From Diphasiastrum complanatum (taxonomy: Eukaryota; Streptophyta; Lycopodiopsida; Lycopodiales; Lycopodiaceae), in assembly GCA_029204225.1 (NCBI GenBank), contig CM055096.1, positions 39,594,461-39,658,460 of the forward strand: 64,000 nucleotides of DNA. Direction: 5' to 3'. A program made the position numbers and the translations under genes. Below are positions 1 through 64,000 of this stretch, piece after piece (position 1 is the first letter of the stretch; every line of letters begins with the position of its first letter). The notes below the pieces were generated by a model that worked only from the letters and a program-made list of their open reading frames with translations, was not told the DNA's origin and did no database searches.

Positions 1-185
1 TTATTGAAGACATGCAAGAAAATGGCACCCGACTTGTCGGAGTTGGCTGACTTATCGGGGAAGGCCAACTAGGTCAACTTATCGGGGAGTCCGACTTGTC
101 GACTCAATCGACATATCAGAGAAACCTGACTTTTCTGACATATCGACTTGTCGACTACTCCAACTTAACTAACCATAGCAGGTCG

Positions 186-275
186 TTTATTGCGTTCAGA
201 GTTCTTGTCAAGATTGTATGCTTTGCTACTACGTCTTCCTGTCTGACAATGTTATTACTATGTCTGATTGTCTAC
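186..275. repeat. 90-bp dispersed repeat, left copy
   Basis: This stretch closely matches 8579-8667 in the same orientation, with scattered substitutions (shared core TTTATTGCGTTCA, then ACTACGTCTTC and TGTCTGATTGTC). The flanks do not match. The pair brackets the Cop-1 insertion and the older copia fragment at 7365-8450. It may therefore be a remnant of that older element's LTR or leader; this is inference. Confidence 0.7.
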
Positions 276-918
276 TCTTTCGCTTCCGCAGAAAACCACA
301 CAATCAAGCTCTATTTTACTTTTATGTTCGTCTATTGTTGTTGTAGTGCACGCACGAGGGAATTAGTTGACCACTGCCTTTGTGCAGTAGTATGAGTGTT
401 CCAATCCGATTGTTCGACTGGCCTAATCTATCGAGTCCCATCTTCTTCAGCATAATATCAGATCACTTTTGATTTTTTAATCTGATACTTACATCGTATC
501 AAAAGCTGTTTTATCTCAGAGCTATTTTTATGGCCTGATAAGCTTCCCACAGAAACTGATTCTATCAGCCGATAGAATAATTATTTTCTTGTTTTGTAAG
601 TTTCATTGTCCTTTGTGAATCATCCGCCTTCTGTTCGTTACGCTCTGGCCTTCATGCTACAAGCCTTCGCTTTTTGCTTTTTGCAACTTAAAGAGTAGTG
701 TTGCTTTTTCAAGGGCACCTTCGGTTTATGCCAAAAAGACATCTTCTGGATTTTAAGGACACCTTCGCTTTTCAGTGTCGCTTTTCTTGCAAACACTGTT
801 AGGCAAAAAAGTCGACATAAGGCAAAAACCAGATTGAAGGGCAGTGTCTTTTTTTAAGGGTAGGCAAAAAGTGCAAATGAAGTGACAAAATTTCCAGCAA
901 GTTCACACATGTGGGAAA
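276..918. other. non-coding, low-complexity flank of Cop-1
   Basis: No coding signal was found. From about 640 it holds degenerate repeats built from short blocks such as CTTCGCTTTTTG, AAGGGCA and GGCAAAAA. The same kind of sequence resumes on the far side of Cop-1 at about 6875-7150. This suggests that Cop-1 inserted into one continuous repeat-rich stretch, possibly an old LTR. Confidence 0.45.
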
Positions 919-1691
919 TGATCCACAAATGTGACTAATCTTATTAAGCAAGTCTATGATTAGCACAAAAAACTGATTCTAAATTGAATAGCAAGTCTAT
1001 CTAGTACAAAATTTAATGGCTTAACCACAATCTAGCATGCTAATAATCAGAGAATGATAGATTTGATTTCAAGAGAGCAAAAGTACAAGAATCTAGTGTA
1101 TGAGCATAAGCCTCAACACGAGTAAGAGAGAGAAAGAGAGAGAGAGATATAAATATTCAAGCAAATGATGGTGTAGATCCAAAATGGCATGGAATAGCTT
1201 CAAAGCTTGGTTCTTCATCAAAGATTATGAGAATAGCTACCCATATTTATGCATTTTGAGGTAGCTCGAGGTAGAACCACATCCATCCACCTTTCATTCA
1301 CATCTAAAGTGAAAACTAGAGTCTAAGTGACATTTGTCACATCTCATGCAAGCATTTCTACCTACTTTTACCAAGTGTCATTTTTCTAACTAGAATTGTA
1401 CAAATCATCATGCATGTGTCTATTTCACTTTGTGCATGCCTTGCATGTCACTATGGATCACCTACAACATGTGCATGTGATATGTCATGAGTTTCTACAA
1501 GCATATTAATAACATTTCTAAGTCTACAATCTATATGCAAGTTGTATACTACCAACTAGACTTGAGAAACCTATATAGCTCGAGTCCTATCTAGACCAAA
1601 TTTGGAATTTACATTATGAAACAACATACTTGCATAGTAAAAAATTTGTAGCAAGCCTAAAGTCAAGATAGATGATTTGTTATTTTCAACA
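919..1691 (-). repeat. Cop-1 3' LTR
   Basis: Direct repeat of 5860-6868, about 773 bp. It is bounded by TG and CA in element orientation and abuts a polypurine tract at 1692. It contains a GA microsatellite near 1125-1150 and clustered GCATG/CATGCA motifs near 1410-1480. It lacks the 244-bp insertion found in the other LTR. Confidence 0.88.
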
Positions 1692-1705
1692 CTCCTCCTA
1701 AAAAT
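1692..1705 (-). promoter_or_regulatory. Cop-1 polypurine tract
   Basis: On the minus strand this reads ATTTTTAGGAGGAG directly before the 3' LTR start TGTTGAAAAT. This is the expected position and composition of the plus-strand primer for reverse transcription. Confidence 0.8.
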
Positions 1706-3120
1706 AATCTATGTTGACTTGAACATGGATCTTGGTATTATTCCAAGATTGGCTCGATGCTTGATGAAGGAATTTTTGCTCAAAGGTTTGGTGAGCAAAT
1801 CTGTAATACAAGATGATTTGTCGATGTGCTCCAAGTAGATTTCCCCTCCAATGAGCTTCTCTCTCACAAAGTGAGGTGCAACCTTGATGTGTTTGCTCCT
1901 TGCATGAAATATTGGCTTGTTGGCAAGGGCTTGTGCTGAAATATTGTCACACATGATCAAAGGTAGATCATCTTCCATGATTATCTTTAGCTCCACTAGC
2001 AACCTCTTGATCCAAAGCACTTATTTTGTTGTAGTAGTGAGTGTCTTATACTCAACTTCACAAGATGAGAGTGGTATAGTATCTTGCTTTTTGGAAAGCC
2101 AAGGTATCAAGTTTCCTCCAAGATATATGACATATGCACTTGTAGATTTCCGATCTGCTTTATCACTTGCAAAATCTGAGTCAGAGTAGCCAACTATAGA
2201 AAGATCTTCACTTTTATATAACAAACCATAATCAAAAGTTGAAGATATGTATCTAAGTAATCTTTTGGCCATTTTCCAATGATGAATAGTAGGATTTTGC
2301 ATAGCTTGGCTCAAATTCTGAACACTTAAATTTATATCAGGCCTAGTTATTGTGAGTCAAATTAAGGAGCCTATAAGACTCCTAAAAAGAGTGATGTCCA
2401 CAAAGAATCTTTCATCACCTTTGTTAGGGTCTTTTACAATTTGCTCCATAGGAGTTTCAATACTCTTACAATATAGCATATTGAACTTTTTTAACATTGA
2501 AAGAGCATACTTGGATTGACATACAGAAGCTTTTTCATTATGAAAGTCAATCTCTAATCCTAATATGTAGTGATTTTTTTTAAGATCTTGCATCTTGAAT
2601 TCTTTTCCAAGTGCAATTTTGGTTTCCTCAACTACCTTGATACAGCTTCCTGTTAGAATGCTATCATCAACATAAATGAGAAGGATCACAATATCTCTAT
2701 CATAAAATTGACATACAAGAAAGGATCATAGTTACTAAGATTAAATCCTAGTGACTCAAGAAAGGTGTTAAGTCGAGAATACCATGACCTTGGAGCTTGC
2801 TTCAATCCATATAAACTTTTGAAGAGCAAGCAAACTTTTTCTTTATCATGGATGAATCCAATAGGCTGATCCATACAAATCTCTTCTTCTAGATACCCAT
2901 TCAAAAATGCATTAGAGACATCTAGTTGAAGAACTTGCCAATTGAAAAAGCAAGCAAGAGAAATTATGATTCTAATTGATACCATCTTTGCAACTGGAAC
3001 AAAATTCTCCTCATAATCAAGTCCATAAACTTGAGCAAAACCCTTTGCACAAAGCCTTGCCTTGTACTTGTTGATTGTGCCATCTTGATTATATTTGACT
3101 CAAAAAACCCATTTGCAGCC
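1706..3120 (-). pseudogene. Cop-1 reverse transcriptase-RNase H region
   Basis: Copia RT and RNase H, which copy element RNA to DNA and remove the RNA strand. Visible RT landmarks are the VSIRIIISLACFFNWQ-to-LDVSNAFLNG block, the YGLKQAPRSWY motif and a YVDD catalytic box near 2660-2680. RNase H shows SDSDFASDKADRKSTS, SSCEVEYKTL, a CDN-SA segment and the closing SKHIKVAPHFVRE block near 1870. The reading frame is interrupted by frameshifts near 2320-2360, 2690 and 2985, and between the RNase H segments near 2020. Roughly 94 residues of the RT core match the Cop-5 copy at 48.76 kb almost perfectly, which indicates recent common origin. It cannot make a continuous enzyme as it stands. Confidence 0.9.
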
Positions 3121-4235
3121 AATAGTGTGCTTGTTGGATGGAAGATCCACAAGCTCCCATGTCTTGTTGGCAATCAAAGCATCATATTCCTCCTTTATGG
3201 CTAGAAACCATTCCTTTGAATTGAGTGCATCATATACATCCTTTGGCTCCTCATGTGAAACAAAATAAGCACAATTAATGGAGTTGAGTTCTACTTGCTT
3301 GTCTTTATCTCCATATGTAAGCCTCTTAGGCTCAAATCTTTCTCTTTGTGACTCCTCAATTATCGGCCCCATCTCTCCATGATAGTCTTCAAGGGTGATG
3401 ATATGAGAATCCTTTTGAGAATCTTTGATCTCGGCCTCCTCAAAGATGTATTTTTGATTCTCATGGAATATAACATCCCTACTCTCAATTGTAACTGAGG
3501 TAGAGGGAACATAAATTTTGTAAGCCTTCTTGTTGGATGAATATCCAACTATGATCCCTTTGATAGAATTAGGATCATCTCTCTTCCTTGTTTCCAAGGG
3601 TACATGATCAAAAGAAGCACATCCAAAAACTCTAAGGTGATCAACCTTAGGTTTCTTCTTAAACAAGACTTCATATGGTGATCTTCCTGCAAGTGCATTG
3701 TGAGGTAATCTATTGCACAAATTGTTTGCATAATTAAGTGCTTCTCCCCAATATTCAATAGGCAAAGAAGCTTCAACTCGGATTGCTTTAGCACTTTCAC
3801 ATAGAGATCGATTTTTTTTTAGCAACTCCATTTTGAGATGGAAAATAAGCACAAGAAAACTCTCTCTTAATTTCTTCACCCTCACAATATTCATAGAACT
3901 TGTTGGAGATGTATTCACCTCCTCCATCACATCTTAAAGCTTTGACTTTGAAAGAAAACTGTTTCTCAACATAAGCTTTGAAGACTAGGAAATGATCAAA
4001 TACCATAGCTTTTGAAGAAAGTAGATACAACCAAGTATATGTTGTAAAATCATCAATGCAGGTGACAAAACAAGTTGCACCACCAATACTTCTAGAGGAA
4101 GAAAAATGAACATCCAAGTGAATTAGTTCCAAAGGATGAGTAGTCTAAATAAAAGATTTTTGATATGGCTTTCTATATGATTTTACAATAGCACAAGCCT
4201 CACAAGGCTTGGATATCCTTGGAAAGTGATCTTGG
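3121..4235 (-). pseudogene. Cop-1 integrase
   Basis: Copia integrase with the catalytic-core landmarks ELIHLDVHFSS, FVTCIDDFT and KALRCDGGGEYISNKF, followed by the C-terminal block LRVFGCASFDHVPLETRKRDD and IKGIIVGYSSNKKAYKI. The third acidic residue of the DDE triad should sit in the QNGVAERKNR box. Here an A-run near 3815-3825 has shifted frame, giving QNGVAKKKS, so that glutamate is lost in this copy. A stop lies near 4141. The frame then continues through the long linker toward RT (WELVDLPSN, GCKWVF). It is non-functional as sequenced. Confidence 0.88.
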
Positions 4236-5650
4236 AAGGCCAATAGCCTTAGCATTCTTGATCATAGAAAGCATAGACTTAAAGTTAGGATGCCCCAACC
4301 TTCTATGCCATAACTCCTCCTTAGACAAAAGAGCAACTTCAAAAAAGTTTGCATTCTCATAAGAATTCAATTTGAAGATTCCACCATATCTAGATCCATT
4401 AGCTAGGATCTCATCATTTTTCTTGATAAAGCAAGTATTGGAATTGAATTTTACATCACAACCACTATCAAGCAACTTTCCAACACTAATCAAGTTCTTT
4501 GTAAGCTTAGGAACAAAAAGAACATTGGAAAGTGATAGAACTTTAGAAGAAGCAAGTTTCAATGGAATGTTGCCAATTACTTCAATACAGCACTCATGAT
4601 CATTTACAGTATAAATTGATCGTTTAAGTCCTTTATAAGGTACAATAGAGTCAAAAGACTCCTTTGAACAACATATATGTGAAGAGGCTCCACTATCTAT
4701 GTACCAAGCTCCATCTTTCTTGAAGGGTGATGAAGAAAAGCTTGACACCATGGGTGATCCTTCTCCATCACTTGCAATAAACTCTTCTTCTTTCTCATTA
4801 GACATATTTGCTTGTTTGAGTTGATTTTTCTTTTTGAAGCAATTAGAGGCATAGTGCCCCTTTTTGCCACAAAAGAAACACTTGACTTTCTTCTTCTTGG
4901 TCTTTGAAGTAGAAGGATGAGATGAGTCATCCTCTTCACCATCTTTGTCTCTTTCTTTGGCTTTGTCTTTGTTGAAAGCTTGAGAAAACTAGTTCTTGCT
5001 CTTTCCTTTATGCTTGTCCTTGACAAGGAGAGCTTTGTCACTTCTAATATGCTCGAGTTTGTTCATCCTAGAAAGTTTGTAACTTTGTGTAGCTTCTTCA
5101 AAGAGAATTCCTTAAAGAGTTTCCAAATTGGGTAACTCCTCCTTAATGGCAAAGGATTGAACAAGATTATCATAGTCATCTTTTAAGCCATTTAGAATGA
5201 CTTGTACTAGCTCATCTAAATTGGTTGTGACACCAACACAAGCAAGCTCCCCATGAAGATCTTTTACTCTCGGAACATAATTTGATGCACTCTCTTCACT
5301 TTTTTGAAAACTTTGAAAAATCTGATTTCTAAGAGTGAGTATTCTAGAAGTGTTCTTAGCTTCATAGATGGATTTAAGTGCATCCCAGACATCTTTAGCT
5401 GTGGTGCAAGATCCTATCTCTCTCAAAATTTCATTATAGACATTCATCTTAATGAAATGTAGAGCCATTCTAGCTCTCTTCTTGTACTTTGGTATTTCAA
5501 GCTGTGCTTGAGGCTCCTCCTCAATACCAAATACTATGTCCATAACATCCTAGAGTATTAAAATAGACTCCACCCTTACCTTCCATATTGATTAATTAGA
5601 GGTACTTAGTCTTTTACCTGCTTCTAGGAAAACTATGGATTAAGAATCAA
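4236..5650 (-). pseudogene. Cop-1 Gag, zinc knuckle and protease
   Basis: The N-terminal part (5112-5640) is a UBN2-type copia Gag: EEEPQAQ, ARMALHFIKMN, IYEAKNTSRILTLRNQIFQ and ELVQVILNGL. A CCHC knuckle of the form CFFCGKKGHYASNC is encoded at 4839-4880. The aspartic protease motif WYIDSGASSHIC lies near 4680-4700. GAG_pre-integrase (ELWHRRLGHPNFKSM) follows near 4270-4320. Stops and frameshifts near 5040-5110 and 4810-4830 separate the parts. Layout and motifs match Cop-5 at 40.65-41.97 kb residue for residue over long stretches. Confidence 0.88.
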
Positions 5651-5859
5651 GCAAGATTAAATCGAATCAAAAAGTGGTCACTTGGATTTTGGACCTCTAC
5701 GTACCCTCTTTAAGAGCTTATAACTCTTGATAGACACATCAGCTTGATTTGAAATCAATTCCTACAGAAAGTACCCTTCATAAGCTTTCCATCAAGCTAT
5801 AAGACCACTATCTTTGGACCAAATAGCAAGAAAATAAAGGGGACTGAAAATCTCTTATA
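5651..5859 (-). other. Cop-1 5' leader
   Basis: Non-coding stretch between the Gag start and the 5' LTR. In the expected primer-binding position beside the LTR I see TATAAGAGATTTTCAG rather than the TGGTATCAGAGC found in other copia elements here. Either priming differs or the site has decayed. Confidence 0.6.
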
Positions 5860-6868
5860 TGATCCACAAATGTGACTGATCTTATTAAGCTTTATGATTA
5901 GCACAAAAAACTGATTCTAGATTGAATAGCAAGATCTAGTACAGAATTTAATGGCTTAACCACAATCTAGCATGCTAATAATCAGAGAATGATAGCTTTG
6001 ATTTCAAGAGAGCAAAAGTAGAAGAATTTAGTGTATGAGCACAAGCCTCAACACGAGTTAGAGAGAGAATGAGAGAGAGAGAGAGAGATTCAAGCAAATG
6101 ATGGTGTAGATCCAAAATGGCATGGACTAGCTTCAAAGCTTGGTTCTTCATCAAAGATTATGAGAATAGCTACACATATATATGCATTTTGAGGTAGCTC
6201 GAGGTAGAACCACATCCATCCACCTTTCATTCACATCTAAAGTGAAAACTAGAGTCTAAGTGACATTTGTCACATCTCATGCATGCATTTCTACCTACTT
6301 TTACCAAGTGTCATTTTTCTAATTAGAATTGTACAAATCATCATGCATGTGTCTATTTCACTTTGTGCATGCCTTGCATTTCACTATGGATCACTTACAA
6401 CATTTGCATGTGATATGCCATGAGTTTCTACAAGCATATCAATGACATTTCTAAGTCTACAATCTATATGCAAGTTGTATACTACCAACTAGACTTGAGA
6501 AACCCATATAAAGACATGTTTAGAAAGGTTGAGACTTCTTGAATACTTTGGGACTTAATCCATGTAATTAAATAGTCCATTAGACAAGTCATCTTGATGA
6601 ACAACGTTCGTCAAGAATGCCCATGAACCATCCAAGTGCCAGACAACTAAGCTTTGATGAACAATGTTCGTCGAGAAATTTTGTTCAATTTCCCTTATAA
6701 AAGAAAATAGATGAGACTTGCACCAAGCTCACAATTGCTAAGTATTTCTTTATAGCTCGAGTTCCATCTAGACCAAATTTGGCATTTACATTATGAAACA
6801 ACATACTTGCATAGTAAAAAATTTGTAGCAAGCCTAAAGTCAAGATAAATGATTTTTTATTTTCAACA
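5860..6868 (-). repeat. Cop-1 5' LTR carrying an insertion
   Basis: Direct repeat of 919-1691 with an extra 244 bp at 6511-6754. The GA microsatellite is present near 6060-6090. Apart from the insertion the two LTRs differ by scattered substitutions and small indels, so the element is not brand new. Confidence 0.88.
6511..6754. mobile_element. 244-bp insertion inside the Cop-1 LTR
   Basis: Absent from the sister LTR. It is flanked by TATA at 6507-6510 and 6751-6754, a possible 4-bp target duplication. Inside are two copies of a near-palindrome, GATGAACAACGTTCGTC near 6597 and GATGAACAATGTTCGTC near 6657, and a TTATAAAAG TATA-like box near 6695. It encodes nothing. It could be a short non-autonomous element or a solo LTR; its family is not recognised. 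Confidence 0.6.
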
Positions 6869-6874
6869 TAAGGA

Positions 6875-7150
6875 CATGAACCATTTCTTAAGGCAGGTGT
6901 CGCTTTTTTTCGAAAGGAAAGCCGAAGGGCGAAAAAGCCAACTAAAGGGTAGAAAACAGTTCTAAGGCTAGGCCCCACCTTTAAGGATAGGTGTCCTCCT
7001 TTTAAGGGCAGTTGTAGCTTTTTCGAAAAAGCAAAAAAGCCGAAATGCTTAAAAGTTGACTTTAGATCAAAAACCAGTTCTAAGGCAAACGTCGCTTTTC
7101 TAAGGGTGAGTGTCCCTATTTTTAAGGGTCTAAACCTTGCTAAGGCATTT
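6875..7150. repeat. degenerate tandem repeat, about 118-bp period
   Basis: Blocks such as CAGTTCTAAGGC (near 6957 and 7075), TCGCTTTT and TTTTAAGGG recur at about 118-bp spacing. Similar blocks occur at about 640-900 on the other side of Cop-1, including the CCAGATTGAAGGGCAGTGTC version near 830. No coding potential was seen. Confidence 0.55.
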
Positions 7151-7364
7151 TAGAGACAGTGTCACCTTTTTCGCAAGAATGCAAAAAATGTGACAATGTC
7201 GAGAAAAGTTTTCAGAATAAGTTTCTAAGTGTTTTAGACCTAGGGTTGAATTTTCCTCATGACCCAAAAAGGCGAACTGTGCGACGAAACAATTTAAAAA
7301 TGCAGACTGTGCGAAACTTGTCCAAAATGCACAGTTGTAAAAAAATAGCAAAGGAAAATCTAAG

Positions 7365-8450
7365 AAAAATTTCTAAGGCTTTGAAAGATAGAAACTCTTG
7401 GTTTCTTCAGCTCCCTCTCAAAGTTGGTATTTTTCTGATTCCTAAGCTTGCGCGCTGCTTCTCAAAAATTGTCTTGTCAAGAGGCTTCATGAAGATATTG
7501 GCCACCATCTGCTTCGTTGGAATAAACTCGGTCTTCAGCCTGTCTTTCTCAACCAGAACTCTTATCAGATGATATATCTGATAGCAATGTGTTTCGCCTT
7601 GGAATGAAACACTAGATCATTCGTTAGATGAATGGCGCATGTGTTATCCATGAAGAGTAGCAGTGGCTCGTTGGAGTTCTCCCAATCTGTCAAGGAATTG
7701 TTTGATCCATGTAAGCTCATTCACCATCTTGGCTGCTGCAACATACTCTACTTCACAGGATGATTGCGCAGTCATAGTCTGCTTTCTGTTGATCCATATC
7801 ACAGCTGCACCAGCTGCTATTGTGCACCCTCCTGAGATGCTCTTGCAGTCATCTTTCAGGGATGCCCAATTTGCATCGCAGTAGGATTTAATCTGGAATC
7901 CTTCATGCTGAGAGAAACATAGCCATAATCCTTCGTCTGTTGAAGGTATTGCAGAATTCTCTTGGCTATCTTATAGTGTGTAGGGCTTGGATTGATATTA
8001 AACTGGCTCATTCTGAAAACTGCATAAGCAATGTCAGTGCATGTATTATCTACCAAGTATATGAGCAATCTGATTAACCTCCTATAGGGCACGTTCTGCA
8101 TGGCTTTTTGCTCTTCTGCATTCTGCGGGCAGTCTTGCTTGGTCAAACTATTCCAACTACCATGGGCATATTAGCTCCCTTGCAGTCTGTCATTTGAAAA
8201 TCATCAATGATTTTCTGGATGTATCTTGACTGGTGAGGATACAGCTTCCCTCTGTCAAGATCTCTATCAATCTGCAATCCTAGGTAGCATCTTGCTTCCC
8301 CTAGGTCTGATATTTCAAAATGCTGTGAAATATCATGCCTCACTTGAGCAATGAAGTCGTCGCTTCTGGACAAGATCAAAGTGTCATCCACATAGATAGC
8401 TATGATTGTGATTTTTTCATCTGTGACCTTCGTATAGACATTGTGTCAAC
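7365..8450 (-). pseudogene. Cop-2, copia RT (C-terminal)-RNase H fragment
   Basis: The minus strand encodes the second half of a copia RT and the RNase H. The catalytic box AIYVDDTLILS lies at about 8380-8402, then SDLGEARCYLGLQIDRD. RNase H is seen as SSCEVEYVAAAKMVNELTWIKQFL near 7730-7770 and the terminal IFMKPLDKTIFEKQRASLGI near 7440-7500. Stops at about 7650 and frameshifts near 8150 and 7880 interrupt it. Gag, protease, integrase and the first half of RT are missing. It differs clearly from the Cop-1 family. It is the older element flanking Cop-1. Confidence 0.85.
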
Positions 8451-8724
8451 AATAAGCTCATAGCTTTTACAGAGCGGAGTTAGCTTTTTGAGCATGCAGC
8501 TTCATCCACTATTGTCTTGTGCTCATACCATCAAATTGATGTGTATTTCTATACACTAATCTGAATCAATCACTGTCTTTTATTGCGTTCAAAATTCTTG
8601 TCAGGATTGTATGCTTTTCTACTACGTCTTCTTGTCTGACATTCTTATTGCTTTGTCTGATTGTCTTCTTGTTACATACCTATGTAGCTATTAGTACTTC
8701 AGTGACACTTATATGTCCATTTAG
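8451..8724. other. non-coding gap with 90-bp repeat copy at 8579-8667
   Basis: No gene is visible. Positions 8579-8667 are the right copy of the repeat at 186-275. The remaining sequence separates the Cop-2 fragment from the G1 LTR. Confidence 0.6.
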
Positions 8725-9720
8725 TGTTGGGGGCTAAATGGCAAGTTACCCTTGGATAAGGGCAGACAAGTGATTAAACCTTGGTCGGAGGTATGGAATC
8801 AAGTTACTCTTGGATGAGGAGTACCCTTAGGATTAAGGATTATGTGCCTTTAAATTAAGGTACTAGAGTCCTTGGATAAGGGCAAGTAGGTGTCTATGCC
8901 TTGGTCAGAGGTATGGAACCTAGTGAGGTATTAGAAAGTCATCACCATGGGTGTTTTGGCTACTTTTCTAAACCTTGGGCCTCAACCTTGAACCATATCA
9001 CTTTATTGGTCTTGGACCAAAGTATACAAGCACAACTTGGGCAATGGGACCTAGTAAGAGGGCACACTTCCAAGGTGTCCATTGAGTTCCCAACTCCCAC
9101 AAGAAAGACATTCAAAGAGTCATAGGTTATGGAAGAAGTCTCTTGACCTTCCATAAGCCTATGAAGGTTCTTTAACTTCCCTAAGCCTCTATCTTTCTCA
9201 TTGGTTGTGCATGGAACTCCATAGTGTATTGAAGAGTGCCATTTGCCATCTATATGAAGGGAGGAAGGCACCCATAGGGAGGAGGAGAGATCTCTTTTGT
9301 TTGCTATGTTTATGCTCTACTAGTGTATAAAGTGTTTTCTTGTGTGTGGTATGCTTAGGGTTTGGATCTTGCTTATGGTATGGGACATAAGTAGGGTTTG
9401 GATCTTGAGTATGCTATGGTTTGTGGTGGTATGCTTGTGATTAATTAATGGTTAGCAAGGAGGTGCTAGATTAGCCAAGTTGCAGGATTGCATGTGTTAG
9501 CTAGTTGTGGTTGGGTGGTGAATACTTGAGGCCACTTGTTATCTACCTTTGTGATTAAGATTAGGGACATAGGTGGAGGAGAGATCTATGGAGGCTTGGA
9601 GATCCTTACTTGCAAGTGGAGGCATCCTAGCTTGGAGTTGGGGAGCATCTTGGAGCTTGCAGGTTACTTGGAGAACCTTTGGAGGCACTACCTTTGGATT
9701 AGGAGGACTTCCTGACTTCA
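8725..9720 (+). repeat. candidate 5' LTR of G1
   Basis: It starts TGTTGGGGGCTAAATGG and ends near TTCA about 10 bp before the primer site. It contains two copies of a block of about 50 bp (8753-8808 and 8873-8923) with the core CCTTGGATAAGGGCA and TTGGTCRGAGGTATGGAA. A weak TATA-like GTGTATAAAG lies near 9323. Only one LTR is in the window, so the boundaries rest on the TG start and the PBS position. Confidence 0.5.
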
Positions 9721-9730
9721 TTTGTAAAAG

Positions 9731-9742
9731 TGGTACTAGAGC
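9731..9742 (+). promoter_or_regulatory. G1 primer binding site
   Basis: TGGTACTAGAGC, a decayed version of TGGTATCAGAGC, the complement of the 3' end of initiator tRNA-Met. Its distance from the LTR end and the Gag region downstream support the call. Confidence 0.55.
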
Positions 9743-10758
9743 TAGACAAAAGATGGTAACCTTTCTAACCTTCTTCAAGTTCTATAAAGATCACAAACTA
9801 AATTTTTTTTTTGGAAAAGATTATTGGCTTTTCTATTAATAGGAAGCTTGTAGTTGAAGTACCCAATGAATCTAGTTCTACTGATAAAGAGTAGTGATGC
9901 TTATAGAATTGTTTAGGGGCTGATTTTTTATCATGTTAAAGAAGTTTTAAAGTGGACTTTTGGTTTTAAATCTTTTTTCAAAAAGATTTGTGGAATGGTT
10001 AGAGGAAGTCTTCTTCTACATTCACAAAATTGTTTTTGCAAAGAGATTGATTCTAGCTATGTGTTTTAATCAAAACTAGTGTTTTTTTTCATAAATGAAG
10101 TGTTTAAACTTTTGATTTTCATTTTGAAGTTCTATTTTTCAAACCTGTAAATCTGAAAATCAGATCTAAAAAGTGAAGTTTTCATAAAAACTTCATTAGT
10201 TACACCTTTCTACCTACTAGTTTCATGAAAATGGCAATGTAAGAAAGAAAATGTAGTGTAACTTTATGCATAAAAAAGATTTTGAAGTTCTGTTTTTTGT
10301 CATTTTGAAGTTTTGATTTTCAGACCTGTAAATCTGAAAAACAGATCTAAAAAGTAAAGTTTTCATAGAACTTCATTAGTTTGCCATTTCTAGTCACTAG
10401 TTTCATGGATTTGAAGAACTAGGAAAGTGAGAAATGTGATTATTTGTGTTGAATTTGAAATGACAAATGGAAATGGAATTGGAATGGGAACTTTATGTAA
10501 ACATTAGTTTGAAGTAGTTAATTGATGTTTACATAAAGATTAGTTTTGATTTTTGCTTTGAAATGAGGCAAAAGTAGGAATTGCTTGGTGTAGTTTTCTC
10601 TTAAGCTTGGATTGAGCTTACAAACATTAAATATTGAATGAATAGAAGTAAATGTTTTTATTTGCATGGATTGTGTAAGAATTGAAGCATTTCTATCATT
10701 TTTATTAGAATTACTTGTTGCTATATTTGCATAATAGGAAAACACACAAGCAACTCCA
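9743..10758 (+). other. G1 leader with a duplicated segment
   Basis: About 1 kb of non-coding leader between PBS and Gag. A block of about 105 bp at 10126-10231 is repeated at 10307-10408, with the shared core ACCTGTAAATCTGAAAA and CTAGTTTCATG. Long A/T runs are common. No open frame of note was found. Confidence 0.6.
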
Positions 10759-11640
10759 ATGAATCAAATCAATGAAAATCCATCATTTGATCTATCAAAC
10801 TCATCCAATGTGACACAAGCTCTTGAACTTTTATACCAACAAATCTAAGCCACTAATAAGAAGCTTCTTGAAACTAATCAAAGGAACCAAGACTTAAAGT
10901 CTAAGTTAGCCAACCAAAAGAAACATGTAGTTCCACCTTCCGTAAAATTGTTTAAGGGGGAGAAGAAAGATAGGAACTTGCAAGTGATAAGTTCATGGCT
11001 TAATGTATGGAACAAATACTTTGGCATGAACCAATTCCCTGAATGTGAAAAGTTGTCCACTGTAACTATGTTCCTCCAAGAAAGAGCCTTAGTATGGTCG
11101 GATCACCTAGTTGCAAAAGGCAATCAACCTTGTACATGAGATGATTTTTGCATAGTTTTTAGGGAACACTTCCTACCACTATTAGATGACTATGACAACT
11201 TTCAAAAGTTGAGTCATTTAACAATGAATAAAGGTTTGGAACATTTTATCCAAGATTTTCATGAGTACCTGAATCCACTTTATAGTGATATTCCACCAAA
11301 GGTACAAATGTTAATGTTTATTGATGGGTTACCAAAAGATTACCAAGTGGATGTTCGTAGGAACCATCCAAAAACCCTAGAGGATGCTATTAGGGCTGCA
11401 AAGTATTTTGATGACAAACCTAAGCCATCTAGGGGTCACCAGCCTAATGAGCCAAAGAAAGATTTTTAATTCAAGAGAAACGATAAGGAAGTTGTTAATG
11501 AAACACATCCCAATTCCAACAATCCTAAGAAAACCAAGAAAAACTTTAAAAATTATCAGGGTGGCAAAGATATAGCTGAAGCTCATAAGAAGGACTTGTG
11601 CTTCAAGTGCAATGGCGAGAATCACCTTGCACGAGATTGC
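10759..11640 (+). pseudogene. G1 Gag with CCHC zinc knuckle
   Basis: Gypsy-type Gag, the structural protein that assembles the virus-like particle. One reading frame runs from ATG at 10759 to 11640 with only three stops, near 10846, 11137 and 11468. Retrotrans_gag landmarks are LFKGEKKDRNLQVISSWL, CEKLSTVTMFLQERALVW, FREHFLPLL and MLMFIDGLPKDYQVDVR. A nucleocapsid knuckle CFKCNGENHLARDC is encoded at about 11599-11640, just before the nested element begins. Several stops are explained by single transitions (for example a tryptophan TGG to TGA near 11137). Confidence 0.85.
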
Positions 11641-11897
11641 CCTCGCTATATTTGCAAATAGCGAACTTGTAATAATGGTTGTAAGGCCCAAATTAGCCAA
11701 ATAAGGTCCCAAACTTATATTAGAGACACAAATGACCACTATAAATAGCTGAGGTCGTGCTAAATTTGGAGACTATTATTCATTTTGTAATTTTGAGTTT
11801 TATGAGATCTTGGAGCTTCTCTTGGAGAGCTTTCTTGATGAAGAAAGTGGTTCATGTGCCTATAATCACATAAGAGCTATGATCATGCTCTAGAATA
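11641..11897 (+). repeat. 5' LTR (truncated) of nested element
   Basis: Matches 14124-14381. It contains a TATA box CTATAAATAG at 11739-11748 with CTTGATGAAGAAAGTGGTTC downstream. It starts abruptly at CCTCGCTATATTTGC with no TG terminus. Confidence 0.75.
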
Positions 11898-12950
11898 TGG
11901 CCATTTTAGTGTTTTCATTTCAATTTTAGCTAGTGAAATTTTTTGCAGTCTATTTTTCTCATTTTTGGCTGTACTTTTGGCCAAATTTCATGACTATATT
12001 TTTATAATTGTAGATCTCACTCTTAGCTTGAATCTGGGCCAATTTGCAGCCAATTTGGTTGAAAATTGAGGGAGATATGACAAATCTTGTGGAAGAGATC
12101 AAATTCTAGTTTGAGTAGAGAATGTGGGAGAGAAAGAGTTCAACTTTTCATTTGTGAAGTTTTGCTTCCTTGTAAAAAAAATTTCCATTTCTTCATTTTG
12201 AAGTTTTCGCCAACTCATTTAAAAAAAATATGTGACCTAACCCTACCCACCCCAGCCCTAACCCTAACTACCATTCAAAAGCCCTAACTACCACCACCCA
12301 GCGACCTCCTCACTCCCTGCTTACTTCGGCTCCTACGCCCAACCCCGGACCTCTTTCTCTGATGTCATCAAGCATGGAATGCACCATCTGCTTCAGGCAC
12401 ACTCGTTCGATTCAGTTCTTCAAATCCATTTAAATTTTTCCCCAGGCTGTACCATATACTGAAGATACATTAGTTAATACTTAACTCGATGCGTTCTCAG
12501 AATCGGATGTACCCAACAAATCAGACATGACCTTTGTGCCATCTTCAATGGCTATCATCTCTAGGTCGAGGAGGGAGTCAGGCGGAGATCAGTAAGTTCG
12601 ATTTGGCACAAGAATCTTCTAATATGTACGCTTTTCCTGTGCTAGCGAAAATTTCGAGTCCAGAACCGGAAACAACATTCTTTTTTCCGGCAGAGTCACT
12701 GCTTGCAACTATAGAAGTTTCCTGATGTACAGCGGCACTCACAAACCAATAATCATCCGATCTGATGGATGCCTTGTCCGCATCAATGCCCACCATTCTT
12801 GAATTTACACCCGGAATTTGATGAAAAAAAACACTCCCAAACAAACTATCACGAAGAGCAAGCAATAAAAAAAAACACACAGGCAAATACAACAACCGTA
12901 AGCAGCTCCATCATTAAATTTCTGCTCAGCTCCAAAGAGGCCTGGAGACG
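11898..12950. other. non-coding interior of nested element
   Basis: No retroelement domains were found. At about 12237-12300 there is a telomere-like, degenerate CCCTAA-rich stretch. On the minus strand an open frame of about 105 codons covers 12578-12895; it has no recognised motif and could be a captured host fragment or chance. Its composition is less AT-rich than that of the neighbouring LTRs. Confidence 0.4.
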
Positions 12951-13006
12951 ATTAATCCTCAAAGCGATTGAATCCTCTATTAATCCTCAAAGCGATTGAA
13001 TCCTCC
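12951..13006. repeat. 28-bp tandem duplication
   Basis: Two adjacent copies of a 28-bp unit starting ATTAATCCTCAAAGCG (12951-12978 and 12979-13006) that differ only at the last base. Confidence 0.9.
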
Positions 13007-13106
13007 AGTTGAAGTCATCATAATTCCCCCTTACACCTCCGTTCCGGCTCGGTCCAGATCTCTACCCTGAGATCCTTCTCTCTCTACCGTTCTCACTCAT
13101 TTCGTC

Positions 13107-13460
13107 GAGATTTCACGGATTTCCTTCTGTCGAGTTCTTTCTCTCTCTACTGCCCCTCTCTCTCATTCGGTTGAGATTTCACGGATTTCCTTCTGTCGAG
13201 TTCTTTCTCTCTCTACTGCCCCTCTCTCTCATTCGGTTGAGATTTCACGGATTTCCTTCTGTCGAGTTCTTTCTCTCTCTACCGCCCCTATCTCTCATTT
13301 GGTTAAGATTTCACGAATTTCCTTAGGTCGAGTAAGATTTCACGAATTTCCTTAGGTCTAGTTATTTCTCTCTCTACCCATTCTCTCAGTTGAGATCGTT
13401 CTCTCTCTACTTCTTCTCTCTCCTCCGGTTGAGATCCCTCTCTCTCTACTCGGTGTCTCT
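13107..13460. repeat. 66-bp tandem repeat
   Basis: Units begin GAGATTTCACGGATTTCC at 13107, 13173 and 13239, with a diverged fourth (AAGATTTCACG) at 13305. A 29-bp partial unit follows at 13334, then degenerate copies rich in CTCTCTCTAC up to about 13460. The period is exactly 66 bp for the first four. Confidence 0.9.
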
Positions 13461-14006
13461 CCTATTTGCACCTATTTGCATTAAATTTTGTAATTTTCTA
13501 GTGTTTGCATTTATTCAATGGTCTAATGCTTCAAATAAACCAAACTTTTCTATTAAGGCCCCTATTTCTAAGTTCGTTCATTTCTTGTTCTCCACCAAGT
13601 TTTCAAACTTCCATAACTTTTTTTATATGATCTTGGATTTTAGTACTGCACAAGCAAAAAGTGCTCAGTTCTTCGAGCTCAATACAATAATTTTACTTCT
13701 GTAATCATTCCTCCGATTTTATTTTATTTTTTTATTTGTCGTTACCCCTTTTCTAAGCTCTTATATACATTGAATTTCTTTTGAATTCTGTGAATTCTCA
13801 TAACTTCTCCGTGTGACTTCGGATTTTAGTGCCGTAGAAAGCAAACGCCATTAGCTCAACAATATTTTTAGTGTAAAACAGATGTTTCTTATTCAAGGTG
13901 GCCAAATATGATTCGACTACCGCCAAAGGATTTACGAAGCATGGCACTCAACAAAGAGCTACATGGTCTTCATTTTTTAGGGCAAAAATGCTTAAAGTAG
14001 GGGGAG
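13461..14006 (+). other. 3' interior and polypurine tract of nested element
   Basis: Mostly AT-rich non-coding DNA. The last ~130 bp resemble the non-coding/coding tail found before gypsy 3' LTRs. It ends in the polypurine tract AAAGTAGGGGGAG at 13994-14006, immediately followed by the LTR start TGTCATGTGC. Confidence 0.6.
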
Positions 14007-14381
14007 TGTCATGTGCTGCATGTAATTAGCCCACGAGCTTACTAATGAATTGCCAAATATGGCCATGGAGCTAAAGTAGACTAGAATTAGTCATTAGGAT
14101 AGTTAATAAGGTGACTCGAACAACCTCGCTATATTTGCAAATAGCGGACTTGTAATAATGGTTGTAAGGCCCAAATTAACCAAATAAGGTCCCAAACTTA
14201 TTGTAGAGGCACAAATGACCACTATAAATAGCTGAGGTCATGCTAAATTTGGAGGCTATTGTTCATTTTGTAATTTTGAGTTTTAAGAGATCTTGGAACT
14301 TCTCTTGGAGAGCTTTCTTGATGAAGAAAGTGGTTCATGTGCCTATAATCACATGAGAGCTATGATCATGCTCTAGAATCA
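14007..14381 (+). repeat. 3' LTR of nested element
   Basis: 375 bp from TGTCATGTGCTGC to CTAGAATCA, with TG and CA termini. The TATA box ACTATAAATA is at 14221-14230. The last 258 bp match the left repeat. Confidence 0.75.
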
Positions 14382-14389
14382 GGCCCCTG

Positions 14390-15980
14390 TCTTGTGAATG
14401 ATCAATAATCATGAATAAAGATACCTTACTTTGCCTAAGTTGGTGAAGTTTTGTTACTTTTAGCTATCTTCTTGAATTTTTGACTAGTTTCTTGATTTCT
14501 TGCATTTCCATTGTAATTTGATGTTTAATGAATGGATTAGATGTTTGCATGCTAAGGTTGGCACATGACATTGCATTAGCTAATGTAGATATTGTTCTCA
14601 GGCAACAATGGTATTTTGATAAGAATAAGTCATTGAGAATTGATTTTGTTGGAAAATCTTTATCTTTTATGCATGAGAATTCTTTGATTAAGATCAAGGC
14701 TAGTTTAAGTGTTAACACTAAAAGTATTAATCCTTATTCTAAATAGGAACTTACATCAATAATGAAAAATTTTAATTATAAAGTTTATTTATGTTTTCAT
14801 AATGGTTTCATTTGCTACAATGAAAAAAAGACTTAACATAAATGTCATGAATATATCCAGTGAGAACAATATAGAGTTTGAAGCCTATAATGAACTTAGG
14901 CAGGAATTCAATGATGTTTTTTCAGACCTTCCTGTAGGTCTACCACCTGAAAGGATAGTTGATCATTAAATTGACCTTATACCTAGTTCAATTTCGATCG
15001 CACAGCGTCCTTATCGGATGAGTGCATCGGAAGAGGCTAAGGTAAGTATGCATTTAGATGATTGCCTGAAGAAGGGGTGGGTACAACCTAGTAAGTCTCC
15101 TTGGCCATCACCAGTGGTTTTGGTTGCCAAGAAGGATGAGACTATAAGCTTTTGCGTCGATTATAAGAAATTGAACACGGTAACCGTTAAAAATAGATAT
15201 CCACTACCGCGGATGGATGACCTAATAGATTATCTTGGTGGTGCTAAGTAGATCTAAGATCGGGATACCATCAGATACACATTAGGGCAGAAGATATACC
15301 AAAAATGGATTTTCAAACTCGCTTTGGACACTATGAATTTTTGGTGTTGCCATTTGGTCTGACCAATGCACCGACAACTTTTCAACAGAGGATGAAAACG
15401 ATTTGTTCAGGCCATATTTGGGAATATTCATAGTGGTATTCTTAGATGATTTTCTAGTGTTCAGTAAGACTTTGGTGGAACATAAAGAGCATATTAGGAT
15501 TGTCTTGGACATCCTAAGAAGGGAAAAGCTCTTTGCCAAAGAGTGTAAGTGTGACTTTTTTGCTAAAGAATTGTTCTACTTGGGGCATAAGACTTCCGAA
15601 CGAGGAGTGGAAATCGAAGCCGATCGTTTCCAAAGGGTTATTGAATGGCCTATTCTTACCACAGTTCAGGAAATTAAGTCTTTCTTGGGGTTTGTAGGAT
15701 TTTTCTATCGACATATTCCCAATTTGCTCGATTGGCATTTCCTCTTACCCAGGCCTTGAAAGGTTATAAGAAGCTAAACCGAAGGGCAAAGAGTCCACTA
15801 GTGGAGTGGATGAAGAATATGAATAATTCTTTTGAGTTGCTTTAGAAGAGTGTCACTTCAACACCAATAATTTTCATTGGTGATCCTAATAAGGCTTTTG
15901 TGGTTAGGACCGATGCCAGTGATTATGCTATTGGAGTTGTTTTGACGTAGGATGGAGAGAATTTGAGTCATTTCTCACTT
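14390..15980 (+). pseudogene. G1 Pol: protease tail, reverse transcriptase, RNase H start
   Basis: Gypsy Pol. The segment at 14528-14746 (ANVDIVLRQQWYFDKN, IDFVGKSLSFMHE) resembles the protease-RT linker. RT follows: [69 protein letters not shown] (15018-15251). The catalytic box is FLDDFLVFSKT near 15433, where plant gypsy has YLDDILVYS; the two aspartates remain. Then come HIRIVLDILRREKLFAKECKC and ECKCDFF-to-YLGH. RNase H begins near 15850 with VVRTDASDYAIGVVL. Stops near 15249 and a frameshift around 15270-15400 break it. Confidence 0.88.
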
Positions 15981-16256
15981 TTTCAGTGAAGCTTTACCGA
16001 AAATTCCAACGAAAAGTCACTCTTCTCCGTTTGACGAAACTTCCAAACATGACCTTCAGCACTCATAATCACATGCCCAGCACTTGTTACTATCTTTTCT
16101 AGTCTTGTTCTCATGAATTCGACCTTCTCCAATTTTCTAATCCTTTTTCACTGTTTTTAACGCCTTTTCACTTTTTTTCTGAAAGTCTTTTCTTGTTTTG
16201 TCCATCCCCGTCACCACCATACCTTATCTAGCACCTAACTAGAACCACTGACATCA
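15981..16256 (+). other. leader before Cop-3 Gag
   Basis: C/T-rich non-coding DNA between the broken end of G1 Pol and the Cop-3 Gag start. No clear LTR terminus or primer site was seen. This is probably the truncated leader of Cop-3. Confidence 0.4.
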
Positions 16257-16985
16257 TGGCATCATCTTCTTCCTCAACAATATTTCAACAATCGTTGTTT
16301 CTACCAATGGTCTCATTCAACCAGAATGGATCCATCATCTAGTTCATCTCTATTGACAAACTCGATGGACATAACTACCATCTCTGGAAATTCAAAATGA
16401 AGGTTATACTACTAGCCAAAGAACTATGGGACATAGTTGATGGCATAGAGCTCAAACCAGAAGGTGATACAACCATCATCACCAAGTAGAGACTGAGAGA
16501 TGGCAAAGCATTTGCCATGATCACCCTCAACGTCAAGGATACTCAGATCAGCCACATACGTGTTGTTCAGATTCCTAAAGATGCATGGGACATCCTAACA
16601 ACCCTCTATGATATCAGAGATGTGACTTCCAAACTATACTTGAGGAAGAAATTATTCACCTTAGTTTGACACAGAGAGTGTTTCAAGTCACCTCAACACT
16701 TTCAAAAATTTTATGGAGCAAATGATTGCAACTGGCTCAGTCATAGAAGATTTTGATACTCTCATGAATCCATTAATGAGTCTACCAGAAGCCTACGAAA
16801 ATTGGATCATGGCAATTTCGACCCAAGCACCTCACTCTGTCAAGAGTAATTTCGCTGCTCCTACAAGTGGAGATCAGAAGATCTGCATCCTCCCCAGGCT
16901 CAGGATCGGCTCCTCAAGCTCTATATTCAAAAAATCAAAAGTTTAGATCCAAGAGATCTACAAAGCTCAGTGTCTAGTACAAGAT
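16257..16985 (+). pseudogene. Cop-3 Gag
   Basis: Copia Gag from ATG at 16257. It shows the characteristic start KLDGHNYHLWKFKMKVILL, then LWDIVDG, AWDILTTLYD and a later MSLPEAYENW block (UBN2 type). Premature stops occur near 16341, 16486 and 16668, and there is a frameshift near 16700. The nucleocapsid knuckle and protease are not recognisable, so the region between Gag and integrase is largely deleted. Confidence 0.75.
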
Positions 16986-17530
16986 CTACCTTTTGTTAGC
17001 AAGAAAACGTCTCCATGTGAAAGCTGTATTATCAGCAAGCATGCTAGAAGTCCCTCCATTTCAGATTCAGTCCATACTTCCAAAGGCTTGCTTGACCTTG
17101 TACATAGCGACATTTGTGGCCCGACCTTCATCAATGACTACTCACAAAGGACTACTACTTACTTTTTGAAGAACAAATCATAAGCATTCAAGTTTTTCAA
17201 GCAGTTCAAGGCGTCTGCAGAAAACCAGACCTATAGTAAGATCAAGTCTCTACGCACAGATGGAGGGGGAGAGTATATTTCCACAGAATTCAAGGAGTTC
17301 TGCAAGGCCAACGGGATACATGAACAATTTACAACTAACTACTCACCTCAGTCCAATGGTGTACCTGAATAGAAGAATCAGTAACTCATTGAAAGTGCCA
17401 AGAGCATGCTGGCCCATGTCTCTCTTCCAAAGAAATTATGGGTAGAAGCTGTTACTAGAATTTCCTATTGTAGAATCGATCCATCACCAAAGTCGTAAAT
17501 GACAAGACATCTTATGAGGTGTGGACATGA
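16986..17530 (+). pseudogene. Cop-3 integrase
   Basis: Copia integrase remnant: a GKxxR-like cysteine segment CESCIISKHARSP near 17020, LLDLVHSDICGP near 17090, then KSLRTDGGGEYISTEFKEFC near 17245 and the third box SPQSNGVPE near 17350. In that box the codon after the glutamate has become TAG (NGVPE then stop). All three acidic positions (D, D, E) are present in the DNA but lie in broken frames. Confidence 0.8.
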
Positions 17531-19440
17531 TCGAATATAATTGAGTGTTTGTATGCATCGCTTTTGTTTAGATCCCTGAAGATCTAAGAAGAAAACTTGA
17601 TGACAAAAGCAGAAAAATGATTTTCATCGGTTATTCTCCAGACCACAAGACATACAAGCTCTACAATCTGGATATCGAGAAGGCACTCACTAGTAGAGAT
17701 GTCATTTTTGTGGAAGACCAATTCATCAACCACAAAGGGAAAGTTGCTAACAAATCTGTCCCAAGAATCGAGCAACCAAATTCTGATCTAGGGATTCAAC
17801 TACAGAATTGCGACACTAATTCAGACAATGAGTCATAACCTTGACGAGTCAATCCACATTAGAAGACCGAAGTTCAACATAGAAGGTTGAAAAGGTCCAG
17901 ACAGCCTCCATCCAGATTTATGGATGATCCAACCTACTACTTTGTGCAGGAATCGACCACCATTTCTGAGGCTATGTCTACACTTGATGCTAACCAGTGA
18001 AAGGTAGCAATGGACACCGATTTTGATCCTTTGATAATCACTGAGCTGTCAAAGGATCGAAACCCAATCCCATGCAAATGGATATTCAAGACGAAGTATG
18101 ACGTTGAAGGAAGCCTAAATCACTACAAAGCTAGGCTAGTCACCAAAAGGCTTTTCCCAGATTCCAAATTTGGACTATTCTAAAACCTTCAGTCTAGTTG
18201 TTGAACATGTTTCAATCTGCCTACTTCTCTCCTTTGCAGCTGCAGCAGACCTTGAAGTCCACCAGATGGATGCCCAGACAACTTTCCTCAACGGAACCAT
18301 CAAAGAGAAAATATATATGTCACAGCCAGAGGGATATGAACTCAAGGGCAAACAACATCACCTTGTATGCAAAATCCACAAGGTTCTCTACGTGTTGAAA
18401 TAGTCACCTAGATCTTGGTTCCAGAAAATCAACGCATTTCTAATCGAGAATGGTTTTATTCCAAACTCGGCAGACTCGAATGTTTACTTCAAGTCTGTAT
18501 CAGATTACCTCATCATCATCACTCTCTATGTAGATGATACACTCTTATTCAGTAACAATCTGAATTTGATGAAAGATACGAAATGCATACTGGCTCAGGA
18601 ATTTACATGGGTCCAGTCCATTATTGTCTCGAAATCTAAATCCAATGAGATAGAACCAGCAAACTGATTTTCATTAGTCAACAATGATATCTCAACAATG
18701 TGCTAGAAAAATATGGAATGGCCAACTGCAAACCAAGTCACTTTCCACTCGACCCTGGACTAAAGTTATCAAAGGAACAATCTCCTCAAACTGAGACAGA
18801 AAAGGAGGAAATAAAGAGATACCTATTTCAATCTATCATCGACTCACTGATGTACGCAATGATCTGCACGCGACCAGACCTTGCATATTCGATCAGTTTA
18901 CTTAGCCAATTCCTATCAAATCCAAGATTAACTCATTGGAAAGCACTAACAAAGGTCATGAAGTACATCCAAGCAACAAAAACTCTCAGCATCTATTATG
19001 GAGGCAGCCAAACTACCAATATCCTTGAAGCCTACACAGATGTAGATTGGGTAGGAAATGTTGATACCAGACAATCAACTTCTGGATTTGTATTTTTGTA
19101 CAACCAAGGCCCAATCTCATAGAACAGTCGAAAGCAAATCTCAGTTGCATTATCATCAACGGAATCCGAATACATAGCTGCCACAAATACAACCAAAGAG
19201 GCGATCTACTAAGGCAACTGCTTGCAGACATCAACCTTGCACAAACACTTCCTACAACAATCTATTGTGACAATCAAAGCACAATAACGCTATCTGTCAA
19301 TCCGAGATTTCACTCTCGAAGCAAACAAATCGAAATCAGGTATCATTACCTTAGAGAGAAAGTACATAGCAAGGAAGTAGCATTGGTTTTCTGCAGAACA
19401 ACCTACGACTACATGTTTTGGACCTTCCACTCTTCAATTT
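17531..19440 (+). pseudogene. Cop-3 integrase C-terminus, RT and RNase H
   Basis: Integrase C-terminus with MIFIGYSPDHKTYKLY (17617) leads into RT: PCKWIFKTKYDVEGSLNHYKARL, LEVHQMDAQTTFLNGTIKEKIYM (18170-18330) and YVDDTLLFSNN near 18520. The last part is a longer open frame, 18700-19122: SLMYAMICTRPDLAYSISLLSQF, THWKALTKVMKYIQATK, DVDWVGNVDTRQSTSGFVF. A tryptophan codon after GPIS is now TAG. RNase H continues with SSTESEYIAATNTTKEAIY to about 19200. Related to Cop-9 at the right end of the window. Multiple frameshifts are present. Confidence 0.85.
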
Positions 19441-20339
19441 TTGTGCCTTAAACATTTTTAGGCACTTCTCGTCTTTTTCATCTTTTTCTAAACTTCGTAA
19501 AAAATGTGACACACATAGTGACCAAAATCCATTGTAGACCTGTCTTAAAACATTTCAAAAGCACCTTTGGATTTTTCGGGGTTTTCGCAACATGGCAGAC
19601 CGACGTCACCAACTTATCTATAGGAAAGATAATAAATATTCTTCCACAGAGAACATGATTAAAGTTCGAATAAATCAAATTAATATCGGTGTCTTTAATC
19701 GGGATTGTATATGATCTATGTACCAATAGAACAATATTAGATCTGATTGAATATATGTGCGGAAATTATGTGCGGAAGTAAGAGACACCTTAAGACAATT
19801 TTAGATAATTAGAAACTATTGATCAAAAATGAATTTATAATTATGAATCTGACTCAGTATACATTTTTTGATGTCTTATCTCGTTGTTGTGTCTCTGATT
19901 TAATGAGTTGTTACAACGAGTAGTGCACATATATTTATATTGCTACAGGACAGGTCTTTTGGTCTTTTATTTATAGGTCTTTTGGTTTCCAATTCTGTAA
20001 CAATAGATCTAACCGTTTACGATGATTTATATTCTAATAGACGTTTCGTTTCCAAGGTCAAATAATTTTTGTTTACAAATATTTCGCGACAGTGTATCTC
20101 TTCTTCTCAGCTTTGTGTTTCGTGAATTGTGCGCGACAATTGTCTCTTTGTGACATTTTCGTGTTTCACGAATTGTTCGTGACAGATGACAGTTTCTGAG
20201 CTTGAAGTAGAATTCAGAATATTTCGGAATTGTTCGTGACAATTTTGCGCATCTAAGGTTTGAATAGGAAACAAAATATTTTCACGACAAGATTCTGTTT
20301 TCGGAATCTTTCGAGATTCAACAAGAAAGCCACAAAAAA
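19441..20339. other. non-coding, LTR-like
   Basis: No genes were seen. At 20060-20330 short motifs such as GTTCGTGACA, TTTCGTGAATTG and CGCGACA recur. Similar motifs fill the Cop-4 LTR at 24490-24673, so this may be a diverged LTR of a Cop-4 relative whose Gag fragment follows at 20340. Boundaries are not defined. Confidence 0.4.
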
Positions 20340-20530
20340 AAATTATTCTTCTGAGTAAATAGAGCATTTTCAGAATCACCATTATCGTCATAGCGTTCAC
20401 GAGCTTCTAATTCTTCCTTAATTCCGTCTATTGCCTTTTGAAGTGTCATTGTCGCATCTTTCGTCAATAAGGTTCGAGTTGTGTGGAATGACTTGGGTAG
20501 GGCTCGAAGAAAATAAGTAAGCTGTTTTTT
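20340..20530 (-). pseudogene. copia Gag fragment (second element)
   Basis: The minus strand encodes YFLRALPKSFHTTRTLLTK, then ATMTLQKAIDGIKEELEARERYDD. This is homologous to the Gag of Cop-4 (LRALPRSFQTTKTLLAKDP, 23170-23270) and of Cop-7 (near 57200). It lies 3' of the Cop-4 RT on the same strand, which is the wrong order for one element. It must therefore come from another copy, joined by truncation or recombination at about 20530. Confidence 0.75.
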
Positions 20531-21065
20531 CGCACATTGGAATCATCCAACAATGGCTTGAATCCTAATGATTTCAGGGCTTGATCCTTCTTCTTGTACC
20601 ATTGCCGAGCTGACTGTTTCAGACCGTAGATACTTCTATGCATTATGCATGTATAATCAGGAAGTGAATTTGAGATAGGGTTTAATCCATATAGACTTCT
20701 TCGTCTAGCTCGCCATGCAAGAAGGCTGTCTTCTTGTCCACAATGTGGATCCTGAGATCATAAGTAGCTGCATATGCAAATAACAATCGTAGGGACGAAT
20801 GTTTGACGACAGGAGAGAAGGTTTCAGAGTAGTCAATACCGTATCTCTGAGAAAATCATTTTGCTACCAATCTTGCCTTGTATTTCGAGACATTTCCATC
20901 CAGTCCGTACTTGAGCTTGAAAACCCATTTGTATTTGACAATCTTGTATTTATGTGGTAATAGCTGCAACGTCCATACCTGGTTCTTCGTCATGGATTCC
21001 CTCTCTTTGTTCATGGCTTGGATCCATTTGTCCTTCTCTGGACATTCAATCGCCTCCTCGAAAGT
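20531..21065 (-). pseudogene. Cop-4 reverse transcriptase, N-terminal part
   Basis: Reads TFEEAIECPEKDKWIQAM, KYKWVFKLKYGLDGNVSKYKARLVAK, YGIDYSETFSPVVKHSSLR, IHIVDKKTAFLHGELDEEVYM and YGLKQSARQWYKK. Stops lie near 20860 and 20690. The frame is lost at 20530, where Gag-like sequence of another copy begins. The catalytic YVDD box is therefore absent. Confidence 0.85.
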
Positions 21066-22274
21066 CTATGGTTCGTCACTAAATCCGTAGAACTCTTCTG
21101 ATGTGAAAGCTGAGTTGCCTGACACGTATCTTGTTGGCGCTCTTCGTGGTCTTGTCGACCTTCTAGAAAATCCTCCTGGAACAGCAATGCCTTTGCCTTT
21201 GTCTGCTCTTCTAGGTCCGGAACCATCTTGGTTCACAAGTACTATAGTAGTAGGCTGCCTCTCGAATCTTTTGTCTTCTGATTCATCGCTCGAGTGTGAA
21301 ATGACTAAAAAATCCTTGTTTTCATGTTCGTCTTCTGCTCTCTCTATTGCTGGTAGAAAATCATAGTACTGTCTCTCCATAACCTCATAGCTGACAGGAT
21401 CGTCATTGGCCATTGTCTTGTTCTCATCGAATCTAACATCTCTCACTGTTTTCATAGTGTTTGTGTCTGGCATGTAGACTCTATAGTATGATGAATTGTT
21501 GTCATAACCTACCAGAAATCTATGTTTGTCTTTCTCATCAAGCTTCTTTCGAAGCTTATCAAAAATATGTGCATAAGTTGCACAGCCAAAGATTCTGATG
21601 TGAGACAGGTTGGGCTTTCTACCCCACCATAACTCATGTGGTGTTGTGTAAGGGACACCAGACTTCCTTGTCCTGTTCTAGATATATGCGGCTGTAGCTA
21701 CTGCTTCATCCCACAATATCCTTGGAGCTTTTGAGTAGGCCATCATGCATGTGGTAGCTTCCATCAGGGTCCTATTTTTTTCTCTCTACAACACCATTGT
21801 ACTGCGGTGTGCAGGCTGTAGTCCTCCTGTGAATGATGTCACGATCATTGCAGAAGTCAGTGAAGCGATTCGAGATGTATTCGCTATCTCGATCTGTCCT
21901 GATCTGCTTCACTTTGTTGCCTGTGCATCTCTCTGTCCAATTCACATATTCTGTGAATTTATCAAGTGTTTCGGATTTATTTTGAGTAAAGTACACTCTG
22001 ACAAATTTACTATAATCATCAATGAAGGTTATGTAATATTTTGAACCTCCTACTGAGATCACATTGAAAGGCCCATAGATGTCAGAATGTACTAGCTCCA
22101 GAATCTTGGTCATTCTGTAGGAGTCTTTGATAAATGGAGTGCGTGACATCTTACCCATCAGACATGCATCACAGGTGGTCAAACTAGTTGCATTCGAGAT
22201 GCTGACCCCTGTTATCGCTCCATGATGGCTTGCTTGATAAGTGCCATTGAGTGCATGTGGCATAGTCTCCTATG
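21066..22274 (-). pseudogene. Cop-4 integrase
   Basis: Integrase core: TCDACLMGKMSRTPF, ILELVHSDIYGPFNV, YYITFIDDYSKFVRVYF, KQIRTDRDSEYISNRF, and CTPQYNGVVERK with the third acidic residue present. The GGEY block has become DSEY. The C-terminal part (21066-21473) carries RFLVGYDNNSSYYRVYMPD, then a linker with basic RRSTRPRRAPTRYV. Two long open segments remain, 21772-22263 and 21066-21473, separated by a stop near 21680 and a frame change. Confidence 0.87.
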
Positions 22275-23600
22275 TCACAGAGTGTCTGACGAATCATCAT
22301 GAGTCTGATGCATCTGATCTATAGGCAGGCGTACCCTCAGGTGATGTAGATCACCTTTTCTTCTATCTTGAGTGATCAGGGTACTGGTACTGGCGTCAAT
22401 CACGTTGCATGCTTCGTCAGAAAATGTCACATGCATCCCTACATTAGCTATCCTTGCCACAGAAAGCAAGTCTTGTTGTAGTATAGGAACGAACAAAATG
22501 TCTTCGAGTCGTCTATCTTTGCCATTGGTGTTGAGCCATAGTGAACCAATATCGTTCACTTGATGTTTGTATCCATCTCCAAGAACTATGAATCTTGAAG
22601 GATCAGCACTTCTGAAATCAGATATTATTCGACTTGATGTTACGAAGTGTGAGGTGGCTCCTGAATCTAGGATCACCTCATGTGTGTCAGATGTAGATGC
22701 TGCACACACATCTTCACAAATGTAGGTGGTCGAACAATTTCTGTTCGATCTTTCTTCACCCATTTTCAAACTCTCGGGCTCCTCGACATAGGATAAACTG
22801 TTGTTGTTCTCCTGTCTGCTTTGTGTTGATTTATTTCTTGGGTTCAGGTGACAATCGATGGCTGCGTGACCCTTCTTGTGGCAGTGGATGCACTCAATTT
22901 TTGGATTGAGCCAACACGTATCAACCGTGTGCCCATCTCTTCTGCATCTCATGCAGGTCTTCTTTTTTCTACCTTGTTGCTTCGACCTCCCTTTGCTCTT
23001 CCAATTGCCTTTGCTAGTCCCCTCTGCTTGTTGATCATGATCCTACCTTTGATTCGACTCCCTCTTAGGCTTGATTTATTTCTTGGATTTTTTTTTGTTG
23101 TCGTAGAGGGCCTGGTCAGAACCATCCTTGTGATCAAGATGTTCTCTAGCCTCAACTTCCTGTCGAATGTTCGACGGCCATGGTAGGATCTTTCGCGAGC
23201 AGGGTTTTGGTTGTCTGGAAAGATCTAGGTAAGGCTCTCAACAAGTAAGTGAGCCACTTCTTAGCTGACACTACGTTCTCTGCTCCAGAGTTGTGTAATG
23301 ACAAAAAGCGATCCTTCATCTTCCTTACAAAAGAAGTGAGGTCCTTCCCATCCCACTGTAGATTTATCAGCTGATCTTCCAGCATCATTATTTGACTTCT
23401 TGATTTCATTTGAAATCTCGTGAGCAGTGCATCCCACATCTCCTTAGCTTTGGAGAGTGTAGCTAGATCAAGCATGAGACTATCTTCAATGGATGAAGAT
23501 AGAAAGGCTACTGCCTTGTCATTTTTCTCTCTCCACTCGCGTAGCTCTTTGTCTGATGTTGTAGGCATCTCTTCTGTGCCATCCACCTAGGGGAATAAAC
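22275..23600 (-). pseudogene. Cop-4 Gag, two zinc knuckles, protease
   Basis: Gag starts near 23586 and includes FLSSSIEDSLMLDLATLSKAKEMWDAL and LRALPRSFQTTKTLL. The nucleocapsid has two CCHC knuckles in tandem, CMRCRRDGHTVDTC and CIHCHKKGHAAIDC (about 22850-22955). The protease motif VILDSGATSHFVTS is near 22640-22680, followed by LYNDIGSLW-type and LFVPILQQDLLSVARIAN segments. The 22275-22952 frame is open for about 225 codons. Stops near 23050 separate it from Gag. Confidence 0.87.
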
Positions 23601-23806
23601 CTTCACCCTTGAGTATCAATGAAGTCTTAACTTTCCAGGCTAGAAAGTTAGATCCTGAAGAATCTAGAACTGTACAAATCTTGTTTTGTATGTTGCTAAT
23701 TGAAGTCATTGCTTCTAAAGTCTATTCACTTGTTGATGGTTGATCATTTGAATGCTTGGCCTCTTAAATCTGATAGCCTTTGGCTATGTCAGATAATGAC
23801 AAGGTA

Positions 23807-23819
23807 GGCTCTGATACCA
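23807..23819 (-). promoter_or_regulatory. Cop-4 primer binding site
   Basis: On the minus strand TGGTATCAGAGCC, complementary to the 3' end of plant initiator tRNA-Met. It sits one base inside the LTR end (..GCATCA G). Confidence 0.88.
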
Positions 23820-23820
23820 C

Positions 23821-24673
23821 TGATGCAAAATGTTTTTCGTGAAAGCAAAACACAAAATGGATGGAACTCAGATATGACTGCTAGTCACTGCCAACTGCAT
23901 CATTCCTATCGTCTTCTGGAATGTAGACAGACACTACTGTACTACGTTAACAAATTAATGCAGCATTCAACGAAATTCAAACCAAGGTGTGGAATTAAAT
24001 AAACAAGACATCAGAGACACGAATAACAGCAGACTAATTTGCATTCAAAATCTGACGAGATAAGAAATCATCTATTGATCTTTCTCTGATTCTTCAAGCA
24101 CTACATGAAAATCCACGCAGTGCATTGGCATGAGAGAAATGCAGCTCTCCCACGATCAATGTCTCACTTACTAGCGGACTTATGGATCTTCAAATCCTAT
24201 ACAGAATTGTCTCGCACGTAGGCAGACATGTATTTAGTGTTTTCGTCTTCTTACTTACTAGAATCAGACTACTTCATGTATATCTGATCAAGTATCATTT
24301 AGTAAGTATATAGTCGCCTCTTGTAACCTTCTAGATTAGAGTGAGTAAAACATGTACAACTAATCACAGAATTACAAGAGTGGCAGATTAGCCACAATCT
24401 AAAGTTTATCTGCTGACGTCATGCTATCGGATCAGAAATCTGTACTTCTGGGTACTTACATGATCTTGTTGGTCCTTCTTGGAGCGTGAGGGTAGAGAAG
24501 AGTGTCGTGACAATTTTCGAATCGTTTGACTTTCTCGTCGTCTAACTTTCTTCTCTTGTACTGCGAAAAATTTTCTTTCGCAAATTTTTCATGTTGGTGT
24601 CTTTCCATCAAGGTGTTCGCAAACATTTTTGTTTCATGTCTTTTGATTTTCACATTCGCGAACATTTTTGTCA
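23821..24673 (-). repeat. Cop-4 5' LTR
   Basis: In element orientation it starts TGACAAAAATGTTCGCG at 24673 and ends TTTTGCATCA at 23821, about 853 bp. The 5' third repeats TTCGC, CGCGAA and related motifs. There is no partner LTR in the window. Confidence 0.75.
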
Positions 24674-24724
24674 GGCAGAGGGCTAAAAACTAGCAAAGCT
24701 TTGGTAATAGAAACATTTTATTTC

Positions 24725-26730
24725 TTCATTCATAAATCATTGGAAAGCCTTGAGGTCCTACTTTGCTTGGGCGAGCTCCTGATTTGCATTTGCCTTGTAC
24801 TTGTCGAACTCTGCCTAGTAGATGTTTAATGTTTGACTATATACCTGCACCTACTGCCTGAAAAGATTCATCTCTGCTTGGGAGAGTGGCCTTGAATCAG
24901 GTGCGGGCTGGGCTAACCAGGTGAGTTTTTCTCTTTGTAGTGCTTGTGCCTCTACTCACAGGCGTGTGTTTTCTGCTTCATATATCTAGAGTTGCATTTG
25001 GAGAGTGCTAGCCATTGGGACGCTTCAGATTGAAGCTCTTGCACCTTTGTGAAAGCATCTGTCAACGCTTTGGGGAGGCTCTAGATATACTGATTGAGAT
25101 TATCCTCCTTTTGTTGTAGCTTCGTGATCTCCCGATGCCCATCTTGCTTGTGTTGTTGAGCGATTATCAGAGATTGCTGTAGCTTTGTGATTTCCGCTCG
25201 TAGCTGCGTGTTGTTGGTTACCAGATGCAGTAGCCGGCTGTCCAATGAGGGTATAACTGCTACCGCGTTCTAGATATAAGTCCCCCCGTCATGATGTCCA
25301 AGGGAGCAGCCCTGACGACCTGTACCGTATCTTCGTCGTCTTCGACCAGCTTCTCTAGTGATCGCATGCCATCAGGTGCAGTGGAGTCAACACGATCTAG
25401 CAATGGCATAAACATTGTTTGAACAAATGCATCATCAGACAACGATTTGTCATCCTAGGAAAGCTTTGATGGAGAGGTAGGGGGTGTGAGGGAAGCAGAA
25501 GTGGAAACATGGATAGAAAAAGTTTGTCCAAACGAGAGAATGGGAGGAATAGAGGAGAATGGATAGGTGGGGGGTGTGAGGGAAGGTAGTGATGTACTCT
25601 GGCGCGGCGGTGTAAAATTGATGACCTGCATCCATGCTAGGGTGTCAGGAGAGAGTTGAGAATTGGTGGGATTGAACTGGAGAGGAATGGTTGTGGAAAC
25701 ATGAGGAATGGATGATATGATGGTGATGGAAGGGGTGATAGAAGAAGAAACAACTATAGAGGCAGTTTGTGCAGTTGGAAGAGGAACAGAAACGAAAGTA
25801 GCAGTAGAAGATTGAGCAGAAGATGCTCTAGTAGTGGTGAAAACTGAAGTGGTGGTGGTGGTGCGACGTCTGGTAGTAGGAGGAGACAAAGAAGAGGGGG
25901 CAGCGCCACATATTCTCTTGTTGGTCGTCATGTCAGTGACTGCAAGGTGTGTGGAGGTGGATGCGGTAGATGGAGGATACATGTTAGTATGAGGCACGGT
26001 GACAGATAAAATGCTTGAGTGGTGGAACCCGCACACTCTCACCTCAACAAGCGCACAGACGAAGTTATACAACAGAGGGCCTGCTGCGATACAATCACAA
26101 TTGTTAGGTTTGATGGAGATTGTTAGTTCATGGATGAGAGAAGTATGCCAATCATATGGCACTACTGTGGGGCCAAGAAATCCCAAGATGGATTCCACAA
26201 TCTGACTGAGTAGCTTGGACTGGATTCGGTCCTTTCAAAATGTTGAAACAACTAGAAATTTGTTCAACAGATGCACCACTGCCTAGATTATTGGGTCCAT
26301 GATAGCCTCTATCAGGTACCCATTGTTAGTTTGGATCAAAACCTCTGGGGTAATCTGGGTGAGAAATGGCCCTATCAAGGTCTTTGTTTGGCGATGGGAG
26401 ATGGGTTGACGATCTCCGGACACTATGCCCACGGTGACCATGAAATCTATGTTAATCCATAGCTTGTACGTGGTACCTTGGTACAAGATGTGGAAACATG
26501 ACTTCGGCACATCCCAGGTGGCATAAGCGTTTAAGGCAATACCCATGCTAATGTCAGAGCTGAAAAGCGGTGGGTAAAAACCCATTGCTTCAAGAAGAGG
26601 TCCAATCATCTGAAGCCAAATTCTGATCAAGGCATCAGAAGACAAAGGCCAGGATCTGGGTGGCAGATGGCACATCGCGGATAATGACCTGTTTGGTGCC
26701 AGTATCATCAGAAGATGAAGAAGAGGCCAT
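24725..26730 (-). pseudogene. ORF-A, uncharacterised Gag-position protein (family member 1)
   Basis: Not recognised. ATG at 26728-26730 opens MASSSSSDDTGTKQVII, then a globular part (26283-26640) with AMGFYPPLF, LNAYATWD, WINIDFMVTVGIVSG and IQTNNGYLIEAIMDPIIQ. Next come SQIVESILG, DCIAAGPLLYNFVCALVE and VTDMTTNKRICGA, then a Thr/Ser/Pro-rich stretch (25460-25900), an acidic EDDEDTVQ segment, and a Gln/Lys-rich coiled coil (24740-25260: EITKLQQ, VQELQSE, PLSQAEMNLF, ANANQELAQAK). Frameshifts lie near 26640, 26285, 25450 and 25000, with several stops. It lies downstream of an LTR, tRNA-Asp-type PBS and leader, the place where Gag or an extra ORF1 would sit. Homologues: ORF-B (28183-29028) and ORF-D (39640-40575). 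No CCHC knuckle or protease was found. Confidence 0.6.
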
Positions 26731-27342
26731 GTTAGCAATGGTAGTTAAATTCTGTTAACAAGGAAAAAGTTGAAAAAAGTGACCAAAATGGTGAAAATAG
26801 TAAAAAATCTTGAAAAAGTGGAAATAAAAAAACAGATGATGGCAACAATGGTTATGAGCACAGATCTGGATTCAGAGAGTGCAGATGATGCCTGGTAGGA
26901 AATTTGAAAGCATTCAGAGAACATGGAAATTTCAATTGAAAATTGGATAGAGCTTCGCTAGGTAATGTGACAAAAGGTTTCTCAGAGGATCAGCTGTCAT
27001 ATTGTTATATTTTTGTCAAAAAATTTCTTTTTTGCAAAAATACCAATATTACTCTTGATCCTTCAGAGAAAACAAAATCTAATGGAAAATTTGGCTCTTT
27101 TTTCCTCCAAAATGCAGATTGGTGTGTTTTTTGGGTTTTTTTCAGGTGTTGGTCTGGATGTCAAGACCTTAGAGGCTGTTCAGGGCCTCCTCTACCCTCT
27201 CACACCTCCTTCGCTAGTTGTGAACAATCCAAACACAAGAAAATATATAAAACTAATTCTTCCTACCCCAAAATCCACCTAAAACTACTCTAGAAAGCAA
27301 GAAATAACTAAAATGGCAGCTATACTAGTTAGAGAGAACCTA
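26731..27342 (-). other. leader between PBS and ORF-A
   Basis: Non-coding leader of the T1 element on the minus strand. A GAACAGCCTC/GAGGC inverted repeat lies near 27168-27190. No retroelement domain was found. Confidence 0.5.
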
Positions 27343-27360
27343 TCTCCGACAACGGCACCA
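27343..27360 (-). promoter_or_regulatory. T1 primer binding site, tRNA-Asp type
   Basis: The minus strand reads TGGTGCCGTTGTCGGAGA. This is close to TGGCGCCGTTGTCGGGGA, used by plant Athila/Tat-type gypsy elements. It indicates a gypsy lineage distinct from the tRNA-Met-primed elements nearby. Confidence 0.75.
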
Positions 27361-28182
27361 CTATAGGGACGTAGATCTTTCGTAGTAGTAGCCCTTCCGC
27401 TTGTCAAAAAGGGTTAGAATGCTGGCTATGTAAAGATGCAACCTTTAGATACTTCTCTACTTCCTCCCTTAACTCTACTCACCACTAACACTACCCACCA
27501 TTAACTCTACACCACGAGAGAATGTGAAGAGAAGAGTAGAAGAGATAGAGGGGAGAAGAGAGAAAGGGAGTGAGGGTGGAGGTTAGAAGTAGAGCAAGAG
27601 GGAGAGAAAGAGAGTGAGAGGGGAGGTTAGCTCATTTGCTCATTGTGCATGCTAATGGAAAAACATTAACAATTGAAACCAAAAACATGTAAGCTAGAAA
27701 GCAAAAGCAAACACGCGAAGAGCATTAGCAAGTAGTGAATAGCAAATGAGGATGCTTCTCTCCAAAATGGTAGAGTTTCCTCCTTCTCATTAAGCATGAA
27801 AAATAGAGAACAAATGGTGTCTGTTTATAAATGGGGAAGGCCCTTGCCCCAAAATCCTATTGGCTAATATGTACATTGATCCTATCCATTTATCTTGGAC
27901 CCAACTTAATCCAAGGGTCCACAAAAAGTACATTAGAAATCACAAGATTCATGTGAGTCCAGAATTGGACCCAACTTAAAAAAGTTTAATACTAAGTTCT
28001 AACTTGACTTTGGGCTTCAACTTTTATTTGAATTACAAAAGGGCCTAAGTCTATTATTTCTATTTACATTTAACTTGCGTGCTCATTGGGCCATAGGCTT
28101 ATACGCTCAAGAAGCCATGCCCTCGCAACACCTTTATTAACCAAATTTATTTATTTACACTATGTTGGGAATACCCCCAACA
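27361..28182 (-). repeat. T1 5' LTR (gypsy-like)
   Basis: In element orientation it starts TGTTGGGGGTATTCCCAACA at 28182 and ends a few bases before the PBS. A TATA box (ATTTATAAA, 27824-27832) lies some 25 bp downstream of a CCAAT box (AGCCAATAGG, 27855-27864). A polypyrimidine tract of about 110 nt follows (27525-27635). The LTR start cuts the ORF-B coding sequence. No second LTR is in the window. Confidence 0.7.
27824..27864 (-). promoter_or_regulatory. CCAAT and TATA boxes of T1 LTR
   Basis: On the minus strand AGCCAATAGG is followed by CATTTATAAACAG. Spacing and position in the LTR are those of a polymerase II promoter. Confidence 0.55.
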
Positions 28183-29028
28183 TAGGAGGACTAGCGGAGG
28201 TGGAGGCAGTGCCACACATTCTTTTGCTGGCCGGCATGTTAGTAGCAACATAGTGAGTGGAGGTAGTAGCACCGGAAGGTGGGTAGAAGTTAACTTGAGA
28301 AATGTCAGCCGAAAGGATGGAAGAGCGTCCGAAGTTTCGAACCTTCTGTTCGAGAACTATGCAAGCAAGGTTACACAACAGGGGACCAGTGGCCATTCAG
28401 TTGCATGAGTTTTATTTAACGGCCAGTCTTAGTTCATTCAAAACAAATTGGTATTCCAAATAAGATTCTACTATTTGACTCATGAGGTTAGATTGTATGC
28501 ACTCCTTGCACAAGGATGAAATGACTAGAAAGGTATTCAGTAGATATATTGTTGATTGGATGATGGGGTTATTGATAGCCTCTATCAAATACCCGTTGTT
28601 AGTCTTTAGTTGAGTTTTGGGACCCAACAGAGTTAGGAATGGCTGGATGAGAGCTGGGGCATTGCGATGGGAGGGTTTTTGGAGTGTACCAGAGACAATT
28701 CCTATTGCCGCTAGTGCGTCTGTATTGACACACACTCGGTACATATTGTTATCGTACTAGACATAGAAGCAGGCCTTTTTCTTGTCCCACATGGTGTAGG
28801 CCATGAGGATGATAGGCATGTTAAGCACGGTTGTGAATATAGATGGGTAAATGCCCATCGCTTGCAGGAGAGTGGCTGTCTGGACCCAGGCGTGACCAAG
28901 GAATCTGCAAGCAGTGGCCAGATTTGCATACAGTCAGTAGAAACGTCATTCTTGATGACATCCTTGGGGGTAAGGGAGTTGTCAGATTGACTAGATGGCT
29001 AGTTGGTAGGGCTAGAAGCTGTGGCCAT
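28183..29028 (-). pseudogene. ORF-B, second copy of the ORF-A family, truncated by T1 LTR
   Basis: ATG at 29026-29028 (MATASSPTN). Aligned with ORF-A it keeps LLQAMGIYPSIF, AYTMWDKKKACFYV, VNTDALAAIGIVSGT, KTNNGYLIEAINNPIIQ, LLNTFLVIS, SQIVES, MATGPLLCNLACIVLE, NFYPPSGATTSTH and KRMCGTASTS. It ends where the T1 LTR starts (28182), so the Ser/Thr/Pro and coiled-coil parts are missing. Stops and a frameshift near 28750 are present. Because the two copies diverge yet keep the same order of blocks, the family was probably under protein-level constraint when active. The function is unknown. Confidence 0.6.
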
Positions 29029-30246
29029 TATATTATTGGGTCGGATTACTGTGGAAGAAGACAAAAATGGAAAAACAAAAAAAGACTTTCAAAAAAGGCT
29101 AAAAAGACATTAAAAACAGAGGAAAAGGCTAAAAAAAACTAGAAAGGAGGATAACGCACAAAAGTAGCTAGAAAAAGTGGGTAACAAGTGTATAACAAGT
29201 AGTTATAATGGTAGATGTAGGTGCAGGCAAAGTTTGGTCACAATATGAGAACTTTGAAAATTCACAAAAAATCTCGGCAGAGCTTTGTTGTAAGAAGTGC
29301 CAAATAAATCGAACTTTTCTCTTATATAGAGGAAAATTAGAGTGCATATTAGGAGAAGTGTACTCTCCACAGCTCAGTTCTTTACCAAAATTGGTAGGGA
29401 TCTTCTTCACAAAATTATAAGACCCCAAAAAAATCTGCGAAAGTTCAGTAGGTGATTTGGATGCCTTGCGAAGGTTCTGCAAGGGTTCAGCAGTTCCTAC
29501 GAGAGTTCAGCTCTCTCATGTAGGAAACTCTCGCACAACTTTTTTTTATGGCTGATTTTCATGTTTTGACTATGTAGGTAGGTCAATTTCACTATCTAGA
29601 ATCCATTTTTGGTGTCTACGAAGGTTGGTTATGACATCTTGATGCTCAACAAAGGTTCCAAAGATTCTCCCTTCCAAAACCCTTGCATACACTCAAATTT
29701 GATAATTTTTCCATCAGTAACTCTCGTAGAGATTTTTATAGATGCATTTAAGTCAAATTTAGTGACTGACAAATCTGCAAGAGTTAGTCTCCAAGGGATT
29801 TCAAAAAATCTTGGAAAAAGTGCTCTTTTTTGGTGATTTTTGGTGATATTTTGTAATTCTCTGATCCCTAACTCTAGCAGACTAGTATTCACTTGCATCT
29901 AGGCTAGACCTAACTATGGAAAGCTCTATGACAATTTTTATGGAAATTGATAGCTGCTCCATCAGTTTAAGTGATTTTTGCCTTTATTTTGTTATTTTTT
30001 CTTAAGATCGATTTCTCTGATCCTCAAGTTTGGAATATGATTGGTGTCATCTGATGATCTACTACACTTTTGATCCTATCTGGATCTAGATCCCACTTGA
30101 ATCTTGTCGGATGTTGTCGGGATCTAATCAGATTTTGTTGGATCTTGATGGATCTGGCTTGATCTGACAAGATTTCTCTAGGTCTGACTGTGATGACCCT
30201 GAAGATGTAACTATTTGTGACTTGTCATCACCATCCTTGATCTGCT
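29029..30246. other. non-coding; leader of ORF-B element and gypsy 3' region
   Basis: No gene was found. There is a short hairpin GAGAGTTCAGCTCTCTC near 29503-29519. From 30040 to 30190 there is a GATCTGG/GGATCT-rich degenerate repeat. The right edge abuts the stop codon of the gypsy integrase at 30247. Confidence 0.45.
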
Positions 30247-31175
30247 TCATTGAGGTGGCCAATACTTATGCAAATGGCTACCATTGATGGGCGTGTCGAA
30301 TGGCATCCCATCTAACTGCTCGAGGTTCACAGTTCCATGACATAGGATTTTCTTTACACGGTATGGGCCCTCACCAGTGAACTTCAACTTTCCCTTGATC
30401 ATCTTAGTTTTATACATGAGGACCAAATCTCTAGATTGAAGATCTTTCTTATGCAATCGACAATTATGCCATACCTTGTGTCGCTCTTTCTCATCTACCA
30501 ATGCATGCATAGCTAGTAAGTGCATTCACAAAGATTATGTAATGCTTCATGGTGTAATTGCAGAGAGTTGGATTTGTCAAGACATTGTGTTGTGGAAATC
30601 CTTAATGAAGGTACCAAAAATTATACTGGCATTACTGCATCCTAATCATAAACTAGTTATAATAGCATGTGATCAGTGCTTCTCTTATAAGCCATTCTGA
30701 ATGCCCACAAAGCAGCATGTAACTTGTGCTCCCAATCAGATCTGCTGGCTTCAACTGTTTTCGTGATAACACTACACAAGATCTTATTGGATGATTCTGT
30801 CTGTCTATTACCATGGAGATAATATGGTGTGCTGAATTGATGGATCACGAAGACTTCCTCCAACATGACCTTGATGGTCTCATTAACAAAATGGCTTCCG
30901 CGATCGCTTACTATCTCCATCGGGCATCCGAAGCGCACAATGATATTTTTATACAAGAACTTGGCAGTTGTTCAAGCATCAGTTGTCCGCACTGCCTTGT
31001 CTTCTACCCATTTGGTGAGATAATCTGTGGCCACGATAATCTATCGGACTTGTGAACTTCTTGCATTAGGGTGAATTGGACCAATATAGTCCAATCCCCA
31101 CTTCTCAAAATCGATTTTCACAGTTGGTCCATTTTGAACTGATTTTGTAAATCTCAGTGCTAATTTTCCAGTTTC
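30247..31175 (-). pseudogene. Ty3/gypsy integrase
   Basis: Gypsy integrase on the minus strand. Order of landmarks: QNGPTVKIDFEKWGLDYIGP (first D), IIVATDYLTKWVEDKAV, FLYKNIIVRFGCP, EIVSDRGSHFVNETI (second D), HQFSTPYYLHGNRQTESSNK (third E), then DWEHKLHAALWAFRMAYK. The C-terminal part is LHKKDLQSRDLVLMYK, KLKFTGEGPYRVKKI, MPFDTPINGSHLHKYWPP, which resembles Tat/Athila-type ends. The catalytic acidic residues are kept; stops near 31060 and 30985 and a gap around 30530-30650 break it. RT upstream is not recognisable. It could be the Pol end of an element that used ORF-A/B-like Gag, but the link is inference. Confidence 0.85.
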
Positions 31176-34100
31176 TTGGCAATTTACGTAAAAATTAATC
31201 TTTTTTGAAATCACTGCATGTCATGTAGGATGCATGTTGGATGTTTCAGAATCCTTCCAATATGTGATGGTAATTGTGAAACTGTCAAGTCGATGTTTGG
31301 TCGATTTTCACGGTTTAGGTCCATATTGAATGGAATTTGAAAATCCCAGTTAACGTAAAATTTTAAGAAACCATGGACATTTTCGATTTGTTCCAATTCA
31401 TTGGTTATTGATCAAACAGAAATGACTTATAAAGTGAATGGTCTTAATCTGATGTGATTGGTCAGTTCTTTAAAGTCAATGTAACCTTCACTTTTAGTTG
31501 AAGATTTTGTGAATCTGTCAATTAAGGAGCATTTCTTGTTCTGGGGATCAATAAGGACCAAGAATAATGTAAATCTAGTAGAACAGTTCTATCCTAGTCT
31601 ATAAGGGGATTTGTGAGGGATTAAGTGCGGCACTTAATGAATAAATCAAAACTATCAGGGTGATAGTGCTAAAGTTAGCGATACCAAATTGAACTTTTTC
31701 CTAGTACAAATTTGGGGTTTTGTTAACCTGAACCATTTTTGGAAGGGGAGAAAAGAGTGGCAGTCTGATATGTAGATGATTGCTGGTCTTAATGATCCAA
31801 TCATTTAATTTACATTCAATTCCTGAAGTATAACTAATTGTAAGTGAGAATAAATTTGGGAATTATTTAAGAAGACTGCCTCTGGGAATTTGGATTCCTT
31901 TTCCCCAGTGTGAATTAAAATTTTGAGAATTCGAGGATTCTAAGGAAAAAGTAGTGGCAAGACTGCTAATCCATTTATGGAACCATTTATGTTTTGCAAT
32001 TGGATTTGGATCTTGCAAAGTAATGCAGATAGAAGGTGTTCCATACATGAATCTAGTAATTTGGATTCTTTTCAGTTATAGAGTATTTCTCTATAATGAT
32101 AGTAACAACCAAGAGAGTTTTAACTTGTTAAAAAAATTAAAGTTCTTTGTACCGATTCTGGAATAGATATTGTATATCTAGAACAGTATGATATTCGGTT
32201 TTTGTTGAAATCTATGTTTCTTTTGGGTTAGGATACATTCTATTGTATTGGGATGATACATTATGTTTGTCCATGTTGGGTACAATATGAAATGATATTC
32301 TTTGAGTAACACTAAAGAAGCATGAGAGATTTCAATTGTTAGGATTATCTCCTAGAATTGGTTGTGAATTTGATCCTATATTTGGGTATAGGATAGCCAA
32401 ATCATCTTTTTTGACTTTTTGGGCAAAACCGATCTGGATGCAGAGGATTCTTGGAGGAAAAGCTGGTGGTATGGGACATCAGTGATTCTAAAGGGGATTT
32501 CTTGGGTAGAATGATCTGTAGACCGATGGTTAGTGATTGCTGTAAATGGTAATACTAACAGAGTCCAATAGTTTTTGTTAAAGGTATTTTGAGAATTATG
32601 AGATATAGATCGATCCCTAGATGGTATCTCATTAATTATAAAATATGGAAGCCCTTAAATCTATTTCTCTATTTTATTAGACCTCTACTCTTTAGAATTT
32701 TCTTAATACATGACAATTGGATTGAGATTCATATAATTCCTTCCAGTGTAGAACTCTGTTCTGAATGATTGTTATAATTATATGAAATTGTACTTTCATA
32801 TAAGATTTTTGAATATGGCTCGAAACTTAGGTTTCCTGAATCCTAACGTTAGTCTCTATTTGATAGTTGATTATAGAGAAGTGATATTTCTATCATTCGG
32901 GATAAGATATTCTACGATTCTGAGGAAAAAGTCCTATTTGTAATAGTATTGGATACTCATGCTTTTTTGAATCTTTGATATCTTATACATTGTCTCCTGG
33001 GAACTTTTAAATCGAAATTATGGAATTTCTTTTTTAAAAGGGGGGAAGAAAAGATAGGAATAAGTCTTTTGAGGAATCAGCCAGTTGCATTGATTTTGGA
33101 AAAAAATCTTGTATGTGTGCAAAGGTAAAACTATCCAGTTTGAAATAGAGGAACTCTCTAAGTGATTATTTTGAGTAATCTAGAACTAGAGGAGTTTTGG
33201 GGTTATTGAGTTGTAAGATATTCATTAATATAGGAAGTAGTGATAAAGATTAAATTAAGATTCACTGATTGTTACCAAAAGTACCATTTTGTTATGGATT
33301 GGATCAGTGCAATAAACCTTTAATCTTAACTCTATGTCCAAAGATGTTTGTATGAGTTAGCCTAATCTTGGTTTGTACGCTAAGATCTGTTGTAGGCTGA
33401 TTGGTAGAAGGAATTTTGTTAATAAGAGTTAGATGGTTGAATAACTTGTGAATGTCTCCTTTTGTGGAAAAGACAATTCATTAACTTATTTATGGTTTGG
33501 AAGAAGATCTGAATGTGGTGTTATACATTATAATTGAGACATGCACCTAGACATTTAAGATTTCTGAATCATTTACAATTGACTTGAGTAATTGGATTAC
33601 TCCTGATTAGAAGTTAATTGGATAAATAAGCAATGTGAAGAAAATTCACCGGGAACTGTTTATTTTGATCTATATTGCTTATAAGTCACATGATTAGTGA
33701 GTCATTTGGATTCATTTATGAGAACTGTGCATAGAATATAGAAGATTCTTGATCTAAAATATTTCTTGAAGGAGAAATATCCTAAGTTACTAACTATATC
33801 CCAGTGAGCTCATATACATATTTTGGATGACAGAGTCTAACTAATGTCAAGGATAACCACTGAATTCAGTTGGAATTCAACAGAACTTTATAATCTCTAA
33901 AGGTGGTTCTAGGTGATTGTATAAAGTTTATTATTTGTTAAAGAGAAATGTTTTAATAGTCTTTAATCACTAGGTTGATTGTAGAATTTGGAACTCATAA
34001 TCTGGTTAAAAATCAAGATGGAAGAATATTCTTGGAATTCAGTAATTTTCTTTGTGGAAAAGATTTCAGAATGTTTCTTATATTTCTTGAGTGGTATGTT

Positions 34101-34700
34101 GTGCATATACTCCAGTATCTCTAAATAATTAAGTATGGGTTTAGAATCTGATAGATTATGATTGACGAATCATAAGATTCTAAATGTTTATGATTGACGG
34201 ATCATAAATTGATACTTAAAGGTCAATAGATGATTATATGGAAATATGATGATTCTTAAGATGATGAGTAATTCTTGATAAATTGGTGGAGTTAAAATTT
34301 AGATTTGTTATTTGAACTCTAAATTTGTGTACAAACTTGAGATTGTTTGGATCTCACAAGCATTTCCATTAAGTAATTGTTTACTTATGAGAAATTTGCT
34401 TACCTTTATAGATTGTAGTCAAGGAATGCTTGTGTACTATTTTTCAGCCTAAAGTCTTCGGTTAATTAGGAGCAGTTAAGTCTATCAAGATTGAATGGTC
34501 GCTATTTTCTAGTATGTGATGCTAGGGATAGAGCACTTATCTCAGGAGAGTATTTGGGGTACCCAGGACTGAGTTGAAGTCATTTTTGTCTTGATGGATC
34601 TCCTAAGAGATTTTGGTGGGATGCGTTTTGTACCAAGAAGCATTTATGACAGGTCTACATGTATTTGTGAATAGTTTTGGACTATAATTGTTTTGGATCT
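31176..34700. other. AT-rich stretch without recognisable genes
   Basis: About 3.5 kb with T and G dominant on the plus strand, C scarce, and stops in all frames. At 31240-31350 there is a second, diverged copy of the integrase N-terminal DNA (shared TCGATTTTCAC and TTTACGTAAAA blocks). Phrases like ATTCTGAGGAAAAAGT recur near 31935, 32445 and 32918, suggesting old internal duplication. Two small hairpins with loop GACG sit at 34157-34174 and 34189-34206. Nothing here looks organellar or like a host gene. Confidence 0.5.
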
Positions 34701-35175
34701 TTAACTTTTGAACATTGATTTCCAATATAAGGTGAGGACTCACCCAGTGATTCACGTAAATTGAAATACATGAAGATGATGTTATTAGATTGGAGAAAAT
34801 CAAACCCAATAGAGAAATTTATCTTTTAGTGTACTTCTAAAAGGTCGATATAGTATCTTAGTATAGAGACAGATAATTTGAGAATCATCCCATCTCTAAA
34901 TACTTATTTGATAATGAAGTTAAACTAAAGATTGATTTTCAAGGTAATGGTGAAAGTTAAATGATTGATTTGTTAGCTTTTAAACTTAATTTTCAGGTTT
35001 GGTCGACTGCTCATCCGGTGTATCATGTAAATTTAGTTTATATGATGATGACAGTTTGATGTATTGAAGATTTTGCCCATTTGGAAGATTTATCGCTCAA
35101 TGTACCTTTGGACCCTGAATGAGTACTCATGATCAGAGATAAACAATGGCCGCTTCAAAATTTTTAAGTTGGCTC
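34701..35175 (+). pseudogene. duplicated gypsy Pol C-terminus (chromodomain-like) remnant
   Basis: Two tandem diverged copies about 280 bp apart. The first (34711-34850) reads FQYKVRTHPVIHVN, the second (34990-35170) FQVWSTAHPVYHVNLVYMM, then EDLSLNVPLDPE, a stop and VLMIRDKQWPLQN. The HPVxHV block and the later ILDR-like segment are the pattern at the end of gypsy integrases before and within the chromodomain. Both copies have stops. The match is short, so the call is tentative. If right, the AT-rich DNA upstream could be a decayed gypsy Pol on the plus strand. Confidence 0.4.
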
Positions 35176-35459
35176 ATAGCTGAGGGTCATATCCCAGGAC
35201 GCCAGCGGTATGCCATTGGGACTATTCAGTCCGTGGCGCCAGTGGTATACTGTCGGAACCATTTGGTTCAGGAACTGGTTGTTTTCATATTTGTCGCGGC
35301 TTGTGGTTCTGAGTGTTCCTTGCATAAACGTGAATGGGTTAAGCTCTTGGGGAACGAGCTCTAACCTGTCGGCTAAGTTGGATGGCTTGCTTGGGTGGAA
35401 GTTACCTGTTTATGGCTTTCCAGTCTGGCGTGGCGCCAGGTTGGCTTCCAACGCGCGTG

Positions 35460-36250
35460 ACAAAGCTTTCAGTTGGTTAAGTCTGATATAAGTCAGACCG
35501 CTTGCTTGGAATGGATGTTACTCGTTTGTAACGAAGCTTCGAGTTGGTTAAGTTTGATGTGCGTCGGGCGGCTTGCTTGGAGGGAAGTCACCCACATCAG
35601 GACCCCCGATATGGCATGGCGCCAGGTTGGATCTCAATGTTGGTTTTCGGAACTTCAAGCTGGTTAAGTCTGATCGTTGTTGGCGAGTTGGTTGCTTGTA
35701 TGTCAAGTGGGTTTGGATGGCAAGAGTTGAAGGCTGGGAAGCCAAGTCATGGTTCCCGGCTCCCTTTGGGATGCCTGCGCTCCATGTGGTATCAAAGCCG
35801 ACTGGCCAGTCAGCTATGCGGATCTCACAAAAATGGCCATTGTTTGGGGTTCATCAAGACAACTGTTGTGCAAGGTGCTGCCCATAGTGTAAGCACGGGT
35901 GCGTCCACGGTCGGGGTGGTCGGCAGAACGGGGGCTTGATGAGTCAATGTGGCAATGTGCTGCCATTAGGTTGGTGTAAGCACGGTCTGTGCCTTGTGGG
36001 ATACGGGATGACATATTCGCGATAGCCACCGTTCGTTTAGCTATAAGGGCTACCGACCAAATTTGGTGGGGGCGTTATTGAGGCAATGTGCTGCCTAGCG
36101 GTGAAAGCACGAGTGCGTCCACGATTTGGGTGCTATGCTGCCGATCGTTTAGCTATAAGGGCTATCGACTAGATTTGGTGGGGGCGTTACTGAGGCAATG
36201 TGTTGCCTAACGGTGAAACCACGGGTGTGTCCACATTGCCAAACTTTCGA
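35460..36250. repeat. two-part tandem-repeat field
   Basis: First part: GTTGGTTAAGTYTGAT at about 35471, 35542 and 35658, with GGCGCCAGGTTGG near 35432 and 35619. Second part: four diverged units with GCAATGTGCTGCC and GTGAAAGCACGRGTGCGTCC near 35866, 35943, 36073 and 36190. The spacer TTAGCTATAAGGGCTAYCGAC at about 36037 and 36147 is followed by TTTGGTGGGGGCGTTA. GC content is higher than in the flanking region. Open frames across it change phase from unit to unit and are not genes. It may be a gypsy 3' region or LTR. Confidence 0.65.
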
Positions 36251-37415
36251 CAGCCATAACTTTCTCTACAAGACACCAAATTGGTCGCTGTAAACCACAG
36301 TACGGAGGGAGAGTGGGTCTACAAGGCACTTGCCACATCACTCTGCCACCTAGGCTTCACACGTGCGAGCAGTAAATGCACAAAAAATAGGTAGGAGGAT
36401 GTACTTTTGGAGAGAGAAATCATAAAAAATTCAACTCCAGTCAAATAAGCCTTGGATCAGAGGTTACAAGCACTCTACTAAGATTCATTAGAGAGGCGTA
36501 GAAGCTTCTAAAAGGTCCAACAAACAATCATAGGCTCAGATCATGCAAAAAATACATTTTTGGCCTCCTTCAACAAGCAAAACTTCAACATGATGGTGTC
36601 TAGTGCTGACCTATCCAAATTGGATGCATGATGGCTCAAAACAGACGCAATCCATCATATCTTTAAGCTTGTAATAATAACCAACAGGTTCAGACCCCCA
36701 ATTGAAAAGTATTCATGCTAAAAGATAATAAAAAATACACTAATTTTACGTGTTTTGAGCCCCCTAATGGTGTCTAATCCCTTCCAAACTTCATGAAAGC
36801 TCAGGGACAGCTTCATTACATCTCTGAAAATGTTCATACCAAGTCTTGGCTGAGAATTTTGAGATCTACCCCAAATTTAGTCCAAAAAACATAAAAAAAA
36901 ACCTTGGTTTTTGACCAATTTTGACCAAAATTTGTGAGAAAAATCCACAAATTCGTGCAATCAAATCCAATCCGTGTAAATCCATTGCATGCAAGCACCA
37001 AAAGTTTCGATTCTAATCAAACATGATTTCTATAGTCCATTTATGGTCCAAAAATCCCAATTTTTTGTCCAAAATCACTATTTAATCAATCTTTTGACTA
37101 TTCCAACATTATGCAATCATTAGATCCAATCAATAATGACTATAAAACAACAAGTAAAATCTGAAAAACGTACTACACCAGTACCATATGATCAGTTTCA
37201 AACAAAAAACTTCAATTCACCAAAAATAAAAAATCCACCAAAAACTATGGAGAAACCTCATAATTATGATCTTTAGGCTGAAAGTACACCAAATTCAGAG
37301 AAGCCACCTACTTGGAGATCAATTCCACCGTCTGGAAGTAACATGCAAGGAGAAATCCACAAAAACTGATAAAATACAAGAAGTAGCTCCACCTTCTGAT
37401 TGATGCAAATCCATA
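36251..37415 (-). other. non-coding leader next to primer site
   Basis: AT-rich sequence with no open frame. Read from the primer site at 37416-37427 on the minus strand it is in the position of an LTR-element leader. Confidence 0.45.
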
Positions 37416-37427
37416 GCTCTGATACCA
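37416..37427 (-). promoter_or_regulatory. primer binding site (tRNA-Met type)
   Basis: GCTCTGATACCA on the plus strand, that is TGGTATCAGAGC on the minus strand, a perfect match to the standard plant PBS. It implies that an LTR ends just to the right, at about 37430, for an element running leftwards whose coding part is no longer recognisable. Confidence 0.8.
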
Positions 37428-39639
37428 CTATAAGGATTGCCTTATGAAGATATGACTAGATCCTGTTGCAAAACAACCAAAAGGACACCTGTGGAGCAAA
37501 ACCACCCATCCAAATCTAGATCCCTCCTGGAGTTCCCTCCTGGACCTAGCCCCAAGCCATAGTGAAGAACCCAAGAGTGAGGAGGAGAAATTGGCTCAAG
37601 AAACTGAATTTCCAATAGGAAGATGGGCGAGTTTCCAATGGACATATTCTCCTCATGAGAGAGAGAATATTCTCCCTAGGATCCCCATGCAACCTATATT
37701 AAGCTATTGACCTCCTATTCTTGCATTAAAGGAGTCATTCACTATGCATGTGCTCCTATGTCCAATTATAAGTCTGGGCCCTCATATGATTATTGATTAC
37801 TTTACAGGCCAAGCCTGGAATGACGAGGCATAACCAATAACCATATACACCTGGAGTGACCGGCTATCCACATTAGGAATTATTATGATTCCCTTATACA
37901 GGACATGGACGTAACAGGGAAAGTGTGAGAGATGCCTATAAAAGGAGAGACCTCATTTTGCATTGAGGTGAAAGGATAAGGAGTGAGATGGGTGAAAAGA
38001 TTTTGCTTTGTATGTTGAATGAGAAGATGTTACGTGAGAGAATGAATGGGTTATTTGTGAGAGGAGGAACTGTGAGGGGAGAGGCGCTTGAATTTTGGAA
38101 AACCTTGCTTGAATCTATTTTGCCCTGAGGGTGACCCAAGCGGTTGTCATCCCCATTGAGGGTATTGCCTGATGCTTTAATACAGCTTCGTGATCATCTT
38201 GCCTCAGTCTCATGTCGCTCAGGCTTGCTATTATTTGTAAATGCGATCCATAGCCTACGAAAGAATGAGGTCCAAACCCCAATGGCCCAAGAGTTGCGGC
38301 AGTAGCCAACTCCCTTTCAGCGACATTGGAAGGAGCGATGGTTGCTCTCTATGCTACAACATTGTCTCGTGTTTATATGGCTCTGAAGTGTCTGCTTAGA
38401 TTTTAGTGCTTCTGAAGTGCCACACAAGCCCTGCGAATCTGCATATTCCCAATCTCGCCTGAGTTGCTATAGTTCGGCTCACACACTCTGCATTGTAAAC
38501 AGATCAGTCTGGAGGCATTGTTGAGAACAGAGCAGCCTCAGTCATCTGAACTCCTGAACTCCTTGCGACCAGTCCAGAGAAGACCTACTACGATGTGAGA
38601 GGCACGAGCTGTGACCAGTGCAATTCTTGTTGGCTTTGATTCTGGCCGTAGTCAGAAATGTTGCTTAATCTCCATCCTAACTAGATGGCGATATCTACAT
38701 GTGGAAAGGCTATGTAATGATCACACTGTGTGATGAATACCTGTATCCGTTGATTGTGACCTGGGTTAAGAGAAACACAGTATGTAATTGTCTGTTATGC
38801 AGAGGCTGTTGCATTTGGTGCGGATAATGACCACGGTCAGAAGTATTGTTGCAGGGTTGACTGATTCAGTGGAGGAACAAACGTTAAGTCTTATTGCCTA
38901 AGTGTTCGCCAGCTCTATGGCCCTCGTTATTTGCATACACAAGCCTACGTGGTGGGCTCATGACTTGGTGGTCCTTGTAGGCATACCGTCTCCCTCCGAC
39001 ATCTGAGGTATATCTTTAACTTTTATATTATTGTTGCAATAGGAACCAGATATAGAAGGGACATTCATTATGTTAACCCTTATGTTGGAAATGAGTAGTT
39101 TCATGTAGTAGTGTGTGAAATCTAAAGTTATGTGGTGTGACTTAATGGGTAGAATACATGTGTTAGGATGTGATGGAACTTCGTATTATAGTCCCTTCTA
39201 TGACGCTTGTGTGCTAACATTTCGGGTTCTAAGCTTTGCCTAAATTGGAATCACATTGCAACATGAGTTTTTCCATTGCATCTTGTTATTTGCGCTTTGA
39301 GTTAACACGCTCGACCTCTTTGAAATAGAAGAGCGGGTTGTCAATGTACATGGTTGAAATACACCACCTCGGTTAGGAGTCATCATAGTCACCTCCATCG
39401 TTGGAACTGCCTAGCGAAATACCTAGGCCTGGCGCTTGGCAAAATACCACCGCTTATCAAACAAGGCGGTGTGTATAATTGGCACCCTCACACTGCACGG
39501 AACTAATCATCCCAATTGTCCTCTGGAACCCTAGCATGGCTCAACTAAATCAACTTCACACCTCGTACCTCTCCTACATCTCCATCCATCCTCCAAACCA
39601 CTCTCCAATTTCTCTCTATTCCTCTCGTTCCTTCATTTG
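37428..39639. other. LTR-like, non-coding
   Basis: The part next to the PBS should be a minus-strand 5' LTR, but no second copy is present to define it. A plus-strand TATA box CCTATAAAAGGAGAG lies at 37935-37949 with CCAAT about 100 bp upstream, which would suit an LTR in the opposite orientation, so the region may be composite. A hairpin CACCGC..GCGGTG lies near 39449-39474. No coding signal was found before 39640. Confidence 0.4.
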
Positions 39640-40575
39640 AACAATCTGTTCTTAACCTCGTTGTCAATTTCTCTCCTCTCACACCCCCCACTACTCCTGT
39701 AAAGGTTGTCAAGGATGACCAACCGTTGTTCGCAATCGTTGTCCGATGACGCATTTGTACAGACAACTTTTATGTCCTCACCCTGCTGATCCCATAGCAC
39801 CAAAGGGTATGGCACCGCCAGAAATACTGATTGAAGATGACGACACTGGCGTGCAAGCCATCCAGGCTACAACTCAGACATCCCCAGCAAGTGCCATGCT
39901 ACTGGTTGCTCCCACGGACCTCATGACGGCCTACCAGCCTTGGGAACATTCATCCAAGACATGGTAGTGGCCAGGACATTACTGGATAGCTGAGTACTGC
40001 AATTGGCAACCAACAACACCTAGCTATGAGCAGAAATCATGAAGCTGCAACAAGAATTGATGATAGCTCAACAACATGGGCTATATAGACAAAAGGAGAT
40101 CCTGAAGCTGCAGCAAAAAGAAGACAATATTAATCAATATATCCAAAGCTTCTTAAAGGTAGTAACAGATGCTTTAGCAAAAGTCCAGGAGCTTCAATCT
40201 GAAGTGTCACAAAGGCTCGTCCCCCTCCAGGCACAACTTCAGATCTACGAAACAAAAAATGCACGGTTGCAAGCGCTACAAAATGAGAAGGCTACCTGGC
40301 TAGCTCAACTAGTACCTAATACAAGGCCGCTGTCACAAGCTAAAATGAATTTATTTTGGCATTAGGTGCAGATTTATAGCCAAACCTACAGCTATAAGGC
40401 GAAGATCGATAAGTACAAGACAAGTGCCAATCAGGAGCTGGCTCAGGCAAAGCAAGCCCTCAAGGCCTACCAAAAGTTTATGGAACAGAAATCTCAATCT
40501 GCCCTGGTGGCAATTCCAACGCCACCTATCTTTGATGTTGCACAGTTTGTTGCAAGATCTTGCATAGGAGATGGT
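39640..40575 (+). pseudogene. ORF-D, third copy of the ORF-A family (C-terminal half)
   Basis: Plus-strand copy of the second half of ORF-A. It begins in the Ser/Pro-rich part (LTPPTTPVKV), passes DDAFVQT in another frame (DDTGVQA acidic segment), then the coiled coil: AEIMKLQQELMIAQQH, EILKLQQKEDNINQYIQSF, KVQELQSEVSQ, LQAQLQIYETKNARLQALQ, RPLSQAKMNLF, YKTSANQELAQAKQALKAYQ, ending in PPIFDVAQFVA. ORF-A shares these blocks in the same order. Open for 108 and 96 codons with one stop between (40363-40365). Frameshifts occur in the first 250 bp. The end at about 40575 gives the C-terminus not preserved in ORF-A. It abuts Cop-5 Gag. Confidence 0.62.
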
Positions 40576-40652
40576 AGCACACCATTATTGGATCCTATAG
40601 TGAGAGAGAAACAACATTTTTTGTTCATCGCTTTTATTTATCTCCACTTTAC

Positions 40653-41966
40653 ATGACTTCAATGAGTTCATACTTGTTGCAACCAAGTGAGAGATTGTCT
40701 ACTTCCAATTATTCAATATGGAAGTTGACGATGGAGTCCATCTTGATACTCCAAGATGTGATGGACATTGTACTTGGGATTGAGGAGGAGCCTCAAGTCC
40801 TTTAAGAAGTACAAAAATCCAAGAAGAGAGCTAGGATGGCTCTTTATTACATTAAGATGAATGTCTCTAATGAGATATTGAGGGAGATTGGTGATTGTTC
40901 CACATCCAAGGAAGCATGGGATTGTCTCAAGTCTATCTATGAGGCTAAGAACACCTCTAGGCTCCTCACTCTTAGAAATCAAATCTTCCAAAGTAGTCAA
41001 AAGAGTGATGAGAGTGCATCTAATTATGTTTTGAGAGTCAAGGATGTTCATAGGGAGCTTGCATGTATTGGTGACTCAATCAATCAAAGTGAGCTAGTCC
41101 AAGTCATTATCAATGGCTTGAGAAATGAATATGACAACCTTGTCCAATACTATGCCATTAAGGAGGAGCTACCAAGTTTGGAGGCCCTTCAAAGTGTGCT
41201 TATTTCTGAAGAATCAAGACAAGAGTACAAACTCTTGAGGATGGACAAGCTATCACTCAATCATGATGATGGCAAAGTTCTATTTTCCAAGCACAAAGAG
41301 AGGAGTAAGAAGCAACACCATCACTTCTCTAATGACAAAGCTAAAGACCAAGATGGAGAGGAGGAGGATACCTCTCATGCTTCTACTTCAAATCTCAAGA
41401 AGAAGAAGATCAAGTGCTTTTATTGTGGCAAGAAAGGCCATTATGTCACCAATTGCTTCAAGAAGAAGAATTAACTCAATCAAGCCAACATCACCAATGA
41501 GAAAGAAGACTATATTGCAAGTGATGGAGAAGCCTCTCTTATGGCATCAAGCTTCTCCTCTTCCACCTTCAACAAGGATGACTCATGGTATATTGATAGT
41601 GGAGCATCTTCACATATGTGTGGCTCCAAACACTCTTTTTCATCTATTATGCCTTATGATGGAGTCAAGAAGACCATATACATTGCAAGTAATCATGAGT
41701 GCAATATTGAAGGAGTAGAAATTGTTCCCTTGAAGCTTGCATCTTCCAAAGATCTCATTCTCAACAATGTTTTTTTTGTCCCAAAGCTTAAAAAGAACAT
41801 CTTAAGTGTTGGCCAACTTCTTGATAGTGGCTTTGATCTCAATTTCAATATTGACAATTGTGTGATCAAGAAAGATGGTGAGATCCTTGCATATGGATCA
41901 AGATTTGAAGGCATCTACAAATTGGACCCAGAAAATTTTGTACTTAGTTTGCAAGCTCAAAAGTAA
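40653..41966 (+). pseudogene. Cop-5 Gag, zinc knuckle and protease
   Basis: From ATG at 40653 a single frame runs to 41966 with only two stops, near 40803 and at 41472-41474. Gag: SERLSTSNYSIWKLTMESI, ARMALYYIKMNVSNEILRE, IYEAKNTSRLLTLRNQIFQ, ELVQVIINGLRNEYDNL. Knuckle CFYCGKKGHYVTNC near 41415. Protease WYIDSGASSHMCGSK near 41590. Then IVPLKLASSKDL and ILSVGQLLDSGFDL. The second stop replaces a glutamine found in Cop-1 (CAA to TAA). The GAG_pre-integrase block is cut off at 41966 and integrase resumes only at 47206. No LTR precedes it; it is truncated against ORF-D. Confidence 0.9.
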
Positions 41967-43620
41967 CAAACAAGCTCACAACTTTGACATTTGTCCACCC
42001 TCGTAAAAAGGAGTGGATGCCAAGCCACACATCGTCTCTTCTTCCCTTTTCAATGTGGCCTCAAGTGAGTTCGTGAAGAATGCATCAATCATGTCATCCA
42101 TGTCCCCCTCGTGATCATGCGTTGTGAATGGCACATCCTCGTGTACTGTGTCTCATCGGGACTCATTTTATATTCGTGCAAGTCCACTGGTGGTGTATGC
42201 GGAAAAAGTGGTGGGTCTCATGTGCTTGCATGTCTGAATCTTGTGGATTGCATGAGAACATCTGGTTGCATTCTTCAATGAGCATGTGAGTGTGAGTCAT
42301 TCTCCTACACAACACAATTGCAACAACAGTCAAGAATAACAGAATATTCTTCCAATCGCGAAAGGCGGCAAATAACATACATGGAAAGGGAACGTGCAAT
42401 CATGTTTTTTAGAAATACAAAGTGCTTTGCAAATTAGAACTCACTGAACAATCGCCTTCCTTCCACACAAATAATTACTCTCTCTCAATCTGTCCATACA
42501 TGCGAACGTGTGATATAGTAGTACCTCGCTCTCGTCGCCATGCATACTTACATCGTGTACATGGGCATGGGATTCTCTAGTGTAACCATGCCTCTGATCC
42601 AATATGTGATGGTCCTACCTCATCATCTGAGGATGAGGAATGTGAACTAACCATTTACATGGTTAGTATGCATGCTCAGAGCAGCTATCAATTAAATTAT
42701 ATATTTTGATCCAAGCATAAGACTGACATAACGATTTTGACATGTGCAGCACATACTAAGAGATCATACAACATTTTTTGCAAACACATATGGAAGCCTA
42801 AGTGTCTAGTCATCACAAGGGATGGAGAAGTCACATTGGCGAGCACGGGTAGCATTTCATCGAAATACACAGCATGGAGGAACGTGTGTAGCAAACTCGA
42901 GTATTTTAAAAAGAGTGGGAACCCATTTCAAAATTGGAGGGAACCAATTTGGAATTGAATTTAAACCAATTTTGGTGGAAGTCCCAACTTTATTCACTAA
43001 CTTGACATTTAGGCCCTGCAACATTAAAAGTCCCGCAAAAAGGCCTAAAGTCCTTTTATTGACTTTCTAATTATCAAATAACTATGTGATCATCGGGTTG
43101 GACTTACACACGCAAGGTGCCAAATCCCTCTCACTTATTAACTAGAGTTAGTCTTCAGCTTGGCTTGGCATCTGAGAATTCTCTAGAATCCGCCAACATT
43201 ATCCACCCCTAATTTGTTGCAGGACCCACTACAACACAGGTGATGTCATTCCGCTTGGCAATTGGAAAAGCGTGGATCTTCATTCGCTTCCAGAAAACTA
43301 GGTGCTTATTATTCACAAAAATGAAGGTCTCTCAATGGCCGCTACATTCCAGCCCTCTTGAGAACCTCTTGAGAGTCCTGCTCACCTCGTCATCTTGTCG
43401 TTTGTTTCCTCTCGCTCATCTTTCGTCCCAGGGCTTCGAACACTTGGAAGCGGAGCTTACTTTCGAAGTTTAGTGGCCCTAGGTACTCTCATATCTTTTC
43501 GATGAAGCCCATCTCCTATAAGTCTTCCACCATGGTGACGTATCGTAATGACATAAAGGCCACTCTGTAGTATAGTCGGGCCATCATCTCATGATCTTCC
43601 TCTGACTACAGGGCTACATT
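41967..43620. other. non-coding part of the insertion in Cop-5
   Basis: No gene was recognised. The sequence contains TGCATG/CATGCA motifs and short open frames only. It forms the left part of a ~5.2-kb insertion that separates Cop-5 protease from integrase. I could not match its ends as LTRs. Confidence 0.45.
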
Positions 43621-43673
43621 GGGATTGAATCTAATCAAATCTAGACCACGATCTCAGAAACATTCTTGCTGCA

Positions 43674-44990
43674 TTAGAAAGGCCATGGATCAGCGATATT
43701 CAGCACTTTCTTGCCGCATAGATCGGCACTTGTCTTGTATTTGTGTTCGAAATCTAGCAACTCTAGGCTCAGGTCATTCGGAGAGATTCTCTCTGAAATT
43801 CCTGGAATCACTGGCCAGTTCACCAACTCAACCCATGGTTTTTCTGTCGGCCATGGATTTTTGCGTTTGAGCAGTATGTAGAATGGATCTATTTGCTTCC
43901 ACGCCAGTGCCCTCAGGTACTCTTGGAGCCGCCTGCTATCCTTTAGGATCTTGCTTCGCCATTCAGGTTGCGGTTGTAGTGCCGCAATGATCTCAATCTT
44001 GGTGGAGTATTGGCTTTGATCTATCTCCTCTTTACCTCCCCTCATGTTGGGAGAATATTTTCTCTTGAATTTCTCTGATTCTCTGGTATCAGCCATTTTG
44101 CCCTTGGGCCTGGTAGGAGAAGCTGTCCTACGTGGTTGTGGTGGCCTCGCCAGGTAATCATCCAGGGCTTTGGTGCCCGTATCTTTTTCCTTCGTCCGCT
44201 CGCTCGTTGACGGCTCAACTGTACCCGTGTCTTGTCTGGATGAGAATCTTCTTGACTCTGATAGATCTGCAAGGAAGTCATCATCACCCCCAATGTCCGT
44301 GTTAACTTCTGGAAGGTCGGGGATGGAATGATTAGAAAGAGAGGTGCGAGAATGACAAATTTAGGAGGAGGTGGGTTTAACAAATTATACGCCGCACCGG
44401 GGGAGTGGAGTTGTTGAAGGAACTCATCCCGTCGGGCTTTGTATGTGTCAGCTGGACCTTTTAATGGGTCCATTATTCTGCTAGGAGGTGGTGGAGAGAG
44501 AGAAGATGAAAAAACAGGGGAAGTTGGAATGAATGTTTCGAAAAAATCAAAAGCGGAATAAGATGAAGGGTTCAAGTGGGAGGGGGAAGGGGAAAAGCTC
44601 TGGAGGCAGCTTCGGCTCTCTGGCTACCCGATCCCGAGCTACCATCTGATGGTCGGGTTTGCCCATCCTTATTATCTACTCCGTCATCTCCATCATCGTC
44701 CCGTGGTTTCTGTGAATGAGCGCCTGCTTGGGACTTGCACGCCATGTCCCACAACTGGTTCACCTTGTCCAAGACTTGCTGCAAGGCCTTCGGTGTATCT
44801 TCTAGCTGCTTCTGAGACTCCATGATGATCTTTTCCTGCTTGGCCACAATATTTTCAAAGTTTCTTTTTTCGTCTTTTCGTTCTTGGATCAGCCGCACAT
44901 ACTTCTCCATCCGGATGGCTGAGGCCTGTGGGGCCTGGAATTGTATGTCCTCGGGCTTTATTAGAGGGACACCAACTGTCATTGCACCCG
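43674..44990 (-). pseudogene. ORF-C, downstream part: coiled coil and unknown basic region
   Basis: Not recognised. The 44572-44982 segment is open for 136 codons: a charged coiled coil (RMEKYVRLIQERKDEKRNF, KQEKIIMESQKQLEDT, ALQQVLDKVNQLWD) followed by an acidic DDDGDDGVDNKDG run and Ser/Gly repeats. Next comes 44042-44575 (PPPPSRIMDPLKGPADTYKARRDEFLQQLHS) and, in another frame, 43674-44096, with WRSKILKDSRRLQEYLRAL, FYILLKRKNPWPTEKPWVE and LSLELLDFEHKY. Each segment overlaps the next in a different frame, so frameshifts have occurred. No zinc knuckle, protease or RT was seen. Confidence 0.45.
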
Positions 44991-45142
44991 ACGATCCATC
45001 TCATACTTGGTCAATCTGGACCATCTGGTGCTTCAGTTGCTGTTGGACCTCTTCCAAAGTGGTCTTCTGCCCGGCCATCATGGATTTGATTTCTTTTGTC
45101 TCTTTTTTTTCCTTTTTCTAGCTTTTGTTGTTGCACAAATTC

Positions 45143-46691
45143 TTAGTCCTGGTACTGGACCTTGTTCTCGAGCACTTGGTGTTGGCTTACCAACCAATGC
45201 ATGTGGTGGCTTGCTTCGGATAGGCCGATCACTGAGCGCTTAGCTACTTTGAATCCAAAAACTAGGCATTGTGTAGGAAAAGAAGATGGAGGTGGAGGGA
45301 GTGGAGGAATAATGTTAGTAGCAATGGCGATTGTTGTGGTGGTGGTTATTGGAAGGGTCAGACTTTCTCCTAGATGATCTTCTTTCTCTGGTTCATCATC
45401 ACTTATCTCCATCAGACAGCATCAAAAGATTGCGAAGTGTCCAAGGTGTGGACTTGCTGGACCTGTGGCTATTGGGCCACTTCCGTGTCTTGGGGACTGA
45501 AAATCCCCCCCCCCCCCGAAAAAAGTGTCAATGGTGATATTGGCGGCGTTGGTGTGGTTATCAGCATGGGTGGAGTGGTGGCTTCGTCTGGTGGCACGAC
45601 GTGGGTTGTGTCCGTGTCCGCTGCTGCTGATGATGTAGCTGCTCCGTCACCCCCATCGATGGTGTGTGAGGGTCAGGAGTGTGTTGGAGATTCTGCATTT
45701 GAGCTACCATTATCTAAAGTTGAATCATCTGATGATGACCCATCAGGTGATTTCCTCCTGGATTGAAGCTTCTTGCGTATTCTTTGTTGCCTTGTGTTTG
45801 GCAATTGGGCCTTGGAGATATTTGCTTGTTGAGCTTCAGAGGATGCTGCTGCTTGTGGGTCTGGTTGTGAGCTTTGTCGCTTGTGGACCAGTGGAAGAAT
45901 ACTGGTGTTCACCCTTTTGGGTGGAAGTCTCGATGGAGAAGTAGCCTCTGATCCTAGACGCTTGGACTGTTTGGCTCCTATTGGGATGTCCCATGCTTTC
46001 ATTGCAATCTGCAGGTGCTGTTGGAGTCTGGGCCCGTTCTGTACTTGTTGGAGTGTGACATCTATCATGAGATATCATAGGGCAGTTATTGGCTACTTGT
46101 TTTTAACACACTCATGAAGGCAGTTCGAAGCAAATCATGCCCAATCATAGAGATTCTGGGCATGCAGTCACGAATCTGCCATCATGTGGAACAGGAACAT
46201 GGGTACCCTCAACACTTTTGTCTTTGGTCTTTCTGTGCATCTAGTCAAATATGCACATGCCGCTTGCAGTTGTTGATCATTGATCACCTCAACTCTATAC
46301 CTGACTTTATTCTTTCATTTGTCCACTGAGAGATCTATGCATTTGAAGTAGGCTATCTGCTCAATCATCTGGAGCGTCCTTGTGACAACATTTGGTCCTC
46401 AAGGGAACCCGAAGGGTTGCAAGTTGGCTACCGCAAAAGATATGTTATAAATATAGTTCTTGACAGGGGGAACTATGAGTTGGCACGACCATTATAATTG
46501 GCATATTCCATATGTATTAGGTACGGACTTTGATACCCCATCAGGACATGGATCTGAAACTCAATTGTCTTGAAAAATGATTCTGCCTGCTGGTACCAGG
46601 TCTGCATCTTTGTAAGGTCCAATTTACACAGCTGGATGTCGAGCTTATTAGCATCGGGGTCGTCAGAACTAGAACTCGGGTTGGATGACAT
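45143..46691 (-). pseudogene. ORF-C, upstream part: unknown N-terminal and Ser/Thr-rich region
   Basis: ATG at 46691 opens MSSNPSSSSDDPDANKLD, then LTKMQTWYQQAESFFKTIEF. After frameshifts follow AVANLQPFGFP, IEQIAYFKCIDLSVDK, QLQAACAYLTRCTERPKTK and FLFHMMADS. The 45673-46068 frame is open for 131 codons: QNGPRLQQHLQIAMKAWDIP, then basic RQQRIRKKLQSRRKSPDG and acidic-serine repeats. A run of 13 C residues (45505-45517) lies in the low-complexity part. The overall plan (Ser-rich start, globular part, Ser/Thr/Pro-rich linker, coiled coil) parallels ORF-A, but I see no clear residue-level match, so shared ancestry is unproven. Confidence 0.42.
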
Positions 46692-46730
46692 GGTGAAAAA
46701 AATGAAGAAACAGGAGTTGAAAAAAGTATG

Positions 46731-46950
46731 TCAGTTGAGATTTCAAACAGGGTTAAGGGTGCATCGGTTGAGATTTGTTGGATGTGCTCCAGTTGAGATT
46801 TGATAGATGGCTCCAGTCAAGATTTGAGACAAGGGCGTCGGTCAAGATTTCAGACGGGGGCTTCGGTCGAGATTTCAGACAGGGCTCCTGTCGAGATGGA
46901 ATGGAATGGCTCCGATCGAGATGGTAGGTGAAAGCATCGGTTGAGAAGGG
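46731..46950. repeat. 25-bp tandem repeat
   Basis: Units centred on GTYGAGATTT start at about 46737, 46770, 46795, 46819, 46844, 46869, 46893, 46918 and 46943, a nearly constant 25-bp period after the first. Positions between are diverged but keep a GACAGGGC-like half. It sits just upstream of the ORF-C start on the minus strand, in its leader. Confidence 0.88.
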
Positions 46951-46969
46951 ATCTGAAGATGGGTGTGGA

Positions 46970-47205
46970 GCGAGGTATGTTGCGGAAGGAAAGGGTGGTG
47001 AAGGGATGAGATTGGGTAAAGAAGGATGGAAGGTAAAGTGTGAAATTGGAGATGTGTTTGCAAGGACGGAGTGGAAGATGCGTGGAAAGCAAGTATGTCG
47101 TGGAATGAAAGGATGGTGGCAGAATGAGTTTGGGTAAGAAGATGGAAAGTATAAGTTCAGAAAGCGGAAAAGGTGGAGATGTTGGTCAAGGATGGAGATG
47201 TGGGG
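46970..47205. repeat. two diverged ~118-bp tandem units
   Basis: GTATGTTGCGGAAGGAAAGG (46975) and GTATGTCGTGGAATGAAAGG (about 47092) begin two purine-rich units that also share TTGGGTAAG and GGAGATGT. The right unit ends at the junction with Cop-5 integrase. Confidence 0.65.
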
Positions 47206-47703
47206 AAGGCTATTGGTCTTCCAGAATCTCTTTCTAAAGATTTCAAGCCTTGTGAGGCTTGTGCCATTGCAAAGTCACACAAAAAGCCATATTAGAAGTC
47301 TTTTATAAAGACTACTCATCCTTTGGAGCTTATACACTCAGATGTACATTTTTCCTCTTCTAAAAGTATTGGTGGTGCAACATGTTTTGTCACCTTTATT
47401 GATGACTTTACTAGATATACTTGGTTGTATCTACTTTCTTCAAAGGCAATGGTTTTTTATCACTTCCTAATCTTCAAAGCTTATGTTGAGAAATAGTTTT
47501 CTTTTAAAGTTAAAGCTTCAATATGTGATGGAGGAGGTGAATACATCTCCAACAAGTTTCATGAGTACTGTGAAGGTGAAGGAATAAAGAGAGAGTTTTC
47601 TTGTGCTTATTCTCCATCTCAATCAGGAGTAGCTGAGAGGAAAAACAGATCTTTATGTGAATGTGCTAAAGCAATTCGAGTAGCAGCTTCTTTGCCTATT
47701 GAT
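47206..47703 (+). pseudogene. Cop-5 integrase core
   Basis: Starts AIGLPESLSKDFKPCEACAIAKS, then ELIHSDVHFSSSKS (first D), CFVTFIDDFTRYTWLYL, CDGGGEYISNKFHEYC (second D), and SQSGVAERKNRSLCECAKAI with the third acidic residue intact. Stops lie near 47294 and 47494. It continues the Cop-5 protease at 41966; some 40 codons that carry the LGHPN block are missing at the insertion junction. The right end (SLPI) is cut by a second insertion at 47703. Confidence 0.87.
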
Positions 47704-48090
47704 TATACCTCCCTGATCATCCTGCTTTTGCCATCAGGTAGTTGGATTGAAATGGTGCCTATCCCCTTGATCTTGCACACCTCACCATTTGCTTGTGAAA
47801 CAGATGTTCCATTATCCAACACTTTCAAGCTACTGAACCAATTCTTCTTACCTGTCATGTGTCTTGTGGATCCTGAGTCAATATACCATGCTTGATCATT
47901 TTGATTAGATGACAATGCAGATATGAAGATGCTAGAGTCTTCAATCTCACCCTCATCGACAAGGTTATTTGCTTGTTTTGGTTTTTCCTTGTCTTGTTCC
48001 GCCAGGAATTTGCGACATTCACTCTTCCAATGGCCCTTTTTACCACAATCGAAGCACTTGCCTTTCTTCTTAGTTTTACTGGAAGAGGTA
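47704..48090 (-). pseudogene. inverted copia zinc knuckle-protease fragment inside Cop-5
   Basis: The minus strand encodes a CCHC knuckle CFDCGKKGHWKSEC near 48020-48060, then KPKQANNLVDEGEIEDSSIF and the protease WYIDSGSTRHMTGKKNWFS near 47840-47890, and SIQLPDGKS. This is a different copia lineage from Cop-5 (DSGST not DSGAS), in opposite orientation, and about 36 codons of Cop-5 are missing across it. It looks like filler DNA at a deletion repair site or a relic of a nested insertion. Confidence 0.8.
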
Positions 48091-49560
48091 GATCACCTTT
48101 AGAGTTTTTGGTTGTGCTTGCTTTGTTAATGTGCCCTTGGAAACAAGGAAAAGAGATGATCCTAATTCTATTAAAGGGATCATGGTTGGATATGCATCCA
48201 ACAAGAAAGCTTACAGAATCTATGTTCCCTCTACCTCAACTACAATTGAGAGTAGGGATGTTATATTCCATGAAGATCAAAAATACAGTTTTGAGGAGGC
48301 AGAGTTCAAAGATTCTCACAAACATACTCCAATTATCACCCTTAAAGATTATCATGGAGAGATGGGGCTGAGAATCGAGGAGTCACCTCGAATCTTTTCA
48401 CCAAGGAGATCTCAAAGAGAAAGATCCGAGCCTAGAAGGCTTACCTATGAAGATACAAACAAGCAAGTGGAAATCAACTCCACTAACTATGCTTATTTTA
48501 TTTCTCATGAGGAGCCGAAGGATGTATATGATGCACTCAACTCGAAGGAATGGTACCTTGCCATGAAGGAGGAATATCAAAGCTTTGATGGCCAATAAGA
48601 CATGGGAGCTTGTGGGTCTTCCATCCAACAAGCACATCATTGGTTGCAAGTGGGTTTTTCGAGTCAAGTATAAGTACAAGGCTAGGCTTTGTGCTAAAGG
48701 TTTTTTTCTCCAGTTTATGGACTTGATTATGAGGAGACCTTTGTCCCAGTTGCAAAGATGGTATCAATTAGAATCATAATTTCTCTTGCTTGTTTTTTCA
48801 ATTGGCAAGTTCTTCAACTAGATGTCTCTAATGCATTTCTGAATGGGTATCTAGAAGAAGAGATTTGTATGGATCAGCCTATTGGATTCATCCATGATAA
48901 AGAAAAAGTTTGCTTGCTCTTCAAAAGTTTATATGGATTGAAGCAAGCTCCAAGGTCATGGTATTCTCGACTTAACACCTTTCTTGAGTCACTAGGATTT
49001 AATCTTAGTAACTATGATCCTTTCTTGTATGTCAAGTTTTTTGATAAAGATATTGTTATTCTTCTTATTTATGTTGATGATATCATTATGATAGGAAGTA
49101 GTATCAAGTTAGTTGAGGAAACCAAAATTGCACTTGGAAAAGAGTCCAAGATGCAAGATCTTGGAAAAATTCACTATATTCTAGGATTAGAGATTGACTT
49201 TCTTAAAGATAAAGCTTTTGCATGTCAATCCAAGTATGCTCTTTCAGTGTTAAAGAAGTTCAATGTGTTGAATTGTAAGAGTATAGAAACACCTATGGAG
49301 CAAAATGTAAAGGATTCTAACAAAGGTAATGAAAGATCCTTCGTGGACATCACACTTTTTAGAAGTCTTATAGGCTCCTTAATTTGGCTCACAATAACTA
49401 GACCTGACATAAGCTTTAGTGTTCATAAGTTGAGCCAGGCTATGCAAAATCCTACTATCTATCATTGGAAAATGGCCAAGAGAGTAGATATATATCTTCA
49501 GCTTTTGATTTTGGTTTATTGTATAAAAGTGAAGACCTTTCTACTATTGGTTATTCATTA
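48091..49560 (+). pseudogene. Cop-5 integrase C-terminus, RT and RNase H
   Basis: Integrase C-terminus: FGCACFVNVPLETRKRDDPN and IKGIMVGYASNKKAYRIYVP (open 48131-48598). After a frameshift near 48590, RT is open for 267 codons (48758-49561): ISLACFFNWQVLQLDVSNAF, YGLKQAPRSWYSRLNTFLE, LIYVDDIIMIGSS, LGLEIDFLKDKAFACQSKY, SLIWLTITRPDISFSVHKLSQ. It contains all RT core motifs including YVDD and is the best preserved RT in the window. RNase H is truncated at its first motif (a GYS-type block) by a palindromic element at 49561. Nearly identical to Cop-1 over 94 residues. Confidence 0.9.
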
Positions 49561-49812
49561 GAGGAGTTTTGAGCTCCAAAAAGACCCTTTAAGAATTCGT
49601 GCAAGATGTAGTTTATATTATTAAAATATTATAACACTAATATTTTTGACTTGCCATAACTTTTTAATCGTAGCTCAAAAGTATTTCATCTACATATCAT
49701 TGGAAAGCGCTTGTTGAGCGCTTTCCAATGCACCAAACTTCGCTAAATTCGGACTTACCACTAAAAAGTTATGCCATTTTTAGTGTGGAATCAAAATGTG
49801 GACTCCATAACA
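49561..49812. mobile_element. short foldback-like element, copy 1
   Basis: About 250 bp between two truncated copia elements. The centre is a palindrome: GGAAAGCGCT, spacer TGTTG, AGCGCTTTCC (49703-49728). It is flanked by arms of about 59 nt whose outer ends (GCCATAACTTTTTA) and inner ends match while the middle has diverged. The left edge TTAGAGGAGTT and the right half both recur at 56371-56604. No coding capacity. I infer a miniature or foldback element. Confidence 0.65.
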
Positions 49813-51000
49813 CTTTAGCTCCAAAAGTAGCCTTTTGATCCATAAAACCTCCTTTGTTGTGGTTGCAAGAGATTTGTATTCAGCTTCACAAGATGATAAG
49901 GAAATGGTTGTCTGCTTCTTTGATAGCCAAGAAACCAAGTTCCCTCCAAGAAATATAGTGTAAGCACTTGTGGATTTTCTATCCAACTTGTCTGTCTCTT
50001 GCAAAATCTGAATCTGAAAAAGCAATGAGAGTCAGATCTTCTCCCTTGTAGAATAATCCATAATCTAAGGTAGAAGATATATACCTCAAGATTCTTTTAG
50101 CCAACTTCCAGTGATATAACTTTGGATCATGCATGTGTTGACTTAGCTTATGAACACAAAAGATTAGATTAGGTCTAGTCACTGTTAACCAAATAAGTGA
50201 GCTAATAAGACTCCTATAAAGAGTGATGTCCTCAAAGGATTTTTCATCATCTTTCATAGGAACTTTTACAGTGTGCTCCATAGGTGTATCTATGCCTTTA
50301 CAATTTTTCATCTGAAATTTCTTGAGCATGGAAAGTGCATATCTACTTTGGCTTATAAATGCATGACCTTTCCAAAAATCTATTTCAAGGACTAGAATAT
50401 AGTGAAGAACTCCTAAGTCCTGCATCTTAAACTCAGTACCAAGTGCATGCTTAGTTTCTTCAACTAGCTTCTCATTATTTTTACAAAGAATGATATCATC
50501 TACATAGATGAGAAGTATAATTACAAAGTTATCTACAAACTTATAATACAGAGAAGGGTCATATTCACTTAGACAAAATCTGAGTAATATGAGATAGGAG
50601 TTGAGCCTTGCATACCAAGGCCTTGGTGCTTGTTTTAGTCCATAGAGACTTTTAAACAAAAGACAAACTTTTGATTCATCACCTTCTTTCACAAGACCTG
50701 GAGGTTGCTCCATGTAAATCTCCTCCTCAAGGTAATTATTGAGAAATGCATTAAAAACATCAAGTTGGAACATACTCCAATTGTGAAAACATGCAAGAGA
50801 TATAAGTAATCGAATTGTTACCATCTTTGCAACTAGTGCAAAGGTGTCTTCATAGTCAAGACCTTTGATCTGTGAGTAGCCTTTGGCACAAAGTCTTGCT
50901 TTATACTTATTGATAGATCCATCATGATTATACTTGATTTTGAATACCCACTTACATCCAATCACATGCATGTTGTTTGGTGGCTCCACAAGCTCCCATC
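49813..51000 (-). pseudogene. Cop-6 reverse transcriptase-RNase H
   Basis: One frame (49979-50989) is open for 336 codons: GCKWVFKIKYNHDGSINKYK, GLDYEDTFALVAKMVTIRLL, MFQLDVFNAFLNNYLEEEIY, YGLKQAPRPWYARLNSYLIL, LIYVDDIILCKNNEKL and HKLSQHMHDPKLYHWKLAKR. After a frameshift near 49980, RNase H continues KLDRKSTSAYTIFLGGNLVS, SLSSCEAEYKSLATTTKEVL and stops at WIKRLLLELK (49813), against the foldback element. The catalytic YVDD is present. The terminal RNase H segments (CDN, HIRxxxH) are missing. Confidence 0.9.
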
Positions 51001-51899
51001 AAACTCTTGGGTCATTGCTTCAACCCACATCTTGGATTGAAGTGCTTCTTGGACATCTTTAGGCTCTTCATCTGATATGAAGAGAGCATGATAGGAAGTT
51101 TCACCTTCCACTTGTCTTCCTTCTTCATCATATGTGAGCCTCCTTGGCTCAGATCTTGCTCATGTAGATCTTCTTGGTGTGGTAGCTTGAATTTGCTCCT
51201 CCTAAAGCCTCGGACTCACCACCTCTTGAGTAGCATCAAGATTGATGATTGATCTTGCATGAGACTCCTTGATCTGTGCATCATCCAAGTTAAACTTCTG
51301 ATCTTCATGGAAGATCACATCTCTACTAACAATATTCTTGTCAGTAGAAGGAAGATATACTTTGTATGCTTTTTTAGTGGATGCATATCCTACAAAAATT
51401 CCTTTAACTACACTAGGATCTTCATTCTTCCTAGTTTCTAGAGGCACATGCACAAAGCATACACAGCTAAAAATCCTAAGATGATCTACCTTAGGCTTTT
51501 TCTTATACAACATCTCAAATGGTGTCTTTCCTCCTATTGCAAGATATGGAAGCCTATTACAAAGATAGTTTGCACATGCAACTACCTCTCATCAAAATTC
51601 TTTAGGCAGAGAAGCTTCTAGCGTAATGGCTTTTGCACATTCACATAAGGTTCTATTTTTTCTCTCAGCAACTCCATTTTGTTGAGGAGTATATGAATAA
51701 GAAAACTCTCTTTGAATGTCTTCTCTCTCACAAAAGTCTTTAAACTTATTGGAAGGGTATTCTCCTCCCCTATCACTTCTCAAAGCTTTTAACTTGAAAG
51801 AAAACTGCTTTTCTACATAAGCTTTGAAAGTAAGATAAACATCATATGCCATGGCTTTTGAAGATAGCATATAGATCCAAGAATATCTTGTATAATCAT
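51001..51899 (-). pseudogene. Cop-6 integrase C-terminal half
   Basis: Open pieces: 51592-51870 with KALRSDRGGEYPSNKFKDFC and TPQQNGVAERKNRTLCECAK (second and third acidic residues intact), and 51202-51513 with VDHLRIFSCVCFVHVPLETR and VKGIFVGYASTKKAYKVYLP. A frameshift near 51900 separates it from the first half. A break near 51520-51600 and stops around 51020-51200 occur in the linker to RT. Confidence 0.85.
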
Positions 51900-53126
51900 C
51901 TACAAAGGAAACAAAGCAATTTGCTCCTCCTTAGTTGATGAGAAATGAACATCAGAGTGCACTAGTTCAAATGGTTGCTTTGTTTTGATACTTGATCTAG
52001 GAAAAGGCCTTTTGTGTGATTTTGCCAACACACAAGCTTCACAAGGTAGAAGCTCCTTTGACAGTGTCTTTGGTAGTCCAACAACTTTTCCTTCCTTGAC
52101 CATAGATTGCATGGCTTTAAAATTGGGATGACCCAATCTCTTGTGCCACAGATCCTCCTGAAGAACCTTGGTCTCATAAGCAATATCTGAAATGTTACCA
52201 CTCTCCCTAGAATCTAGTTTGTACAGCTTACCAATTCTAGATCCTCTAGCAATAACTTCATTTTCTCTTGAGATTATACACTTGTCAATTTGAAACTTGA
52301 CGTCCAATCCACTATCAAACAACTGACCTAGACTAATGAGATTCTTGGTCAATCTAGGTACATAAACTACATCATGTAAGCAAAAAGATTTTGATGATGA
52401 TGCATGCAGTGGAATACTACCTATTCCTTCAATCCTACACTCTGCATCATTAGCAGTATAGATTGATCTTTTTGCACCTAGATATGGCATGAGATTAGTG
52501 AAAGGGTTCCTAGAATCTTTCAATAAAAGTCTATTGATCCTCAGCATCTTGTTCTCTTGTCTGCTTTCTTTAGCAATGAGAACACCTTGAAGTGTCTCCA
52601 AGGATGGAAGATCCTCCCTGACAACATAAGTCTGCACAATATTGTCATACTCATCTCTAAGTCCATTTAGGACTACTTGAACAAGTTCAGTGTTCTTAAG
52701 AGCATCACCAATACCAACTAACTCTTGATGAAGATTCTTAACTCTCATGACATATGATGAAGCACTCTCATCTACTCTCTAATAACTTAGAAATATTTGG
52801 TTTCTAAGTGTAAGCAATCTAAAAGTATTCTTGATTTCATAGATTGTTTTTAGAGTATAACAAGCTTCCTTGACAGTGGTGCATGTACTGATTTCTCTTT
52901 TCACTTCATTGGTTACATTCATTTTTATGAAATGAAGGGCAATTCTGGTTCTTTTGTGAAATGCTGCAGCTTCATTAGGTGTAGCAGGTTCTTCTTCAGC
53001 TCCACTCACAATATCCATTACATCTTGTAGAATCAGTAATGATTCCATTCTGATCTTCCACATTGCATAATTGGAAGATGTTAATCTCTCACCGTGCTCC
53101 AAGAAATGTGAACCAGATGAAGACAT
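51900..53126 (-). pseudogene. Cop-6 Gag joined to pre-integrase by an in-frame deletion
   Basis: A single frame runs from 53126 to 51900 with only one stop (TAG at 52779-52781, where relatives suggest CAG). Gag: GERLTSSNYAMWKIRMESLL, ALHFIKMNVTNEVKREI, LLTLRNQIFLSY, ELVQVVLNGLRDEYDN, then LRINRLLLKDSRNPFTNLMP. At that point the CCHC knuckle and DSGA protease present in Cop-1 and Cop-5 are missing, and the frame goes straight into KRSIYTANDAECRIEG, LISLGQLFDSGLDV, DLWHKRLGHPNFKAM and CEACVLAKSHKRPFPRS. The deletion keeps frame. The first integrase aspartate (ELVHSDVHFSS) is present. Confidence 0.87.
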
Positions 53127-53890
53127 CTTCTCTATGAGAAATTCTAGTAATGATAAAAAAAATGGAGTTGAAAGGATGTTGCTTACTATCTCAATCTAGG
53201 ATCTAACACTGATGTTGATCCAACCTATGAAATCTAGCAACATATGTGAGAACAAATTCTCAACACAAAAAATCAATCTATCTCGAATTTGGATCTTGCT
53301 TCAGTCACTAAAAAGAAGCACATGCAAGTAAGAAGTCTATCTCTCCCACGAGTTTCAAAGTACTGATAAAATCTCTAGGAAATTACTTTTAGCTCAAACA
53401 TAGTAATTTGTGTGAAATAAAAAGTCTAAGACCTCATAACACTCACTTCTATTCAATTCTACTTGATTGACAGTGAAAATTGATGAAAATGGTGAAAAGA
53501 ACTGATGTGTGCTCACTTTGGCATATCCCACGAGTTGAGTACTCTCTCAAACTCTCTGATTGCCTAAAACTCTTCTAAAAACAAATCAAGTTGATTTAGA
53601 AATATGAGCAACACATTCTACTCTTCAATACCTATCCAACAAGCTATAGAACATCAAATTTGGATCAAATCTAAAGAAGTAGCACTCATTTAATGAGGGT
53701 TGATTTTACACATGTGAGCTCTCTATTTGTACAGGGCCCTACTGGAGTAGATCAGGCTCGTTTTGATCCACTTATGATCCACAAATAGCTTGTCTCTTAG
53801 CGAGGTTGAATTCCTCTCCCAAATCCGAGTTCCTGCAAGCAAAGGCACTAAAGATCTGATGTATACACCCTCATCTCTTCAAAGCATGAA
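53127..53890 (-). other. Cop-6 leader
   Basis: Non-coding 5' leader between primer site and Gag start, AT-rich, with no recognisable signals apart from the PBS at its right end. Confidence 0.65.
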
Positions 53891-53902
53891 GCTCTGATAC
53901 CA
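53891..53902 (-). promoter_or_regulatory. Cop-6 primer binding site
   Basis: TGGTATCAGAGC on the minus strand, directly adjoining the LTR end CTTCACA. A perfect initiator-tRNA-Met match. Confidence 0.9.
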
Positions 53903-54628
53903 TGTGAAGTTTTTAGCATGTGTGAACTTCACCACACACCCTACAGGATCTTACTGAGGTGTTGTGATTGCACAAGTTTGATCAGAGAATAGTATACTTG
54001 AAAAATCTATGACAAGAGCACAATGGCATACATCAGATGAAAAAATCTAACTTCTCACTATGAGAATTGAATGTCAGAAATAATTCTAAGTGCTCAATAT
54101 GGGAAAAACAGCCTGCTCTCGAGTAGAGAGATAAAAATCAATGATAGAAAACTCGGGTAGAGAGAGAATGAGTCCAAAACACCAAAATCTCATTATTCAC
54201 AGTATGACAAAACATGCCAAGATTTTGCTACATGAGAGAGACTCGAATTCCTACAGTGGAGTTGCATGGAAAGTCCACTTAACTAATTCACCTACCAGAG
54301 ATCCACATGTGTAACTGCATGCATGGATGTTGCATGTACTGCATGTCAACTCATAAAACTGCCTAGACATGTGTAGATCATAGAAACCAGTTTGCATGTT
54401 GCATGCATTGATTGCATGTGGCTTGCATGCATACAGTATGACATTGCATGCGATCTAAACTTCTGCATGTCAACAAAATTGAATCTACCTAACTCAAATC
54501 CGACCTATACTAGAAAGTTATGTGCTCAATTCACATGCCTTTTATGTATAGCATGAAATTCAGTGGAAATAACCATAGACATGGGCCCAAACTCAAGATA
54601 GGAAAATAATATTTTAATAATCTTCACA
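53903..54628 (-). repeat. Cop-6 5' LTR
   Basis: 726 bp, beginning TGTGAAG and ending CTTCACA in element orientation, a perfect 7-bp terminal inverted repeat. It is bounded inside by the PBS and outside by gypsy Gag coding sequence. A cluster of GCATG/CATGCA motifs lies at about 54310-54460. Confidence 0.82.
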
Positions 54629-55228
54629 GTATTTGAGTCCAAACTCTGATAAAAATAGTTCGAACAATTTTTTCCAGATTGTAATGGAAGATTTGGGTAA
54701 ATTATAGTACTAGCGCCTGGCTTCTCCTACTAGAGTTGTGGAAAATAACATCATTCTATGCACCAGATTCATAATTGCATTAACAACCATAAGTGTCTCA
54801 AAATCTTTGAGATGCTCGTGGGCATCTTCATCATTGTTTCCGTGGAATTGTGGTAGAGAGCCTACTATACTAGGTACCCTCTCGGTGTCATCAGGAACAA
54901 CTACTGGCTGAGTGACTCTCCTCGTCATCGGTGTGACAGGTATAGAATCAGGTATTTGCACAGTTGGTGCTTGAGCTCGATCGTCAACTTCAGCTAAGAC
55001 TTCTTCGTTTATGTTATGATCATCATGATCTGCTTGATCGAGATCTAGATCTAACTCAATGTCGCTTTCATTCATTGTTTTCCATTCTGACACTATGTCA
55101 TCACCTATCGTCTCTTCATCACTTATTGCTCTATCCTTAGTCACCTCATTGGGCTCTGGCTCTTCATCCTCAGATATGTGAAAAACCGTTGGCAACCAGT
55201 CTGGTTTTGTATTTTGATACATTGCCAT
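54629..55228 (-). pseudogene. Ty3/gypsy Gag N-terminal fragment fused to copia RT
   Basis: On the minus strand an acidic N-terminal part (ISEDEEPEPNEV, DIELDLDLDQADHDD) is followed by the gypsy Gag start LPQFHGNNDEDAHEHLKDFE, LFSTTLVGEARR, a stop and NLPKSSITIWKKLFELFL. It is interrupted at 54629 by the Cop-6 LTR. On the right it joins, at about 55228 within one open frame (54710-55297), the RT start of Cop-7, creating a short chimeric reading frame from two superfamilies. The exact junction is uncertain by a few codons. Confidence 0.75.
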
Positions 55229-56130
55229 CTTATCCATATTTGTATTTGTAGACCCACTTGCATTTGACAGTCTTCCTGTCTGTTGGTAATGGCTCAAGGT
55301 TCCACACCTCGTTCTGTTTCATGGAGGTCATGTCGTCTTCCATGGCCTTAATCCAATTTTCTTTCTCTGGGCTATTGATAGCCTCTTCATATGTTTGGGG
55401 TTCACTCTCATGTTATACAATCGAAGATGCATACATGAGCTAGATTGGGTTTATGGCCCCACCATACTTCACGTGGCGTAGTGTGAGGAATGTTTGATTT
55501 GCCTGTCCTATTCTGCAAGTAAGTGGTTGTAGCTACTGCTTCAGCCCATAATGATCTTGATGCTTTTAAATAGGCCATCATGCACCTTGCTGCTTCCATG
55601 AGAGTTATGTTCTTTCTTTCTGCTACACCTTTGTGTTGTGGTGTATAGGCTGTAGTCTTCCTGTGAAGGATACCACGACTGTTGTAAAAAATAGCAAGCG
55701 GTTGCAGATGTATTCTCCCCCTTTGTCAGTTTGAATATGTTTAACTTTTCTTTCAGTCCCTTTTTTAGCCCAGTTTACATATTCTGCAAACTTATCAAGA
55801 GATTCAAACTTATTGTGAATAAAGCATACGACGACAAACTTGTTGAAGTCATCGATGAAGGTGATGTAGTATCGGGAGTTCCCATAGAGAGCACATCGAA
55901 AGGTCCATAGATGTCGGAGTGTATTAGTTCTAAGACCTCTGTTGCGTTGAATGAATCCTTGGTGAAGGGTGTTCATGACATCTTGCCTTTGTTGCATGCA
56001 TCGTAAGGTGTAAGAAATTTGCATCTTTAATGCTTACTCCTATGAATGTGCCATTCTGACTTGCTTTGTATACAACCATTGGGTTCATGTGGCATAGTCT
56101 TTTATGTCACAAGAAGTCAATTGAGTCATG
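55229..56130 (-). pseudogene. Cop-7 integrase and RT start
   Basis: Integrase with YYITFIDDFNKFVVVCF, KHIQTDKGGEYICNR, MEAARCMMAYLKASRSLWAE and REVWWGHKPNLAHV (55408-56024). RT begins TYEEAINSPEKENWIKAM, VKCKWVYKYKYG (55230-55420). The integrase C-terminus between FGC and RT is deleted. Many frameshifts occur, and the third acidic box is only partly readable near 55625. Confidence 0.8.
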
Positions 56131-56370
56131 GGTTTAATGAGCTTGCTCTGTCGGTAGACGTACATCTAGATGATATAGGTCGCCTCCGTGTCTGCCTTGT
56201 GTGATGAGAATATTGGTGCTAGCATCAATGACATTGCATGTTTCATTTGTGAATGTCACACGCCTCCCGGCATTTGCTATCCTTGTTACAAATAGAAGAT
56301 CCTTTTGTAAGGTAGGTACGTACAGGACATCATCAAGTCTTTTGTCTCTATCGTTGGTGTACATCCATCA
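56131..56370 (-). pseudogene. Cop-7 post-protease segment
   Basis: MYTNDRDKRLDDVLYVPTLQ, KDLLFVTRIANAGRRVTF and YHLDVRLP, matching Cop-4 at 22300-22520. It is the continuation of the protease fragment at 56605-56710 across the inserted foldback-like element. Confidence 0.82.
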
Positions 56371-56604
56371 TTAGAGGAGTTCTAAATCCAAAAAAGACCC
56401 CTTGTATAGATTCTTTTTATTTATTTATTTTTTTTTAAAATTTTTGCTTAACATGGACCAATCAAAAGACTCAAATTTGAAATCTACGTAACGTAACTTT
56501 TTGAGTCCATATTTTGATTCCACACTAAAAATGGCATAACTTTTTAGTGGTAAGTCCGAATTTAGTGGAGGTTGGCGCATTGGAAAGCGCTCGTCACTTG
56601 ATGC
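56371..56604. mobile_element. short foldback-like element, copy 2
   Basis: It starts TTAGAGGAGTTCTAAATCC, like copy 1 at 49561. Its right part from GAGTCCATATTTTGATTCC to GCATTGGAAAGCGCTCG matches the reverse complement of the right half of copy 1. Copia coding resumes on both sides, so the insertion is well bounded. It has only one arm of the palindrome. Confidence 0.7.
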
Positions 56605-57700
56605 TGCGATCCATCTCCCAATATGATATATCTGGATGAATCTGTTTGTTGAAAGTCAGCTATCATGTGTCTTGTTGTCACAAAATGTGACGTGGCACCC
56701 GAATCAAGAATGACTTCTTTTTTGTCAGTTTACGAGGTAGCACACACATCTGTGCATAAGTAAGTGGATGGATTATTGTTTGCTCTCCCCTCAGCTGTTT
56801 TTGAGGATTCTGGCTCCTCTACACAAGATGAGCTATTGGATGGCTCCTTTCTGCTTAGTGTCATCTTGTTTCTTGGGTTCTGATAGCAGTCTATTGCTGC
56901 ATGACTCTTTTTGTGACAATGCACACATTGGATGTTTGGATATAACCAACAAGTGCTGATTGTATGTCTGTCGGTCTGCATCTAGTGTAGGATTTCTTTT
57001 CACCCTGCAGTCTTTTGAGTAGGTGCCTTCATTCTTCCTTCTTTGTCGGCTTGTCTCTACTGATTGCGATCTGATCTTTGAAATGACTCTTTCTTAGGAT
57101 GAGGTTTCATTCTGGGTTGATCCTTACTACTGTACAGAGCCTAATCAGATTCTTGTCTGTCATCATAGTGCTCTCTTGTTTTCATTTTTTCCTTGGTCTC
57201 ACTTATTGCTCTCTCAAGAGTCATCGTAGGATCCTTCGCAAGTAGAGTTCGTGTGGTTTGGAAGGATCTTGGAAGGGCACAAAATAAGTACATCAGTTGC
57301 TTCTCTGACGAGACCACGTGTTCTACGCTGGCATTGTGTAAAGAAAGAAATAGGCTCTTCATGTTTCTGATGAATGTCGTGAGGTAGGTAGATGAGTTGA
57401 TCTTCCAAGTGCATAATCTGGCTTCGCGACTTGGTCTCGAATCTTGATTTCAAGGCATCACATAGCTCTCATGCATTTGATATTGATGCAAGATCCAATG
57501 TAATGCTATCTTTGATGGAGGAGGATATGACAGCTACTGCTTTATCATTATTTTCCTTCCATTCTCGAAGTTCTTTTCCAACATTAGTTGATATCTCTTT
57601 AGTCTTGTCCACCCAGAGCCAGAATGCTTCTCCTCTTAGGACAAGTGATGTCTTCACTTTCTAGGACAAGTAATTTGACCCATCTGATTGAAGAATTGTG
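56605..57700 (-). pseudogene. Cop-7 Gag, zinc knuckle and protease
   Basis: Gag fragments: VISSSIKDSITLDLASISNA, CALPRSFQTTRTLLAKDP, TLERAISETKEKMKTREHYD (57141-57657). Knuckle segment CWLYPNIQCVHCHKKSHAAI near 56880-56960, the second of two as in Cop-4. Protease near 56660-56710 with DSGATSHFVTTRHM and YIILGDGSQHQV up to the inserted element. Frameshifts and stops are frequent. Confidence 0.82.
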
Positions 57701-57820
57701 TAGATCTTTGATTGAATGCTACTTATGGATGCCATTGTAGTCTTACAATGTTTCAGGTTCCTCAACTGTTATTTATCTGGTCTCAAAACCTGATGGGCTC
57801 TGACTTGTTAGATTGAATGA

Positions 57821-57833
57821 GGCTCTGATACCA
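57821..57833 (-). promoter_or_regulatory. Cop-7 primer binding site
   Basis: TGGTATCAGAGCC on the minus strand, a perfect match to initiator tRNA-Met. The 5' LTR should lie to the right from about 57834, but its outer end is not defined. Confidence 0.88.
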
Positions 57834-58129
57834 CTATTGGAATCTTGATTGAACTAAAGAGTAGAGGCTTTGTAATGAGAGAATCACATTATGATCTGAT
57901 ATCTATATTTGATTAGTGAGCAATTGTTTTTGCTCTGATCTTGCTATTTGGAATGTCTTACCTTTAATAGATTTCTGATATACCTAGAAAGAGTGGGACT
58001 CTTAACATATGTCGGAAACTCTACAGGTGCAGCTGAAAAGACTCTTCATTTTTGTATATAAGACGATAAGCTCCATGACACCTTATTCTACTGCATGACA
58101 ATTGGTTGAAAGAGAACGAGTATAATCTG
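57834..58129. other. Cop-7 LTR remnant
   Basis: Non-coding. The part next to the PBS should be the LTR. It has no second copy here, so its length is unknown. Confidence 0.5.
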
Positions 58130-59545
58130 AGGTGTCTTGGTTGTGGTTGAATGGTGCGGCATCCCAATTCAAAGCTCGAAGGCCTATCTTCTCCGTGTCC
58201 AGGTTATATTTGTTGGTGGTTCTCACTATCTATTATTATTACCCTGTAGTTTTCAGGTTTGTTACTTCAGATTATACCAAAATTGGTACTGAACTACAAG
58301 ACTTTAACTATATAGTCCATCTCGTAGTACCAAACAACACTGTTCTGGAGTACCAAATTTGGTACTATTTCCCTATTAGATATAGTATCAAACTGGGACT
58401 ATACGGGACACCCGAAATAGTACCAAATTGGTAGTAGACAGGACACCAAATTCAGAACTATGGGTATTGTTTGCAAGCACTGTTTATTGAAGCCAACATA
58501 AAAATAAAAAATCTAACAATTTGTTTGCTTTTTGGCCAGATATTATCACTTGACAGGTCTGGAAATGATGCATAATTTTTCTGCCTCAGGCCATGAAAAA
58601 GGCGAGCACGACGGAGTGGGTGTGGTCATCAAGAGAACTCTCACTCACAAGGAGTTGAAATCAGACGGCTGGCCCTTGAAATGTGCAGCAGATGTGGTCG
58701 CATATCTGAAAGAAAGTTTTAGGCCAAAAGGAGAAGGTCACAGCTGCAATACAAGAAGGGTTTTCTAGCTGGTCAGCAAGGATGAGGTGCAATGTGTTGT
58801 GAAATGGGATAGTCAGTGCATCACAGGCTCACGCTCATTTCATTGTGTTGACGGATATTCCCAAGATAGTTGATGCTCACTACGATGTCGCACATTGTCA
58901 TGTTTCTACGATTCATGTATTATAGGACAATGGAGAAGATGTAGGAATAGACAACACGTGGAAGAGTGGAAATATTTGTTTATCCAGCCATTGCCAGAGT
59001 CAAAGGCAGCTAGCACAGACGAAGACAATGACGCTGGAGATAATGATGGTGCTTATGGATCCATGTCTATGCATAATGACACCAACCTGCCCGCGTATGA
59101 GGGAAACTTATAGTTTGTGTGACTTGTTGTCCACTGGGGACAATTTTGCGGTCAAAATAGCAGAGAGAGGAGAGGATTTCTACCTTCTTAAATGCACCAA
59201 GACGATGTACCAGACAGCGACAACATAGGAGGATGCATGGCACAACAAAATTGCTAGAGGAGGGAGAGTAGTTGAAGGCCTATACTATGGCCAAGTTGAA
59301 GGCATGATCAATACATACAACCTTTTAGACCAGACACACCGGTAATGATCTATTCACACCTGGTGAGAGCAATCCGGTTTCCCATGGAGCCTATCCCTGG
59401 ATATCATAACATATTCCGATTATCCACCGATGTATATGAAAACATATACAACAGCATGTCATCGTACGAAGATGACAACGATCAAGAGGACTTGTTTAAT
59501 GCCTCAAATAAGGATGCAAGTAACATTTGTGCATTATATTGATTC
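58130..59545 (+). pseudogene. decayed gene with SQFK, GHxKGxxDG and BAH-like segments
   Basis: Not an LTR-retrotransposon gene. Pieces in order: NGAASQFKARRPIFS (58150-58190); after about 350 bp of repeat, YHLTGLEMMHNFSASGHEKG, EHDGVGVVIKRTLTHKELKS, WPLKCAADVVAYLKESFRP (58532-58766); then SRSFHCVDGY and LSCFYDSCIIGQWRRCRNRQ with HVEEWKYLFIQPLPES (58830-59000); acidic DEDNDAGDND; a BAH-like GDNFAVKIAERGEDFYLLKC, EDAWHNKIARGGRVVEGLYY (59110-59290); and YSHLVRAIRFPMEPIPGYHN (59345-59540). Pieces one to three resemble, from memory, an uncharacterised family with SDG..QFK and HGKG..DG motifs, likely transposase-related. The stops at 58766 and 58880, a shift near 59105 and a TAG near 59227 make it a pseudogene. 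The 58190-58530 gap may be an intron holding a repeat. Confidence 0.5.
58276..58450. repeat. palindromic GTACCAAATTTGGTAC-type repeats (left block)
   Basis: AATTGGTACT, AGTACCAAAC, AGTACCAAATTTGGTACT (a perfect palindrome at about 58351-58368), ATAGTACCAAATTGGTAG and ACACCAAATTC occur within 175 bp. The block sits between the first two coding pieces of the decayed gene, where an intron would be. Confidence 0.7.
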
Positions 59546-59765
59546 ATTTGGTACTTTCATAGTATCATTTTGAGACTGATGAGTATCAATTTGGTACTTC
59601 GGATCACTTATCAATCAGAATCTGATTTTTTTTGTTAAAGAATTTAGGCTACGTTCTTTGGTACTATCGGAGTCTCAATCATAGTGCTTTTGGTATTGAC
59701 TGAAAATGCCTGTTCCATTCGAAAAACATGTACTGCTTGTTTAAAACTCCAAAGTACCCATTTTT
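59546..59765. repeat. palindromic TTTGGTAC-type repeats (right block)
   Basis: CATTTGGTACTTTC, CAATTTGGTACTTCGG, TTCTTTGGTACTATC, TTTTGGTATTG and AAGTACCCA occur here, the same words as at 58276-58450. It follows the last coding piece of the decayed gene. The two blocks could be halves of one element or copies in intron and 3' region. Confidence 0.6.
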
Positions 59766-59971
59766 AAATTATAGATTATAAGGCAAAAAGGTTCCTTTCC
59801 CAAAGCACATACTATTTTGGCAAAAGGCAATCTAGGAGTTTAAGATCATTATAGATCTTGCTTCTTGAGTTTTGTGAGATTCAAGAGAGTAGCTTTGTGG
59901 CTAAATTCTAAGAAAGAGAGAAGGGATATAGCCTTTGAATAGTATATTTGTTGTACTTGTTAGTAGTTAAA

Positions 59972-60235
59972 ATGGGTTCAAGTGGAGCCTATCTTCTTGA
60001 GGCTAGTGAGAGGCTAAATTCTAGTAATTATTCAACTTGGAAATTAAGAATGGAGTCACTTGTAGTGCTCCAAGATAGTGCTCCAAGATATGTATGATCT
60101 TGTCATTGGTGAGGAAGAAGAGCCTCAAGGAGGACAAGATCAAGTAAGGTACAAAACGAGAGCTAGACTAGCATTACATTGCCTAAAAATGAATGTTAGT
60201 AATGAACTTCTTAAAGAAGTTGCTCATATACCTCG
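59972..60235 (+). pseudogene. copia Gag N-terminal fragment (Cop-8)
   Basis: ATG at 59972: SSGAYLLEASERLNSSNYST, WKLRMESLVVLQ, then after a frameshift MYDLVIGEEEEPQGG, TRARLALHCLKMNVSNELLK. The frameshift comes from a 13-bp tandem duplication, GTGCTCCAAGATA twice (60065-60077 and 60078-60090). The fragment ends near 60235 where an unrelated sequence joins. Same Gag family as Cop-1, Cop-5 and Cop-6. Confidence 0.82.
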
Positions 60236-60727
60236 GCCAAGAAGGCTTGGAAGTTTCTTAAGTAGTAATCGGGTTGTGCTTGAATGAGTGTCAGAATGTC
60301 TGTATTTTTTGAATGCTTGGATATCCTTGGGTGTTCGAAAAGTGTATCCTCAATCAAGAGAATCGAATACAGTAAACAGTGAGAAGGACACAAAGAATCA
60401 GACTCAAAGCCTGTTGCCTATGGCCCTGTGCCCTCGCTGAATTTGTGGAGATCTTGCTGAACCTTTGGAGAGTTCACTGCTCCTGTGGAGATCTGGAAAC
60501 AACTCATTGGAAGCGGACTCTGCTCGCTACCCTACATTTCTTGCCCGCTGTCTTTGCTCTTTATGTGCTCGCTGGCTGGCTACTGCACTATCAAACGACC
60601 TACAGAAGACAGTCAGACGTAAGACTGGCAGATTAATGGCTCAGAATATCGCTGTCCTACAAAAGTACACCTGAGCAATAAATGGTTCTCTCAAGACTAA
60701 TCCAGCCTTTGGAAATTCTATTGTCTC
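60236..60727. other. non-coding, possible LTR
   Basis: No gene was found. Short open frames overlap in several phases and show no motifs. It precedes the tandem repeat at 60728. Confidence 0.4.
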
Positions 60728-61060
60728 TAGTGCATTTCAAAAGGCAAGTTCTTTGCTATTTGCATTGCGCAGATAGTTGGTTGATTCTCTGTTGTCCGCC
60801 TCTGTTGTCCATCACATTCTAAAGGGGAAGGCCTTTTGCAAATTCTATTCTGCAAATAGATGCTTAATTATCTATTGTCCATCGCACTACTGAGAGCACA
60901 TTTTGTGCAATTTACACAACTCAATAATGTTGTTTGAGCCATACTGCCCATCGCATTCCAAAGAGAAAGAATTTTTAAATTCTGTTGCTCAACAGAGGCT
61001 TGAGCCTCTGCTATCCATCGCACCATTGGAAAGGTTTCAGACCTTCGCGGTCTGCCTGCG
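60728..61060. repeat. 67-70 bp tandem repeat
   Basis: Units with CCATCGCAYTNCNAAAGR begin near 60728 (diverged), 60809, 60879, 60948 and 61015, spaced 81, 70, 69 and 67 bp. Each unit also holds a small inverted repeat (for example GAGGCTTGAGCCTC near 60997-61010). A further diverged TCCATCGCTGCC occurs at about 61195. Confidence 0.75.
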
Positions 61061-62100
61061 CATTGTTTGCCTGTGCGATCTACCAGTTGCAGTTTCACCT
61101 TAGCTGGCCGGCCTACTTCTCGCTGTTGTCCTACTGCCTACTGTTATTTCCACCTGTATGTGTGCAACCCTGTGGAATGTCTATGCCTATCTGTCCATCG
61201 CTGCCATTTAGAGTTGTGTTTGCGATCATCCTATGTTTCTAAATCGCTGCTTTTAGAGGCACCGTGCCTCTGTTGGTTCTAAAGCACTCACATTTTGTAG
61301 AAGCTAACCAAACGATATTCGAAGCAAAGAAATTTTACAGTTTGGAAGAGCAACAAGCACATTTTTGAGACGATATCCATCTGCAGTTTCTACTTCAAGC
61401 ACTCACATTTCTGCTACCATCAATTGGGTTTTGCCATATGAGCAATAATTCGTCTACAAAGTAACATAACGCCAATCGATGAATGCGAGATAAAACCTAG
61501 TGGCAGACAGCAAGGGCAATGCGACCCAGATTTTGGGACATTCATGACTAGAGTTGCACGAAAACCGACTACCTAACTGCAGATTGAGGTGTTCCTTACT
61601 CAAATTATCTATCCAGATTTCATGAATTGACGTTTCTAAGCTTCTTGTGGTGAGAAATTGTAATTTACATATTAAATATGAGTTTTTCTTGTGTTCTAGA
61701 GAAGTAAGTTTGTTGAAAGCTAATGGCATCGGTTGTTCTAAGTATGAGGTCATCACGACATAATTTCGGCTAATGGTAATTGTCTCTAATGGTATGCATG
61801 TGCTCAGATGATTAATTAAAATGGTTTGTGGTGAATGGGGCGTTCCATCTCGCCCTAATCATACTAGGTGGTGATAGGGTGTTTGCATAGGATTCGAAAG
61901 CAAGATAAGCATGGCAAGAGGGTTTTTGGAATATTTGCAATGTTAGAATGCCTAAAGAATTGTTGACTGTATGAAAGGTGGAAAAACAATTGGATTGTGT
62001 TGGTTTTGTACATTAGCCCATAGAGTTTATGTGCATGACTACGCCTATCAAAAATTGAACAAAGCAATAGTGATTGAAATCACATCCAATATTTACCAAC
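61061..62100. other. non-coding
   Basis: No coding motif, RNA gene or LTR boundary recognised. Only short open frames without shared features. Confidence 0.4.
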
Positions 62101-63106
62101 TAACTTTGAAATCGCTAGATAAGTGATTACGTAGCCAAACATAAAGTATTGAATTCTTAGACATTTCTATCAATTACAAAAGCAATACAGAGATGCATGC
62201 ATTCTGACATATACTGAACGCAACAATGAAATAGTATTGATTTAGAAAAACAAATCAGATGCTAATGAGCGCAAGACAATCGTGGATAGAAACCACGCAC
62301 TCTAAGTTGTCTCGGAGTAACTGAGAATAATAAGTAGCTCTGCTGATAAGCAGTAGCGTAATAGCAACTCTAAAATAAATCTTTAAAAGACTGAGCTAGA
62401 ATACTCAAGAGAGTTCAAGCTTGAAAGCTTGATAGAGAGCTAGCAATAATACTTTATGATTGTGAATGATCTACTTGATAAGAGCGCAGGAAGTGTCGTG
62501 TAATAACACTCAGCCCCTTCAAAATTCACAATAACATTTTCAAATCTTCAGAACTTGATAATGAGATGTATAAACAACTGATTTACACTAAGTAATTAGG
62601 TCGTCAAATGTGATTGCTAGTTGGCTGGTGTCCTGCTGGCATCCATCCAGTTCCTTCTCATAAATTGATTATTGAGAAGCGGTGAAAAAATGGCCGTAAA
62701 TAGTCTGTCTGCATAAATGAACCAAAACTGTCACTCTGCAGAAATGAACTAAAACTGCTACAGGAGACAGTGTCGTGAAAAGGTGACAACCCAACAATGT
62801 CCTTAAATCTCATTTGAGGTAGCCCCACACTTTGCTAGAGTCATTTCCTTAATATTCGAGGCACTTTGAAAAAAATGAAAAATGCGACTCTGCATATTTA
62901 CTCGCAAATCTTGACATGCAACCGTGTCGCTAAAATGTGAAAAAGATGACACTGTAGTCAAACTCCATGTATTTTTGCAGACTGTGTAAAAACACTTGTA
63001 AATCTGCAGATTGTGTAAAGACACGGGAAAATCTGCAGAACTAGATAAACAATGGATGAGAATTAAAACCGATTAGTCGATTAGTAAGAAGGAGAATAAT
63101 CCAACA
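62101..63106 (-). repeat. 3' LTR of Cop-9 (left end not defined)
   Basis: In element orientation the LTR starts TGTTGGATTATTCTCC at 63106, right after the polypurine tract. Near 62975-63045 two units of CTGCAGAYTGTGTAAA with a GACAC tail repeat in tandem. The partner LTR lies outside the window, so the left limit is a guess. Confidence 0.5.
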
Positions 63107-63119
63107 CTCCCCCTTAATT
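63107..63119 (-). promoter_or_regulatory. Cop-9 polypurine tract
   Basis: The minus strand reads AATTAAGGGGGAG immediately before the LTR start TGTTGG. A typical copia polypurine tract. Confidence 0.85.
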
Positions 63120-64000
63120 TGAATCCTTGAATGCCTTGACCTTCAAACTTAGTTCTACACAGAATCTTCTGTGTGCTTCCATATTTAAGGCTTTGGTAAA
63201 AATATCTGTTGTCATATCTTGCATTCTATAGTACTACAATCTGACCTCTTCATTGAGAACTTTGCTTATGACAAAATGATACTTCAATTCAATGGTCTTA
63301 CTCCTAGAATGCAATCTAGGGTTGGATGATAAAGCAATGGCACTTTGATTATCACAAAGTAATGTCGTCAGAGCATATTGATTTAGACCGATATTTGAGA
63401 GTAAGTTCTTCAACCAAATTGCTTCCTTTGTAGCTTGAGAGGCTACAATATACTCTGATTCAATGGAAGATAGAGCTATTGAAGATTGCTTGGGACTGTT
63501 TCAAGAAATTGGACCATTGTTGAGGAAGAATATAAATCCAGAAGTGGATTTACGAGTGTCTACATCTTCTACCCAACTTGCATCTGTGTAACCACTGAGT
63601 AAATTGAGTTTGTCGTTGCCGACTACTCCATAAGAAATGCAAAAGTCCATAGTAGCTCGAAGATATCTCATGACTCTGATAAGAGCCTTCCAATGTGTTA
63701 CACCAAGATTAGTCATGAGAGAGCTGACTACAAAAGCTATGTCTGGCCTGGTACAGATCATGGCGTGCATAAGAGATCCTATAATAGAATGGTAAGGATA
63801 CTCATGCATCTGCTACTTCTCATGAATTGTTTGGGGACACTGGTCCTTTGACAATTTGAGACCTGGTTCCATTGGTGAGAGAGCTAACTTGCAATTAATC
63901 AGATTATATCCGACTAACATGTTGTAGATGTACCTTTGTTGTGTAATGTAGACATGTGATGCCATGAAATTGTTAAATATTGAATATCAACCTAAATATG
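63120..64000 (-). pseudogene. Cop-9 RT end and RNase H, running off the window
   Basis: Read leftwards: NMLVGYNLINCKLA and SPMEPGLKLSK (63840-63930), then an open frame 63501-63809 with YHSIIGSLMHAMICTRPDIA, THWKALIRVMRYLRATMDFC, SGYTDASWVEDVDTRKSTSG. A tryptophan after GPIS is TGA. RNase H continues ALSSIESEYIVASQATKEAI, LLCDNQSAIALSSNPRLHSR, KYHFVISKVLNEEV and ends FTKALNMEAHRRFC near 63150. Same lineage as Cop-3. Apart from the TGA, a stop near 63800 and one near 63235 the frame is well kept. Confidence 0.87.

Follow-up and report, generated by a model that had tools for sequence, protein, structure and literature searches.

The window, by which we mean the whole analysed stretch of 64,000 nucleotides of Diphasiastrum complanatum DNA, contains two damaged copies of an extra open reading frame, ORF-A and ORF-B, and a third, truncated one, ORF-D (Table 1). 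ORF-B comes after an integrase, as seen in tblastn with the integrase of another genomic copy, L009 (71% over 195 aa and 80% over 90 aa); the Pfam domain rve matches this segment at 30657-30971 with 24.6 bits, under its cut-off of 32.6. The frame of ORF-B is broken by frameshifts and by the LTR insertion, and in three other copies (L002, L007, L008) the linker is present where ORF-B of the window meets the LTR. In ORF-A a frameshift early on and in-frame stops break the frame; this copy keeps the N-terminal domain, the Ser/Thr/Pro linker and the Gln-rich coiled coil, and its C-terminal domain is absent. The LTR, primer binding site (PBS) and leader that the preliminary description placed before ORF-A are all real, and the element is indeed gypsy-like and tRNA-Asp-primed, its PBS being complementary to the tRNA-Asp of the genome. 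The 3' LTR of the ORF-A element was not found in the window or in the 10 kb to the left of it, and none of the other loci compared significantly matches the hairpin next to the leader.

Table 1. Features of the two nested elements and of the third copy of the extra ORF in the window.
Feature	Position	Strand	Remarks
Integrase (pol), C-terminal part, ORF-B element	30250..31109	-	frameshift near 30520
Non-coding spacer between pol and extra ORF, ORF-B element	29230..29966	-	blastn 69% to L011 2198-2917
TATATAAG, candidate TATA box of internal promoter	29321..29328	-	300 nt before ORF-B ATG
ORF-B, N-terminal domain of extra ORF, frame-broken	28183..29028	-	ended at 28182 by inserted LTR
5' LTR of ORF-A element, inserted in ORF-B	27362..28182	-	79% to C9 LTR
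Primer binding site TGGTGCCGTTGTCGG, tRNA-Asp type, two mismatches	27346..27360	-	
Untranslated leader, normally followed by gag	27066..27345	-	39 other scored copies, 89-94% identity
91-nt imperfect hairpin, MITE-like, at the gag-pol gap	26975..27065	-	75% self-complementary over 89 nt
5' UTR and broken ORF-A (ATG at 26730)	24731..26974	-	tblastn 55-67%
ORF-D, linker and coiled coil, third truncated copy	39510..40545	+	tblastn E 2e-36, blastn, translation

As had been proposed, ORF-A and ORF-B belong to a single protein family, of which they are diverged copies; the shared blocks follow in the same order in the minus-strand translations of the window. In ORF-A the blocks are LEAMGFYPPLF, VGIVSGDRQ, TNNGYLIEAIMDPII, LLSQIVES, IAAGPLLYNF and TTNKRICG; in ORF-B they are LQAMGIYPSIF, IGIVSGTLQ, TNNGYLIEAINNPIIQ and LMSQIVES, followed by two looser ones, ATGPLLCNL and ASKRMCG. 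A single BLASTP comparison, with one stop-free piece of each ORF, yields 33 identical residues out of 66 (E 5e-22). Moreover, both match the same 603-aa open frame of L009 in tblastn, ORF-A in three pieces at 55-67% (window 26615-24923) and ORF-B at 49% over 247 aa (28885-28181). The linker and coiled coil noted in ORF-A recur in the ORF of L009. ORF-D belongs to the family by its linker and coiled-coil part, while the remainder of the family protein finds no match there.

In L009 and L011 the ORF is situated 3' of the integrase and 5' of an LTR, on the same strand. Of the 46 listed matches to a query of 1801 bp that runs from the integrase into the ORF, 21 span it fully; these include the query and a contig nearly identical to it, and scoring covered 40 of 4751 candidates. 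Besides that of L009, open frames of 568 aa (L010) and 508 aa (L011) are present, all of them longer than the 250 codons taken as the minimum; the longest frame listed in the genome search has 646 aa, with a stop inside the match. The L009 ORF comprises about 965 codons in one frame, interrupted by stops, and consists of the N-domain, the Ser/Thr/Pro linker, the Gln-rich coiled coil and a C-domain. In all five copies whose translation was followed beyond the coiled coil, the frame is broken. The family is present in many copies: the first look produced 7444 candidates, and all 150 that were scored match at E < 1e-27, which rules out a host transduction in one copy. The dN/dS ratio is 0.13-0.35 in 18 of 21 pairs, including those between subfamilies, indicating purifying selection; the three highest values (0.57, 0.47 and 0.43) all come from pairs within subfamily B. 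What this plant genome harbours is a large family under selection, with thousands of first-look candidates. Judged from sequence, it is an extra sense ORF of the 3' type (aORF-3S or eORF-3'F) of an abundant plant retrotransposon.

The carriers are Ty3/gypsy elements of about 13 kb with a tRNA-Asp-type PBS, in which the ORF family lies between the integrase and the 3' LTR. In the C9 copy, also about 13 kb long, the LTRs are 96.25% identical, the LTR pair lies between copies of a 5-bp repeat (TSD), CCAAC, and the PBS has one mismatch to tRNA-Asp. Nine of the 39 genomic matches to the tRNA-type 3' end with up to two mismatches are exact, and both loci of this kind that were retrieved are tRNA-Asp according to ARAGORN; a pattern for the tRNA-Asp anticodon arm had no matches in the genome, while the 3'-end pattern did match. 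The Gag of the element, upstream of the protease and RT, matches PF03732 (Retrotrans_gag) with E 6e-10, and zinc-knuckle-like motifs are seen in it by eye. The domains follow in the order Retrotrans_gag, RVT_1, RT_RNaseH, Integrase_H2C2, rve, the protease being recognised by eye only. There is no chromodomain match in the integrase frame scanned, and the pieces scanned gave no hit to an additional RNase H, either between the protease and RT or between RH and IN. By the order Gag-PR-RT-RH-IN, the absence of a chromodomain and the tRNA-Asp PBS, this is a Ty3/gypsy non-chromovirus; the lineage (Athila or another OTA branch) is placed by structure, not by an RT tree.

Based on the LTR-PBS-leader-ORF order in the window, the preliminary description assigned the ORF to the Gag position and regarded it as a possible new type of Gag. 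This is refuted for the family and hardly tenable at all: the same elements have an ordinary Gag, and the ORF lies 3' of pol in L009, L011 and the spanning matches. In C9 the place between the PBS and the protease is occupied by PF03732, the open frames of L009, L010 and L011 match no Pfam families, and no gag or capsid family is matched by any of 31 members with E allowed up to 10. What puts ORF-A behind an LTR, PBS and leader is the absence of about 7.5 kb of gag-pol from that copy, and a copy of this kind can imitate an ORF in the Gag position. Leader homology ends at about 27066 in all 39 other scored matches (40 of 4516 candidates were scored), the leader matches all stopping at query position 273-284, and homology on the ORF side begins at 26974-26977 in 11 of the 13 ORF-bearing loci compared; of the other two, L033 matches from 26735 and L028 has no match. 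Hence the order observed in the window looks, on these alignments, like a local accident. The sharpness of the breaks on both sides would also suit a reverse-transcribed subgenomic RNA, arising either from splicing of the leader to the ORF or from a jump of reverse transcriptase onto the leader at the 5' end of a transcript made from an internal promoter; such an origin, if true, would give a direct view of the ORF expression. GTGAG follows the leader in three of the seven copies read, the ORF-side break, counted from the initial T of the TATA box, comes 24 nt later, and the env-like RNA of barley Bagy2 is spliced (PMC7264820). However, the join does not coincide exactly with the candidate splice sites, four of the seven leaders lack GTGAG, the 91-nt hairpin occupies the join, and one exact-pattern search, of limited sensitivity, found no second leader/ORF junction. 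A single copy is explicable by plain deletion, and we consider the RNA origin improbable; in particular, a spliced-RNA retrocopy is unsupported given the inexact splice sites, the hairpin and the single copy.

The family is uncharacterised, in agreement with the preliminary description, as no Pfam match exceeds its cut-off in the window pieces, the open frames or the 31 members. The seven window pieces produced only a match of M_domain to ORF-B below threshold (13.9 bits, where 25.6 are required) and the weak rve match; the ORFs of L009, L010 and L011 together with two C-domains matched no families; and the 31 members, searched with a limit of E 10, matched seven scattered names at chance level, the best E being 0.031. 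A profile search of PDB gave no matches. Neither AlphaFold model is usable (mean pLDDT 47 for the N-domain and 34 for the C-domain), and Foldseek with the N-domain model of mean pLDDT 47 returned nothing at E<=0.001. The N-domain might still be a very diverged relative of Transposase_32 (PF20167) or of the plant-mobile-domain type known from other OTA extra ORFs, since Transposase_32-like loci in this genome share its short motif TNxGYLlxAI. We think this unlikely. There are four weak Transposase_32 matches in the genome (the best has 24.4 bits, cut-off 45), and none of these loci significantly matches the extra ORF; ATHILA (PF03078) has one match, of 16 bits with a cut-off of 20.2. With the limit of E 10, none of the 31 members matches Transposase_32, ATHILA, PMD or Transposase_28 in HMMER, whose filters drop many weak matches, and hhalign of the Transposase_32 profile with that of the family, both built from a small number of similar sequences, yields a probability of 0.7% across 18 columns. 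The place and orientation, in turn, are those of env-like ORFs (PMC7264820, PMC1142308), and the coiled-coil region also agrees with an envelope-like protein translated from spliced RNA, as proposed for Athila and Calypso. This seems less likely still: the start (MASSSSEDSGAKQ...) is not signal-like, the top 19-residue hydrophobic windows, assessed by the Kyte-Doolittle scale only, are marginal (1.71 in L009, 1.94 in L011, 1.46 in L016), those of L009 and L011 fall in the Ser/Thr/Pro linker, and a basic bipartite motif is present instead.

Plant gypsy elements of this type often carry extra ORFs (PMC6317226, PMC7264820). The ORF described here is a further, highly divergent one. The sense aORF-3S or eORF-3'F of Athila, Calypso and Bagy2 have the same position and orientation (PMC7264820), and Diaspora has a tRNA-Asp PBS (PMC1142308). 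Long elements and highly divergent sequences, typical of OTA sense extra ORFs, are seen here as well. Unlike the Athila/Calypso/Bagy2 type, the present ORF shows no resemblance to PF03078 or to other Pfam domains and no clear transmembrane segment, contains a long Ser/Thr/Pro linker and a Gln-rich coiled coil, and resides in a plant, with a genome of 1.74 Gb, that has dynein heavy-chain genes. The maize Grande gene23 is also an accessory gene between pol and the 3' LTR, with an own promoter and a nuclear protein reported (PMC7264820), both of which are only predicted here; however, gene23 is antisense to gag-pol, whereas the present ORF is sense. The TRP28 ORFs of Retand are antisense and encode the Transposase_28 domain PF04195 (PMC11963269), which was not found in the 31 members scanned. 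OTA-type TatI elements were reported from club-mosses (PMC6317226), but they carry an extra RNase H between the protease and RT, a domain that did not turn up in the pieces scanned.

The TATATAAG box occupies the same place in 11 of the 13 fully covered loci (L029, L036 and L007, having no upstream sequence, were left out) and in 14 of all 16 loci with this region. It is common to two subfamilies and lies upstream of the ATG, at a distance of 259-300 nt in the 13 loci for which both positions were established. The identity between the groups is 0.71-0.76 in the spacer and 0.48 in the 5' UTR, and conservation does not drop at the box itself but about 100 nt further downstream. Unique conservation of the TATA block is ruled out, as conservation (0.71 and 0.76 in the 13 covered loci) extends over the entire spacer, so that other roles of the spacer are possible. 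Behind the first domain there is a bipartite-NLS-like motif: the strict two-cluster form, KR...RR, is seen in only 15 of 32 rows, and KR alone in 22.

The reading that we prefer, and consider probable, is that of an extra ORF behind the integrase, with a predicted promoter of its own and a predicted nuclear accessory protein as its product, the ORF-A copy of the window being one without gag-pol. The ORF would be transcribed from the candidate TATA promoter within the spacer between pol and the ORF, and the protein may enter the nucleus by means of the bipartite motif, oligomerise through the coiled coil, and act as an accessory or regulatory factor, by analogy with the role suggested for the nuclear protein that Grande of maize encodes. 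The candidate promoter and the nuclear motif make the idea of an accessory protein open to direct test. A far more specific version, to which we give little credence, is that, in a lineage of retrotransposons from a free-sporing plant, a second sense promoter behind pol drives a nuclear oligomer of about 965 residues with an undescribed fold and an anti-silencing or element-activating role, and that the window copy might stem from a switch of reverse transcriptase between the short RNA and the leader. In foamy viruses, sense accessory genes downstream of pol are also under a second promoter; the proteins are unrelated, and the likeness is one of layout.

All the blocks that the preliminary description had seen in ORF-A and ORF-B were confirmed in each of them, although ORF-B has looser versions of the last two. 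A single comparison, using one stop-free piece from each, gave 33 identical residues out of 66 (E 5e-22), both match a 603-aa open frame on another chromosome, and the LTR, primer-binding site (PBS) and leader before ORF-A are all real. The family is therefore real, and no chance resemblance. The window is C5:39594461-39658460 of a genome that comprises 1,744,706,496 bases in 5176 contigs. C22 and C23 exceed 42 Mb and C24 has 10.9 Mb, which would suggest 23 chromosomes if contigs are numbered by size. In this genome the C-terminal domain D2 has 15,659 first-look candidates (150 scored), and two other pieces of the ORF have 7444 and 10,113 (150 and 147 scored).

In the copy L009 a single frame of about 965 codons, interrupted by stops, extends from an ATG near 3048 to 5945. 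Its N-terminal domain has about 230 residues; it also encodes a linker with up to 60% Ser/Thr/Pro per 60 residues, a Gln/Lys/Glu-rich region judged coiled-coil-like by composition, and D2. Over 21 pairs dN/dS is 0.13–0.57, at most 0.352 in 18 of them; it is 0.13–0.35 between subfamilies and 0.23–0.57 in five pairs within subfamily B. These ratios are rough, since synonymous sites are almost saturated in the most distant pairs and copies that decay once inserted give inflated values, but they still show that selection has preserved the protein.

The family had been placed in the Gag position. However, the order in L009 and in L011, the 3' side of a full-length Ty3/gypsy copy on C9, is RNase H, integrase, spacer, extra ORF, LTR. 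For a query running from the integrase into the ORF, 40 of 4751 candidates were scored and 46 matches listed; 21 of these cover all 1801 bases, among them the query's own locus and a contig nearly identical to it. The C9 element is about 13 kb long, carries a PBS and leader, has LTRs that are 96.25% identical (5' in L013, 3' in L011), and is flanked by CCAAC on both sides. Upstream of its reverse transcriptase (PF00078, in L012) lies Retrotrans_gag (PF03732, E 6e-10), followed by zinc-knuckle-like motifs seen by eye in L012 and L013. RNase H matches PF17917 and PF17919, and integrase PF17921, with PF00665 below its cut-off; the protease was recognised by eye only. Hence the ORF is neither Gag nor in the place of Gag, and this reading was rejected. 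A full-length element with LTR, PBS and Pol does exist, but with the ORF 3' of the integrase and not before Pol.

A polypurine tract is not obvious directly before the 3' LTR in L009 (6090–6120), L010 (6110–6136) or L011 (6330–6352); in these three copies the text ends with CAGGCCGTGGGTCC, then TGTTGGGG or TATTGGGG. L010 is a patchwork at 1434–2266, where an RNase H piece is followed by half an LTR (the 3' half) together with the initial PBS bases, an integrase scrap and the spacer; this single element carries several deletions.

The extra ORF qualifies as one of the sense additional ORFs known from plant gypsy elements, a class located behind pol and reviewed by Vicient and Casacuberta (2020, PMC7264820). 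By its layout the element likely belongs to Athila; no additional RNase H, the Tat criterion, was found in the pieces scanned. Neumann et al. (2019, PMC6317226) describe extra ORFs in most OTA elements, 314 groups of extra-ORF proteins in Ty3/gypsy elements, a known domain in just 21.4% of extra-ORF proteins, and TatI with additional RNase H from club-mosses. A tRNA-Asp PBS is given for Diaspora, which is compared with Calypso, in a 2005 paper (PMC1142308). Judged by titles and abstract openings, none of the papers listed for internal promoters or lycophytes, in a mainly open-access collection, describes the family itself.

Features of the two copies in the window
Feature	Position	Strand	Length	Remark
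Integrase of the ORF-B element	31109-30250	-		then spacer
TATATAAG	29328-29321	-		candidate box of the ORF-B element
Start of ORF-B	29028	-		behind integrase and spacer, the expected place
LTR before ORF-A	28182-27362	-		
PBS before ORF-A	27360-27346	-		
Imperfect hairpin, MITE-like	26975-27065		91 nt	between leader end and start of ORF-side homology

ORF-B is interrupted at 28182 by an LTR that is part of the element bearing ORF-A; at this point the coding sequence of L002, L007 and L008 continues into the linker. Among the seven ORF-B relatives (L002–L008) the spacer is found upstream in six, the integrase tail in one (the flanks are short) and a leader in none. Four of them (L003–L006) are mutually 97–99.8% identical. 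In these four (about 2090–2750, ORF orientation) an LTR piece directly follows the N-domain, with no linker or coiled coil, at a place different from that in the window.

For the leader of the ORF-A element, 40 of 4516 candidates were scored; they include 39 matches elsewhere, and all 39 stop at query positions 273–284 (about 27066), the window copy being the sole continuation. Homology on the ORF side begins at 26974–26977 in 11 of the 13 ORF-bearing loci compared; in L033 it starts from 26735, and L028 has no match. These two ends are about 7.5 kb apart in the C9 element, judging by positions, which indicates that the ORF-A copy is one without gag and pol; it also has no TATA box. The MITE-like insertion sits exactly at the gag-pol gap. 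Its ends are AGGATC...GATCCT, with CTGA as a possible 4-bp repeat on both sides. Ten ORF-A relatives, chosen from 181 matches mostly near the top of the list, have the integrase upstream in five cases, the pol-ORF spacer in eight and the leader in none. In L029, one of the ten, a shortened spacer is immediately preceded by an LTR; since a C-domain lies ahead of this LTR, we interpret the LTR as the 3' terminus of a nested element. One exact-pattern genome search yielded no second leader/ORF junction. Just downstream of ORF-A, at 21066–23586 on the minus strand, copia-like remnants (gag-like, zinc knuckle and integrase frames) are seen by eye.

All 16 aligned loci holding the region have a TATA-like box in the spacer, exactly TATATAAG in 14, and 259–300 nt separate the box from the first ATGGC in the 13 loci that allowed the two to be placed. 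After three partial loci had been set aside, 13 fully covered ones (nine of subfamily A, four of B) were compared. Between-group identity is 0.71 for the upstream spacer and 0.76 for the 200 nt surrounding the box; the 5' UTR has 0.48 and the ORF start 0.51. In 20-nt steps it stays at 0.54–0.85 until some 80–100 nt behind the box and is at most 0.53 from about 100 nt behind it to the ATG. Synonymous-site identity between the groups, for the pairs computed, is about 0.27–0.38 in the ORF and 0.22–0.54 in the integrase, so that conservation of the non-coding spacer exceeds that of silent sites. The pattern resembles that of a promoter region, although the whole spacer is conserved and may have other uses. 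Given the box and the conservation, the ORF would be transcribed from its own promoter in the spacer.

Behind the N-domain are basic clusters KR[MI]...RR, the TNKRxCG block being the first half. Of 32 rows, 22 retain the KR, 20 have a second cluster of the TRR type and 15 show the strict pair; the rows come from decayed copies, two of them from one locus. The pair looks like a bipartite nuclear signal, while hydropathy gave neither a signal-like N-terminus nor a convincing membrane segment; for these reasons we prefer a putative nuclear accessory protein over an envelope. Such a protein may affect, for example, silencing or transcription. The review cited above (PMC7264820) describes both a spliced env-like RNA, in Bagy2, and the antisense gene23 of Grande, which has a promoter of its own and a nuclear product; antisense Transposase_28 ORFs are reported for Retand by Vicient (2025, PMC11963269).

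The dynein heavy-chain domain PF12774 has 36 matches in the genome, all over the cut-off. Flowering plants and pines are not known to have dynein heavy chains, so this plant probably produces swimming sperm and is probably not a flowering plant. The predicted own promoter of the ORF and the probably seed-free host are the points of interest.

Pfam gave no match over the cut-off for the family; nor was there a PDB sequence match or a significant fold match, and both AlphaFold models were too poor for use. A Transposase_32-like domain scores weakly in loci L038–L041 (24.4 bits at best, against a cut-off of 45), and the profile comparison of the family with them was not significant. Their four translated frames contain TNIGYLL.AI (two) and TNLGYLLYAI (one), resembling TNNGYLIEAI of the family. 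In L017 (1187–2551) a copia-type integrase, judged by eye, reads straight and in frame into the family within a 455-aa open frame, probably due to a nested insertion; a similar match at C12:45603751 has a 524-aa frame.
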